A stretch of DNA of 43,947 nt from a virus, in IMG/VR virus record IMGVR_UViG_3300027743_000015, positions 1 to 43,947 of that record; one strand, 5' to 3'. Position 1 is the first letter of the stretch; each line of letters begins with the position of its first letter. Shown in pieces: positions 1 to 43,947 of the stretch. A model generated the notes under the pieces. That model saw only the letters and a list, made by a program, of their open reading frames with translations, searched no databases and was not told the origin of the DNA. The translations under genes and the position numbers were made by a program.

Positions 1-116
1 TCCTCGGGCCACCCCCTATATCTGGGCCATGCTTCGAGGGGTCATCCCACTGGTTCACCATGTCTTGTAGCAAACCCTTAACATCTTCGCGCTCTGCATT
101 ACTAATGTAATTGATT
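1..116. repeat. Left copy of 116-bp direct terminal repeat
   Basis: Bases 1-116 are identical to 43832-43947. A minus-strand gene continues in frame from the left copy into the bases preceding the right copy, so this is the overlap of a circular or circularly permuted genome rather than a chance repeat. It could be a true terminal redundancy or an assembly overlap; sequence alone cannot tell. The unit genome is 43,831 bp. Confidence 0.95.
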
Positions 117-286
117 AGTCCATTCTCATTCACTTTGTCAGTGAACGGAGCGATCAACAGAACGAAAGCATTCTTACGATCATGCCCTCTTGCAGGACCA
201 TTCAAGATGAGATCGACTGCTTCTGCAATCTTCTGCATCACAAGCTCAGTTTCCTTCAAGTCTGCTGGTAGATCTGGATCAGTCAC
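1..286 (-). CDS. Hypothetical protein, start portion of a 98-aa gene split by the window end
   Basis: The gene starts with GTG at 286 behind AAGGAG with 7-nt spacing and overlaps the end of the DUF3846-like gene by 8 nt. It runs off base 1 and, joined to the right end (43831 down to 43821), gives a complete 98-aa acidic soluble protein ending in TAG. I do not recognise the family. The middle has an amphipathic hydrophobic stretch (AFVLLIAPF), and the C-terminus is Gly/Pro rich. It is the last gene of the small-gene run transcribed toward the junction. The intact frame across the junction is the strongest internal proof of circularity. Confidence 0.75.
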   Translation of the reverse strand, partial: MTDPDLPADLKETELVMQKIAEAVDLILNGPARGHDRKNAFVLLIAPFTDKVNENGLINYISNAEREDVKGLLQDMVNQWDDPSKHGPDIGGGPR

Positions 287-656
287 GCTCAAACTCCTTC
301 TTCGCTTTACCAGTCAACACAACGATGTCACCAAACAACTGATGCCCACTGTTGTTCATGCACTTCGCACACTCAACAGTAGCACGATTGTTGTAAGGCT
401 TGTTCCTAATCCTGCCTTCCTCGTCACCAATGACAATAGCAGGGATGGTGCCAAACTTAGTGAACCCTGGGATCACCTCAATATATCCGCCAACAAGTGT
501 TTGCAAATTCTTGAGAGTAGGCTCACAGTTGAGGCTGTCGTAACGACCATTCGGACGAATGACTACAACATCACTCCACTCACCCTCTTCTAGAGGACGA
601 GACTTAAGGTACGGAGTAGCCTCAGCTTCACCAGCCAGATCTTTATCATCACTCAT
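279..656 (-). CDS. DUF3846-like protein (125 aa)
   Basis: The central part has the pattern of small DUF3846 proteins of phages and plasmids: a beta start VVVIRPNG, then LKNLQTLVGGYIEVIP, then an acidic turn IGDEEGRIRNKPYNNRAT. A CAKC pair (a possible half metal site) follows near the C-terminus. The chosen ATG at 656 overlaps the upstream gene's stop and has GGAAGG 11 nt upstream; a longer frame exists but would lie inside the upstream gene. The biochemical role of DUF3846 is not established; these are usually early accessory phage proteins. Family assignment is from motif memory and moderately sure. Confidence 0.6.
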   Translation of the reverse strand: MSDDKDLAGEAEATPYLKSRPLEEGEWSDVVVIRPNGRYDSLNCEPTLKNLQTLVGGYIEVIPGFTKFGTIPAIVIGDEEGRIRNKPYNNRATVECAKCMNNSGHQLFGDIVVLTGKAKKEFERD

Positions 657-852
657 TAGGATACAATCCTTCCATTGCTTGTACCCAAGCCACAATAGCT
701 GGGAACGAGAACTCACTAGACCTTATGCTATCAACGGGGATAACTTTCGGTGTTCCTTCAAAGTATCGAGCAGCAATTTGCAGGTGGTGTACCATGAACA
801 CCAATGCTTCTTCCTCACTCTCTACATCAACACTCTCAATATGTGTTGCCAT
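649..852 (-). CDS. Hypothetical protein (67 aa)
   Basis: A small acidic protein without a recognised family. The start ATG at 852 follows GGAGG with 7-nt spacing and overlaps the HNH gene's stop as TAATG; the end overlaps the next start by 8 nt, indicating translational coupling. Sequence features are a Glu-rich N-terminus (ESVDVESEEE) and a predicted helix with hydrophobic residues (ALVFMVHHLQIAARYF). No signal peptide is seen. Confidence 0.7.
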   Translation of the reverse strand: MATHIESVDVESEEEALVFMVHHLQIAARYFEGTPKVIPVDSIRSSEFSFPAIVAWVQAMEGLYPNE

Positions 853-1298
853 TATTCATCCTCCACGTGTTGATAGTTCTTTCGTTCTACAATTTCACTA
901 ACAGTCGAACGAGCAATCCCAAAACGATCAGCGATAGCACGATGAGCAATACCGGCGTCACCCAACTTCCTGATTGCGCGCACTGTGTGATGAGGCAAGC
1001 CATGTCGCTCTCTCCCCTTCATATCATCCATGTTCTCTTGGTGAGTTCCAGGCTCGATGTGCTTAGGATTGCAACAGATCTCGTTGTCACAAGTGTGGCG
1101 CGCAATAGCGCCTGTCATACTTCCTTCACCATGAACTAACTCATAAGTGAGGCGATAGGCGAGATACTTCACTCCCTCTGCTGTGAAGTAGGGGCGGTTC
1201 TTATTGTTAGTCTTACCCATAAACGGCCAACAACTGTTGGGACCACCACTCATGTCAATGACACGGAACACATCGACTTTAGAGTTGCGCGCACGCAT
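852..1298 (-). CDS. HNH endonuclease with C-terminal helix-turn-helix (148 aa)
   Basis: The N-terminal half fits the phage HNH_3-type fold: CWPFMGK, a Tyr-rich strand, then ARHTCDNEICCNPKHIEPGTHQENMDD, which supplies the CDN..CCNPxH..G core with the catalytic His and metal-binding Cys/His. The C-terminal 45 residues resemble a resolvase-like HTH (AHRAIADRFGIARSTVSEIV), a usual DNA-binding tail in homing-type HNH proteins. It probably nicks or cuts double-stranded DNA, as a free-standing homing enzyme or an accessory nuclease. It is far from the terminase, so a packaging role is less likely. ATG at 1298 is preceded by AAAGG and overlaps the upstream gene's stop. Confidence 0.85.
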   Translation of the reverse strand: MRARNSKVDVFRVIDMSGGPNSCWPFMGKTNNKNRPYFTAEGVKYLAYRLTYELVHGEGSMTGAIARHTCDNEICCNPKHIEPGTHQENMDDMKGRERHGLPHHTVRAIRKLGDAGIAHRAIADRFGIARSTVSEIVERKNYQHVEDE

Positions 1299-1462
1299 TA
1301 GCCATTACCTTTGTCCAAATCCTTAGCGATCCTACGCAGGGATATAGCGATAGAGGCCAGGAGTACAACCTCTACTGGTAAGCGGTTAAGGAGTAACTTT
1401 TCAGCCTTGGGCTCTAGCTGAAGCTCCATCAGGCGATTGACATTATCTGGGATTTCTACCAT
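1298..1462 (-). CDS. Small hypothetical protein (54 aa)
   Basis: ATG at 1462 sits behind an ideal TAGGAGG with 5-nt spacing, and the TAA at 1298 overlaps the HNH start as TAATG. The product begins MVEIPDNVNRLMELQ and contains a helical hydrophobic stretch (LPVEVVLLASIAISLRRIA) that could be a short membrane segment or a buried helix. No family is recognised. The excellent ribosome site and exact coupling at both ends support a real gene. Confidence 0.65.
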   Translation of the reverse strand: MVEIPDNVNRLMELQLEPKAEKLLLNRLPVEVVLLASIAISLRRIAKDLDKGNG

Positions 1463-1471
1463 TTCTGCCTC

Positions 1472-1567
1472 CTAAAGCAGCCACGCACCGAGGGCGAACC
1501 CACACGCAAACATAGCACACGAGCCGACGAACGCAAGCCCTGCATCGACTACTACGCGCGCACTCAC
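1472..1567 (-). CDS. Possible small membrane peptide (31 aa)
   Basis: A GTG-started frame fills the otherwise empty gap between two genes. The product MSARVVVDAGLAFVGSCAMF... is almost entirely hydrophobic after residue 4, consistent with one transmembrane helix with a short N-terminal tail. The ribosome site is weak, so translation may depend on coupling to the preceding gene, which ends 5 nt upstream. A function such as a host-membrane early peptide or holin-like protein cannot be assigned. Confidence 0.35.
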   Translation of the reverse strand: MSARVVVDAGLAFVGSCAMFACGFALGAWLL

Positions 1568-1571
1568 ACGC

Positions 1572-1826
1572 TCAATCTTCGTTGGGCTGCGTTTCGGTTG
1601 TGGCATCGTATCCATTGGCGGGCCTCACTAACATTGTTTCTGGTGGTGCATCAGCAAATTCGGTAACACGTGTTGCCGATCCATCGGAGCGGAGTAACAA
1701 ATAGGTGCCAAACTTATAGTCAGGAGTGTGCAGCCATAATCGCCACACACCCCCGCCCATAAAGTCGATAGCCTCTGCTACACCTGTCCTACGGGGTATT
1801 CCCACTCTGGCTAGGTGTTGGCTCAT
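1572..1826 (-). CDS. Hypothetical protein (84 aa)
   Basis: ATG at 1826 follows GGAGA with good spacing, and the gene overlaps the end of the preceding gene by 38 nt. The product has a beta-rich middle (GGGVWRLWLHTPDYKFGTYLLLRSDG) and a polar acidic tail ending TETQPNED. No family is recognised. A one-mismatch copy of the genome-wide palindrome (1664-1675) lies inside, encoding ATRVT. Confidence 0.65.
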   Translation of the reverse strand: MSQHLARVGIPRRTGVAEAIDFMGGGVWRLWLHTPDYKFGTYLLLRSDGSATRVTEFADAPPETMLVRPANGYDATTETQPNED

Positions 1827-2076
1827 CTATGTTCTCCGTTGGCTCAAACTCTGCGCCTACTGCATCGGGGTTGGAGGTGTTACCTTGTGTATCACCATAC
1901 TCCAGGAGTAGTGCATCGTCAGCAGGGATGGACTTCACGCTCAATACCTTATGGTACACGTGTTGTAACCCCTGCTTGTGATAGTCGATGTCCTCATTAT
2001 TGCTAATGAAAGAGATCTTGGTGTAAGGTACACCGCGAGTGACCTGCACCATTGCTTCGATAAGGAACCTAGCCAT
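1789..2076 (-). CDS. Hypothetical protein (95 aa)
   Basis: The start at 2076 overlaps the previous gene's stop (TAATG), with AGGATT as a modest ribosome site. The N-terminal 55 residues form a compact alternating beta/alpha pattern (RFLIEAMVQVTRG...ISFISNNEDIDYH); the C-terminal 35 residues are acidic, Pro/Thr rich and probably disordered. No family is recognised. Confidence 0.65.
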   Translation of the reverse strand: MARFLIEAMVQVTRGVPYTKISFISNNEDIDYHKQGLQHVYHKVLSVKSIPADDALLLEYGDTQGNTSNPDAVGAEFEPTENIDEPTPSQSGNTP

Positions 2077-2459
2077 TAGTCAATCCTACTCACTTCAAAG
2101 GAGCCATCTTCCTGCACAATGCACATCCATGCACTGTCATAGAAGTAGAGTTCTTCCATCTTACCACCACCAAGATCGTGTTCAGCCTTGAACAACGGAT
2201 GCAACGGAGGATCAGGCGGAAACTCTTTGTCGCCATCATCATACCGCAACACGTGTTGTTCGTCTTTGCGCCACCCCTTAAGAGTGTCACGCCAACCACC
2301 ACCATGCTGATAGTTGTTGTCAATCTGCTTAGCAGCAGGAGTGGGATCATAAGCATTGACGAATGCAGGGATAAGGCCCAACCACTCAAGGGTTACACCT
2401 TCTCTCTGTCCATGCTCAGTTGATTGCCAGTTAAGCATCGGGCTTAGTATCACTTGCAT
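2076..2459 (-). CDS. Conserved phage-type hypothetical protein (127 aa)
   Basis: The N-terminal pattern WLGLIPAFVNAYDPTPAAKQID followed by NYQHGGGW resembles a small family seen repeatedly as uncharacterised proteins in phages; no function is known to me. ATG at 2459 is inside the end of the MazG-like gene (29-nt overlap) and has AGAGGGAA directly upstream. The C-terminal half is rich in aromatic and acidic residues (MEELYFYDSAWMCIVQEDGSFEV). An exact palindrome copy at 2247-2258 encodes QHVL within it. Confidence 0.7.
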   Translation of the reverse strand: MQVILSPMLNWQSTEHGQREGVTLEWLGLIPAFVNAYDPTPAAKQIDNNYQHGGGWRDTLKGWRKDEQHVLRYDDGDKEFPPDPPLHPLFKAEHDLGGGKMEELYFYDSAWMCIVQEDGSFEVSRID

Positions 2460-3051
2460 TTCCCTCTAACTCCTTACGTTCTGCATCGAGATCACGACGC
2501 AATGCCTTCTCCGCAACAAATGTTGCACCGTAACGCTTCTCAAGCTTAGCATCATTGATAGTGATACACTCAGGGATGCTAGACCCAATGCTATTGAGTC
2601 CCAACTGCGTGTACCACAGCACATCACCATACTCTTCACGCAAGTTGATGTGATCGAACGCATCATCAATGTTCTTCTCACCTGCCTGCACAGATGCAAA
2701 GCCATTGATGAGTGCTTGTGCCAACTCCCCTGCTTCAGTGAGGATACCAACGATCGCGTGAAGCGTACGCTGTACATCCACTGGTATTGCTACGGGTGGA
2801 GTTTGGCCGAGGATACCCATGTGGGGTTCCCAACCATGCTTGGCTGCTATGAGAGCGAACTTAACAAGAAACTCAGTGTCAAGCTGGCCGTAGAACAGTG
2901 CCTTCTTCACTGCATCCATGATGTCAGCATCAATAGCCATTTCATCAAGGACACAAGCAAGTACCGGCCCAGGAACTAGTCCCTCGTGAAACTCCTTGCT
3001 ACAACGAGAGTCAACACGTGTTGCGTACTGTTCGGGAGTGATATAATCCAT
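2431..3051 (-). CDS. MazG-like nucleoside triphosphate pyrophosphohydrolase (206 aa)
   Basis: The all-alpha NTP pyrophosphohydrolase core occupies about residues 95-180: ILTEAGELAQAL supplies the first ExxE-type acidic pair, LREEYGDVLWY the EExxD metal-binding motif, and INDAKLEKRYG the terminal N..KL..R element typical of MazG/dCTPase proteins. These enzymes hydrolyse NTPs or dNTPs to NMP plus PPi; in phages they are thought to adjust nucleotide pools or dampen (p)ppGpp signalling. The N-terminal 90 residues are an extra domain without recognised function. The ribosome site (GAGAAAG) is weak and the start overlaps the preceding gene's stop. Confidence 0.82.
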   Translation of the reverse strand: MDYITPEQYATRVDSRCSKEFHEGLVPGPVLACVLDEMAIDADIMDAVKKALFYGQLDTEFLVKFALIAAKHGWEPHMGILGQTPPVAIPVDVQRTLHAIVGILTEAGELAQALINGFASVQAGEKNIDDAFDHINLREEYGDVLWYTQLGLNSIGSSIPECITINDAKLEKRYGATFVAEKALRRDLDAERKELEGNASDTKPDA

Positions 3052-3260
3052 TACGATACTTTCTCGATGAGGCCATCCTTCATGGTAACAGTAGCAAAGA
3101 ACTCCTTGCCACCAGTCCCACTAATGGTTGGACGGTTAGAACCACAAAAAGATCCGTTGTCCTTATACTCAGGACCAAACAGAGAAGTCTCACGATACTT
3201 GAGCTTCTGTCCCTTCGCTTCCTTAAGCAGCTTCTTCGACTTATACAGAAGGATCATCAT
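3051..3260 (-). CDS. Hypothetical protein (69 aa)
   Basis: Two adjacent ATGs at 3260 and 3257 are possible starts, three bases after the previous gene's stop; GGGAC lies upstream. An upstream GTG at 3275 would overlap the previous gene and is less likely. The product has a basic helical N-terminus (YKSKKLLKEAKGQKLKYRE), then a Gly/Asn-rich part with one Cys, then a beta hairpin-like end (FFATVTMKDGLIEKVS). No family is recognised. Confidence 0.6.
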   Translation of the reverse strand: MMILLYKSKKLLKEAKGQKLKYRETSLFGPEYKDNGSFCGSNRPTISGTGGKEFFATVTMKDGLIEKVS

Positions 3261-3262
3261 GA

Positions 3263-3895
3263 TTAGTTGTCCCACTTCGTTCTAGCAAACTGAACACCAC
3301 GAGCTTCGAGTTCATCTAGCTCTTCGAACATCTTAATCAGCACGCTCTCATCAATCAAGCCCTTACGTGCTGCGTAGTAGCGCCAACCGTAGTAGACGGC
3401 ACGAAAGTCAGTGGGATGATCGAGGTAATACATGATGCGATCAGCGACAGCCCAGGAGGTGCTGCGATAGTCATGCAAACTACCACTATCCCAATCACCA
3501 CCGAACAAGAACTCGAACTCATCACTACCTGACTCGATGTTGAACAGAAACCTGCTCAACTCACGATAAGATGGCTTCATAAACTTACGTCCGTAGACAG
3601 CAGTACCATCTGCATCGTCATGCAGGTACACATCCTCAGCCCAATAGCTGCACTCCTTCTCGAACTGCTTCATCAAGGAAGGGAAGAGGATCGGTGCGTG
3701 ACCAACAGCACAAGCGACAGTGTTGCAGTAGCAAGCTGACAACACTTGTTGTGCAAGTGCAGTGAGGGGTGACAACTCCTGCTCATTGTGCTCAAGGAAC
3801 ACTCTCATGCGAAAGTGCTTAGCGTTCTGCTCAGCAGTGAAGCTCATCATGTGATAAGCAAGCTTACGCAAGCGGTTCTTATACTTCTGTTCCAT
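3263..3895 (-). CDS. Hypothetical protein (210 aa)
   Basis: The start ATG at 3895 follows GGAGG with 8-nt spacing and overlaps the upstream gene's stop. The protein is aromatic rich and mixed alpha/beta. N-terminal helices carry a Cys/His-rich stretch (LSACYCNTVACAVGH) that may bind metal; the middle is an acidic loop (LHDDADGTAVYG); the C-terminus is helical (YYGWRYYAARKGLIDESVLIKMFEELDELE). No domain is recognised. Its place among early small genes suggests a host-takeover or metabolic accessory role, which is inference only. Confidence 0.7.
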   Translation of the reverse strand: MEQKYKNRLRKLAYHMMSFTAEQNAKHFRMRVFLEHNEQELSPLTALAQQVLSACYCNTVACAVGHAPILFPSLMKQFEKECSYWAEDVYLHDDADGTAVYGRKFMKPSYRELSRFLFNIESGSDEFEFLFGGDWDSGSLHDYRSTSWAVADRIMYYLDHPTDFRAVYYGWRYYAARKGLIDESVLIKMFEELDELEARGVQFARTKWDN

Positions 3896-4060
3896 CTAGT
3901 GTGCCTCCACTTCTTCAGCATTATCAATGATTGAAACCATTTCACGCAATCTCTCGATGCGATCTTCTTCATCACCATGTTTGATTGCACAGTTGAACTC
4001 ATCAACTGCAAGATTGAGCAGCAGGTTGTGCTGCACAGGTGTCAACACGAGTTGCCTCAT
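3896..4060 (-). CDS. Small hypothetical protein (54 aa)
   Basis: ATG at 4060 overlaps the stop of the preceding 22-codon frame as ATGA, with GGTGG upstream, and its TAG abuts the next gene. The protein begins MRQLVLTPVQHNLLLNLAVDEF and continues as an acidic helical segment (GDEEDRIERLREMVSIIDNAEEVEAH). The amphipathic heptad-like spacing suggests a helical hairpin or dimer. No family is recognised. Confidence 0.6.
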   Translation of the reverse strand: MRQLVLTPVQHNLLLNLAVDEFNCAIKHGDEEDRIERLREMVSIIDNAEEVEAH

Positions 4061-4125
4061 ATCTTACCACCAGCCTCAAGCCAACGCTTGATTGCTTCGA
4101 TGTCATCTTCGAATGACGAATACAT
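4057..4125 (-). CDS. Possible 22-aa leader peptide or micro-gene
   Basis: ATG at 4125 lies 10 nt after a full AGGAGG. The 22-aa product (MYSSFEDDIEAIKRWLEAGGKI) is an amphipathic helix and its TGA overlaps the next ATG. Strong translation signals and exact coupling argue that it is translated; whether the peptide acts itself or only delivers ribosomes to the next gene cannot be decided. Confidence 0.45.
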   Translation of the reverse strand: MYSSFEDDIEAIKRWLEAGGKI

Positions 4126-4156
4126 GTGATTGGTTCCTCCTACAGAACACAATAAG

Positions 4157-4191
4157 CAACACGTGCTGGATGTTGAGTCCAACACGTGTTG
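4157..4191. promoter_or_regulatory. Paired palindromic sites between two early genes
   Basis: A 71-bp gap (4126-4196) holds CAACACGTGCTG at 4157-4168 (one mismatch) and an exact CAACACGTGTTG at 4180-4191, centres 23 bp apart, with a further lone half-site TGTTG at 4171-4175. No convincing -35/-10 pair lies here. The arrangement is consistent with cooperative binding of a dimeric protein; this is inference. Confidence 0.5.
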
Positions 4192-4196
4192 TGAGA

Positions 4197-4394
4197 TTAA
4201 GCGAGGATTTGTGAGTGAGTCCACTCGGGATGCGTGGCGATATTAGTATCAGCGACACGCCATCCACTACGCAAGTCACATACTGACTGCGAGTGCCTAC
4301 CCTTCTCGGGCATTGGGGGAATTGGTTCTCCACGCAGACGCATCTGCTTACCACGGATATAGTTGGCCGAACCAGCATAGATATTGTTCAACAC
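4197..4394 (-). CDS. Hypothetical protein (65 aa), first gene of the small-gene operon
   Basis: I choose the GTG at 4394 because AGGAG lies 7 nt upstream; the longer TTG-started frame at 4418 has no ribosome site. The product (MLNNIYAGSANYIRGKQMRLRG...) is basic and Pro-containing in the middle and ends HPEWTHSQILA; no family is recognised. The genome-wide palindrome covers the start codon (4389-4400). The gene follows a promoter at 4461-4489 with an operator-like inverted repeat at its start point. Confidence 0.55.
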   Translation of the reverse strand: MLNNIYAGSANYIRGKQMRLRGEPIPPMPEKGRHSQSVCDLRSGWRVADTNIATHPEWTHSQILA

Positions 4395-4400
4395 GTGTTG
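4389..4400. promoter_or_regulatory. Palindrome CAACACGTGTTG over the translation start
   Basis: On the minus strand the palindrome starts within the SD-to-start spacer and includes the GTG start codon at 4394 and the next codon. A protein bound here in DNA would lie about 60 bp downstream of the transcription start; in RNA the same bases could form a small stem masking the start. Either would regulate the small-gene operon. Confidence 0.45.
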
Positions 4401-4435
4401 TCTCCTACAGACTGACAATGGGCTGATCTACTGAG

Positions 4436-4457
4436 TGTGATAACCCCCATTATCACA
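4436..4457. promoter_or_regulatory. Operator-like inverted repeat at the transcription start
   Basis: Perfect 8-bp arms TGTGATAA and TTATCACA flank a 6-bp CCCCCA spacer. The -10 box of the adjacent minus-strand promoter ends at 4461, so the predicted start (about 4454) falls within the repeat, the classical position for a repressor operator. A related repeat with 7-bp arms GTGATAA/TTATCAC and 5-bp spacer occurs at 36459-36477 inside the helicase gene. Confidence 0.55.
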
Positions 4458-4460
4458 TAA

Positions 4461-4489
4461 ATGATAGCACACAATTACCCTTATGTCAA
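4461..4489 (-). promoter_or_regulatory. Minus-strand sigma70-type promoter of the small-gene operon
   Basis: On the minus strand: TTGACA (4489-4484), 17-bp spacer beginning TAAG, then extended TGC-TATCAT (-10 at 4466-4461). It shares the TTTGACATAAG / TGN-TAnnnT pattern with three other minus-strand promoters (5727-5755, 43187-43215, 43783-43811). The first gene downstream starts at 4394. Confidence 0.75.
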
Positions 4490-4708
4490 ATGGACCCCCT
4501 CCAAAACTGGCAACATGGATTGTCAAAAGGCACTATGTCATAGGCCCAAACGGCTGAAAACTCAAGGGATTGGGGCCATTTATTTACTTATATACCGCCC
4601 ACGGTGGATACTCCAGGCACCACCACACACGCACGCGCACGCACGCACAACACACTCACGCACACAGACACGCACACGCGCACAGCATCCAACGTAAGCG
4701 AAGCGACG
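4490..4708. other. Non-coding interval with (CA/GC)-type alternating tract
   Basis: No gene is supported here. Positions 4619-4683 are almost purely alternating purine-pyrimidine (repeats of CACACG and CGCACG), a composition able to adopt left-handed DNA and prone to slippage; frames through it give only His/Thr/Arg runs. A short AT-rich patch (4577-4600) precedes it. A second TTGACA on the minus strand (4526-4521) lacks a good -10. The interval separates the terminator of the 308-aa gene from the next promoter. Confidence 0.6.
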
Positions 4709-4743
4709 AAAAAATCCCCGCCGAGCCGAAGCCCGACGGGGAT
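4709..4743 (-). terminator. Strong intrinsic terminator after the 308-aa gene
   Basis: Read on the minus strand, a 13-bp stem (ATCCCCGTCGGGC paired with GCTCGGCGGGGAT, two G-U pairs) encloses a TTCG tetraloop and is followed by six T residues. It lies 7 nt past the gene's stop. This is a textbook rho-independent terminator. Confidence 0.92.
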
Positions 4744-4750
4744 GTAAGTG

Positions 4751-5677
4751 TTACGCAGCAGCCGCTTCGTTAGCTTCGAGCGGGTCAGCAGCGAAGTAGG
4801 CGGCGATGCTCTGCGCGAGAGCAAACAACTGTTGCCGCATTTCTTCATTCGGTGCGAGATCCGTAGTCGCATCCGCATCATTCCATTCCGCAACAACTGT
4901 TGCCACAAGCTTGACGCTATCCAGTAGCGACTTGCCCTTGTCAGCAGACGGAGCGGTAGTCTGCGGCGCACGCTTCGGCTTAGCACGATCCTGAAGCGTC
5001 TTGATGCTATTACCCTGCGAACCGTCTAGCAGGATAGGAACATCCTTAGTCGCCTCAAACATCCGCTGCTCATTCTTCGACGCATCTTCAGCAAGCGGCT
5101 CAAGCACCAAGTGACGCGGCAAGGAAAGCTGCTCAACTTCAATGTCGTTGCCAGCCTTGTCCTTTCCGATGACAACGGTTTCGAGCGACACAAGATCAAG
5201 CAACTGGTGAAGCTCCGTCACTTCGGGCAGATTTTCCAAGATGTAAGCAGCCGCCGGGATACAACGCCGGAAGATAGCCTGCTTCTGGCCATCATTCAGA
5301 TCGACAATCCCGAACAACTTCTGCCCAATGGCGACAACAGCAGCAGACTTGCGCTTGCTGTCATTGGTGCCATCAGCATTCATCCACTTGCCCTTGTCGA
5401 GATAGTCGAGAATAGAGCACGAATAGCTTTCGCTAGTGTCCTCTTTCTTCCGCTCAACTACGTAATCAAACGTCATGGTGAAGTGAGCATTGAGCACAGC
5501 GAAGATACCATTAGCATCGCCCGCGCCTTTTTGCGTATCGGCATCAGTCCACCTAGAAACCGCCTTTGCGCCGATTGCGCTGATGTCATTGTTTGACGGA
5601 AGTGACGCAACAACTGTTGCCAACTCGGCTTCAGCCTTAGCGATAGCGGCGGCGACTTTAATTTCCTTAGCGTTCAT
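4751..5677 (-). CDS. Abundantly expressed hypothetical protein (308 aa)
   Basis: ATG at 5677 follows GAAGGA with good spacing. The gene has its own consensus promoter (5727-5755) and strong terminator (4709-4743), so it is a self-contained unit. The product begins with an Ala/Lys-rich helix (MNAKEIKVAAAIAKAEAELATVV), has a central globular part with an FDYVVERKKEDTSESYSC segment, and ends Ala-rich and acidic (QSIAAYFAADPLEANEAAAA) after a basic linker (RAKPKRAPQTTAPS). No catalytic motif, signal peptide or membrane segment is seen, and the family is not recognised. Expression layout suggests a stoichiometric protein (DNA-binding, inhibitor or decoy), which is inference. Palindrome copies lie at 4891 and 5608. 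Confidence 0.8.
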   Translation of the reverse strand: MNAKEIKVAAAIAKAEAELATVVASLPSNNDISAIGAKAVSRWTDADTQKGAGDANGIFAVLNAHFTMTFDYVVERKKEDTSESYSCSILDYLDKGKWMNADGTNDSKRKSAAVVAIGQKLFGIVDLNDGQKQAIFRRCIPAAAYILENLPEVTELHQLLDLVSLETVVIGKDKAGNDIEVEQLSLPRHLVLEPLAEDASKNEQRMFEATKDVPILLDGSQGNSIKTLQDRAKPKRAPQTTAPSADKGKSLLDSVKLVATVVAEWNDADATTDLAPNEEMRQQLFALAQSIAAYFAADPLEANEAAAA

Positions 5678-5726
5678 TGTCTTGTTCCTTCTAGTGTAAT
5701 GGACAAACAATTCGCCCATTGTGTTA

Positions 5727-5755
5727 ATACTAACATAGATTAACTCTTAGGTCAA
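5727..5755 (-). promoter_or_regulatory. Minus-strand promoter of the 308-aa gene
   Basis: TTGACC (5755-5750), 17-bp spacer starting TAAG, extended TGT-TAGTAT (-10 at 5732-5727). It belongs to the same four-member promoter family as 4461-4489. An exact palindrome (5777-5788) begins 22 bp upstream of the -35. Confidence 0.65.
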
Positions 5756-5766
5756 AAGACCCTACG

Positions 5767-5788
5767 CAACAACTCGCAACAACTGTTG
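5767..5788. promoter_or_regulatory. Palindrome plus extra half-site upstream of the 308-aa promoter
   Basis: CAACA at 5767 is followed 10 bp later by an exact CAACAACTGTTG (5777-5788). It occupies an activator- or UP-like position for the promoter at 5727-5755 and lies just past the stop of the 44-aa gene. Confidence 0.45.
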
Positions 5789-5792
5789 TCAG

Positions 5793-5927
5793 TTACCGAA
5801 TAGATAGCACGCGGTTCACTCTCCACTGCCAACCATTAGGCAACAGTCTCACTACATGAAGCTTGCCAGTCTTACGCGTCAGCTTCTCTGCTTCTACTTC
5901 AGCAAACAAGCGCATCCCATAAACCAT
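5793..5927 (-). CDS. Small hypothetical protein (44 aa)
   Basis: ATG at 5927 follows GGGGA with 8-nt spacing. The product (MVYGMRLFAEVEAEKLTRKT...) is basic, starts with an amphipathic segment, and ends with a beta-like WQWRVNRVLSIR. It lies between the divergent control region and the 308-aa promoter; no -35/-10 of its own is clear. A one-mismatch palindrome (5941-5952) sits directly upstream of its ribosome site. Confidence 0.5.
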   Translation of the reverse strand: MVYGMRLFAEVEAEKLTRKTGKLHVVRLLPNGWQWRVNRVLSIR

Positions 5928-5940
5928 GCTCAATCCCCTA

Positions 5941-5952
5941 CAACAACTGTTA
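5941..5952. promoter_or_regulatory. Palindrome variant CAACAACTGTTA upstream of the 44-aa gene
   Basis: One base differs from the genome-wide consensus. It ends 14 bp before the ATG at 5927, directly upstream of the GGGGA ribosome site, the same placement as copies at 41857 and 43049. Confidence 0.35.
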
Positions 5953-6338
5953 CCAAAACAGCGGCGTTTCATCCGCCCTGCCCCTTACTTATGATGCAGA
6001 CTGACGCGCGATGCAAGCGAATTGTTGTGAAAGGGGTCCATTATTCAAACTAAAACCCCTATACCCCGCGCCAAATCCAAAAGCGCACTGCTTGTGACCC
6101 CGTAGGGACACAAGTTGAGATCAGCAGCCCCGAAATCGAGTACTTTTGTTCCAGGAGTACAACTTTCGCACGTATTACACTGTGTTACACTTGTTGTAGT
6201 GTTGTATAGTGTTGTATTAGTAGTGTTATGTAGTGTGTAAGTACGTGTAGAGAGGTAGTGCTTCGGCAAAGGCTTCGCCATTGCCTCGAAAGTGCAAATG
6301 GACCCCCCTCAGCCCGCCGCATCTTTGTCGATTTAGGG
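5953..6338. other. Divergent non-coding control region
   Basis: The interval separates leftward early genes from the rightward late operon, and no frame in it has a convincing ribosome site. It holds a hairpin at 6091-6114 (CTTGTG-A-CCC, loop CGTA, GGG-A-CACAAG), three direct copies of TGTTGTA at 6192, 6200 and 6210 in a wider GTGTTGTA-rich tract, and a hairpin at 6265-6285 (GGCAA-A-GGC, loop TTC, GCC-A-TTGCC). Both hairpins share an A-A mismatch three pairs below the loop. It is a candidate origin and/or regulatory hub; no direct proof is visible. Confidence 0.5.
6192..6216 (+). repeat. Three short direct repeats TGTTGTA
   Basis: TGTTGTA occurs at 6192-6198, 6200-6206 and 6210-6216, and a degenerate TGTTATG at 6224. 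The TGTTG core equals the half-site of the genome-wide palindrome, so the same protein might bind here as direct repeats (iteron-like). Confidence 0.5.
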
Positions 6339-6366
6339 TTGACACCTTGGAAAGGAGAGTTATACT
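6339..6366 (+). promoter_or_regulatory. Forward promoter of the late (virion) operon
   Basis: TTGACA (6339-6344), 16-bp spacer, TATACT (6361-6366). It is the only good plus-strand promoter seen upstream of the 24-kb plus-strand gene series. It lacks the TAAG and TGN features of the minus-strand early promoters, so it may be controlled differently. Confidence 0.7.
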
Positions 6367-6376
6367 ATCGTATCTT

Positions 6377-6416
6377 CCCCGCAGGGGCCATAGAAAAGAC
6401 TTTCTCCGCAAGGAGA
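6377..6416 (+). promoter_or_regulatory. Leader hairpins after the late promoter
   Basis: CCCC-GCA-GGGG (6377-6387) is followed by TCTCC-GCAA-GGAGA (6403-6416). The second stem, capped by a GNRA tetraloop, hides the purine-rich AAGGAGA that would otherwise be a ribosome site. This may protect the transcript 5' end or control the first gene. Confidence 0.4.
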
Positions 6417-6460
6417 ACATAACGCGAACCGACAATGCGCTAGACGCCCCTATATATATA

Positions 6461-6655
6461 ATGTATAAGATAATGCAGAAAGCTTCTCAAACATTACACC
6501 TGCACTCAGAGAACGCTGATGCGTGGCGACAACCTTATTATGATGATGTAGAAGATTATTACAGGTACACCAAAGGCTACTACTGGAAACCTGGAGCCAT
6601 CTACATCCGTAGTAAGATTAAAAAGAAGTATCGTAAGCTCTATAGGAGAAACTAA
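6461..6655 (+). CDS. Hypothetical basic Tyr-rich protein (64 aa), first late gene
   Basis: The frame is open much further upstream, but the promoter at 6339-6366 lies inside that extension. The first usable ATGs are 6461 and 6473, neither with a good ribosome site; an in-frame ACG at 6422 follows AAGGAG by 6 nt and is a speculative alternative. The product has a Tyr-rich acidic middle (QPYYDDVEDYYRYTKGYYWK) and a very basic tail (RSKIKKKYRKLYRRN), which suggests nucleic-acid binding. No family is recognised. Confidence 0.55.
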   Translation: MYKIMQKASQTLHLHSENADAWRQPYYDDVEDYYRYTKGYYWKPGAIYIRSKIKKKYRKLYRRN

Positions 6656-6656
6656 G

Positions 6657-6995
6657 ATGCCAGAGTATGCACCGGGTTTCGAGGGTGGTACGGATCGCAA
6701 CGTGCTACCGAAGAACACAACTCCGCTCACTGGTCGTCTTGTACGCAACGGTCTTGTTGGTACTGTAACTGGTGCAGCCCCTGGAGTCGCAACTAATGTT
6801 GTGAAGTCTCGTCGCAAGCATCCTACCAATGTAAATGAAGAGATCGGTGCTGTTGAGAGTGAAACTCTTATCAATCGTGCATCTACTGCTGGTGATGTCA
6901 CTGCACTTAAGTCTAAGTTCACGAAGAAGAAACCAGCATTTGCGTTTCCTCGTGATCTTAGTGGAAATGGTGGTCCCGCCTTTACGCGTTCATAG
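6657..6995 (+). CDS. Hypothetical protein (112 aa)
   Basis: ATG at 6657 follows AGGAG with good spacing, immediately after the previous stop. The protein is Gly/Thr/Asn rich and basic (RLVRNGLVGTVTGAAPGV, KSRRKHP, KSKFTKKKPAFAFPRDL) with little predicted helix, resembling a flexible virion or scaffold-associated protein. No family is recognised; the late-operon position suggests a structural role. Confidence 0.65.
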   Translation: MPEYAPGFEGGTDRNVLPKNTTPLTGRLVRNGLVGTVTGAAPGVATNVVKSRRKHPTNVNEEIGAVESETLINRASTAGDVTALKSKFTKKKPAFAFPRDLSGNGGPAFTRS

Positions 6996-6999
6996 CTGA

Positions 7000-7012
7000 A
7001 AGGAGGTGATCC
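7000..7012 (+). promoter_or_regulatory. Maximal Shine-Dalgarno (13-nt match to the 16S 3' end)
   Basis: AAGGAGGTGATCC is the exact complement of the 3' tail of bacterial 16S rRNA over 13 bases, far longer than the 5-6 usual here. It precedes the GTG of a 29-codon gene by one base (7 nt from the AGGAGG core). Confidence 0.8.
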
Positions 7013-7013
7013 G

Positions 7014-7103
7014 GTGACTGTAGACAGATTGTTCACTCTAGCATTCTATTTGCTGGGTGCTATCTTGTTCCTTATCCTCATTCTTGAGAGGATAAATCTA
7101 TAA
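7014..7103 (+). CDS. Small single-pass membrane protein (29 aa)
   Basis: A GTG start behind a maximal Shine-Dalgarno, with TAA overlapping the next ATG. The product is MTVDRLFTLAFYLLG followed by AILFLILILERINL: a short polar N-terminus, one transmembrane helix of about 20 residues, and a charged end. No family is recognised. A small membrane protein at the head of the late operon could be a pinholin-like lysis factor or a membrane effector; since no canonical holin is found, lysis is a reasonable but unproven guess. Confidence 0.6.
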   Translation: MTVDRLFTLAFYLLGAILFLILILERINL

Positions 7104-8671
7104 TGCCTCAACTTACTCCAACTGGCGCAGGAGTTCCACCTGACATAACAGCGGTAGAAGAACAACTGCGTCGGTTGGGGTTTGGTTCTAGTGCTATGGG
7201 CATGCTGTCAATGCAGCCCCCGCCTCCGATGGAAGGCACGCCTGATCCGCAGTCTGCTGTTGCTAGTATTCTAGCTGCACAGAACGCAGAGTTTCAGAAA
7301 GCTCTTGCTGCACGACAAACTGCACAAGTAGCACCACCCCCTCCACCTCCTGCACCAGTTGTAGAACCAACTACTAATGCTGCTGCGGTTGACGGTGGTA
7401 AGCCTAGTAGTGGTATGAACCCTTTGTGGGCTCTTCCTGCTGCCGTTGTTGCTGCTGGCATAGCGAGGTTGATGGGTGCAAAAGGTATAACACGCACTGC
7501 TAAAGGCTCGAAGGGTGCTGCTCACGCTGCTGCTAGTACTGCTAAAGCTGCTAAGGCTGCTAATGCTGCACGTAAGGGAGTTGGTGTTAAGACTGGTACG
7601 ACACCACACAACTTCCCTCAAGCACCGACACCTCATGCTGCTGCTGCTACACTTGCGGAAGAAGCACCACTAGAGCTAACTGATGTAGTTCCTGAAGCAC
7701 CTGTAACTGCTCCTGCTGCATTACCGCCTCCAACACTAACACAAACTGATTTACCTCCTGCTATTTCGCAAGCACTTGTTGAACGCGCAAAGAGCAATGT
7801 GCGTGGTCCGGTATCTTCAAGGATGCCGCCCGAACCTACGCCGCGTCCAGTGCTACCGACTTACACTGCACCACTAGATGCAGCAGAGGACTTTAGTGGT
7901 AGTGAGTTGGCTAAAGCTATTAGGATCTCTAATCAGCTTGAGCGTTCTCGTTCTAAGTCTGCTATTAAGACTGAGAAGCTTGCAAAGAAGCGTCCTCCTA
8001 CTGGCCGACCTGCACTCACACCTGATCGTAGAGTTCCGCGAGAGGAAGGTGAACGTAAAGCTTTCAACGAAGTAACGAAGGTTATACGCGAAACAAAGAA
8101 CCCTCCGAAAGCAGCACCAAAGAACCTACGTCCGTGGGAACAGGAACCGAAACCGAAGGGTACAGGTGGACAACCTGTGTTGCCAAAGAAGAAGCCTGGA
8201 CCTAAGCCCAAGCCGAAATACAAAGCTGTTCCTGAAGTTGCTACAGCACTTGCTAAGCGTAAGGCTCCGAAGCGTACACCGCGTTCGTTGTCTGAAGCTG
8301 GTAAGTCTCGTCCAACAGAAGTCGAACACAGCGGGAATAAGTTTGGTAAGTTCGTTGGTCGTAGTGGTGCAAAGACTGCTGCGAATGAGCCGATCGTACT
8401 GAGGAACTTGACTGACTCTGAGAAGAACACTGTGATCGCTCGCGCACGAGACTTACTAGAGAAGCGCAACAATCCTCTTACTGAAAAGACTGGTAAGACT
8501 GCAAGAGCGATTGCACACCGTGAGAAGGGTAAGTACAAGTTGTCAGAGGACTTCGAGAAAGTTTATGGCAACGGTCCTGAAGCTCGTGCGCTGCATGATG
8601 CTGCTGTAGCGATGGAAAGATCAAAAAGAATAGCCGCCAGTTCAGCACGCAAGATCAAAGAAGGTAGGTAA
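7103..8671 (+). CDS. Large basic Pro/Ala/Lys-rich late protein (522 aa)
   Basis: The N-terminal 90 residues are Pro-rich and low complexity. Residues about 108-124 (LWALPAAVVAAGIARLM) form a hydrophobic helix. Next comes an Ala/Lys tract (AAHAAASTAKAAKAANAARK) like histone H1-type tails, a Pro-rich linker, a long strongly basic region with PKKKPGPKPKPKYK and AKRKAPKRTPR, and a C-terminal 90-residue charged helical part. No enzyme motif is seen. The late-operon position upstream of terminase and capsid genes suggests a virion or DNA-condensing protein; this is inference. It is coupled to the 29-aa gene (TAATG). Confidence 0.7.
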   Translation: MPQLTPTGAGVPPDITAVEEQLRRLGFGSSAMGMLSMQPPPPMEGTPDPQSAVASILAAQNAEFQKALAARQTAQVAPPPPPPAPVVEPTTNAAAVDGGKPSSGMNPLWALPAAVVAAGIARLMGAKGITRTAKGSKGAAHAAASTAKAAKAANAARKGVGVKTGTTPHNFPQAPTPHAAAATLAEEAPLELTDVVPEAPVTAPAALPPPTLTQTDLPPAISQALVERAKSNVRGPVSSRMPPEPTPRPVLPTYTAPLDAAEDFSGSELAKAIRISNQLERSRSKSAIKTEKLAKKRPPTGRPALTPDRRVPREEGERKAFNEVTKVIRETKNPPKAAPKNLRPWEQEPKPKGTGGQPVLPKKKPGPKPKPKYKAVPEVATALAKRKAPKRTPRSLSEAGKSRPTEVEHSGNKFGKFVGRSGAKTAANEPIVLRNLTDSEKNTVIARARDLLEKRNNPLTEKTGKTARAIAHREKGKYKLSEDFEKVYGNGPEARALHDAAVAMERSKRIAASSARKIKEGR

Positions 8672-8672
8672 G

Positions 8673-9311
8673 ATGGCAGACATTAGCAAGTGGCTTGAAA
8701 TGTTGGTTGGGCCTCAGATCGCTGGCTTGGTTGCTAAAGGTGGACAACCTGGAGTTGCACCTGCACCTGCTAACAATGTAACACTTGGTGCGCCGCCTCC
8801 ACCGCCTAACGTCTTGACGCAAGACTTGAGTGTTCCTCCGATCAATGTAACTGGACAGCCTAGTCCTAATCCATTGGATAATGGTCCGTCACTTAATGAC
8901 TTGATGCCACCGCCCAATGACATTGATGTGTTGAACACTCCTGAGTTGCGTACGCAGGGAAAACCACTCAATTCATTGTTGGGTCTTGATGCTCCTGATC
9001 CTTCTCGTGTTGAGAACACTGGTTCACTTGTTCCAACTGATGTGAACATTCCTGTTCCAGAAGTTCCAGTGATTGCACCGCCTCCTGCTGTTGCTGCACC
9101 TATAGCTGCGCGTAAGGGTCATGTGCAGAAGTCACTACAGCGGCCACCGGGACCGAGTGCTAATCGTCCGTTGAGCCCTGTTGCAGTGCAAGGTGGTAGC
9201 AGAGCGAACCGTGGTGATGTCATGGGTCGTCGTACTGGTCCGATGGGTACTCCATTGTATGAAGGTGGGTTCAAGCCTATCGACTGGAGCAACCGTCTTA
9301 GTCGGAGATAG
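8673..9311 (+). CDS. Pro-rich hypothetical late protein (212 aa)
   Basis: ATG at 8673 follows GAAGG and starts one base after the previous stop. After a short helical start (MADISKWLEMLVGPQIAGLV) the protein is largely disordered: repeated Pro-Pro clusters (APPPPPNVL, PEVPVIAPPPAVAAP), Asn/Gly-rich linkers and a basic C-terminus (KGHVQKSLQRPPGPSANR). It shares its compositional style with the 522-aa neighbour, so the two may act together. No family is recognised. Confidence 0.65.
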   Translation: MADISKWLEMLVGPQIAGLVAKGGQPGVAPAPANNVTLGAPPPPPNVLTQDLSVPPINVTGQPSPNPLDNGPSLNDLMPPPNDIDVLNTPELRTQGKPLNSLLGLDAPDPSRVENTGSLVPTDVNIPVPEVPVIAPPPAVAAPIAARKGHVQKSLQRPPGPSANRPLSPVAVQGGSRANRGDVMGRRTGPMGTPLYEGGFKPIDWSNRLSRR

Positions 9312-9313
9312 TA

Positions 9314-9916
9314 ATGCTGTTGCCTGAAGATAATGAACCTTTGGTACTAGCAGATGGCACTAGGATTGATCCGTCAACTGGTAGACCAATTAAAGAACAA
9401 CCTCTTGTGCTTATTCCCTCACCCGGAGAAGCACAGAGGATTGTGGCGCGTGCGCGCAAGAGCGTCGCTGAGTTGCCACTGCCCCCCAAGCAACTCAGCG
9501 GCGTTGCATTGGTAGCGTTCTACACTTTGTTCGGGTTACATGACCAAGACATTAGCATCGCGTTGGATAACTCTCTGACTGTAGAACAGATTGAGCGTAT
9601 CCGATCGCTTGATGCTTACATCGAGTTTATGGAAACTGCGAAGGCTAACATTGTACACACTCAGAGTGATACAGTGCGCGAAATGTTCCAAACACACGCA
9701 GCCAATGCAGCTACCAAGATCATCAACCTATCACAGTCAGAGAATGATGTCTTAGCGTTCACTGCATCTAAGGATGTGTTGGATCGTGCAGGACATCGCC
9801 CTGCTGATGTAGTAGAACACCGTCACAAGATGGAGGACGCACTGAACATTGTGTACATCGAGAAGAAAGCTAATGAAGATGTACCGATGATCGACATAAC
9901 TCCAGAGGAAGTGTAA
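9314..9916 (+). CDS. Probable terminase small subunit (200 aa)
   Basis: Residues about 55-115 could hold the DNA-binding helices (VAFYTLFGLHDQDISIALDNSLTVEQIERIR). The C-terminal part, NDVLAFTASKDVLDRAGHRPADVVEHRHKMEDALNIVYIE, resembles small terminases in which a helical core and the 'D.LDRAG..P...VEH' pattern precede the large-subunit contact. Small terminases recognise phage DNA and load the large subunit for packaging. The length fits, and the large terminase lies downstream after a fibre gene. GGAGA precedes ATG 9314. Moderately sure. Confidence 0.55.
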   Translation: MLLPEDNEPLVLADGTRIDPSTGRPIKEQPLVLIPSPGEAQRIVARARKSVAELPLPPKQLSGVALVAFYTLFGLHDQDISIALDNSLTVEQIERIRSLDAYIEFMETAKANIVHTQSDTVREMFQTHAANAATKIINLSQSENDVLAFTASKDVLDRAGHRPADVVEHRHKMEDALNIVYIEKKANEDVPMIDITPEEV

Positions 9917-9917
9917 C

Positions 9918-11846
9918 ATGACAGACATTCCTGGGATGCCTTATGATGGTGTCACTGATGTAATAGACGAGAGTGGCAACGGTAAGGGTGTTGCACTCAA
10001 CGTCTGGCCTGCTGACAACCGCATCCCTGTTGTAGTAGATCCTATACCACTTGACACTGTAGTACTCGTTGCTGGTGAGTTAGCTTATGCTAAAACTACG
10101 CAACGCCTCCGTGTCGGTGACGGTTACACTGCGGGTGGGGATGAGATCGCATTCACCTCTGATCTTGACAATCTTCTAGCTGATGTTGTTACATCATTCA
10201 ATGCTCGTAAGGGTGCTATTACACTCACGAGTGGTGACGTAACTACAGCACTGACTTATGTTCCTGCAACTAAGAACGTATTCACTAGCAGTGTTGCTGG
10301 TCTTGCTCCTGCTTCTGGCGGTGGATCAGCCAACTTCTTGTGTGCAGATGGCACTTGGAAGCTTCCTGCTGGTGGCGGTCTGTCTGACGGTGACAAGGGT
10401 GACGTTGTAGTATCTGCTGGTGGTACTGTTCTAACTGTAGAGAGTGCTGCTGGAAACTTCGTTGCTACTGGTAGAGTTTCTGCTGTCGGTGTCAATGTCA
10501 ATCGAGCATCAGTTTCTAGCTCCGCTGCACGCAATCCTGGAGTGTATGTATTCACCAATGGCTCTGTCGATTACGGCATGGAGATCGGTTTTGCTGGTGG
10601 TACTTACGTAACTCGTGTGTTTGCTGGACCGGGACAACCTGTTACCATTGGTGGTGTCGCTGGAGGTGGTGCTAATCAGTCTGACTTCACTGATTACGCA
10701 ACGTTCAGTCCTACTGGTCTTGTTGTTGCAGGCACTGTTACTGCTGCTGGCGGCAACATGACAGGAGAGCTTAACTTTAAGCTTGGTGCCAATCCAGTTG
10801 ACGGTTCCATTCGTGGTAATGCTGCTGGTTGGTTGCTGCACAAAGCGCAGGCGTATGAGTGGGAAACTCAAGCCGGCGTTCGCATGATGTATTTCATTTC
10901 GACTGGCAATCCTAGTCTGACAATAGCAGGGCCAGTAGACAGTGCTCCGTCTTTTCATATGCAGGGACAGAACCCTACAATCTATCTTGAAGGTGATGCT
11001 AACAGCTACTTTCCTGGGATTACATTCTCTGGAGCAGCAGGTGCTGGCAATACTGGCACAATTGCTAATGGTGGGTTCGGGTTCAGTTTCGGCACCAAGC
11101 AAGGCAATTACATTTTCAGCGTAAACAATGTTAATGCCCTCGTAGTTGATATAGCCGGGATAAATGCTAAAGGTAGTGCTAATTACTTCGGTCCTGCGGC
11201 TGGCGATCCAATTGCTGACAGCGCATTGGTTATTCGCACAACGAACTACTACCCGGAGTTGATCTTCCAGACTGCGAACGGTGGTGCTGTTGGAACGCCT
11301 TTGGTAGATTGTGGTAAGTTTTCAACTGGCGTTGCTGAATGCAGTTATCGCTTCGCGTCTCACAGTTTCAAGAACAAGGATGCTTCTGTTTCCTTTGCAA
11401 CTATTGATGCAAACGGGATCACAGTCCCTGATGAAGCTTACGGTGCTGCATGGGATGGTAAGTTGTCTGTCCCGACTAAGAATGCAGTGTACGATAAGAT
11501 CAATTCACTGGCCATTCCTGCTGCACCGACTTCGCAGACCATTGTTTCCAACGCTGCTGTAGTTGTTGCTGCTACTGATACGATCGTCACTGTGTCGGCA
11601 CTAGCTGTTGGCACTACCATTACTGCTGCCAATGGTAGTGTAAATGGACAGAAGTGTACGATCCTCGTAAGAGACAACGGTGTTACTAAATCAGTAGCAC
11701 TTTCTGCTGCTAACTTCCTTCTCATGCTTGGCGCAGCTACAGCAGCCACTGCTGTTACCACTGCAAACAAGTGGCTTGGTTGGGAAGTTGTTTGGAGCAC
11801 TACCGTTGGTAAGTGGCTAGTTGTTAAGGAACTTAAGGAGTTCTAA
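9918..11846 (+). CDS. Tail fibre / receptor-binding type protein (642 aa)
   Basis: The N-terminal 90 residues contain a short adaptor pattern (LDTVVLVAGELAYAKTTQRLRVGDG) found at the head of many phage fibres, followed by FNARKGAITLTSGDVTTALTY and a GGG-rich linker ending ADGTWKLPAGGG, a common fibre repeat end. The long middle is beta-rich, Gly/Ala/Asn rich. The motif DEAYGAAWDGKLSVPTKNAVYDKI near residue 510 is a recurrent element before fibre C-termini. It probably forms a trimeric fibre or appendage recognising the host surface. Its position between small and large terminase genes is unusual. AGAGGA precedes ATG 9918. Confidence 0.8.
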   Translation: MTDIPGMPYDGVTDVIDESGNGKGVALNVWPADNRIPVVVDPIPLDTVVLVAGELAYAKTTQRLRVGDGYTAGGDEIAFTSDLDNLLADVVTSFNARKGAITLTSGDVTTALTYVPATKNVFTSSVAGLAPASGGGSANFLCADGTWKLPAGGGLSDGDKGDVVVSAGGTVLTVESAAGNFVATGRVSAVGVNVNRASVSSSAARNPGVYVFTNGSVDYGMEIGFAGGTYVTRVFAGPGQPVTIGGVAGGGANQSDFTDYATFSPTGLVVAGTVTAAGGNMTGELNFKLGANPVDGSIRGNAAGWLLHKAQAYEWETQAGVRMMYFISTGNPSLTIAGPVDSAPSFHMQGQNPTIYLEGDANSYFPGITFSGAAGAGNTGTIANGGFGFSFGTKQGNYIFSVNNVNALVVDIAGINAKGSANYFGPAAGDPIADSALVIRTTNYYPELIFQTANGGAVGTPLVDCGKFSTGVAECSYRFASHSFKNKDASVSFATIDANGITVPDEAYGAAWDGKLSVPTKNAVYDKINSLAIPAAPTSQTIVSNAAVVVAATDTIVTVSALAVGTTITAANGSVNGQKCTILVRDNGVTKSVALSAANFLLMLGAATAATAVTTANKWLGWEVVWSTTVGKWLVVKELKEF

Positions 11847-11848
11847 TC

Positions 11849-12061
11849 ATGGTGCTCTACAGAGATAAGAGTGGTAACGGTGCAGGAGCATTGATTGACA
11901 ATCCTGCGGTTGCACAAGGGGAGTACAGTGGGGTGGGATCACCAGAAGGTGTAATCACTGCTACTGTTGGTGCGCGGTATCGTCGCACTGATGGTGGTGC
12001 TCTTACTAGCTTCTATGTTAAAGAGAGTGGAACTGGCAACACTGGTTGGGTAGCTAAGTGA
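11849..12061 (+). CDS. Small fibre-associated or structural protein (70 aa)
   Basis: ATG at 11849 follows AAGGAG with 8-nt spacing. The product has a beta-strand pattern (VGARYRRTDGGALTSFYVKESGTGNTGWVAK) of the 'G..y.dt..g..y.k..gtg..gW' type often found in short phage tail appendage modules. It directly follows the fibre gene, so it may be a fibre cap, chaperone or attachment domain. The stop overlaps the terminase GTG. Confidence 0.6.
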   Translation: MVLYRDKSGNGAGALIDNPAVAQGEYSGVGSPEGVITATVGARYRRTDGGALTSFYVKESGTGNTGWVAK

Positions 12062-13590
12062 AGCAATACAAACAGATCAGAGGATCGTTGCAGGATCAAT
12101 TCCAGCAATCACGCGCCAAGATACAGATCTTCGGTGGCGGGTTCGCTAATGGTAAAACTACTGCTGGCGTTATTAAAGCTCTCAAGTTGGCAAAGGCATA
12201 TCCAGGCTCTAATGGTCTGATTGCACGCTCCACTTATCCTAAGTTGAATGACACCATTCGGAAAGAGTTTCTAGATTGGTGTCCCGACAGTTGGATCAAG
12301 CGTAGAGCACTGTCAGTTGAGAACTTGATTGAGCTAGAGAACGGAACGGTAATCAACTTCCGTTACGTACAACAGCACGGCAAGGGTAGCGGTGAGGGTT
12401 CATCTTCTAACTTGCTTAGTGCAACCTACGACTGGATTGTAGTAGATCAGATTGAAGATCCAGAGATCACTGAGAAGGACTTCCTAGATTTGCTAGGACG
12501 TCTGCGTGGTAATGCGTTGTATGATGGTGATGATCCATTGATGCCTCGCACTGGACCGCGTTGGATGATTGCACTGTGTAATCCTACTCGTAATTGGGTC
12601 TATCGCAAGCTTGTAAAGCCTGTGTTGGATCACAGAGTAGGATTGTTCAATCCTGACTTGTTGGTTGACGCTGAGACTAAGCAGCCGATCATTGAGTTGT
12701 TCGAGGGCTCCACTTACACAAACAAAGAGAACCTTCCAGAAGATTACATCCAAGGTTTGGAGAGTGCCTACAAAGGACAGATGCGCGAACGGTATCTGAT
12801 GGGTGGATGGGGTGCCTTTGAAGGTCTTGTTTATCCGCAGTATAATCAGATGGTCCATCTTCTTCCTCAGGATCAGATCATTGATTATTTTGCGCGACAA
12901 GTTCGTGAGGGCCTCCAACCTGAAGTTATTGAAGCCTACGATCACGGCATTGCGGTTCCGGCTTGTTATGGCATTGGTTTTAGCGATAGTTTCGGTAATG
13001 CTTTTCTGATGGGAGGTTTCTATGAAGCAGAACTTAGCCCTGAGAAAATCGCAACCCGTATCAAGGATCATCGCAAAGAGATTGCACGACAAATTGGTTT
13101 CGACGCAACTTTCCGTCCTGTACTTGCAGACCCAGCTATCTTTCGCAGAGGTCCAGGTAGTGCTCAAACAGTCGGTACTACAGTCGCCGGGATGTTTAGG
13201 GAACTTCAAGTAAGTTGTACTCGTGCTAACAACAACATTGTGTCAGGGTTAGCAAAGGTACAGAGCTACTTGGAGATTGACACTAGACATCCGCATCCCA
13301 TGACGGGAGAGCTTGGATCACCACACTTCTTTGTGTCTAATCACTTAGATTGGTGGGACAAAGAGATTGTAGACTACTACTGGAAGAAGGACACTGCTGG
13401 AGAGGTACAAGACATTCCCAATGATCGCAACGATCACGCGATGGACATGACTAAGTACTTCTTCACTAACCGACCTAGGTTGGCATTGTTTGAACGTCGT
13501 GTGTTCCATCCCAAACCGAGTTACATGCGTTGGGGTGAAGTGAACGACAACACTACTCCTGATAATAGGAAGCACCGTTATGGCCGATGA
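12058..13590 (+). CDS. terL: Terminase large subunit (510 aa)
   Basis: This is the ATP-driven DNA-packaging motor with nuclease. The ATPase half has a Walker A-like P-loop GGGFANGKTT (about residues 26-35) and Walker B IVVDQIED (127-134). The nuclease half has conserved acidic sites in AYDHGIAVPACYGIGF, VLADPAIF and NDRNDHAMDMTKYF, in the order expected for an RNase H-like terminase nuclease. The usual length fits. The GTG at 12058 overlaps the previous stop (GTGA); the Walker A lies too close to the start for a later initiation. The gene overlaps the portal gene by 11 nt, the standard terminase-portal order. Confidence 0.92.
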   Translation: MKQYKQIRGSLQDQFQQSRAKIQIFGGGFANGKTTAGVIKALKLAKAYPGSNGLIARSTYPKLNDTIRKEFLDWCPDSWIKRRALSVENLIELENGTVINFRYVQQHGKGSGEGSSSNLLSATYDWIVVDQIEDPEITEKDFLDLLGRLRGNALYDGDDPLMPRTGPRWMIALCNPTRNWVYRKLVKPVLDHRVGLFNPDLLVDAETKQPIIELFEGSTYTNKENLPEDYIQGLESAYKGQMRERYLMGGWGAFEGLVYPQYNQMVHLLPQDQIIDYFARQVREGLQPEVIEAYDHGIAVPACYGIGFSDSFGNAFLMGGFYEAELSPEKIATRIKDHRKEIARQIGFDATFRPVLADPAIFRRGPGSAQTVGTTVAGMFRELQVSCTRANNNIVSGLAKVQSYLEIDTRHPHPMTGELGSPHFFVSNHLDWWDKEIVDYYWKKDTAGEVQDIPNDRNDHAMDMTKYFFTNRPRLALFERRVFHPKPSYMRWGEVNDNTTPDNRKHRYGR

Positions 13591-15763
13591 ATATGATCCG
13601 ATCGAAAAGAACTTAGAGAAGGTCGGTGCAGGTCGTGGCGCAAAGAAGAAAGCTGTGCCTGAACCTGTGTATCAAATGGTCGGTGACACGAAGATACCAG
13701 TAACCAAAGCTGTTGGCTTGGTCTGGAACAGTCGTAAGGAACAAGGATTACGTAATCGTAAGGGGTCTGAAGATGCCTGGAGCGAAGCAATCCGCTACTA
13801 CGACAATGACCAACTCGCACACCGCAGTTCAACAGAAGAACGCGCAGGCAACAAGCCGGGATACCGCCTCAGTGGTGAGTGGCGCGAAACTGAGAACGTG
13901 GTGTTCAGCAATTGCAGCATCATGGTTCCAATGTTGTATGCAAAGAACCCCACCATCACTATCACTTCAGATGTTGATGCTAACCTTGAACGCGCCGCAG
14001 GGATCGAACGCCTTATCAACACACTACTCGCGAAGAAAGCGCTCCCCGGACTTAATGCGAAACCGAAGTTGCGCAGGACGGTCCTTACCACGCTTCTAAC
14101 CAACTCTGGCTTTGTCAAGATTGGTTTCACTTCTAAGCAGGATGGCAATGAAGCTGCTATCGCTGACTTGCAGAGGATCTCACAAGAGTTGGAGAATGCG
14201 AAGGATAAGAAAGAGGTTGTGAAGCTTGAAGGTGAGTTGATGGCACTGGAAGAGAAGGTTGCACTGCTCAATCCTGCTGGTCCTTTTATGAAGAACCTTC
14301 TACCGGATCGAGTTGTAGTTGATCCAAGCTCTACTGAGCCTGATGCCAGTGATGCAATGTGGATGATGGAGTGGGATTATCTTCCTACTAGTTACATCAA
14401 CGCAGTGTACGGCTCGAAGCACGGTGAAGTCACTAAGTCGGTCTATTCGCCAACTCATGTTCTCGATGCTGGTAAGGGAACTACAAGTGATGTAGAAGAG
14501 CAGGTGAACACATTCTCACTCTTCTCATCAGCAGAAGATGCCAACGCAGCGTCCTACGGTTACTCTAACACTGTAGCGTTCGACAAAGCGAAGCACACTA
14601 AAGTGTGGTACATCTGGGACAAGGCAACACGCCGAGTGCTGATGTATGCTGACAACTGTTGGAGTTGGCCGTTGTGGGTGTGGGATGATCCACACAAACT
14701 TCCTAGGTTCTTCCCGTACTTTAGATTGTGGTTCCACGAGAGCACTAACTCTCACGCGCCGAAGGGAGAGGTAACTTACTACTTAGATCAGCAAGATGCG
14801 ATCAATGAGATTGCAGACGAAGTTAGGAGAGGTCGTCAGTGGGCAAGGCGCAATGTCTTGTACAACAAGAACGCGATAGATCAACACGACGTAGAGAAAG
14901 TGCTTAAAGGCGACGATGGCACTGCGCGTGGTATTGACCTTCCTGAAGGTACGAAGTTAGCAGATCACATTTTCAGCTTTGTTCCGCCGGGATTGAACAT
15001 TCCAGAGTTCTTCTCTCCTGACAGTAAGTTCCAAGCAATCAACAGGATCACAGGTATCAATGAGGCGCAACGTGGTGCTCAGTTCAAGACTAACACCACG
15101 AACAAGGCTGTGGAGACTTACAACAAGAACACTGACATTCGTGTCGAAGAAAGAGTGGACTTGATTGAGGACTTCATCGCTGATGTATGTTGGAACATCT
15201 GTCTGCTATGCTGCACTGAGTGGGATAGCGAAGATGTTGTGCCATTCATAGGAGCCGAACTTGCAAAATCTTGGCAGAAGGTTAACTCTCCTAGAGAGTT
15301 TGAGAAGGAGTTTAGCGTACGGGTTGAGAGTGGCTCTAGTGCGAAACCAAATAGTCGTGAGAAGAAGCAACAGGCGATTGAAATGGGACAGGTGATGGGG
15401 CAGTTTGCTTCTGCTTCTCCCGCTGTTGTTATTCTAATGCTTAAGATGTTCGAGAGAGCATTTGATGAGTTCACTGTCGCTGATGAAGATTGGGATCGCG
15501 TCATGGATACGATGATGCAAGGTCTTTCTAAAGCTGGCGGTGGTCCCGGTGCGGGGCAACAAGGGGCGCCGGGACAACAACCTCCAGTAGAACCTGGAGC
15601 ACCTGTAACTGATGAAGCAATGTTGCAGCAAGTGAAGATGAAGATTGCAAAGCTTCCTCCACAAGCACAACAGAAGTTGCAGGAAATGGTTGCTGCTGGA
15701 GTGCCTCCTAGCGAAGCATTACAACAGATTGAGGCACAATTGGGTGGACTACAACCCTCATAA
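13580..15763 (+). CDS. Portal protein (727 aa)
   Basis: It forms the dodecameric head-tail connector through which DNA is packaged and ejected. Position directly after terL, length (600-750 aa is common for podovirus portals) and features fit: an N-terminal FSNCSIMVPMLYAKNPTITI stretch, a middle with YLDQQDAINEIADEVRRGRQWARRNVLYN and RITGINEAQRGAQF, typical of P22/N4-class portals, and a C-terminal low-complexity Gln/Pro/Gly tail (GAGQQGAPGQQPPVEPGAP) followed by a helical LPPQAQQKLQEMV segment. A coiled segment lies around residues 190-230 (ISQELENAKDKKEVVKLEGE). AGGAAG precedes ATG 13580. Confidence 0.9.
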   Translation: MADEYDPIEKNLEKVGAGRGAKKKAVPEPVYQMVGDTKIPVTKAVGLVWNSRKEQGLRNRKGSEDAWSEAIRYYDNDQLAHRSSTEERAGNKPGYRLSGEWRETENVVFSNCSIMVPMLYAKNPTITITSDVDANLERAAGIERLINTLLAKKALPGLNAKPKLRRTVLTTLLTNSGFVKIGFTSKQDGNEAAIADLQRISQELENAKDKKEVVKLEGELMALEEKVALLNPAGPFMKNLLPDRVVVDPSSTEPDASDAMWMMEWDYLPTSYINAVYGSKHGEVTKSVYSPTHVLDAGKGTTSDVEEQVNTFSLFSSAEDANAASYGYSNTVAFDKAKHTKVWYIWDKATRRVLMYADNCWSWPLWVWDDPHKLPRFFPYFRLWFHESTNSHAPKGEVTYYLDQQDAINEIADEVRRGRQWARRNVLYNKNAIDQHDVEKVLKGDDGTARGIDLPEGTKLADHIFSFVPPGLNIPEFFSPDSKFQAINRITGINEAQRGAQFKTNTTNKAVETYNKNTDIRVEERVDLIEDFIADVCWNICLLCCTEWDSEDVVPFIGAELAKSWQKVNSPREFEKEFSVRVESGSSAKPNSREKKQQAIEMGQVMGQFASASPAVVILMLKMFERAFDEFTVADEDWDRVMDTMMQGLSKAGGGPGAGQQGAPGQQPPVEPGAPVTDEAMLQQVKMKIAKLPPQAQQKLQEMVAAGVPPSEALQQIEAQLGGLQPS

Positions 15764-15782
15764 GAGGTGAAAGGACGAAACA

Positions 15783-16790
15783 ATGCCCGGTGAGAACGAA
15801 ACCTTAGACAACATTGAAAAGAACATCGACATAGCGATTGAGGCACAAGATGGCAAAGCTCCTGAGACTCCGAGCACAGAAGTCACGACGCCCGACGCAG
15901 GTAAGGAGCAGCAGCCAGAAGATCGCTCAGGCGGTAGCAGCGACGGTGGAGCACAACCGCAGCCTAAGCAAGAAGGAACGCCGCCAGCACCAAGTGCTCA
16001 TGGTCCCAAGGACTTAAAACTACAAGATGGAACAGTAATCAAGGGTGGTGCTGAACGTCGGTTCTATGAACAGCGCGAGGTTGCACGAGCGCAGCTACAG
16101 ACTAGGGAACGAGAGCTTGAGACTACGCGCAACCAGTTAGCTACTGTACAGAGCCAATTGGAAGCTGTTCATGCTTCTGTGCAGGCTTTGCATGGTATTG
16201 AGCCTTCGCAACTTGCCCTTGGCGCACGTATCATTGTGGATCTTCAAAGAGACCCCCAGGGGACACTGAAGAAATTGCTTGCAGAAGCAGCAGCACAAGG
16301 CTATAGTATTGCCGACATCGGAAGCGGTGTTGACATGGCTGCGATCCAGCGCATGATTGACGAACGCTTACCGCAACAAGATAACGAAGAATACCAAAGC
16401 GAAGAGGAAATACTACAGGAAGCAACAGATGAAGCTAATGCTTTCTATGGTAGACATCCCGACGCTAGACCGCACGATCAGCTACTTGCGAGTGTCTTGC
16501 GAGATCATCCCGGCCTCGGTTTAGAGGACGCGTACTTCCAAGTCAGAGACGCCTTCTCAGAGAAGGGTTATGACTGGTCCCTTAGTCTTGAACAGAACTT
16601 AGGACTAGGCGTTGATCCAGCAAATGCAGGTGGACAACAACAGCCTGGAAATAGAGCACCATTACCTCCCGGCAACAACGCCGCGAATGCTCCTATTAAC
16701 TCCGCTGATGTTACTGCCCTCGCATCCGACGATATGGACACTGGAGACATTGTGAGACAAGCAATGCGCGAAAGTGGCCTCAACATCTAG
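15783..16790 (+). CDS. Scaffolding protein (335 aa)
   Basis: It lies between portal and major capsid, the usual place of the head scaffold. The N-terminal 80 residues are acidic, Gln/Pro/Gly rich and disordered. Residues about 90-140 form a coiled coil (EVARAQLQTRERELETTRNQLATVQSQLEAV). The rest is acidic and helical, ending with a Gly/Asn-rich stretch and a short C-terminal helix (DIVRQAMRESGLNI) of the kind that contacts capsid subunits. The start has the strong AAAGGACGAAACAATG leader. No protease domain is apparent. Confidence 0.8.
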   Translation: MPGENETLDNIEKNIDIAIEAQDGKAPETPSTEVTTPDAGKEQQPEDRSGGSSDGGAQPQPKQEGTPPAPSAHGPKDLKLQDGTVIKGGAERRFYEQREVARAQLQTRERELETTRNQLATVQSQLEAVHASVQALHGIEPSQLALGARIIVDLQRDPQGTLKKLLAEAAAQGYSIADIGSGVDMAAIQRMIDERLPQQDNEEYQSEEEILQEATDEANAFYGRHPDARPHDQLLASVLRDHPGLGLEDAYFQVRDAFSEKGYDWSLSLEQNLGLGVDPANAGGQQQPGNRAPLPPGNNAANAPINSADVTALASDDMDTGDIVRQAMRESGLNI

Positions 16791-16799
16791 GAGAATGAA

Positions 16800-17747
16800 G
16801 TGGCTTTAGCAACTGTCTTGAACTCGACGCTAACGAAGTCAAGGCGGAAGCTTATCATGGCATCGGTTCGCAGTAATGCTCTAATGGCATGGGCTTTCGC
16901 CAACGATCGCGTCGATTACGAGGATGGTGGTTACGACATCACCAATCCTCTCACCACTGGTCGCAACCCTAACGTAGCGTCGTACGAATACTACGATCAG
17001 CTACCCGTTGCACAGACCAACGAGTTCACCACTGCACGCTACTACTGGTCGCGTGTTGCCGGTACTGTCATCATTTCCGATCAGGAAGAAGATGAGAACC
17101 GGGGTGAAGCTGCCATCTTCAAGCTTATGAAAGCTAAGATGGACGTTCTCGAAGAGAGCATCAAGGAAAAGTTTAGCGAATACCTATACGCAGCGGGCGG
17201 TGGTACTGATCCGTTGGGTTTGGCTTCGCTTATCCCTGATGATCCTACGACGGGCGTACTCGGTGGCATCAACCGTGCTACGGAACCACAGTGGAGGACT
17301 TCTTCGTATCAGTTCGCTGGTGCGTTGAATGCTTCCAACATCGAAGAAGCGTTTGACGACATTCTACTCGATCTTACGCTGAAGAGTGATAAGCCTGATC
17401 TTATCCTTGTTGGTCGCAACATCTATCGTCTGTATCGTGCTGCGGTACGCGAGAAAGTTGTGTTCAATCTTAGCGATACCAGTAATGGTAAGCGCATGAT
17501 GGATCTCGGCTTCACTGGCATTAGTCACCAGAACATTCCAATTCTCTACGATGAGGATTGTCCGGTGAATAAAGCCTACTTCATCAACAGCAAGTTCTTG
17601 AGGACTACGATCCTTAAGCACGTGAACATGAAGGTGAAGGAACTCTCTGCTCCTTGGGACACTGACGCTCATGGTTCGAGAGTTGTATGGCAGGGCCAGT
17701 TCGCTATGTGGAAAGCATACCGCACTCACGGTGTGCTCAACAACTAA
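16800..17747 (+). CDS. Major capsid protein, HK97-type (315 aa)
   Basis: It builds the icosahedral shell. Size, position after the scaffold and sequence fit podovirus coat proteins: N-arm SVRSNALMAWAFANDRVDYEDGG, E-loop-like YYDQLPVAQTNEFTTARYYWSRVAGTVIIS, a helix ALNASNIEEAFDDILLDLTL, the P-domain strand KPDLILVGRNIYRLYRAAV, and the C-terminal part with YFINSKFLRTTILK and VVWQGQFAMWKAYRTHGVL. The GTG at 16800 follows AGGAG by 6 nt; a nearby ATG at 16795 reads into an early stop. Confidence 0.9.
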   Translation: MALATVLNSTLTKSRRKLIMASVRSNALMAWAFANDRVDYEDGGYDITNPLTTGRNPNVASYEYYDQLPVAQTNEFTTARYYWSRVAGTVIISDQEEDENRGEAAIFKLMKAKMDVLEESIKEKFSEYLYAAGGGTDPLGLASLIPDDPTTGVLGGINRATEPQWRTSSYQFAGALNASNIEEAFDDILLDLTLKSDKPDLILVGRNIYRLYRAAVREKVVFNLSDTSNGKRMMDLGFTGISHQNIPILYDEDCPVNKAYFINSKFLRTTILKHVNMKVKELSAPWDTDAHGSRVVWQGQFAMWKAYRTHGVLNN

Positions 17748-17770
17748 CACTGCTATTGAAAGGACGAACA

Positions 17771-18142
17771 ATGGCAAGAATACGCGCCCGATACGCTGTT
17801 AAAGGCCCACGGAAAGAGCCTGTAACTTACAACAAGTGTTGGATGGATGATGAAACCAAGTCACTCCAGCAGGAAGTTGTTACGGAAGATCGTGATTGTT
17901 ACATGGTCTACTTTCCGCAGGGCCACAGCATTCGTGTAACATCATTCGCTGCACTTAAGGAAATGGGATACCATCTTAAGCCTCGAATGGTTGATATGGA
18001 AACTGGTGACGTTATAGACGTTGGTGGTGATCCGTACGACTTCGCCAATAATCCCCAAGGTGATCTTGATGTGAACGTCTTGGTGGAAGATGATGAAGAA
18101 GCGGAACACCGTCCTGCTAGGACAAAGGTAAGGAGCGAATAA
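17771..18142 (+). CDS. Hypothetical head protein (123 aa)
   Basis: ATG at 17771 follows TGAAAGGACGAACA; the longer frame starting inside the capsid gene is rejected. The product has a basic N-terminus (MARIRARYAVKGPRKEP), a central strand pattern (DCYMVYFPQGHSIRVTSFAALKEMGY) and a long acidic C-terminus (DLDVNVLVEDDEEAEH). Position after the coat gene suggests a head decoration or completion protein. An exact palindrome copy at 17830-17841 is one of only three in the virion region. Confidence 0.7.
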   Translation: MARIRARYAVKGPRKEPVTYNKCWMDDETKSLQQEVVTEDRDCYMVYFPQGHSIRVTSFAALKEMGYHLKPRMVDMETGDVIDVGGDPYDFANNPQGDLDVNVLVEDDEEAEHRPARTKVRSE

Positions 18143-18774
18143 TGGTACAGAGAGTGGCATCGTTTCGCAACCGTAGGTACAATGCCTACGTTCCTGCGAT
18201 GGGCTATGCAGCAGACGTAATCCACGGTGCTGCATACGCTGTAGACTTCCTCACCCCGGTCGCTGCAAACGCGACTAACATCCTCAACAGTGTTGCGGGT
18301 ACGGTTGGTGTTCCACTGACTGTGTTCGGACAGGATACTGCTGATGCTCCGTTTGGACGTAATGTTACGAACGGTGCTGGTGGTAGCATTACGGTACGGG
18401 GTAAGGATTACCTGGGACAAGGTGTTACCGAAACTATCGGTGCGTCTGCTGCTGGCAAGAAAGCCTTCAAATGGATTGATGCAATTGATCCGTTTGCTGG
18501 TGCTGTGATTGTTGGTTGGGGAGCACTACTTGGTCTGCCTTACCGCATGGGCGGCGTCATTGAAGAGGTTGCTAACGGAGCAGAAGCTGCTGTTGGTGCT
18601 CTTGTTGCTGGATCTCTTGTCGATCCGCAGACTTCTACGACTGGCGATCCGCGTGGTACTTATGCACCGACGACTGCACTCAATGGCAGCAATCGGATTA
18701 TTGCTAAGTTCCAGCCGTACAATCTCCTCAATGCCAACGGCAACGGAGGCTTGCACGGTATCCAAGCGGCCTAA
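18142..18774 (+). CDS. Putative capsid decoration or head-associated protein (210 aa)
   Basis: ATG at 18142 follows AAGGAG and overlaps the previous stop. The sequence is Gly/Ala/Val/Thr rich and beta-prone (SITVRGKDYLGQGVTETIGASAAGKKAFKWIDAID) with no charged clusters, Cys or catalytic motif, as in surface decoration or cement proteins. It is the last gene before the internal terminator, so it belongs to the head module. The family is not firmly recognised. Confidence 0.6.
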   Translation: MVQRVASFRNRRYNAYVPAMGYAADVIHGAAYAVDFLTPVAANATNILNSVAGTVGVPLTVFGQDTADAPFGRNVTNGAGGSITVRGKDYLGQGVTETIGASAAGKKAFKWIDAIDPFAGAVIVGWGALLGLPYRMGGVIEEVANGAEAAVGALVAGSLVDPQTSTTGDPRGTYAPTTALNGSNRIIAKFQPYNLLNANGNGGLHGIQAA

Positions 18775-18794
18775 ACCCGTCACTTGTGGCGGTA

Positions 18795-18847
18795 GGAGAG
18801 TGGTATAAACGTATTCGTCCTTGCGTCGTGCCACTCTCCGCTTTTCT
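18795..18847 (+). terminator. Intrinsic terminator or attenuator between head and tail genes
   Basis: A perfect 9-bp stem, GGAGAGTGG (18795-18803) and CCACTCTCC (18831-18839), encloses a 27-nt loop and is followed by GCTTTTCT. The long loop and short T run suggest partial termination, giving more head than tail transcript. No new promoter is evident before the next gene. Confidence 0.7.
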
Positions 18848-18858
18848 GAGGGGTCATT

Positions 18859-19503
18859 ATGCTCAAGACCTTAATGCAACTGACTGTTGACACTGAGCGT
18901 ATGCTTTACCAAGCTGCGGGTGTTAACACTCAAGTGTATGCTCAAGATGTCATAATGCAGAAGCTGCAACACGCTTTTGACCACTGCTTCACTGCGAAGT
19001 TTTGGCCCTCATTCGTACGACGCGAGGCAAGGACACTGGACGGAGTTACAGGGAAACCTACGACTCCGTTCAGTCTGATTAAAGAGTGGAAAGATGTCAG
19101 TGATGTGTTCAGAAAGAACAGTCAGCACCCAATTCCACAGATGCCTCTCAGCTACAATCTATTGGATTTGGTTGAGGGAGCTACACCAAGATTTGTTGAA
19201 CCTACAGCAGATGCAACCCTCTTCACTGTGTACCCTCTAGGATCGACAGGAGAGATAGTTGTAGTTGGACGAGAACGTCCTGCTCTAGAGTTCACTAACA
19301 ACGACATTGTGCCATTCGACAACCTTGCGCTGTGTTACTATGCCGCCTGGGATTACCTAGTTGATGATGCAAGTAACGCTGGCGCCGCTGCTAAGATGCA
19401 GGGGTTGTTTGATACGCGCATGAAAGCCCTTGAGGATGCTGAGTTTGACAATGTAGTGTTGTTGAACCCGCATTCGGAACAGATCCCTTCACAGTGGAAC
19501 TAG
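18859..19503 (+). CDS. Tail tubular protein A-like adaptor (214 aa)
   Basis: Size and place between capsid genes and the long tubular B-like protein match the gp11-type adaptor of T7-like tails, which forms a dodecameric ring below the portal. The N-terminal helix MQLTVDTERMLYQAAGVNTQVYAQDVIMQKLQHAFDH and the later helical ALCYYAAWDYLVDDASNAGAAAKMQGLFDTRMKALED are as expected for this helical-bundle adaptor. GAGGGG precedes ATG 18859. Confidence 0.7.
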   Translation: MLKTLMQLTVDTERMLYQAAGVNTQVYAQDVIMQKLQHAFDHCFTAKFWPSFVRREARTLDGVTGKPTTPFSLIKEWKDVSDVFRKNSQHPIPQMPLSYNLLDLVEGATPRFVEPTADATLFTVYPLGSTGEIVVVGRERPALEFTNNDIVPFDNLALCYYAAWDYLVDDASNAGAAAKMQGLFDTRMKALEDAEFDNVVLLNPHSEQIPSQWN

Positions 19504-19504
19504 T

Positions 19505-21160
19505 ATGCGCCTAGAGAAGATCATACCGAAGCAATTCAGGATCAGCCAGAACCTGCAACAGACTACGTTGCGTGAGTTTAACGGCGGTTGGAATGTGCTC
19601 GATGATGATATGAACTTAGGGCATCAGTTCGCACGCAAGTCGTACAACATATCTCCTGACAATGACGGTAGTGTAGGCGTAAGGCAGGGGTATAGACCAT
19701 TCGCTAAGTGTCGGCCTCTGTTGAGCAGTGATGCCTACGCAGTTGACGCTTACTACTTCAAGTCTGCACTCATTGTGGTGTGCAGCAACGGAGAGATTTG
19801 CAAGATCACTGGTAATGGTGCGGTAAGCCTCATTTGGGATCAAGCGATCGCAGCTACGCTACCCGGAGCACCTACCGGATGGACTGCACCAGTTGACTTC
19901 GTGTCATTTGCAGAGTTCAACGACCATTTGATCATCTGTAACGGACAAGATAAGCCTTTAGACATCAACAACCAATTCTATGTAGAGTACCTACAAGACG
20001 CCGCTACCACCACTAACATAAATGTCCCGATATGTAAGTATGTAACTGCTATCTCGCGTTATCTAGTGATGGCTGGTGATCCGCTGGAACCGGATCGTAT
20101 ACATATCAGTGCTAAAGACGCTCATGGAACGTGGTACGGAGATCCAGAACCGAATGACGGCACTCGTTTGGATGTTGGTAGCATTCTTCCTGGTGCTACT
20201 ACCATTCGTGGTCTGCTTGGTTTTCGCGGCAAGCTAGTTGTGATGTTTGCAGAGGGACTTCTATTTGGGTTCCTTGGAGAGTACGATGAGAACGGCAACC
20301 ACACTCCCAACTTCGAGGATGGCGTATCCGGCTATGGAAGCATTAGTCACAGGAGTGGCGTTGCTTACGGTGACGATGGGCTGTTCATGGATCTTGAAGG
20401 AGTACCTAGCATCAAGCGCACGGCGCTCTCGACGAGTTTCAAGCCGGAACGACTCTCTTACTTGATTGATCCAGAGATAAAGGCTTCACTCAAGCCTCTC
20501 AGCTTCGAAGCGATGGAGAACCATGTATTTTCCGTGTACAATAGATCGGCTGGACAGTTTATGCTGTTCGTACCCAACGCCGAAACTGTTGCAGACACTA
20601 CTGAGACGCTCGCGTTCGTGTATAATTACCGACCCGCACTTCGGCAAGAAGCATGGAGTTTGTTTGGTAATTGGAACTTCACTTGTGGTGTCCGTTCACT
20701 TACTGGCCGGGTATTCTTCGGAGACAAGAACGCCGACATCTGGGTCTTAGGGAGCGATGATGACCCAATCTATACAGATAACGGTGAACCTATCCCCTTT
20801 GATTGGGAACTACCGTGGCTTGACTTCGGACAACGAACTAAGAGCAAAACTAGTAAGCATATATCGTTCGATACTAGAGGGCTTTCCGAGTTCGACTGTC
20901 GAATGTACGTTGATAACTTCTACACCAACAAGGGTGAGGACTCGCCGGCGCTCACTACCGAGTTTAGTGGTGGTGGACAAGGACACTTTGGAGAAGGACC
21001 ACAACCTTACGGTGGTGGACGGAACACCGCCCGTAAGTGGCACTACGTATGGCCGTGCAAATTCCAGATAGCGAAACTTAGGTTCAGTGGATTGAGCGAT
21101 GCGGGGTTATCCTTCGTGTCGATCTCCCTGCACTATCTCCTTGGGGGGATAAATAGATGA
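19505..21160 (+). CDS. Tail tubular protein B-like nozzle protein (551 aa)
   Basis: A beta-rich protein following the adaptor gene. The N-terminus TTLREFNGGWNVLDDDMNLGHQFARKSYNISPDNDGSVGVRQGY has the 'GGWN..D....L....A....N...D..G....R.G' pattern of podovirus tail nozzle proteins, which form the six-subunit tube closing the DNA channel and anchoring fibres. Later parts show beta-propeller-like repeats (FNDHLIICNGQDKPLDIN, GLLGFRGKLVVMFAEGLLF, MENHVFSVYNRSAGQFMLFV). The length is somewhat shorter than T7 gp12. It is coupled to the previous gene and overlaps the next start as ATGA. Confidence 0.75.
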   Translation: MRLEKIIPKQFRISQNLQQTTLREFNGGWNVLDDDMNLGHQFARKSYNISPDNDGSVGVRQGYRPFAKCRPLLSSDAYAVDAYYFKSALIVVCSNGEICKITGNGAVSLIWDQAIAATLPGAPTGWTAPVDFVSFAEFNDHLIICNGQDKPLDINNQFYVEYLQDAATTTNINVPICKYVTAISRYLVMAGDPLEPDRIHISAKDAHGTWYGDPEPNDGTRLDVGSILPGATTIRGLLGFRGKLVVMFAEGLLFGFLGEYDENGNHTPNFEDGVSGYGSISHRSGVAYGDDGLFMDLEGVPSIKRTALSTSFKPERLSYLIDPEIKASLKPLSFEAMENHVFSVYNRSAGQFMLFVPNAETVADTTETLAFVYNYRPALRQEAWSLFGNWNFTCGVRSLTGRVFFGDKNADIWVLGSDDDPIYTDNGEPIPFDWELPWLDFGQRTKSKTSKHISFDTRGLSEFDCRMYVDNFYTNKGEDSPALTTEFSGGGQGHFGEGPQPYGGGRNTARKWHYVWPCKFQIAKLRFSGLSDAGLSFVSISLHYLLGGINR

Positions 21161-22641
21161 GCATTTATGGCTACACGTATGCCGGGTTCAAGTTGATCGA
21201 CTTCAACTCAGACAACTGGCATGACGACGAGTGGTACAACTGGACACTACTGGACTCCATGTTCCAGGCACAGTTCGGTGACGTACCGCTACCTGTTGTC
21301 GGTGGCACTGCGAACGCTATCACGCTTGACTTCACTCCTGATAGGCCACTGGTCAATGGGTTGACTGTAGTGTTCATCCCCACTGCATCACCAACTGGTG
21401 CGGTGACGCTCGCAGTGGATGGTCAAACACCGAAGCCCCTTGTGATCCTCGGTAATCCTGTTGTAGCAGGTGACTTCCTCGCTGGTGAACCTGTCAAAGC
21501 TATCTACAACGGTACTGTGTTCAACACTGTAGCTCCGCTGAAGAAGTTCTCACAGATCAACATCATCGCAGGACCGAGCGGTGCATCTGCAACAGCTGTT
21601 GCCAATGATCTCGTGATCTCTCACAACGATGATGCAGGGATCAGTATCCTTACTCCCAATAACAAGTGGGGTTCAATCGCATTCGGCGATCCTGAAAACA
21701 ATGTAGCAGGCTACGTGAAGTACAGCCACACGAATGACTTTCTGTACTTCGGTCGTAACGGTGCTGATGCACTGATCCTAGACAACACAGGTGCTTATCT
21801 GCCTACTGGCCGCTTCGGGATGAACGTCACTGGTGCTAATGACTTCGTGATCCTAGAGAGTGCTCCTAATGTGATGCGCCTAGGATCTAGTGGTGCATCT
21901 AACGGCCTTACGATTGACCTGACTAGTGGACTTGTGACGATCCCCGGTGGCTTAACTGTGACGGGAACGCTCAATGCAGCCAACATCACTGGCAATGTCA
22001 ATGTCGGAACCGCAACTGGCATACTACCTCTTGCTAATGGTGGTACTGGTGCTGATACTGCTCCCAATGCTCGTAATAATCTGGGCTTGGGAACCCTCGC
22101 CACTAAGAACACAGTTAATAATGGTGATTGGAGCGGTGCTGCTCTTACTGTGGCTAACGGTGGTACTGGTGCTGTTGATGCAGCTAATGCGAGGATCAAC
22201 CTTGGAGTACGGCTTGGCGTTGATGTTCAGGCATACGATGCCGATCTAGCTGCAATCGCTGCTCTGGCAACAGTACCGTTCGGTAGAGGAATGCTAGAGC
22301 TTGCTAATGCTGCTGCTGCTAAAACCTACATCGGTGCTATAGCTGCTCCTGCTTGTGTCATGGCTGCCAACACGATTGATGTACGCTTTGACATCGGTGG
22401 TGGAGCGTTCCTACTGATACAAGGTGGGTTCGGAAGCTTGGCTGCTAACACTCTAGGCACTATCAACTTTCCACAGCCTTATGCAGTGGCTCCAGTGTGC
22501 GTCGTAGGCGGTGGTGACAACAACATCAACAACGAGGGTGACATTCACTCCTATGGCCCTGCTACTGTAAGTGGAGTACCTATCATCAACTCGACTGATG
22601 CTAGTGGCAACTACAACTGGCTGGCAATAGGAAGAATGTAA
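21157..22641 (+). CDS. Tail fibre / spike protein (494 aa)
   Basis: The N-terminal 45 residues ([29 protein letters not shown]) look like an anchor to the tail. A beta domain with [31 protein letters not shown] follows, a known carrier element of phage fibres. Residues about 285-350 carry two copies of the 'ANGGTGA..A.NAR.NLG' repeat found in T4/lambda-type fibres, then a C-terminal beta domain ([33 protein letters not shown]) likely to contact the receptor. A perfect GCAACAGCTGTTGC palindrome (21590-21601 core) lies inside. ATG overlaps the previous stop. Confidence 0.85.
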
Positions 22642-22781
22642 TGCCACTTAAGAAGGGAAAGAGTCAGAAGGTTATCAGTGAGAACATCAGAGAACTGAAA
22701 CACACTGGTAGACCAACGAATGTAGCTGTTGCTATCGCTATGCAGAAGGCGGGCAAAGCTAGAAAGAAGAAGCGGAGATAG
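22641..22781 (+). CDS. Small basic conserved phage protein (46 aa)
   Basis: ATG at 22641 overlaps the fibre stop (TAATG). The product [20 protein letters not shown]... continues [20 protein letters not shown] and ends RKKKRR. It matches a recurrent small phage family with the pattern 'MPL.KG.S...IS.NI..L...G.P..QA.AIA...AGK', often beside structural genes; its function is unknown, and the basic tail suggests nucleic-acid contact. Confidence 0.8.
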
Positions 22782-22783
22782 TC

Positions 22784-23920
22784 ATGGGCATTCTAAACAC
22801 TGTTGGAAAGGTAGTCAGCCCTGCTTATCTCGCAGGCAGTCTGTTCAACAATAACAACAACAAGGGTCCAGGCCCATACAGCGCACCAACGGGTACGATT
22901 GATCCGTGGTTGCAGCAGGCATTCGATGCCTACATGGCGAACGTAGGACCGAAGCGCACTGCTAAGGTTGGGGCCTATCAGGGTGATCTACAGTCTAAGC
23001 TCAACTACGGGTTGAGTATGGCTCACGATGATGAGCGCACTCTTTACAATCAGTGGTTGCTACAGCATCCTAAGCCTACTCCTGTGGCTGAAACTCCTGT
23101 TGCTTCTACTGAACCTGAGCCTATTGATCCTGCGAAGATGGCTCTAGCGAAGCAAGCTGCGATGCAACGTGCGGAGTTGAACCTACGCGCACAAGGACTT
23201 GATCCTGCTCTATACATGGACAAGATCAGTTCGCAGTACGATCAGATGGCTCAGACTGCATCGCTGAACAAAGATCCTTACTCAGTGTTCAGTGACGACA
23301 TCGCAACAAATGTTGTGAAAGCTGAGAACGCAGCACGACAGCAGCAGTTCATGAATGAGTTTGAAGGGAAGTTTGGCGTCGCTGCTGACCAAGCTGCACT
23401 ACCGAGCACTATCTTGGACGATGCTATCAACACTGTCCTTGGTGAACAAAAGACCGCTGCACAGCAACAGCTTGAGCGCGGTAAAGCTAGGGGCATTTAC
23501 AATGATGTTGGATACAACGCAGGACAAGCTGCACTTGGAACAGCAGAACAAGCTGCTAGGTCCGAACTTACCGGCCTTGGTAGCAATCTCGTCAATCAGT
23601 ATCGCGGTGGACTTAATGAGATTGATGACCGCGCTTTCAGTGCTTACCAATCATTTCCTATCGGTAGCTCGACCTTCTCCCTTGATCCTTACATCAGTGA
23701 AAGAAATGACTTCCTTAACCGAACTAAGGCGGGTGCAGAAGGAAACCTACGCAGCACGCTAGGTGGCCGCAACTTCTTCGACTTTGGCAAGATCGGTGGA
23801 CAAGCTGGTACTGCACAAGGAGCACTAAACCTACGCGATACTGACGTAGCTACTGCGATCGGTGAACGTAAGAGACAGAACACAATGAGCAGAGGACTTG
23901 GTTCTCAAGGAGCGTTCTAA
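22784..23920 (+). CDS. Putative internal virion / ejection protein (378 aa)
   Basis: First of four consecutive genes downstream of the tail in the place of T7 gp14-16 or P22 gp7/20/16 ejection proteins. The N-terminus MGILNTVGKVVSPAYLAGSLF is a mildly hydrophobic helix, then an Asn run. The rest is helical, Ala/Gln rich with coiled-coil potential (PAKMALAKQAAMQRAELNLRAQ; AARQQQFMNEFEGKF). The C-terminal region repeats SELTGLGSNLVNQYRGGLNEIDDRAFSAY. The composition and gene order support a DNA-ejection conduit component; there is no catalytic motif. Exact palindrome at 23304-23315. Confidence 0.6.
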   Translation: MGILNTVGKVVSPAYLAGSLFNNNNNKGPGPYSAPTGTIDPWLQQAFDAYMANVGPKRTAKVGAYQGDLQSKLNYGLSMAHDDERTLYNQWLLQHPKPTPVAETPVASTEPEPIDPAKMALAKQAAMQRAELNLRAQGLDPALYMDKISSQYDQMAQTASLNKDPYSVFSDDIATNVVKAENAARQQQFMNEFEGKFGVAADQAALPSTILDDAINTVLGEQKTAAQQQLERGKARGIYNDVGYNAGQAALGTAEQAARSELTGLGSNLVNQYRGGLNEIDDRAFSAYQSFPIGSSTFSLDPYISERNDFLNRTKAGAEGNLRSTLGGRNFFDFGKIGGQAGTAQGALNLRDTDVATAIGERKRQNTMSRGLGSQGAF

Positions 23921-24906
23921 TGCCACTAGGACTTGACCTTGCTGCCGTAGGCGCCGGCTATTTTGGTGATAAGAAAACCAATAAGCTGAACAAGAAAGAG
24001 TTTGACCGTCAGAAGGCTCTGACTACTAAACAGAGCGGTATCGCTGACTACATCCAGGAGCTTGCAGCCAAAGCTGTAGGCATGAACTCTGACATCTATG
24101 ATCCTAGCGGTGGTTACACTCGCTTCAATCCTGCTACTGGTAGGTATGAGTACGCACTAGGCAAAGAGCAAGGCCAAGTGCAGGCTGCTTCGTATGAAGA
24201 AGAGTTAGCACGACTACAGCAGGATCAGGCGATCAGGCGCCAAGGTCTTACTGACTTTGAACGTATGCGCCAACGCAGTAGTGACAGGGGAGATAGAGCA
24301 CTACTCGACATTGATGCGGCACGACGCGGTATCGGCATGGTTGATCCTAATGCCGTTGCTGGACAGATAATGGGGGATAGGACACGCCAACTCAATGCAG
24401 GATACGATGATGCAGAACGAGCAGCAAGGACGATGCAACTACGTACTGGCTCTAGTGCAGTTGGTGACGCTCTTAGTGCTCTTGCGCGTGATCGGGTTCG
24501 TTCACAAGCGAGTGTGGGTTCCCCTCAACTCGAAGCTCTTGAGTTTGCGGAAGGGATAAACAAAGCACGCACCGAGCAGAACTATGGAGTGTACGACAAG
24601 TTTGGGAGTGAGGGTCGCAACTTCTATGATGCTCAGTTTGCTCCGGCCACTTACGAACAGCTTGGCAGAGAGAACCTAGGCAAGCAGATGGACTTTGACA
24701 TCAGCAAGCTAGATCTTGGCATGACTGGTGCTGGTACTGCTGGTCAAACTGTTGCTAATGCACAGCGTGGACAGCAGGGTGCTTACAACGCATTCATGGG
24801 CAACCGTATTGCATCGCCACTTGGTAGTGCATTCAGTGGTGCGAGTAACATGATTGATGCTGCTGCGAAGAAGGCTGCACAGATGGCCGCTGGAGGTATG
24901 GGATAA
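23920..24906 (+). CDS. Putative internal virion / ejection protein (328 aa)
   Basis: ATG at 23920 overlaps the previous stop with AAGGAG upstream. The N-terminus (MPLGLDLAAVGAGYFGDKKTNKLNKKEFDRQKAL) pairs a small hydrophobic segment with a basic helix. The middle is helical, Arg/Asp/Gln rich (ERMRQRSSDRGDRALLDIDAARRGIGMVDPNAVAGQIM), and the end is Ala/Met rich and hydrophobic (SPLGSAFSGASNMIDAAAKKAAQMAAGGMG). Its style resembles the preceding 378-aa protein, and both probably assemble together inside the capsid or at the tail entrance. The family is not recognised. Confidence 0.6.
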   Translation: MPLGLDLAAVGAGYFGDKKTNKLNKKEFDRQKALTTKQSGIADYIQELAAKAVGMNSDIYDPSGGYTRFNPATGRYEYALGKEQGQVQAASYEEELARLQQDQAIRRQGLTDFERMRQRSSDRGDRALLDIDAARRGIGMVDPNAVAGQIMGDRTRQLNAGYDDAERAARTMQLRTGSSAVGDALSALARDRVRSQASVGSPQLEALEFAEGINKARTEQNYGVYDKFGSEGRNFYDAQFAPATYEQLGRENLGKQMDFDISKLDLGMTGAGTAGQTVANAQRGQQGAYNAFMGNRIASPLGSAFSGASNMIDAAAKKAAQMAAGGMG

Positions 24907-26345
24907 TGGCTGTTAGAGAAAGTGCCTTACAGAAGGCTCGCCAAAAGCGGTCTACTACTGCTATTCCAGTACCCGAGATACAGCAGTACGGGGTATTCAC
25001 TCCAGGCTACTCAGGATACTTGCAGAACGCTGCGTCCGATCGCAGTGCTGGCTCTAGCTCTGCTGAACGCTTCGGTAACATCGCTGCACTGAAGTACAAC
25101 TCTGATGCAGAGCAGATGGCTTATCAGAATATGCTCAAGCGTGCTCAGGATCTACAGATTGATGCACAGAAGAGGGACATTCGTTCACAGAACATCAGTG
25201 ATATTCAAGAAGGCTCACTTGACGCTATGAAGTTTGGTGTCGGTGGCTACGCCAGAGAAGTGACTGATCCGACTGGTGAAAGCACCATCGAGTACGATCC
25301 TGAAAAGATGAACTTCGGTAACATTCTCGGTGGTAATCAGCAAATCTCTGACTACTTCAAACAGAACACTGATGCTATTGGCAGCATGATCGACCGTGGC
25401 TATGGACCTTCTAACGAAGCGATCGGACTGATGCTCCGTGATCCTATCACTGGCAAGCCAATGCCTATTGGTCCAAGGATTAAACCTGCTGATGAGATTA
25501 ACGCTGCTGAAGTTGAAACCGCTGCACAGAAGCTTGCAAGAGAGACAGCAGTAGAACAGCTTAAGGCAGACAACAAGGACAATGACGTACAATTCAAGTA
25601 CGTGCTTGATGAAACTGGCACACAGATGTTGCTGGAAATCACTGGTGGTAACTTCGAAGCTGTTGAAACTGCCAAACAGAGAGCAAGAGGTAGCGGTGTT
25701 AAAGTCGCTGGTGATCCTCCACCTGCTACAGCAAGCCCTAATGCTGGCGCACAGAGCGGCGGTGCGTCAGCTACTCCAGCCGCTGAGATCCCTCCCGGTG
25801 ATCTAACTGATTACCGCGATCCGGGATATGACGCTATTGAGAACAGACTAGAGAGGAAATACAACCTTCCTCCTGGACTTATGAAGCGTGTTCGTGTGTA
25901 CGGAGAGCGTAGCAACGCTAACCGAGTGTCCCCGACAGGAGCACGAACTGTATACCAGATCTTGCCCTCGACACGTAAATTGTTTGGAGACAAGTACAAG
26001 ATTGATGCTTATGCAGGACCAGCAGAGGCGGCAGAGATTGCAGCACTGCACTTGAAAGAGAGCATTGATCGCGGGGAAGATCCTGTATTGGGATACAATG
26101 CAGGCCCAAAGAGCGGTGGCAAGTGGAACAGCAAGGAAGCTAGAGAGTACAAGGCTAGAGTTGACGGTCCAGAAGCTCTAGCAAGTGTTCGTGCTCAACC
26201 GGGGAATGATGATGTACGCATCGCCAAGTGGAAGTCTATTCCACAGGTTGCAGATGCACAGAAACAGAGTGATGGTAGTGTTGTAGTCACCATGAAGAAT
26301 GGTAGAACTGTTCGCTACGTCAATGGACGAAGGCAGGAAGGCTAA
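24906..26345 (+). CDS. Virion-associated lytic transglycosylase (479 aa)
   Basis: The N-terminal 300 residues are helical and linker-like, resembling ejection proteins. Residues about 310-425 match a soluble lytic transglycosylase fold: LPPGLMKRVRVYGERSN (catalytic Glu in GERSN, near 334), SPTGARTVYQILPSTRKLFG (the SxxGAxGxMQxxPxT pattern with VYQ for the usual LMQ), AEAAEIAALHLKES, and VLGYNAGP. It would cleave cell-wall peptidoglycan locally during DNA entry. The C-terminal 60 residues are a small beta domain (GSVVVTMKNGRTVRYVNGRRQ). The typical E-S pair is E-R here. Confidence 0.8.
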   Translation: MAVRESALQKARQKRSTTAIPVPEIQQYGVFTPGYSGYLQNAASDRSAGSSSAERFGNIAALKYNSDAEQMAYQNMLKRAQDLQIDAQKRDIRSQNISDIQEGSLDAMKFGVGGYAREVTDPTGESTIEYDPEKMNFGNILGGNQQISDYFKQNTDAIGSMIDRGYGPSNEAIGLMLRDPITGKPMPIGPRIKPADEINAAEVETAAQKLARETAVEQLKADNKDNDVQFKYVLDETGTQMLLEITGGNFEAVETAKQRARGSGVKVAGDPPPATASPNAGAQSGGASATPAAEIPPGDLTDYRDPGYDAIENRLERKYNLPPGLMKRVRVYGERSNANRVSPTGARTVYQILPSTRKLFGDKYKIDAYAGPAEAAEIAALHLKESIDRGEDPVLGYNAGPKSGGKWNSKEAREYKARVDGPEALASVRAQPGNDDVRIAKWKSIPQVADAQKQSDGSVVVTMKNGRTVRYVNGRRQEG

Positions 26346-29300
26346 TGGCTGCAAAGAAAAAGCCCGCTGACTCTTGGTATGACATTGATTGGGGTCGCAC
26401 TGCAAAGCAAGTTGTTTCTGGCTTGCATGAGGGTATCACTGCGAATGTAGCAGACAAAGACAGCTATCTTCCTTACATCCCCGCACTCATTCCCAATGTC
26501 ACTGCAATTCCAGGACAGATCAAGAGCTTCACTAGCTCGGGCGGTAAGAACCTCACAAAGAACGCTGAGAAGCCCTTCAGTGGTGACACTGCCATTGAGC
26601 GTGCATTGAATGATGCTTACAAGCAGTCATTGACAGCAGAGAAGAAGGGTGACGAGCTTCTAGGTGTGGGTACTCCGCGCAACGCAGTAGAGTATCTTGC
26701 ACGCTACGGTCCTGCTGCGTTCATTAGAGGTCCAGTAGGAATGCTTGCTGGCGCGAGCAAAGTTGGTAAGCTCGGCAAACTTGTTAGAGGTCTGGAGAAG
26801 ATAGACAAAGCTACTCCTAGGCTCATCAGAGCACCAGTCAAAGCTGCTGCTGAAATACTCACTCCGTTCCGACAGACTGGCTTGAAGAAAGCTATTCCAC
26901 TTAATGCGCTAGGCTTAGGTGCTGGCGACATTATGAAGGATAGGCAACAGTTAGATGAAGAAGGACACGAGTACAAGGGTGCTATCCCTGCTGCTGTTCG
27001 TGCTATCACTGGTGCAGAAGAACCAATGAGTGAGAAGGAAGCTGCTGAGTTAGCAGAGCTTGATGCAGTGATGATGCAGGATGCTTACGAGAACGGTGAA
27101 GCTACTGATGAAGATGTGCTAGACTGGCAGGCGAACACTCCCACTACCGAAGCACAGATGGAAGCTGCTCGGGACGATATGTTCTGGGATAAGGTTAAAG
27201 CTGGCGGCACCTTACTTGGTGGTTCACTGGCTGCACTCTACGCAGGTGGTAGGTTTGGAAGGAATGTTGTTACACCGCAGGTTCATGCACGTGAAGCGGC
27301 AATCAACAACCCAGACAACTACGGTAAGTTCAAAGATCCTGCGGAGTATGGTGAACACGCTCCGATCGACACTGAAACTAATCGGTTGCCGAAGCAGCCT
27401 ATTGACCGTGGTGAGCAACTCACTTCCACAGGACAAGAACCAAAGTTCATTGGTACTAAGTTTGAGACTAGTGATGTAGGTGCTGTTGATAAGACGATCG
27501 GTCGTGTGTTTGAAAAGACAAGGCCGATTGTGTCAATGGCCTCACGCTTCATGGGTAGAGACTATGCTAAGAAGTTGGGCTTCCATCTTGATAGGATCAC
27601 CAACTCTTCTATCCAAGCTCGGTTCACTGATTGGGTTAAGACTGGTCGGCTTCCTGGGAGTGAGCGCAAGACTGCTCCGCTAGGCGCATGGGCTAGGCAA
27701 TACGCTAAAGAGTTGTCACCAGAGGAACAGCAGAGGGTTGGGAGTGCTCTAGTTGGTGCATCCTCACTCGACGACTACAGGCGTACTGGCAACCAATCAT
27801 CGCTATTCAAAGAGCTTAATGGTGCTCCTGTTACACCTCAGCAGATAGAACAACTGGTTGCTGATGTTAGTCAAGATCCTAAGTTGGGTAAGTACTATCA
27901 CCAGATACAGAAGTTCTATGACGAGAAGCTTCAGTACGAAGTAGAGCGTGGACTAATGACACCTGCTGAGTACGCACAGATGCGTGCTGAGAGGCCGAAC
28001 TATGTCCCTCTACAGAGCAACCTACACCAAGAGGCTGAGTACTCTCCATTCAGTAGTCGGTACTCTGCAAACGAGAACAACCTGAAGGCTCGTGCAGAGC
28101 AGACGCACACTGGTGTCCCAGGTGATCTAGGTGTAGTCAATCCGTTGTCTCGACTGTTTGAGGACTACAGTGACACCATTCGTAGAGCAGAGACTAATGA
28201 GCTACGCCGCAGCTTCCTTGAGGATATGGCTGCTTCAGGAGCACGGAACGCTAAGGGTGATCTGATTGTACGCAGGATAAGGCCAGATGCTACTGGTGTT
28301 AATGTCCATGAAGTGAACACCCCTACTGGTCCTATCAAGTACGACGTACTAGACAGCGAACTGGCCAAGTCGTTACATCTTAGCCCTCGTAACGCTATCA
28401 AGGGGATGGAAGAAGCACGCCAACTGTATCAGAACATGACTACTGGTACTACTGGCACCTTGCGGAACCTGTTCAGCCTCGCTGCTGCACCAATCATGGA
28501 TAGCATGGCTGCTTCTACACTCGCTGGTAAGAGCCACGGAGTAGGACTAGCTAATCGACTGTTCGTTGGCGGTCACATTGGTGGCATCCGTGCTGCTGGT
28601 GACATGATGCTTGGTGAAATGGCTACCAAGATGCGTATGAGACTGATTGCTGACAACTCTTGGCTCCGTGACGCAGTGAATAGTGTGTCTGGAGGTAGGG
28701 GAGCAGAAGCACTCACTAATATGCTAGAGGGAGCGTACAAGAACTCTACACTTGCATTCATGGATCAAGCTGGCATCACTTCCAAAGCTGCATGGGGAGC
28801 TTCTGATCCAACTCATGTTATGGAAGGTATGCAAGGTGTAGTGCCTGAGTATGCACGTACACAAGCGCAACGCGTGATTGACGACATAGATACATCGTTC
28901 GGAGAGAATGGTGGCATTGGGCTGATGCGCGGTGCTCTGCTCAAGTCGAAGAACAGATGGGTCCAGGCTAAGACACTGCCTCTCATGCGCCAATACGCAG
29001 GGCTGCTAGAGGCGATGCACAATGGTGCGCGCTACTCCGCTGTTAGAGCGAACAAAGGCAAGGTTAGGGATCTTGACGAGTTTATCTCTGACATGAGGAG
29101 ACTAAGCTCTGATCCGTCTATTCATGGTAGCGGTAAAGCTGCTGAAGCATTGACCAGTGCTAACTTGTTTGGCCCTATCTCAATGGCAACGATCGCACAA
29201 GTTGGCAAGCGAGCACGCGAAGATCCTATCAACTTCCTTCGCAACATGACACAGACTGGTGGCACTGCTGCTGCAATGTTCTATCTGTCTCAGTACTACG

Positions 29301-30508
29301 ACCAAGAGGCTAGGGATGCACACGCTGCGAAGAACTCTCAGCAGAAGGCTTCTAAACTCTCTCTGTTCGGTGGTGCTGAACTACCACTAGACCAGTTGCA
29401 ACGCTTGTTGCTAGGCACAGTCATGCCAGTCACTGATCAAATCAGTGGCATGAACAATGGTGAATGGGATGATGACTTCATTGGTGCAATGCAGCGCATG
29501 ATTGAGGGGAATGGTCCGGCTAGGGATGAGAAGTCCACTAAAGACTCAGAGTTGAGGCTCAATGAAGCATTGAGAGCTAATTTGCCTAGCTCACTGATGG
29601 CTTTTGGTGTCAACACTAAGCCTGATGGCTCTGTAGGACTGGACTGGAAGCCAGATTATAGCAGTATACCGTTGCTGGCGGGTGTGATGGCATCGCAAGG
29701 CGTTGATCCTTCGATGTCTGCACTCACTGGTGAAATGGTAGGACCACGTACACAGCAAGTGAGTGGGTTTGACCCTGAACAAGACAGACCCAATAGCCTA
29801 TTCAGTGCTACGTACGAAACAATGATCCGTACACTGTTTGGCTCTGCTGGTGCAGGTCTTGTAGACATCGGTGATGATGCTTACAGGACACTGAACAGTG
29901 AGAACCCTGAAGATCGTAAGAGAGTTTGGGAGATTGCTGGCGATCAGTGGAAAGAGGGAGCACAGAAGGGTGCAGGAGTGTTCAAGCCTCTGTTTGGCGA
30001 TCGCGTACAAGCCAAGAGTGCTGCTGACACTAACTACGCACTGCTCAAGGATCGTGAGAAGGGAGTTGAGGCTGCTCTTGGTGCCTACACACTGAATGCG
30101 CGCACTGGTACATACAGTGGAGCTTCGACTTCGCACCGCAGTGCTGCACTAGGCAGAGAACTCGATCCCAACACTGTAGAACAGCGTCCTGAGCTTGCAG
30201 GTACGATGGCTGCTAGGATCGGTTCTTCTGCAAAGCAAGTGAAGAGCCAACTTGATAACAAGAAGAAAGAGATTAAGAATATCTCTACACAAGCGGAGTT
30301 CATCAAGGCTTCGACGAACAAGACGCAAGCGGAGAAGAACGCTCTAATCAATGACTTGACTGACGAGATAAAGATGCAGCGTATGGATATGCTGCGGATC
30401 GTGAGGGAACACGAAGAGTTCTTGTCGAAGCAGCTTGGTAGAGACTTCTCTTTCGAGGATTACAACATCGACGATTGGATGGAGCCGTTCATCCCACCGC
30501 AGGAGTGA
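26345..30508 (+). CDS. Large internal virion / ejection protein (1387 aa)
   Basis: The largest gene, last of the late operon, in the position of T7 gp16-like ejection proteins. It is mostly helical. The N-terminal 250 residues have an amphipathic Ala/Gly-rich part (AAFIRGPVGMLAGASKVGKLGKLVRG). The region about 450-900 (YAQMRAERPNYVPLQ, NPLSRLFEDYSDTIRRAETNELRRSF, TGTLRNLFSLAAAPIMDSMAAST, later NLFGPISMATIAQVGKRAREDPINFLRNMTQTGGTAAAMFYL) resembles the large polyvalent-protein domains of phage ejection proteins (LPD38-like; recalled, not searched). No transglycosylase or protease motif is seen. Its last 20 nt overlap the convergent minus-strand gene. Confidence 0.75.
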   Translation: MAAKKKPADSWYDIDWGRTAKQVVSGLHEGITANVADKDSYLPYIPALIPNVTAIPGQIKSFTSSGGKNLTKNAEKPFSGDTAIERALNDAYKQSLTAEKKGDELLGVGTPRNAVEYLARYGPAAFIRGPVGMLAGASKVGKLGKLVRGLEKIDKATPRLIRAPVKAAAEILTPFRQTGLKKAIPLNALGLGAGDIMKDRQQLDEEGHEYKGAIPAAVRAITGAEEPMSEKEAAELAELDAVMMQDAYENGEATDEDVLDWQANTPTTEAQMEAARDDMFWDKVKAGGTLLGGSLAALYAGGRFGRNVVTPQVHAREAAINNPDNYGKFKDPAEYGEHAPIDTETNRLPKQPIDRGEQLTSTGQEPKFIGTKFETSDVGAVDKTIGRVFEKTRPIVSMASRFMGRDYAKKLGFHLDRITNSSIQARFTDWVKTGRLPGSERKTAPLGAWARQYAKELSPEEQQRVGSALVGASSLDDYRRTGNQSSLFKELNGAPVTPQQIEQLVADVSQDPKLGKYYHQIQKFYDEKLQYEVERGLMTPAEYAQMRAERPNYVPLQSNLHQEAEYSPFSSRYSANENNLKARAEQTHTGVPGDLGVVNPLSRLFEDYSDTIRRAETNELRRSFLEDMAASGARNAKGDLIVRRIRPDATGVNVHEVNTPTGPIKYDVLDSELAKSLHLSPRNAIKGMEEARQLYQNMTTGTTGTLRNLFSLAAAPIMDSMAASTLAGKSHGVGLANRLFVGGHIGGIRAAGDMMLGEMATKMRMRLIADNSWLRDAVNSVSGGRGAEALTNMLEGAYKNSTLAFMDQAGITSKAAWGASDPTHVMEGMQGVVPEYARTQAQRVIDDIDTSFGENGGIGLMRGALLKSKNRWVQAKTLPLMRQYAGLLEAMHNGARYSAVRANKGKVRDLDEFISDMRRLSSDPSIHGSGKAAEALTSANLFGPISMATIAQVGKRAREDPINFLRNMTQTGGTAAAMFYLSQYYDQEARDAHAAKNSQQKASKLSLFGGAELPLDQLQRLLLGTVMPVTDQISGMNNGEWDDDFIGAMQRMIEGNGPARDEKSTKDSELRLNEALRANLPSSLMAFGVNTKPDGSVGLDWKPDYSSIPLLAGVMASQGVDPSMSALTGEMVGPRTQQVSGFDPEQDRPNSLFSATYETMIRTLFGSAGAGLVDIGDDAYRTLNSENPEDRKRVWEIAGDQWKEGAQKGAGVFKPLFGDRVQAKSAADTNYALLKDREKGVEAALGAYTLNARTGTYSGASTSHRSAALGRELDPNTVEQRPELAGTMAARIGSSAKQVKSQLDNKKKEIKNISTQAEFIKASTNKTQAEKNALINDLTDEIKMQRMDMLRIVREHEEFLSKQLGRDFSFEDYNIDDWMEPFIPPQE

Positions 30509-31751
30509 TAGCCTGGAGAATGGTATCGAGAGCGTTGCTGGACACTAAGCCTTGCTTCGCTCTCCATATAGTGACTGGTCTACCGCGTCCTACGGTTACG
30601 TTCTCAAACTTCTGTATCATCTGAAGCTCGTGCATCACATCGAGTGCTACTCGGGTGTGTTCTGCGTCCATAAATCTTTGTACTGCTTTACTGAGTTCGG
30701 AGTGTTTAATTCCCCCGATCCCTGCCGCAAGCAGCTTGTCTCGTAAGGCGTCAACTCCCAAGACAAGACGGGAGTTCGCTCCTGTACCTTCAAATATGGC
30801 GGCACCATCTTCACGAGTTTCAGTAACAACTTTAATCGCTGTCGTGATGTGATTAGCTTGGATCTCCCAAGTGTCGTCACTAACGCATAGCAAAGCAGCC
30901 ACACGCAAGATGTGGCTATCCTCGCGACTCTGGAAAGAAGCTCTGTAAGGATCACGCTTTATCTCCCTGTTCTTGTACCAAGATTTGAACTTGGACATTG
31001 CTCCTTCACTGAGCGCAATAGTTGGATAGCGCTTCGCTCCCTCTTGCACTCTCTGCAAGTGATCTGCAAGGGATTGTTTGAGTTCCAGGTCTGGCTTTGT
31101 CGGCCAAGGCGCTGTGCGTTTAGGTTTCTCGGATACGACGAACACAACTCTTGATGTGAAGCCTCCCTCGATAACATCAGGATTAACGGCCCTAAGAAGC
31201 CATGAGGGTGTCGATGCAGAAAGGAAGTTAACGTGTACGTCCCGAAGCACTGTGCTACCACGTAGAAGGGTTCCACCCCCAACCCTGAGTGTAGGGCAGT
31301 CGTAGAGATCAGTAAGCAAGGTGGGCATAGTTTCGACATACTTCTCTTTCCCTAGAAACTTCACCATTTCATCTATCGCAATGCTTGCACGCGCACTACC
31401 AAACTCAATAGACTGCAACGCGAGGTCAAACTCAAGCTTCTCTGGAGTGATCTTACTCTCTATCAGTTGGTTGCGCTCGTTGCACATAGTACGGATGAAG
31501 CTGACTGCCCTTCTGACTGCTGTACTCTTGCGTGTAACGCCCGACTCCGCGACCAAGACACAGTAAAGATTAAGGTAAACAGGAGCAGAAGGCCGATCAA
31601 CAGCAATATCTCTTCCGAGGGCAACTGAAATGCACCAGAGCGCGGTCCAGAAGTCGTAGGCGTAGGGGGTTTCGGAGTTTTCCGAAAAGGCAAGATATTG
31701 TCCGACAAAGCTATCCTCCCTTGCTAACTTCTTGTAGTTGATCCTACTCAT
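30489..31751 (-). CDS. DUF3987-like P-loop ATPase, putative replicative helicase (420 aa)
   Basis: The P-loop SGVTRKST (about residues 70-77) and Walker B ASIAIDEM (about 122-129) are followed by VNFLSASTPSWLLRAV and GGFTSRVVFVVSE, the sensor and arginine-finger region of DUF3987 proteins, which couple to phage or plasmid replication as helicase-like ATPases. The C-terminal 120 residues hold a winged-helix-like part (LAAGIGGIKHSELSKAVQRFMDAEHTRVALDVMHELQMIQKFENV). No separate DnaB helicase or primase is seen, so this may be the fork helicase. ATG 31751 and an adjacent GTG at 31754 are both possible, with AAGGAA upstream inside the overlapping previous gene. Confidence 0.75.
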   Translation of the reverse strand: MSRINYKKLAREDSFVGQYLAFSENSETPYAYDFWTALWCISVALGRDIAVDRPSAPVYLNLYCVLVAESGVTRKSTAVRRAVSFIRTMCNERNQLIESKITPEKLEFDLALQSIEFGSARASIAIDEMVKFLGKEKYVETMPTLLTDLYDCPTLRVGGGTLLRGSTVLRDVHVNFLSASTPSWLLRAVNPDVIEGGFTSRVVFVVSEKPKRTAPWPTKPDLELKQSLADHLQRVQEGAKRYPTIALSEGAMSKFKSWYKNREIKRDPYRASFQSREDSHILRVAALLCVSDDTWEIQANHITTAIKVVTETREDGAAIFEGTGANSRLVLGVDALRDKLLAAGIGGIKHSELSKAVQRFMDAEHTRVALDVMHELQMIQKFENVTVGRGRPVTIWRAKQGLVSSNALDTILQAITPAVG

Positions 31752-31902
31752 CACTCATCATTTCCTTGTAAGTCGCAGTCTTTTTACAACGCTTACAAGT
31801 CACCAGTCGTGGTACAGCGGTGAGTGGAGCCTTTACGCGAGCATTACAAGCTGCAAACTTCTCATCGAAGCCGCGCATTTCATCTGCAAAGTGAACAGCC
31901 AT
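31744..31902 (-). CDS. Small zinc-ribbon-like protein (52 aa)
   Basis: ATG at 31902 follows AGGACGAAAACA; a longer frame has no ribosome site. The product (MAVHFADEMRGFDEKFAACN...) has a Cys near residue 19 and a CKRC pair (VTCKRCKKTATYKE), as in tiny phage zinc-ribbon proteins in which a first Cys or Cys/His pair and a final 'TCKRC' bind metal. The N-terminal half site seems incomplete (only one Cys, with a His at position 4). Role unknown; it is usually found near replication genes. Confidence 0.65.
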   Translation of the reverse strand: MAVHFADEMRGFDEKFAACNARVKAPLTAVPRLVTCKRCKKTATYKEMMSDE

Positions 31903-31927
31903 TGTTTTCGTCCTACAACCCGCGCCC

Positions 31928-31979
31928 GAAGGGACGCACTCCAACTACCGCTGTCTACTAGTAGTGAAGTACGCCCTTC
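31928..31979 (-). ncRNA. Intergenic RNA hairpin on the minus-strand transcript
   Basis: On the minus strand GAAGGGCGTACTT pairs with GAGTGCGTCCCTTC: 13 pairs with one bulged base and two G-U pairs that exist only in the minus-strand RNA, with a 25-nt loop. No T run follows, so it is not a simple terminator. It may be an RNase III site, an mRNA stabiliser or a pause. Confidence 0.4.
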
Positions 31980-31994
31980 AAGCACAGGCGTTAA

Positions 31995-32309
31995 TTAGCC
32001 TTTCGGCTCTGCTTCAGATGGGAGAGAGTTGTCAACTTCTCCTTCCTCAGCACCAGGAAGCTGTTCCGCACCAACACCTTCCGTAATCTCACCCTCGTTG
32101 TAGTTCTCAACGAAGTTATCCAAAGACAAGACATAAGTGACCTTAGCGGTTTCGCCGGCGCCCACCTTGTCCGTGATCTCAATGGCGTCAACCCAATCGC
32201 CATCGTCCTGACAAAGGAAGTTTTCCTCGTCAACACGTGTTACGATGTAATTGTCGCCCTCGTAGTTCCACACCGAACCAACTTCGGGTACATCAACTTC
32301 TTCGTCCAT
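31995..32309 (-). CDS. Acidic hypothetical protein (104 aa)
   Basis: ATG at 32309 is chosen because AAAGGG lies upstream and the extension is a basic low-quality stretch overlapping the neighbour. The product begins MDEEVDVPEVGSVWNYEGDN and shows a compact beta pattern (YIVTRVDEENFLCQDDGDWVDAIEI) like a small SH3/Tudor-like barrel, followed by a disordered acidic tail. No family is recognised. A palindrome variant (32231-32242) lies within it. Confidence 0.65.
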   Translation of the reverse strand: MDEEVDVPEVGSVWNYEGDNYIVTRVDEENFLCQDDGDWVDAIEITDKVGAGETAKVTYVLSLDNFVENYNEGEITEGVGAEQLPGAEEGEVDNSLPSEAEPKG

Positions 32310-32337
32310 ATAACACCCTTTTTGTGTTAGAGTTGAA

Positions 32338-32784
32338 TTACAGCTTCTTGATCTCAGCCTTTTCCTTGTTCTCATTCTCTTTGCCAAGATCCAAGTCAGT
32401 CACTGTTCCTGACTCGTCTCCCGCTGAACCTTCTTCAGTAGGGCTAACTACTTCAGGCGGTTCAGGTGAAGGGTTGTTATCCTCACCATTCACTTCGCCA
32501 CCGTCACGGCCATGCTGACCGGGGTTATTGGCACCTCCAGTAGAAGAGGTGTTGTCACCAAACACGTGACCCTGAGTTACGTCACTAAGATACTGATTAG
32601 CACCTTCGATCGACTCTTCAGAGCACATCGCGTTGACTTCTTCATCAGACCGATTTGCGCGTTCTTCTGCATCCATCGGATCAGAGCGTAGATCACGAGT
32701 TTCTTTCTTGTGATCGCTGTCGTCAACACGCTTGCTGTCCTTCGTTTTGGGACCAGCTACTTTCGTATCTTCTACTTTGGTCAT
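32338..32784 (-). CDS. Highly charged, probably disordered protein (148 aa)
   Basis: ATG at 32784 overlaps the DNA polymerase stop (ATGA), with AAAGGT upstream. The product is almost entirely Asp/Glu/Lys/Ser/Asn/Gly/Pro (KTKDSKRVDDSDHKKETRDL, NGEDNNPSPEPPEVV), with no hydrophobic core except a short helix around residues 60-80. It may be a DNA-mimic or a flexible partner of the replisome; function is unknown. Coupling to the polymerase suggests a replication link. Confidence 0.6.
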   Translation of the reverse strand: MTKVEDTKVAGPKTKDSKRVDDSDHKKETRDLRSDPMDAEERANRSDEEVNAMCSEESIEGANQYLSDVTQGHVFGDNTSSTGGANNPGQHGRDGGEVNGEDNNPSPEPPEVVSPTEEGSAGDESGTVTDLDLGKENENKEKAEIKKL

Positions 32785-35261
32785 GCTTCTACCTTTCTCA
32801 GTGTGCTCCACCGATGAACGCCCTTCTCATCGGGTACAGAACACTTCAAATCGCACGGAATTATCAACTCCCTTATTTGACCGTCCATGCCTTCGATCAA
32901 CAAGGGTTCGAGAGCGTGTTTCTTCATCACTCTGCGAACGCGTTCACCCAAACCCCGCTCATTAAGAGCAACAAGGGCATCGTGGATATTGAGTGCAATT
33001 CGTGCACCATGTGTAGGCCAATCAGGATCATTGTGACACTGGTAAATAACGCGAGCAACCTTGTCCCCGATAGTAGACTGAGGATAGAAGGCAATAACAG
33101 GCTCCAGAGCATCGTCACTGAACTTCTCCTGCAAGATCCATCTACGACCGTAGGCATTGTAGATACGACGCTTCTCCTGGACCTGCTTAATCTGCCATTC
33201 CCACCACAGTTGTATCTCTGGGTTGGTCTTATGATACTGGTGCCACAAGTATTCTGCAACCGAGTACGAGGTTTGCAGAGTAGTAGCTAAGCGATCCGGC
33301 ATCATTCTGTAATTCAACGCGTGTCGGCAACGCTTAGCGATGTAACGAATTGAGAATGGAGCAAATGGCCCTTCTTCTGCACGATCCGTGGTCGGTACAT
33401 CTTCGTACGGCACGTTGAACATGATTGAAGCTAGGGCTCTATGAGTATCAACGTTTGGATCACTAAATTGTTCCATCCATGACGGGATTACGGCACGATA
33501 ACCGACGACTCTTGCTTCTGCTTGGCTGAGGTCGAAATAGTTAAACTCGTATCCGTCGTCTGCAATAAACATGTTATGTGCGCGTTCCGGCTGGTTTTGA
33601 AGGTTAGTTCCAGTCCCCCAACCTGTACTTGCAGAGGAAAGCCTACCGGGGGCGCTACTAACACCAGTTTGTTTATATTCACATCTAATTCTGCAATCTT
33701 CATCGACCGACATCTCCGCATAGGTGCTAGAGAACTTCTGTTCTACTGCTAGATTATCAATATGAAGTAGTAGACTTCTACAGTCGTCAGGAGTACGAGG
33801 ATGATCGCGCATACGCCTGCGGTTGTCTTTATCAGTAGCAACTCCTCGCCCCACAAGACGTAATCTTTTGAAGAAGAGTTCCGCCATTTGTTTAGGGCTA
33901 TTAGGATTAGGCCGAAATTCAGGATCACCTGTACAATCAGCAACCATCCTAAAGTATTCATCCCGCATCCTTCCAATGGTCACTTTCATGTCAGCAGCGA
34001 TCTGATCCTTCAACTCTACGTCGATCTTCACACCGTGAACAGTCATGTCAACCAAGTGAGGTTGCAGGAACATTACATGGTTGAAGAAGAAGTCGCTAAG
34101 CTTCTGCTCCTCCAACTCACGCAACATATGTTGCTGACACGCAAGCATGATGCAGCAGTCCTTGACGTTGTATACCCACTCAGCGTCAATGTCACCGACT
34201 TCCTTCCAAATCTTCCCCTCGTCCTTGTAGAAGGGGTGGGTAGTGTATTGCGTGGTCAGGAAGCCCAACGAATGTGGCATACGTGGATACAAGGTATGGT
34301 GTGCTAACATCGTGTCGAACCAAATACTGGCGAACCTCAGTCGATCCAGGAAATATGTCCACGACGAGTCGTACATCCCATTTTGAGTGACCAATCGGAC
34401 CTTTGGATCTGCTACTAGCTTCTGAAGCCTCAACCATATCTGAGCCTCCTGTTCTACTGTCCATCGGTTAGCGTCTTTGGTACGAAAGTTAATACAACAG
34501 CCCTCATGCGGCGAGTTGGCAAGCCCGACACAGATGGTTTCTCCTGAAGAAGTTTCGATATCAATGCCAACTGGCTCCCCCTCACTCTGCATCCTGTCGA
34601 TCCAAGCAATCGCTTCTTCAAATGTCGGATTGATGTGGGCCTTGACCTCATGTTCCTTAAACTCCCCGGTGATAACCTGATTGAGCCTGTAGCAGTCGAA
34701 CTTGAACATCACTTCGGCTTTAGCCTCACGCAACACGTGTGCTGGATTGTACATCACTACGACTTTGGCGTCCCGGCTGCGTGTCTCTCCTTCTCCAAAA
34801 AGACTAGTGAGTTGCACGTCGAACACCGACCCTCGATAATTAGTGATACCTCTAAGTCCTGTAATTGCGGAGAGAGCATAGTTACCAAGGCAGACAACAT
34901 ACTTGAGATTTGGGAGTTGAGCGAGTTCCCACAGCAGGATCGAGGTGTAGTGTGAAACTTCCCCATCGCCAATCTTCTCCTTCATGTTCGCCATGTTGAC
35001 TGAGAGAAGTTGGCGCTTGATGACATTACTCACATACACCTTCTGGCGTGATAAGCCATACTTGCGTAAGCTGTCCCAGAGGTACTTACCACTGCTACCA
35101 CACAGCGGCATCTTCATTACGCGCTCTCGCTCACCAGGAGCCTCACCAATGATAGCTACCTCTGCACCGAACATTCCATCACAGCCGCAATCAACCTCCA
35201 ATCCCAGAGCTTTGGCTCGAACCATTATCTCTCTGTTCATTTCGGCTATTGTCTGCGCCAT
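32781..35261 (-). CDS. UDG family 4-like / DNA polymerase I fusion (826 aa)
   Basis: The N-terminal 200 residues resemble a family 4 uracil-DNA glycosylase: GEAPGERE (39-46), a GSSGKYLWDSLRKYGLSRQKVYVSNVIK segment, and NPAHVLR (172-178), where family members have HPaxlLR; the Cys set for the Fe-S cluster is not complete. A 3'-5' exonuclease follows with DIET (234-237), QNGMYDSS and YNVKD (364-368). The polymerase has motif A DLSQAEARV (577-585), motif B around RYIAKRCRHALNYR (YR for YG) and motif C IHDAL (HDA for HDE). It is the replicative polymerase with proofreading. ATG 35261 follows GGAGAAGATCA, better than the ATG at 35285. Confidence 0.88.
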   Translation of the reverse strand: MAQTIAEMNREIMVRAKALGLEVDCGCDGMFGAEVAIIGEAPGERERVMKMPLCGSSGKYLWDSLRKYGLSRQKVYVSNVIKRQLLSVNMANMKEKIGDGEVSHYTSILLWELAQLPNLKYVVCLGNYALSAITGLRGITNYRGSVFDVQLTSLFGEGETRSRDAKVVVMYNPAHVLREAKAEVMFKFDCYRLNQVITGEFKEHEVKAHINPTFEEAIAWIDRMQSEGEPVGIDIETSSGETICVGLANSPHEGCCINFRTKDANRWTVEQEAQIWLRLQKLVADPKVRLVTQNGMYDSSWTYFLDRLRFASIWFDTMLAHHTLYPRMPHSLGFLTTQYTTHPFYKDEGKIWKEVGDIDAEWVYNVKDCCIMLACQQHMLRELEEQKLSDFFFNHVMFLQPHLVDMTVHGVKIDVELKDQIAADMKVTIGRMRDEYFRMVADCTGDPEFRPNPNSPKQMAELFFKRLRLVGRGVATDKDNRRRMRDHPRTPDDCRSLLLHIDNLAVEQKFSSTYAEMSVDEDCRIRCEYKQTGVSSAPGRLSSASTGWGTGTNLQNQPERAHNMFIADDGYEFNYFDLSQAEARVVGYRAVIPSWMEQFSDPNVDTHRALASIMFNVPYEDVPTTDRAEEGPFAPFSIRYIAKRCRHALNYRMMPDRLATTLQTSYSVAEYLWHQYHKTNPEIQLWWEWQIKQVQEKRRIYNAYGRRWILQEKFSDDALEPVIAFYPQSTIGDKVARVIYQCHNDPDWPTHGARIALNIHDALVALNERGLGERVRRVMKKHALEPLLIEGMDGQIRELIIPCDLKCSVPDEKGVHRWSTLRKVEA

Positions 35262-35439
35262 TGATCTTCTCCAAGACTTCATCATACGAGCCTAGTACTT
35301 GATATTCCTTGCCATCATCCATAATGATGATCGTAGCAGGAGGAGAGTAGTTTATAGAAGAGCATATAGTGGACACACAGTCAGGATTGATAGCAACTTT
35401 GCTACCTTTATGGTGCCATAGACTGAATTGAGCAAGCAT
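35191..35439 (-). CDS. FlbD-like small protein (82 aa)
   Basis: ATG at 35439 overlaps the kinase stop (TGATG). The pattern KVAINPDCVSTI, then SPPATIIIMDDGKEYQVLGSYDEVLEKI resembles the FlbD family of about 60-aa single-domain beta proteins (start strand, 'N...I..I', 'T.I...dG....V..s..EV...I'). The phage role is unknown; the C-terminal tail is disordered and overlaps the polymerase start by about 70 nt. Inferred homology only. Confidence 0.55.
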   Translation of the reverse strand: MLAQFSLWHHKGSKVAINPDCVSTICSSINYSPPATIIIMDDGKEYQVLGSYDEVLEKINGADNSRNEQRDNGSSQSSGIGG

Positions 35440-36086
35440 CACGCGTTTTCCTTCTCTTCGATGTCTAACCAGACCTTCACAACACCCTGACAGAGTATTT
35501 TGAAGATCTCTTTGTCACTACGACCACCAATCCTGTTAGGGAGCTTCTTCACAGTGACTTTTGGGTACTTCTCAAGCACTTCTTCGCCAACGTAGTAGCG
35601 AATGTCGTTATGAGTGTCGAACGTAACACCTGTTGCGTGTATTTCTACGATCAATACGTTCTTTTCGCCTACGTGTTCGATGATAGGTACCAAATCAGCC
35701 AAACGACCGCCATCGCTACACACCACGACACCAGCAAAGGAATTACGCACGATCCTCTTCCGCATGATGTACCCGAGCGCTTCTGGACCATGTAATTTCT
35801 CCAGTGCATTGAACATTTCGATGTACGCTTGACGCGGAGACAAGCCTAAGAAGTCACCAGTCGGGTTATTCTTGTCCTTACGACCATCTTCATCGTAGAA
35901 CTCCCAACCGTGGAACGCACTGTAGAGCGCATGAGCACCCTTCTTGAGTGGTTCACTGAACTTCATGTGCGTTGGCTTCATCCACGGAGCGTTTATCTGA
36001 ATGTACGAGCGTACTACATCCGACGCAAAGTCTTTTCCACTGTTAGGAGGGCCATTGAATATGATAATCTTCTGATGAGCACTCAC
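35439..36086 (-). CDS. Putative deoxynucleoside monophosphate kinase (215 aa)
   Basis: The P-loop IIIFNGPPNSGKDFAS (about 7-22), the LIKF-like contact THMKFSEPLKKGAHALY, the SPRQAYIEMFNALEKLHGPEALGYIM lid region and VVVCSDGGRLADLVPII (Walker B-like) are as in phage dNMP kinases. It phosphorylates dNMPs to dNDPs for DNA synthesis. Start GTG 36086 follows a G-run two bases after the helicase stop. The gene is coupled to the FlbD-like gene and polymerase. Confidence 0.8.
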   Translation of the reverse strand: MSAHQKIIIFNGPPNSGKDFASDVVRSYIQINAPWMKPTHMKFSEPLKKGAHALYSAFHGWEFYDEDGRKDKNNPTGDFLGLSPRQAYIEMFNALEKLHGPEALGYIMRKRIVRNSFAGVVVCSDGGRLADLVPIIEHVGEKNVLIVEIHATGVTFDTHNDIRYYVGEEVLEKYPKVTVKKLPNRIGGRSDKEIFKILCQGVVKVWLDIEEKENA

Positions 36087-36088
36087 TG

Positions 36089-37396
36089 TTACCCCCTTTT
36101 GTTCAATGAGATCGACAAAGACCGCTGATCGGTGATCAGATGCACGTGTTCACGCCCACGACTGGTTGCAGTGTAGAAATTGCGTCTGTTCTGCATGTAT
36201 CCAGTGCTTTTGTTCAACACGTAACACACGTTGTCATATTCTGAGCCCTGGGACTTGTGCGTAGTGATTGCATAGCCCAAATCTACGTCTTTTCGAGGGT
36301 CAATCTCGACAATCTTACCGTAACGGTTCATTACCAGCATTACTGGAGGGATCACTTGCTCACGGTCGCCTAGATCGAGCACTAATTCACCATCATCGGT
36401 GATCTCAATGATCTTTCCACTCTCACCGTTGAACACTTCCAACTCGTACATATTCCGAGTGATAATTACCTTATCACCGACGTACATACGCATCAGTCCA
36501 CCCTTCTCGTCACCTTCCCCCTTCACCCACTTATGACGCGGGATCATACAAGCGGGATCAAGACGACTGTGGAAGAGAGATTGGATCATCTGGTTGAGTT
36601 TAACCGTACCGACCCACGTTGTATTCTGCGGAGTGAGGATTTGGTTTCGTGGATCTGTGAAGTCGATCCCAAGAGCCATTTGTACATGGATATAGTCTCT
36701 AAGAGCATCCACCGGGGTGTCGGTAAAGTGCATTGTCCACTGGTCATTCCGTGTGGGCATTCTTCCTTGTAACACTTGTTGCAAGTTGAGCAGAATACCA
36801 CTGTCCTTCCCTTGGCGATGTATCGTCTCAAGTCTGACTGAAGGAAACTTGTCGAGTAGTTGAATGAACGAGGACGGTAAGGCTTCAAGACGCTTATCCT
36901 CTTCAATAGGTGGAAGCTGGTTGTTGTCACCGAACACACGAATGCACGCCCCAGGACGGAGCGCATCAAAGAGCGATCGGTGCAACTCATTGTTGACCAT
37001 CGCGTACTCGTCTACGAACAAGACATCGAGATCCAAGGGATTTTGTCTCGTGCGACGAGGATAAGAGAACTGTGCAGGTTTGCCAGTCTTGGGATCAGGA
37101 TCACCGGGGTGAGTGTATTCCAAGAGGCGGTGATTAGTCATGGCTTCAATGCCAGTGACTTCGTAGATGCGCTTCGCTGCTTTACCAGTAGGCGCAGCAA
37201 GACCGACTTGATAGCCGGCCTCTTGTATCTCGGTGTATGCTTTCTTAAGGATTGTTGTTTTACCTGATCCAGCAGGCCCGGTAACGCCGGCAACACGTGT
37301 TGTGAAGTTGCAGCACAATGCTACAGCTTCATCCTGCTTTGGATCAAGCGTGAATGAGGACTCGTCCTCCATTACTGTTAAGCTGTTCGTGTCCAT
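36089..37396 (-). CDS. RecD-like SF1B DNA helicase (435 aa)
   Basis: Helicase motifs in order: Q-motif-like TLDPKQDEAVALC, motif I GPAGSGKTT (40-48), Ia AAPTGKAAKR, II LFVDEYAM (126-133), III VFGDNNQLPPIE, IV RLETIHRQ, and C-terminal V/VI elements DLGYAITTHKSQGSEYDNV and YTATSRGREHVHLIT. This is a 5'-3' translocating RecD2/Dda-class helicase. It may assist replication initiation or recombination. ATG 37396 after GAGGACACGT is chosen over an upstream TTG. An exact palindrome (37291-37302) sits within the N-terminal coding part. Confidence 0.9.
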   Translation of the reverse strand: MDTNSLTVMEDESSFTLDPKQDEAVALCCNFTTRVAGVTGPAGSGKTTILKKAYTEIQEAGYQVGLAAPTGKAAKRIYEVTGIEAMTNHRLLEYTHPGDPDPKTGKPAQFSYPRRTRQNPLDLDVLFVDEYAMVNNELHRSLFDALRPGACIRVFGDNNQLPPIEEDKRLEALPSSFIQLLDKFPSVRLETIHRQGKDSGILLNLQQVLQGRMPTRNDQWTMHFTDTPVDALRDYIHVQMALGIDFTDPRNQILTPQNTTWVGTVKLNQMIQSLFHSRLDPACMIPRHKWVKGEGDEKGGLMRMYVGDKVIITRNMYELEVFNGESGKIIEITDDGELVLDLGDREQVIPPVMLVMNRYGKIVEIDPRKDVDLGYAITTHKSQGSEYDNVCYVLNKSTGYMQNRRNFYTATSRGREHVHLITDQRSLSISLNKRG

Positions 37397-37583
37397 ACGT
37401 GTCCTCAAGACGAGCTAGAGTTGCACGGTCACGGTCGCGCAAACGACCGAGTGCAAGAGCGTCGTCAGTTGCACGAAGCGCCCATTCGACAATACCGCGT
37501 TCACCGTCACGCGCAGCACACTGTGCAACACGCTCGATACGAACTCGGAGAGCCTTATCAACGCGATCAAGCATCTGGAACAT
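37344..37583 (-). CDS. Hypothetical protein (79 aa)
   Basis: ATG 37583 (or GTG 37586) follows AAGGAGG, one of the best ribosome sites of the region. It overlaps both neighbours: 17 nt with the upstream gene and 53 nt with the helicase. The product is an Arg/Glu/Asp-rich helix (MFQMLDRVDKALRVRIERVAQ..., ALGRLRDRDRATLARLEDTY), likely a coiled-coil dimer. No family is recognised. Confidence 0.6.
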   Translation of the reverse strand: MFQMLDRVDKALRVRIERVAQCAARDGERGIVEWALRATDDALALGRLRDRDRATLARLEDTYGHEQLNSNGGRVLIHA

Positions 37584-37815
37584 CACGTAATACCTCCTTG
37601 GCACACCTTGTAACACACCAGCGAATGAACTCTGCATGAGAGATATTCAACTTGTCTGCTGCTTGCTGTGACAATTCCTTTTCTAAAGGGGTACACTTAG
37701 CCTTGAGTAGTGATCCGAACTTCCCTACCGCATGGATGCCCCTAGCGCGGGGTATGTAGCTTGGGACCGGGATAGTAAGGGTCAAGTCCTCTATTCCACT
37801 TACTACCATATCCAT
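37567..37815 (-). CDS. Small protein with ribbon-helix-helix-like C-terminus (82 aa)
   Basis: ATG 37815 follows GGAGAGTTACT, the same SD layout as the Sak4-like gene. The C-terminal half (LEKELSQQAADKLNISHAEFIRWCVTRCAKEVL) has the spacing of a ribbon-helix-helix DNA-binding unit (strand, helix, turn, helix); the N-terminus is beta-like (MDMVVSGIEDLTLTIPVPSY). It could be a regulator, and a dimeric RHH protein is a candidate reader of the genome-wide palindrome; both are inference. Confidence 0.55.
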   Translation of the reverse strand: MDMVVSGIEDLTLTIPVPSYIPRARGIHAVGKFGSLLKAKCTPLEKELSQQAADKLNISHAEFIRWCVTRCAKEVLRDVPDA

Positions 37816-37850
37816 AGTAACTCTCCAAGGCTTTTGTTGTTCCAACTGAC

Positions 37851-37883
37851 AAAAGGGGAGCCGGATTACTAGCCCGACCCCCC
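37851..37883 (-). terminator. Moderate intrinsic terminator after the 92-aa gene
   Basis: On the minus strand GGGGGGTCGG pairs with CCGGCTCCCC (10 pairs including two G-U), loop of 9 nt, followed by TTTT. It separates the SSB/92-aa genes from the helicase-side operon and would lower downstream transcription. Confidence 0.5.
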
Positions 37884-37902
37884 TAATGCTCACCAAAGCC
37901 AA

Positions 37903-38181
37903 TTAGGCGGGCTGTGCCGCACCTTCAGGCTTGGCGCGCGGCGTAGGAGCCGGAAGCTGCACCTTGACCACAGCGGCTCCGGTGAAGTCTCCACCACCCG
38001 TCAGCATTTCCACCAACTTGCCGCTGTCCCTCTCGATCTGGATCGAAAGCCTGGACTGTTCAAGCTGGACGCTGGAGCCATCCTCATCCTTGTAACGGAC
38101 CACCGCGAAAATCGGGCGCTGCGTACGAGGACCGGAAGCCCGGCGCTTCTTGGCGGGGGCTGGCGCTTCATTTGCTGGCAT
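37903..38181 (-). CDS. Hypothetical basic protein (92 aa)
   Basis: ATG at 38181 follows TGAAAGGACGAACA, the same 14-nt leader as the head gene at 17771. It has its own promoter (38222-38249) and a terminator behind it, so it can be expressed separately. The product starts MPANEAPAPAKKRRASGP, has a beta core (PIFAVVRYKDEDGSSVQLEQSRLSIQIERD) and ends with a disordered Pro/Ala-rich tail; the core may be a small single-domain nucleic-acid binder. No family is recognised. Confidence 0.65.
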   Translation of the reverse strand: MPANEAPAPAKKRRASGPRTQRPIFAVVRYKDEDGSSVQLEQSRLSIQIERDSGKLVEMLTGGGDFTGAAVVKVQLPAPTPRAKPEGAAQPA

Positions 38182-38213
38182 TGTTCGTCCTTTCATCTAG
38201 CCCTCCATTGGGG

Positions 38214-38249
38214 CAACACTTGTTGTAAAGTAATGGGCCACCTTGTCAA
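38214..38249 (-). promoter_or_regulatory. Minus-strand promoter overlapped by a palindrome
   Basis: TTGACA (38249-38244), 16-bp spacer, TACAAC (-10 at 38227-38222). The exact palindrome CAACACTTGTTG (38214-38225) covers most of the -10 and the predicted start. A protein bound to the palindrome would exclude RNA polymerase. It serves the 92-aa gene; the -10 is only 4/6. Confidence 0.5.
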
Positions 38250-38277
38250 GAGAAAAAGTGACCCACCACAGAAGTTG

Positions 38278-38811
38278 CTAGGCCGCAGTGACCTTGGCAA
38301 CATTGGCGCGCACTTCACCTTCATAGGTGTCATGCGAAATCGTAACAGTAGCAGTGCGACCGATCCAATCATTGAGATCAATCTTATTGCCAGCAGGAGC
38401 ACCGATTGCTTCGATGAACTTCCGCAGACGGTGACGACCACTCGGAGTGTTCTGCAAGCTCACGCGGTTGAACGTAAGCAGCATTCCATCAGGCTCACCC
38501 TCGGTGTAATCCGCAGGATAAGCGTCAGCACTGATGAAGAACTGAACGCTGGCATACGGATTGCCCGTCTGATTAGCGTGCTTCTGCACAGCACCGCGCA
38601 CTTCTGCGGGGTAGTCACCAACAGGAAGCGGAACTGGAGCTTCAGCTTCCGAAATGTCCTCGTCGAACTCAATGACCGACGGTAGTGCGGTATCACTCAT
38701 ATCTTTTTCCTTAGTCTTAGTTGCAACTGAGGCTTCCTTAGCTCCATCGCTCGCCTCACTACGTGGAGCACCCTTGCCCTTACTGCGGGACTTGGATTTT
38801 GTTTCTGCCAT
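38278..38811 (-). CDS. Single-stranded DNA-binding protein, DUF669-like (177 aa)
   Basis: An N-terminal 50 residues of Lys/Ser/Glu-rich linker precede an OB-like region: VPLPVGDYPAEVRGAVQKHANQTGNPYASVQFFIS, then GMLLTFNRVSLQNTPSGRHRLRKFIEAIGAP and DLNDWIGRTATVTISHDTYEGEVRANVAKV. This order (P.GdY.a.v, K.G.p...v.f, GR...V.i....YeG...n.V) is that of phage DUF669 proteins, which act as SSBs beside Sak4/RecA-type recombinases. GGGAAGG precedes ATG 38811, and the gene overlaps the Sak4-like gene by 32 nt. Confidence 0.8.
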   Translation of the reverse strand: MAETKSKSRSKGKGAPRSEASDGAKEASVATKTKEKDMSDTALPSVIEFDEDISEAEAPVPLPVGDYPAEVRGAVQKHANQTGNPYASVQFFISADAYPADYTEGEPDGMLLTFNRVSLQNTPSGRHRLRKFIEAIGAPAGNKIDLNDWIGRTATVTISHDTYEGEVRANVAKVTAA

Positions 38812-39604
38812 TACCTTCCCATTCCTTTATAAAAGCTGACAACGAATGTTGTCCATACACATCAGTGTACGGATCGTACTTCAACACAAACTCAATCTTC
38901 GCACGAGTGTCAAACATTCTCGACTTCATAGGTTTTCGCATTCTCGCAGGACGTAACGCAATCTTCCTATGCTTACCGTCGTCGGACATGAACCATACTT
39001 CGCTGAGCTGGAGCGAAACCTGACCGCCCAACTTACCCCCCAACAACATTGTAATATGTAGAATGTTTCCCTCTTTGTCTTTAACTCCTGCGTCGTCCTC
39101 ATGCGTAATGAAAATGACATTGACCTTCATTCTCTTCGTCAGTCTGAGAATACCACTCATCATACGCAAGGTGAGTGCATTACGCGCACCATACGCACCG
39201 GGAGAGGGACGCTCAATAGTTGCGCCACTTGTGACACTGATACCCTTCTCTACAGCAAGTGTAGTGAACGCAGTAACACTATCCACAATAACCGTTGTGA
39301 TCTCTAGCTCTTCAATGATCTTACTCAATCGGTATTTCTTCTCACCGATCGGTAGTAGAGGATCATCATCAACCTTGAATGTATCTACGATACCATACCG
39401 TTCACCACTGAGATCAATGAGAACAATATCGTCCCTAGCACCCAGAGACACAGGACCGTCAGGATCAAAATTGATAAAGAGTTTTCGGCCAGGCGCACTA
39501 GCAGCAAGAGTAGTCTTACCGCATCCCGCAAGGCCCCATAACAGAAGCGAGAAGCGTTGCTCAGTCTCTGCGAGTGACTTAACATCTATACCATCTATTT
39601 GCAT
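38780..39604 (-). CDS. Sak4-like RecA-family recombinase (274 aa)
   Basis: A P-loop protein of the AAA_24/Sak4 type: LLLWGLAGCGKTTLA (20-34), acidic FDPDG after strand 2, Walker B TTVIVDSVTA (103-112), a helical insertion, and the strand VNVIFITHED (161-170). Sak4 proteins anneal or pair single strands and often work with an SSB; the next gene is a DUF669-like SSB and the preceding one an exonuclease, giving a three-gene recombination set. ATG 39604 follows GGAGAGTACTC. Confidence 0.8.
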   Translation of the reverse strand: MQIDGIDVKSLAETEQRFSLLLWGLAGCGKTTLAASAPGRKLFINFDPDGPVSLGARDDIVLIDLSGERYGIVDTFKVDDDPLLPIGEKKYRLSKIIEELEITTVIVDSVTAFTTLAVEKGISVTSGATIERPSPGAYGARNALTLRMMSGILRLTKRMKVNVIFITHEDDAGVKDKEGNILHITMLLGGKLGGQVSLQLSEVWFMSDDGKHRKIALRPARMRKPMKSRMFDTRAKIEFVLKYDPYTDVYGQHSLSAFIKEWEGNGRNKIQVPQ

Positions 39605-39733
39605 GAGTACTCTCCACGCGGCAGCGCCGCACTAAGACGCATGGCGAATGCTCCGAACGCTCTGCGAACGCTCTGCGAAGTGGCTTTCACAACTTCTCAT
39701 CAACGGAGTGCCTAACGGCGTAGCTATTTGCAT
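39605..39733. other. Short intergenic spacer with 11-bp tandem repeat
   Basis: Two exact-but-one-base copies of GCTCTGCGAAC/G (39659-39669, 39670-39680) follow a shortened copy (39650-39658), and GCGGC-AGC-GCCGC (39618-39630) forms a small hairpin close to the Sak4-like gene's start. Only 15-22 codon frames exist; none has a convincing ribosome site. Confidence 0.5.
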
Positions 39734-40825
39734 CTAGTCGCCTCCTTGAACCTCATGGAGAGGGTTCCACTCATCCGTGTACATTTCTTCGAGGATGAGT
39801 CGTTGTTCTTCGTCTGTGGCGTCACAGAAGGGGATGAGGGCGCAGGGCCTGAAGTATCGGTTGCACGAGTGCGTGTATTTGGGGGCATGAATTGGATCCT
39901 CCTTAAATGCCAACTCAAGTTGTACTGTATGAAAGAACCAGTCGAACCACCGTTCAAAGTGGTGCGTGTATCGTGGTACAACTTCACGAACAATACCGCC
40001 GAAGTCATAGTTCTTCGGTAGTGGTATACTCATTCCAAACACTTCAGCTTTGTCTATTGCTGCTCCTGCCCAGACCCCGAGTGCGAGACAGTATCCGGTG
40101 ATCTGCGAAGAGAGAAGAAACGACTGTTGCCATGCTTCGTCAAGTCGAGAAGCGGTCTTGTTTTCGTGTAGGTACAACTCATTATTTCGTTGATGCAACC
40201 CATCTGCTTTTCCGATAAACCTATATCGGTATGTATCTCCACTCTCCAACAAGAATGACAACGTAACATCAAAAGGGAGTTCAATTCCAACGTCGGTTGC
40301 AGGATCATCTGGACATCTGATCCACACTGGCATTCTATTCCAGTCCCATCTATCGAGATACGCAATGCAAGCTTCCTCTAAGTTAGTGTAAGTTCTTCGC
40401 TTGTCTCTTGGGTCGTCGAAGTATCCAGTCGTTTCCAAAGCCATGAGGCAGAATTGAAGGGATTGAATGCGTGGATCCTCATTGGATCTGACACTTCCCA
40501 ACATTTGTTGGTATCGTGTATCTCCAAATAGCCTCTTCCCGTGAACATCAGCAAGATCGGCTCTGTCTTGGTATGTACGTAGCTGCCACAAGCGCACCGC
40601 TGCGAAGAAGTCATGTGCTGCACTCCCACATTCGAGGGCCATCTGTCTTGTACCACCTTGCGACGCTGGTAAGCTCATTGTCTTGTGCATACCGTAACGC
40701 ACTATACCCCAAGTTGGACAAGTGTTGATCGCTACAAGTTTAGTGTTGTCATACGCAGGTAGCGTGAAGTCTGTAGTCAACTCAACGCTAACAGACTTAA
40801 TGCGTGGTCTTTCCATCGGGTTCAT
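39734..40825 (-). CDS. Cas4/RecB-like PD-(D/E)XK exonuclease with Fe-S cysteines (363 aa)
   Basis: The nuclease core reads FIGKADGL (Asp about 208) then ELYLHENKTAS (E and K of the E-x-K motif about 221-223), with a downstream helix QQSFLLSSQITGYCLAL equivalent to the QhxxY motif. One Cys at about 36 (INTCPTW) and three at about 321, 328 and 334 (CNRYFRPCALIPFC) match the split four-Cys iron-sulfur site of Cas4/AddB-type nucleases. It would resect DNA ends for the Sak4/SSB pair. ATG 40825 follows AAGGAG and lies inside the preceding gene's end. Confidence 0.82.
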   Translation of the reverse strand: MNPMERPRIKSVSVELTTDFTLPAYDNTKLVAINTCPTWGIVRYGMHKTMSLPASQGGTRQMALECGSAAHDFFAAVRLWQLRTYQDRADLADVHGKRLFGDTRYQQMLGSVRSNEDPRIQSLQFCLMALETTGYFDDPRDKRRTYTNLEEACIAYLDRWDWNRMPVWIRCPDDPATDVGIELPFDVTLSFLLESGDTYRYRFIGKADGLHQRNNELYLHENKTASRLDEAWQQSFLLSSQITGYCLALGVWAGAAIDKAEVFGMSIPLPKNYDFGGIVREVVPRYTHHFERWFDWFFHTVQLELAFKEDPIHAPKYTHSCNRYFRPCALIPFCDATDEEQRLILEEMYTDEWNPLHEVQGGD

Positions 40826-41120
40826 CGGTAGGTGCTCCTTCGAGTTCATCACCCATCGCCCGCGCCATTTGATCCGTGCGTTCCTTTAGGTTGCCTGCAA
40901 CATCAGTGAATGACTGCATGATGTCAGTCATTGTATCTACCATCTGTGCTAGTGAAGCTAGATGCAATACATTACCGTGATTGATCTCTGCTAACTGACA
41001 CATCACTGCCAGCACTTCAGGATCAACCTTACCTTCTAACTTCGTACGCACATCGCGTCCACGCATCACGCCAGTTGCATCACGTGACTTGAGGAACACT
41101 GGTGCTACTTGTTTAACCAT
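40797..41120 (-). CDS. Hypothetical helical protein (107 aa)
   Basis: ATG 41120 follows GAAGGAG. The product begins MVKQVAPVFLKSRDATGVMRG and is helical, with a membrane-free coiled region (LASLAQMVDTMTDIMQSFTDVAGNLKERTDQMARAM) and an acidic tail. No family is recognised. It overlaps the exonuclease start by 29 nt, so the two are co-translated. Confidence 0.65.
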   Translation of the reverse strand: MVKQVAPVFLKSRDATGVMRGRDVRTKLEGKVDPEVLAVMCQLAEINHGNVLHLASLAQMVDTMTDIMQSFTDVAGNLKERTDQMARAMGDELEGAPTDEPDGKTTH

Positions 41121-41313
41121 TGCCAGCTTCTCCTTCCAAGTCTGCGAGCCAAGCGACAGTCTCGATGAGTGCATCAGGATCAGGCTGTTGTGCTAGCACA
41201 AGCTCATACGCTTGTCGCCCCAACCTACCGAACCAACTAATGACAACATCTGTTGCCTCAGCCATCTGCTCGTCAGTCCACGTACTCATTACTTCTTGAA
41301 CATCGACAGCCAT
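41113..41313 (-). CDS. Small acidic helical protein (66 aa)
   Basis: ATG 41313 follows AGGAGG with 5-nt spacing. The product (MAVDVQEVMSTWTDEQMAEATDVV...) is Trp/Glu/Asp rich and all helical (ISWFGRLGRQAYELVLAQQP, DALIETVAWLADLEGEAG). No family is recognised; an exact palindrome (41244-41255) lies within. Confidence 0.65.
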   Translation of the reverse strand: MAVDVQEVMSTWTDEQMAEATDVVISWFGRLGRQAYELVLAQQPDPDALIETVAWLADLEGEAGNG

Positions 41314-41314
41314 G

Positions 41315-41611
41315 TTAACCTCCTAGCACGAGTTCCAACACCCTCAGTTCATTCAAGTACTTACTCACGCTCTCCAGATTAGTGTCAATCGTCTTGAGCT
41401 TCTTCTCAGTCATGCGTAGCAAGTGCTCAAACCTCTCCTTGTCCTTAAGTTCCTTGATCTGTGCCTTAGCCTGCATCGCAGCTTCGTACAACGTGTGTTG
41501 CCGCATTCTGCGTTCTTGCATCTGCTCGACAAGTTCCAGGACTTGTTCAATAGTCATGTCGCCTATAGAGGCGCGTCTTATGGGAGTGTCTTGTGGAAGG
41601 ACTGTAGCCAT
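41315..41611 (-). CDS. Coiled-coil hypothetical protein (98 aa)
   Basis: ATG 41611 follows GAAGGCGG, and the stop lies one base before the next start. After a short linker (MATVLPQDTPIRRASIGD) the protein is one long charged helix with heptad spacing (IEQVLELVEQMQERRMRQHTLYEAAMQAKAQIKELKDKERFEHLLRMTEKKLKTI), indicating a coiled-coil oligomer. No family is recognised. Confidence 0.65.
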   Translation of the reverse strand: MATVLPQDTPIRRASIGDMTIEQVLELVEQMQERRMRQHTLYEAAMQAKAQIKELKDKERFEHLLRMTEKKLKTIDTNLESVSKYLNELRVLELVLGG

Positions 41612-41612
41612 A

Positions 41613-41837
41613 TCACACCGCCTTCATCGTTTTGTCGATGAACTTCTCTGCGGCCTTGAAGGCTTTCGTTTGTGTGTCTGCAACGTCTGAGTATTCCATC
41701 TTACTTACGACGGAGACAGTCCACTTCCACTTCTTTGTGGATGGAACATAGGTGACTTTGTACCTATGGGTTTTGTAGATGCGGTTGAGTGTCTTTGGCT
41801 TGACGCGAAGCTCGACAACATTGTTCTGTTCTGCCAC
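41613..41837 (-). CDS. Small basic protein (74 aa)
   Basis: Start GTG 41837 follows AAAAGGAC by 7-8 nt; no ATG is available. The product (MAEQNNVVELRVKPKTLNRIYK...) is a basic beta-sheet-like domain (THRYKVTYVPSTKKWKWTVSVV) plus a C-terminal helix (TKAFKAAEKFIDKTMKAV), a layout close to small dsRBD- or Arc-like DNA binders, though no family is recognised. An exact palindrome is placed 20-31 bp upstream of the start. Confidence 0.6.
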   Translation of the reverse strand: MAEQNNVVELRVKPKTLNRIYKTHRYKVTYVPSTKKWKWTVSVVSKMEYSDVADTQTKAFKAAEKFIDKTMKAV

Positions 41838-41984
41838 ATCATTCGTCCTTTTCTTACAACAGTTGTTGGATACTGTGGCTGGCGCTAGAACGGCACAGCA
41901 CCCACGGACCCGCCACGCAGGGGAACAACCCGCGCACCAACGCCCAACGCCACTGCACGAGCCAGTGACGCATCATTTGAATTG
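41838..41984. other. Intergenic spacer with a palindrome upstream of a ribosome site
   Basis: The interval holds the exact palindrome CAACAGTTGTTG (41857-41868), placed between this spacer and the GTG at 41837. The remainder is more C/G rich than its neighbours. A 40-codon frame (41854-41976) has no ribosome site and is not called. No promoter is evident. Confidence 0.45.
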
Positions 41985-42212
41985 CTAACCGTCAGTATCA
42001 GTCCCCAACAACGGCTGCAATTCATCTGGAACTAGTTTACAAGCATCCTCTGGAACGAAGAAGTGTTCCCTTGTACTATTGTCTAGCTTCAGATCGACGA
42101 ATGGTGCGGAAGCAACTCCAGTAACACCTTGTACTACACCAAACTTGGAGCCCCCGCTCCGGTCTGTGTATACGGCACGCTTGCCGATGTGCTCATCAGT
42201 TATCTTCCGCAC
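41985..42212 (-). CDS. Hypothetical protein (75 aa)
   Basis: GTG 42212 lies 8 nt after AAAGGA; a TTG at 42215 is the alternative. The product has a small-barrel pattern (GKRAVYTDRSGGSKFGVVQGVTGVASAPFVDLKLDN) typical of SH3-like folds with basic face, then a Pro-rich tail. No family is recognised. It begins right after the preceding stop. Confidence 0.6.
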   Translation of the reverse strand: MRKITDEHIGKRAVYTDRSGGSKFGVVQGVTGVASAPFVDLKLDNSTREHFFVPEDACKLVPDELQPLLGTDTDG

Positions 42213-42217
42213 CAAAC

Positions 42218-42643
42218 TTATCCTTTCAGAGTGAAGCCAATGGTAACAGCACCCTTGCGCGGCTTGGATGCCTTGTCGATCACCAACTGCGCTGACTTCT
42301 CATCAAGATTAAACTGCAACATGAGTTGTGACTTCAGCTTAGTCTTGTCAACAGAGCTAGATGCAGCAGCCTGCTTCATCGTGACATCGAAGTACTCATT
42401 ACAATGAGTGGCAATCTCTGCACCCTCAATGAGCTTCTCTTCGTCAATGATACCAGCTTCCGCAGCCAACGCCTTAGCTACATCGTACCGCTTGTTTGCG
42501 GCAGAGCGCAGTTCAGACGACACAAATAGCTCGTACGCCACCCCGAACGAATTACTTTCGCTTTGGGGCGGCGCCGAGCCATTCTTTTTACCAATGTTGG
42601 ATAAGGCTTTCTGTATAGCAGCCTTTAAGTGAATGATTTCCAT
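42218..42643 (-). CDS. Hypothetical protein (141 aa)
   Basis: ATG 42643 overlaps the stop of the preceding gene, with GGAAGG upstream. The protein is largely helical (MEIIHLKAAIQKALSNIGKK..., ELFVSSELRSAANKRYDVAKALAAEAGI) with a C-terminal Lys-rich part ending KPRKGAVTIGFTLKG. No catalytic motif is seen and no family is recognised. Confidence 0.65.
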   Translation of the reverse strand: MEIIHLKAAIQKALSNIGKKNGSAPPQSESNSFGVAYELFVSSELRSAANKRYDVAKALAAEAGIIDEEKLIEGAEIATHCNEYFDVTMKQAAASSSVDKTKLKSQLMLQFNLDEKSAQLVIDKASKPRKGAVTIGFTLKG

Positions 42644-43029
42644 TAGAGATCACCTTCCAAGCTCTCCAATTCAGCGAGAAGCTTCTTACCTTCAGCACCA
42701 GCTTCAGAAGCCATGCCTTCAAGATCACGACGCAACTGAGCTTTCTGTTGTAGCTCAGCAAGCGTGCGTTTGATCTCAGCAATTCTCGCAACACGAGTTG
42801 CCTCTTCACGCTCACCCTTACGAGAGATCACGTACTTGATCGGTTTCAGCAACTCAAGTTTGGAAGCTTCAACCGTCGGTCTGTATTCCTCCACGTTGAG
42901 GATGTTCTTCACAGTGACTAGAGCGTTGTTAGCAACAGCCCAATCACCAATCTCAACCGCTACATCACCATCGTAGGTGTAATTGTACACGGTCGCCGCC
43001 GTAGCGAACGTAACTGCAAGTACCTTCAT
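42643..43029 (-). CDS. Hypothetical two-part protein (128 aa)
   Basis: ATG 43029 follows AGAGGA; the longer frame upstream reads through the leader and is rejected. Residues 1-65 form a beta domain (MKVLAVTFATAATVYNYTYDG, VEIGDWAVANNALVTVKNI) and residues 75-128 a charged coiled coil (EEATRVARIAEIKRTLAELQQKAQLRRDLEG). No family is recognised. It is first in its operon behind a 150-nt leader with a palindrome and a hairpin. Confidence 0.65.
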   Translation of the reverse strand: MKVLAVTFATAATVYNYTYDGDVAVEIGDWAVANNALVTVKNILNVEEYRPTVEASKLELLKPIKYVISRKGEREEATRVARIAEIKRTLAELQQKAQLRRDLEGMASEAGAEGKKLLAELESLEGDL

Positions 43030-43048
43030 TGTCTGTTCCTCTTTGTGA

Positions 43049-43060
43049 CAACAACTGTTG
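43049..43060. promoter_or_regulatory. Palindrome CAACAACTGTTG in the leader of the 128-aa gene
   Basis: An exact copy lying 20-31 bp upstream of the ATG at 43029 and just before its AGAGGA ribosome site, the same placement as the copy at 41857-41868 relative to its gene. Confidence 0.45.
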
Positions 43061-43128
43061 TGAAATGCAAGAAAGGTGTGAGCCGTACACCCTCGGGAGG
43101 TGCGTGATCGAAAGGATGCACGGCCCAC

Positions 43129-43164
43129 TTTCCGCGTAACTGGTAGGAGGTCAGCGCGCGGAAA
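43129..43164 (-). ncRNA. Leader hairpin of the replication operon
   Basis: Perfect 8-bp arms TTTCCGCG (43129-43136) and CGCGGAAA (43157-43164) enclose 20 bases, about 20-50 nt after the predicted start (about 43180). No T run follows on the minus strand. It may stabilise the long transcript or regulate translation; it is not a tRNA. Confidence 0.45.
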
Positions 43165-43186
43165 TTAAACTTCTCGCATTATGTAT

Positions 43187-43215
43187 AACATAGCACAAAC
43201 GAGTGCTTATGTCAA
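43187..43215 (-). promoter_or_regulatory. Minus-strand promoter of the replication operon
   Basis: TTGACA (43215-43210), 17-bp spacer beginning TAAG, extended TGC-TATGTT (-10 at 43192-43187). It is a member of the four-promoter early family. It drives the 128-aa gene and probably the long minus-strand run down to 30.5 kb. Confidence 0.75.
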
Positions 43216-43260
43216 ATGACCGTCACTCTATCTCCAATGATTACTAAATCACCTGGGAGC

Positions 43261-43755
43261 TTAGTCGTCTGCTTCGTCCCTGCTATCAGTGGCCTCTCCG
43301 CTTCCGGTTTCGGACAATACTTGTTCCTGTTCCTGATCGTCGATCTCAACGAACTCAGCGGCGTCAGCATCTACATCCTCCTGCATAAAGGTAAGTGGTT
43401 CATCGGCAACACTTGTTAGCTGTTCTTCCACAGGTGCGGGGAGCAGCGCACTGTAAGACTTGGGAGGCGTCTGCAAATCAACACAGAGCCGCATGACGCA
43501 CAGATGAGCACCACGCACCAAGTTATCACTCGTGGTGTGTGCATAGATGCCATTGTTGTCGTAAGTGTTGCCAACTTGGATGTTGTGCTTGATCTTGAAC
43601 TCACTATCGTGATAAGCCTGAGCAGCCTCAATGCTAACGCGGATAGTTTCCTTGTTCAACTGTTCGTGACGACGCACTTCTGCAATCGCACGGCGCACAT
43701 ACTCGTCAACATATGTTGCGAGCAAAGAGTCAGAGATATTATCAAACTCATTCAT
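43261..43755 (-). CDS. Hypothetical acidic protein (164 aa)
   Basis: ATG 43755 follows AGAAGGG, behind its own promoter. The N-terminal 80 residues are helical and mixed (MNEFDNISDSLLATYVDEYVRRAIAEVRRHEQLNKE), then a beta part with HTTSDNLVRGAHLCVMRLCVDLQ, and a long acidic C-terminus (VDADAAEFVEIDDQEQEQVLSETG) that could mimic DNA. No family is recognised. An early, separately promoted acidic protein suggests a host-defence or host-enzyme inhibitor, as inference. Confidence 0.65.
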   Translation of the reverse strand: MNEFDNISDSLLATYVDEYVRRAIAEVRRHEQLNKETIRVSIEAAQAYHDSEFKIKHNIQVGNTYDNNGIYAHTTSDNLVRGAHLCVMRLCVDLQTPPKSYSALLPAPVEEQLTSVADEPLTFMQEDVDADAAEFVEIDDQEQEQVLSETGSGEATDSRDEADD

Positions 43756-43782
43756 TACTTGTTCCCTTCTCGTGTATAAGTC

Positions 43783-43811
43783 TTTATACCATGAAATGAG
43801 GCTTATGTCAA
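43783..43811 (-). promoter_or_regulatory. Near-consensus minus-strand early promoter
   Basis: TTGACA (43811-43806), 17-bp spacer beginning TAAG, extended TGG-TATAAA (-10 at 43788-43783). It is the strongest promoter of the early family. It follows the stop of the 98-aa junction gene and serves the 164-aa gene 28 nt beyond the -10. Confidence 0.8.
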
Positions 43812-43820
43812 ACGCTACAT

Positions 43821-43947
43821 CTAGTGTTCGGTCCTCGGGCCACCCCCTATATCTGGGCCATGCTTCGAGGGGTCATCCCACTGGTTCACCATGTCTTGTA
43901 GCAAACCCTTAACATCTTCGCGCTCTGCATTACTAATGTAATTGATT
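43821..43947 (-). CDS. End portion of the junction-spanning 98-aa gene
   Basis: This is the 3' part of the gene that starts at 286. Its TAG is at 43821-43823. Reading from 43947 repeats the left-end codons (bases 116-1), then adds the final codons (ending RTEH). The frame is continuous, so the window is one genome with overlapping ends. Confidence 0.7.
   Translation of the reverse strand, partial: INYISNAEREDVKGLLQDMVNQWDDPSKHGPDIGGGPRTEH
43832..43947. repeat. Right copy of 116-bp direct terminal repeat
   Basis: Identical to bases 1-116. See the left copy for interpretation. Confidence 0.95.

Follow-up and report, generated by a model that had tools for sequence, protein, structure and literature searches.

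Known fusions and related systems

Fusion of a uracil-DNA glycosylase (UDG) domain to a family-A DNA polymerase (PolA) is an established phage architecture. It has been described for the jumbo phage PaBG (PMC7412058), and SPO1-like phages also carry UDG-PolA fusions. The phiLo polymerase has been solved (PDB 9qhs, an entry described as bound to modified template), and the phiLo gene phiLo_158 encodes a canonical UDG with GEAPG, PF, TN and HPSFVLR, its cysteines present. In all three systems an N-terminal UDG fold sits on a phage family-A polymerase.

In the family-4 enzyme Tth UDGa, k2 falls by more than three orders of magnitude on H155S substitution while Km moves very little, the cost of F54A is about 17-fold and that of E47A about 100-fold, and N80 reads uracil N3 and O4; the motif-2 His is absent from UDG families 2 and 6, which are active all the same (PMC5387724). 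UdgX is defined by GEQPG and a KRRIH loop with a nucleophilic His, and its motif-1 Glu can activate water (PMC10359453). On the polymerase side, viral PolAs have been sorted by residue 762 into Phe, Tyr and Leu types (PMC6302109), and one survey of viral PolAs retained only F, L or Y at this position (PMC9069017).

Possible functional analogues lie further away. Archaeal family-B polymerases possess a uracil read-ahead pocket, and uracil recognition coupled to synthesis is the function proposed below for the present protein; pocket and polymerase family are unrelated, and the likeness is one of analogy only. Vaccinia D4, a family-1 UDG, likewise brings a UDG fold into the replicase of a virus, where it acts as a processivity factor, but it is a separate polypeptide from a different UDG family and retains glycosylase activity. 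Against this background the architecture of the protein analysed here is already known; the new part is an altered active site fixed in a polymerase clade with His762 and Arg767.

Organization and predicted structure of the fusion protein

The locus lies in a 43,947-base virus record, IMGVR_UViG_3300027743_000015; this whole stretch is called the window. An earlier sequence-only reading had placed a UDG-polymerase fusion at 32781-35261, and both the open reading frame and three Pfam domains above their cutoffs bear this out. Judged from relatives, which begin at the second Met, the real start is probably Met9 at 35261 (MAQTIAE...), the same position as the end coordinate of that reading.

32781..35285, minus strand: UDG / 3'-5' exonuclease / family-A DNA polymerase fusion, 834 codons from the ATG at 35285
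34671..35198, minus strand: UDG-like domain, residues 30-205, with family-4 UDG and UdgX as closest folds
34101..34613, minus strand: 3'-5' proofreading exonuclease domain, residues 225-395, catalytic D242/E244/D306/Y372/D376 intact
32796..34088, minus strand: family-A polymerase domain, residues 400-830, from Pfam and the model

The Pfam matches are to UDG (PF03167, residues 40-189; 62.8 bits against a cutoff of 24.3), DNA_pol_A_exo1 (36.3 against 23.6) and DNA_pol_A (92.2 against 34.3), and the whole protein matches phrog_17 (DNA polymerase). An AlphaFold2 model of the fusion, built from 77 sequences, has a mean pLDDT of 92.3 and a pTM of 0.89, and in fold comparison its polymerase/exonuclease body resembles the Bst, Klenow and Taq large fragments. 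The UDG domain modelled in isolation (pLDDT 93) matches the folds of family-4 UDG and UdgX (Foldseek, E 6.7e-14), with TDG structures as remoter matches.

Active-site residues of the UDG-like domain

Residues of the UDG-like domain were compared with those of Tth UDGa and counted across 77 IMG/VR relatives. The motifs and positions concerned are the following, the single residues being placed by alignment.

35130..35147, minus strand: UDG motif 1 GEAPGE, residues 47-52; E48 corresponds to Tth E41 and E54, just after the motif, to Tth E47
35103..35105, minus strand: Leu61, at the position of the uracil-stacking Phe54 of Tth UDGa
35025..35027, minus strand: Asn87, corresponding to Tth Asn80, which reads uracil N3/O4
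34728..34748, minus strand: UDG motif 2 NPAHVLR, residues 180-186, with Asn180 at the catalytic Tth His155

The changes and the retained residues are both shared across the relatives. Asn stands at position 180 in 72 of the 77, the four relatives with Glu and the one with Ser there counting against the explanation favoured below, and the stacking position is Leu in 63, Met in 11 and Phe in 3, thus Leu or Met in 74/77. The Asn89 equivalent of motif 3 is not kept, and Ala49 occupies the place of the water-positioning motif-1 Asn of MUG-type enzymes. Retained are the equivalents of Glu41 (75/77), Glu47 (77/77) and the uracil-reading Asn80 (75/77), together with the Pro and the Arg of motif 2 (R186, 73/77). 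The cysteine cluster, which the sequence-only reading had called incomplete, has gone further than stated: of the four Fe-S ligand positions, defined by a four-cysteine relative (L158), not one has stayed Cys throughout the clade. Since the leaving-group and stacking residues are swapped while the reading residues are kept, the sequence predicts binding of uracil with poor excision.

In the clade the majority residue accounts for 93% on average at six pocket positions, whereas random sets of positions drawn from this domain average 58% (P = 0.0006). When the window is compared with its closest relatives, in pairs with unsaturated dS, the UDG domain has a dN/dS of 0.07-0.10, about equal to that of the exonuclease and polymerase, as expected under purifying selection. 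The fused copy is also the only PF03167 match in each of 20/20 clade contigs. A conserved pocket under purifying selection argues that the domain does something pocket-dependent.

By family, the domain belongs to the UDG superfamily on both its PF03167 score and its fold, and its profile matches are all to family 4 or UdgX. It falls short of the family-4 model (TIGR00758, 67.9 bits against a cutoff of 125.3), and the catalytic His of HPxxLLR is replaced by Asn180. With the family-4 UDGs (Tth UDGa, T. maritima TM0511 and S. tokodaii UDG) it shares the fold, GEAPGE, the uracil-reading Asn and the Pro and Arg of motif 2, but differs in His155 to Asn, Phe54 to Leu, loss of Asn89, absence of Fe-S ligands and fusion to a polymerase. 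UdgX of M. smegmatis, a cross-linking UDG, has the family-4-like fold in common with the domain and a similar Foldseek score. An identity with UdgX was nevertheless rejected: the domain has GEAPG rather than GEQPG, without the motif-1 Q, and NVIKRQLLS rather than the KRRIH loop, without a nucleophilic His, whereas UdgX retains HPS in motif 2. Membership in family 2 (MUG/TDG) fails as well, with Ala49 at the Asn of GINPG and no match of the domain to a MUG profile in the profile search.

Polymerase and exonuclease motifs

Residue numbers of the polymerase were mapped by alignment to E. coli PolA, giving F762 to H655, Y766 to Y659, G767 to R660, D882 to D769 and E883 to A770.

33516..33533, minus strand: motif A, with D585 and E590 (D705 and E710) intact, by alignment
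33303..33347, minus strand: motif B/O-helix, R647...K651...H655...Y659 R660 M661, with His at 762 and Arg at 767
32976..32984, minus strand: motif C, HDA (E. coli HDE), residues 768-770, with Asp769 catalytic, by alignment

The catalytic equipment is that of a family-A PolA with 3'-5' exonuclease. The exonuclease motifs, already taken to be intact in the sequence-only reading, have D355/E357/D424/Y497/D501 conserved (DxE, D and YxxxD), and the polymerase keeps R668/D705/E710/R754/K758/Q849/H881 together with Y766 and D882; the catalytic residues of both domains are invariant across the 76-77 relatives examined. Gly767 and Glu883, which are typical of the family and not strictly defining, are replaced by Arg660 and Ala770. 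Among the IMG/VR relatives, 767 is Arg in 75/76 and 883 is Ala in 73/76, and 762 is His in 76/76, outside the F, Y and L groups of viral PolAs.

GEAPGE, NPAHVLR, NYR (residues 658-660) and HDA had all been placed correctly by the sequence-only reading, as alignment to PolAs and Tth UDGa confirms, and they are clade-wide. That reading had overlooked His762, the Leu at the stacking Phe, a further substitution of N845 to Ala (Ala732) and the sharing of the changes across the clade. Its emphasis on altered polymerase motifs is borne out only in part. The polymerase features that define the clade are Arg767 and His762 (the latter shared with the sister clades), which may bear on fidelity. HDA was rejected as a special feature: Gordonia, Microbacterium and Pseudomonas phages have HDA too, SPO1-type and Microcystis phages have HDS, and one or the other is widespread among phage PolAs. 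Residues other than Gly at 767 are also found elsewhere, as YQ in SPO1-type polymerases, L or D in the sister clades and YR in Vibrio phage VS-ABTNL-3. Among the described fusions, SPO1 thus resembles the window in lacking Gly767 but has HPNT, an eroded motif 1 and Phe762, phiLo differs in its canonical UDG motifs and cysteines, and PaBG is a jumbo phage, unlike the window's clade, known to be alike through its fusion architecture.

His762 is more remarkable than either of these. Because the survey cited above admitted only F, L or Y at 762, a His762 group was left out of it, and no paper naming a His762 type was found in a search limited to an open-access library.

Relatives and history of the clade

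Scanning viral contigs in IMG/VR with a family profile recovered 434 relatives, including the 77 examined, and all named substitutions are common to a large clade rather than peculiar to the window genome. In a tree built on exonuclease and polymerase columns with the trait columns removed, the window's clade (53 rows) falls on one stem branch (SH-aLRT 100, length 1.36); the tree program flagged long branches, so the branching order among the sister clades should be read with caution. Tree and alignment show the changes of the two enzyme parts fixed together on this stem. The clade is a large uncultured group of tailed phages with genomes of about 44 kb. A scan of 84,980 prokaryote genomes yielded a single close relative, on a MAG contig of 44.5 kb, plus two distant relatives, a near-absence consistent with virulent phages.

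Two sister clades share His762 and mostly retain the canonical pocket E-E-F-N-H-R, with NYL, NYD or NYG and mostly HDS in the polymerase. Their members include Microcystis phage Mel-JY34, Manatee Spring phage ctMlz233 and IMG/VR relatives, which resemble the window in the UDG-exo-pol order, the lack of an Fe-S cluster and similar replication neighbours, but whose UDG mostly retains PF...N...HPxxxLR and whose polymerase has NYL/NYG with HDS. In one sister clade the pocket has decayed repeatedly (EDLSSR, EDLSPM, EDLTNK), whereas by its residues the pocket of the window's clade has settled into a new stable form. Motif 1 is missing from the UDG domains of Gordonia and Microbacterium phages.

Some phages depart from the single-chain arrangement. 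In Caulobacter phage Kuura (L024, 5950-9354) the fusion is naturally split: the UDG with the pre-polymerase region is encoded by one ORF (gp29) and the polymerase by another (gp26), and two small ORFs separate them. In Vibrio phage VS-ABTNL-3 (L023, 5956-9090), which also has NYR in motif B, the palm region is interrupted by a 184-aa ORF that matches nothing in Pfam, probably part of an intron or an insertion of that kind.

Replication block and gene neighbours

The polymerase gene stands in a replication and recombination block, with the following genes around it.

30489..31754, minus strand: primase/helicase-like protein, a conserved neighbour in 75/96 clade loci
35439..36086, minus strand: deoxynucleoside monophosphate (dNMP) kinase-like gene (phrog_139), upstream of the polymerase
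36089..37408, minus strand: RecD2/Dda-like SF1 helicase, a conserved neighbour in 91/96 clade loci
38278-38811, minus strand: SSB-like
38780-39604, minus strand: Sak4-like annealing ATPase
39734-40852, minus strand: Cas4/PDDEXK nuclease

Clade-wide, the block consists of the Cas4-like nuclease, Sak4-like ATPase, SSB-like protein, RecD2/Dda helicase, sometimes the dNMP kinase (detected near the polymerase in 37/96 loci), polymerase and primase. This conserved block and the invariant catalytic residues argue for a replicative polymerase. Two other genes of the window were observed: an 83-aa ORF at 35191-35442 (minus strand), overlapping the polymerase start just upstream, matches FlbD (PF06289) slightly above cutoff, which is odd in a phage replication block, and a MazG-like pyrophosphatase gene (phrog_229) lies at 2431-3051 (minus strand).

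Genes for modified or uracil-containing DNA were sought in 20 clade contigs, some of them possibly incomplete: thymidylate synthase/hydroxymethylase, ThyX and dCMP deaminase were each absent from all 20, and dUTPase occurred in one. The contig with the dUTPase (L035, IMGVR_UViG_3300049049_000041) has Tyr at Asn87 and Lys at Arg186, a suggestive single case. dUTPase as a partner of pocket loss was set aside, the numbers (1/20 and 1/24) being too small. Another record points to a candidate modified-base phage: in MW202455.1 (L107, 819-6265) the UDG-PolA has canonical HPAA and still carries a KC motif, and its neighbours are annotated as pyrimidine hmase synthase, thymidylate synthase and FAD-dependent thymidylate synthase.

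Possible roles of the UDG-like domain

Most likely the protein is a working replicative polymerase, with a UDG-like domain that binds uracil and excises it very poorly. The replacement of His155 by Asn in 72/77 relatives, set beside the lost catalysis and kept binding of Tth H155S, favours the uracil-binding reading. The ancestor would have been a family-4 UDG already fused to the polymerase. By the clade stem the Fe-S cluster would have been lost, the motif-2 His replaced by Asn and the stacking Phe by Leu, with the uracil-reading and DNA-holding residues kept; on the same stem the polymerase would have gained Arg767 and Ala883, His762 being older and common to the sister clades. On this view the domain most likely binds uracil, whether in the template or in the nascent strand, and hardly or never excises it, which would link uracil recognition to a polymerase whose proofreading is intact; the phage could then pause at uracil, or keep it out, and leave its replicating genome uncut. 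Of all this the sequences show the fusion, the substitutions, their joint fixation and the purifying selection on the domain, whereas lost excision, kept binding and the link to synthesis are inferred. Taken whole, this explanation, a replicative PolA of uncultured phages with a uracil-binding, barely or non-excising UDG-like domain, is given an even chance of being right. The pocket could also have been retuned to another base instead of uracil.

The rivals differ in what they make of the pocket. Because families 2 and 6 are active without the His, Asn180 is no proof of lost excision, and the main rival is a domain that is still a glycosylase but retuned, excising slowly or from a different substrate through the motif-2 Asn with Glu48 activating water. 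Motif 2 of the MUG/TDG family reads NPS, TDG structures are among the remoter fold matches, the equivalents of Glu41 and Glu47 and the motif-2 Pro and Arg are kept, and UdgX shows that a motif-1 Glu can activate water. The rival is nonetheless rather unlikely, as the MUG-type motif-1 Asn is Ala49, the motif-3 Asn is lost, profile matches point to family 4 or UdgX and never to MUG, and the family-4 H155S enzyme is nearly dead. It is distinctly unlikely that the fold is a mere structural or processivity element with an idle pocket. Vaccinia D4 does double as a processivity factor (PMC10253040), sister phages have lost their UDG active sites independently and kept the domain, and Gordonia and Microbacterium phages no longer have motif 1; but the sister lineages lose several residues together, whereas the pocket of the window's clade is selectively conserved. 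Of the two roles offered by the sequence-only reading, uracil sensing is thus the best supported, and a purely structural one fits less well.

That reading had also suggested uracil-containing or modified DNA, with both enzyme halves adapted to it. The idea was reasonable, since UDG-PolA fusions are indeed found in phages with modified DNA: SPO1 has a dUMP hydroxymethylase gene near its UDG-PolA gene, and the solved phiLo polymerase is described as bound to a modified template. Thymidylate-synthase-like genes also adjoin the UDG-PolA gene of the Manatee Spring myovirus, and a dNMP kinase adjoins the polymerase gene here. With the kinase near the polymerase in a minority of loci and the expected genes all but missing from the 20 clade contigs, such a genome is unsupported and highly improbable. 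Relatives with the same residues and ordinary activity had been named as what would speak against the reading as a whole; the shared residues are found throughout the clade, and no enzyme assay of any clade member was found.

Implications

In its broadest form, the uracil-binding reading would make the protein a glycosylase turned non-cutting uracil reader within a replicative PolA, a family-A counterpart of archaeal read-ahead in a His762/Arg767 type that the filter of one viral PolA survey had removed; in this form it is doubtful. The glycosylase active site was changed once and then kept by selection inside a replicase, which offers a natural test of whether polymerase-fused UDG folds read uracil rather than remove it. 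The clade also adds a His762 group to the viral PolA types, and because position 762 has been tied to speed, fidelity and lifestyle in the studies that defined those types, the His type is directly testable.
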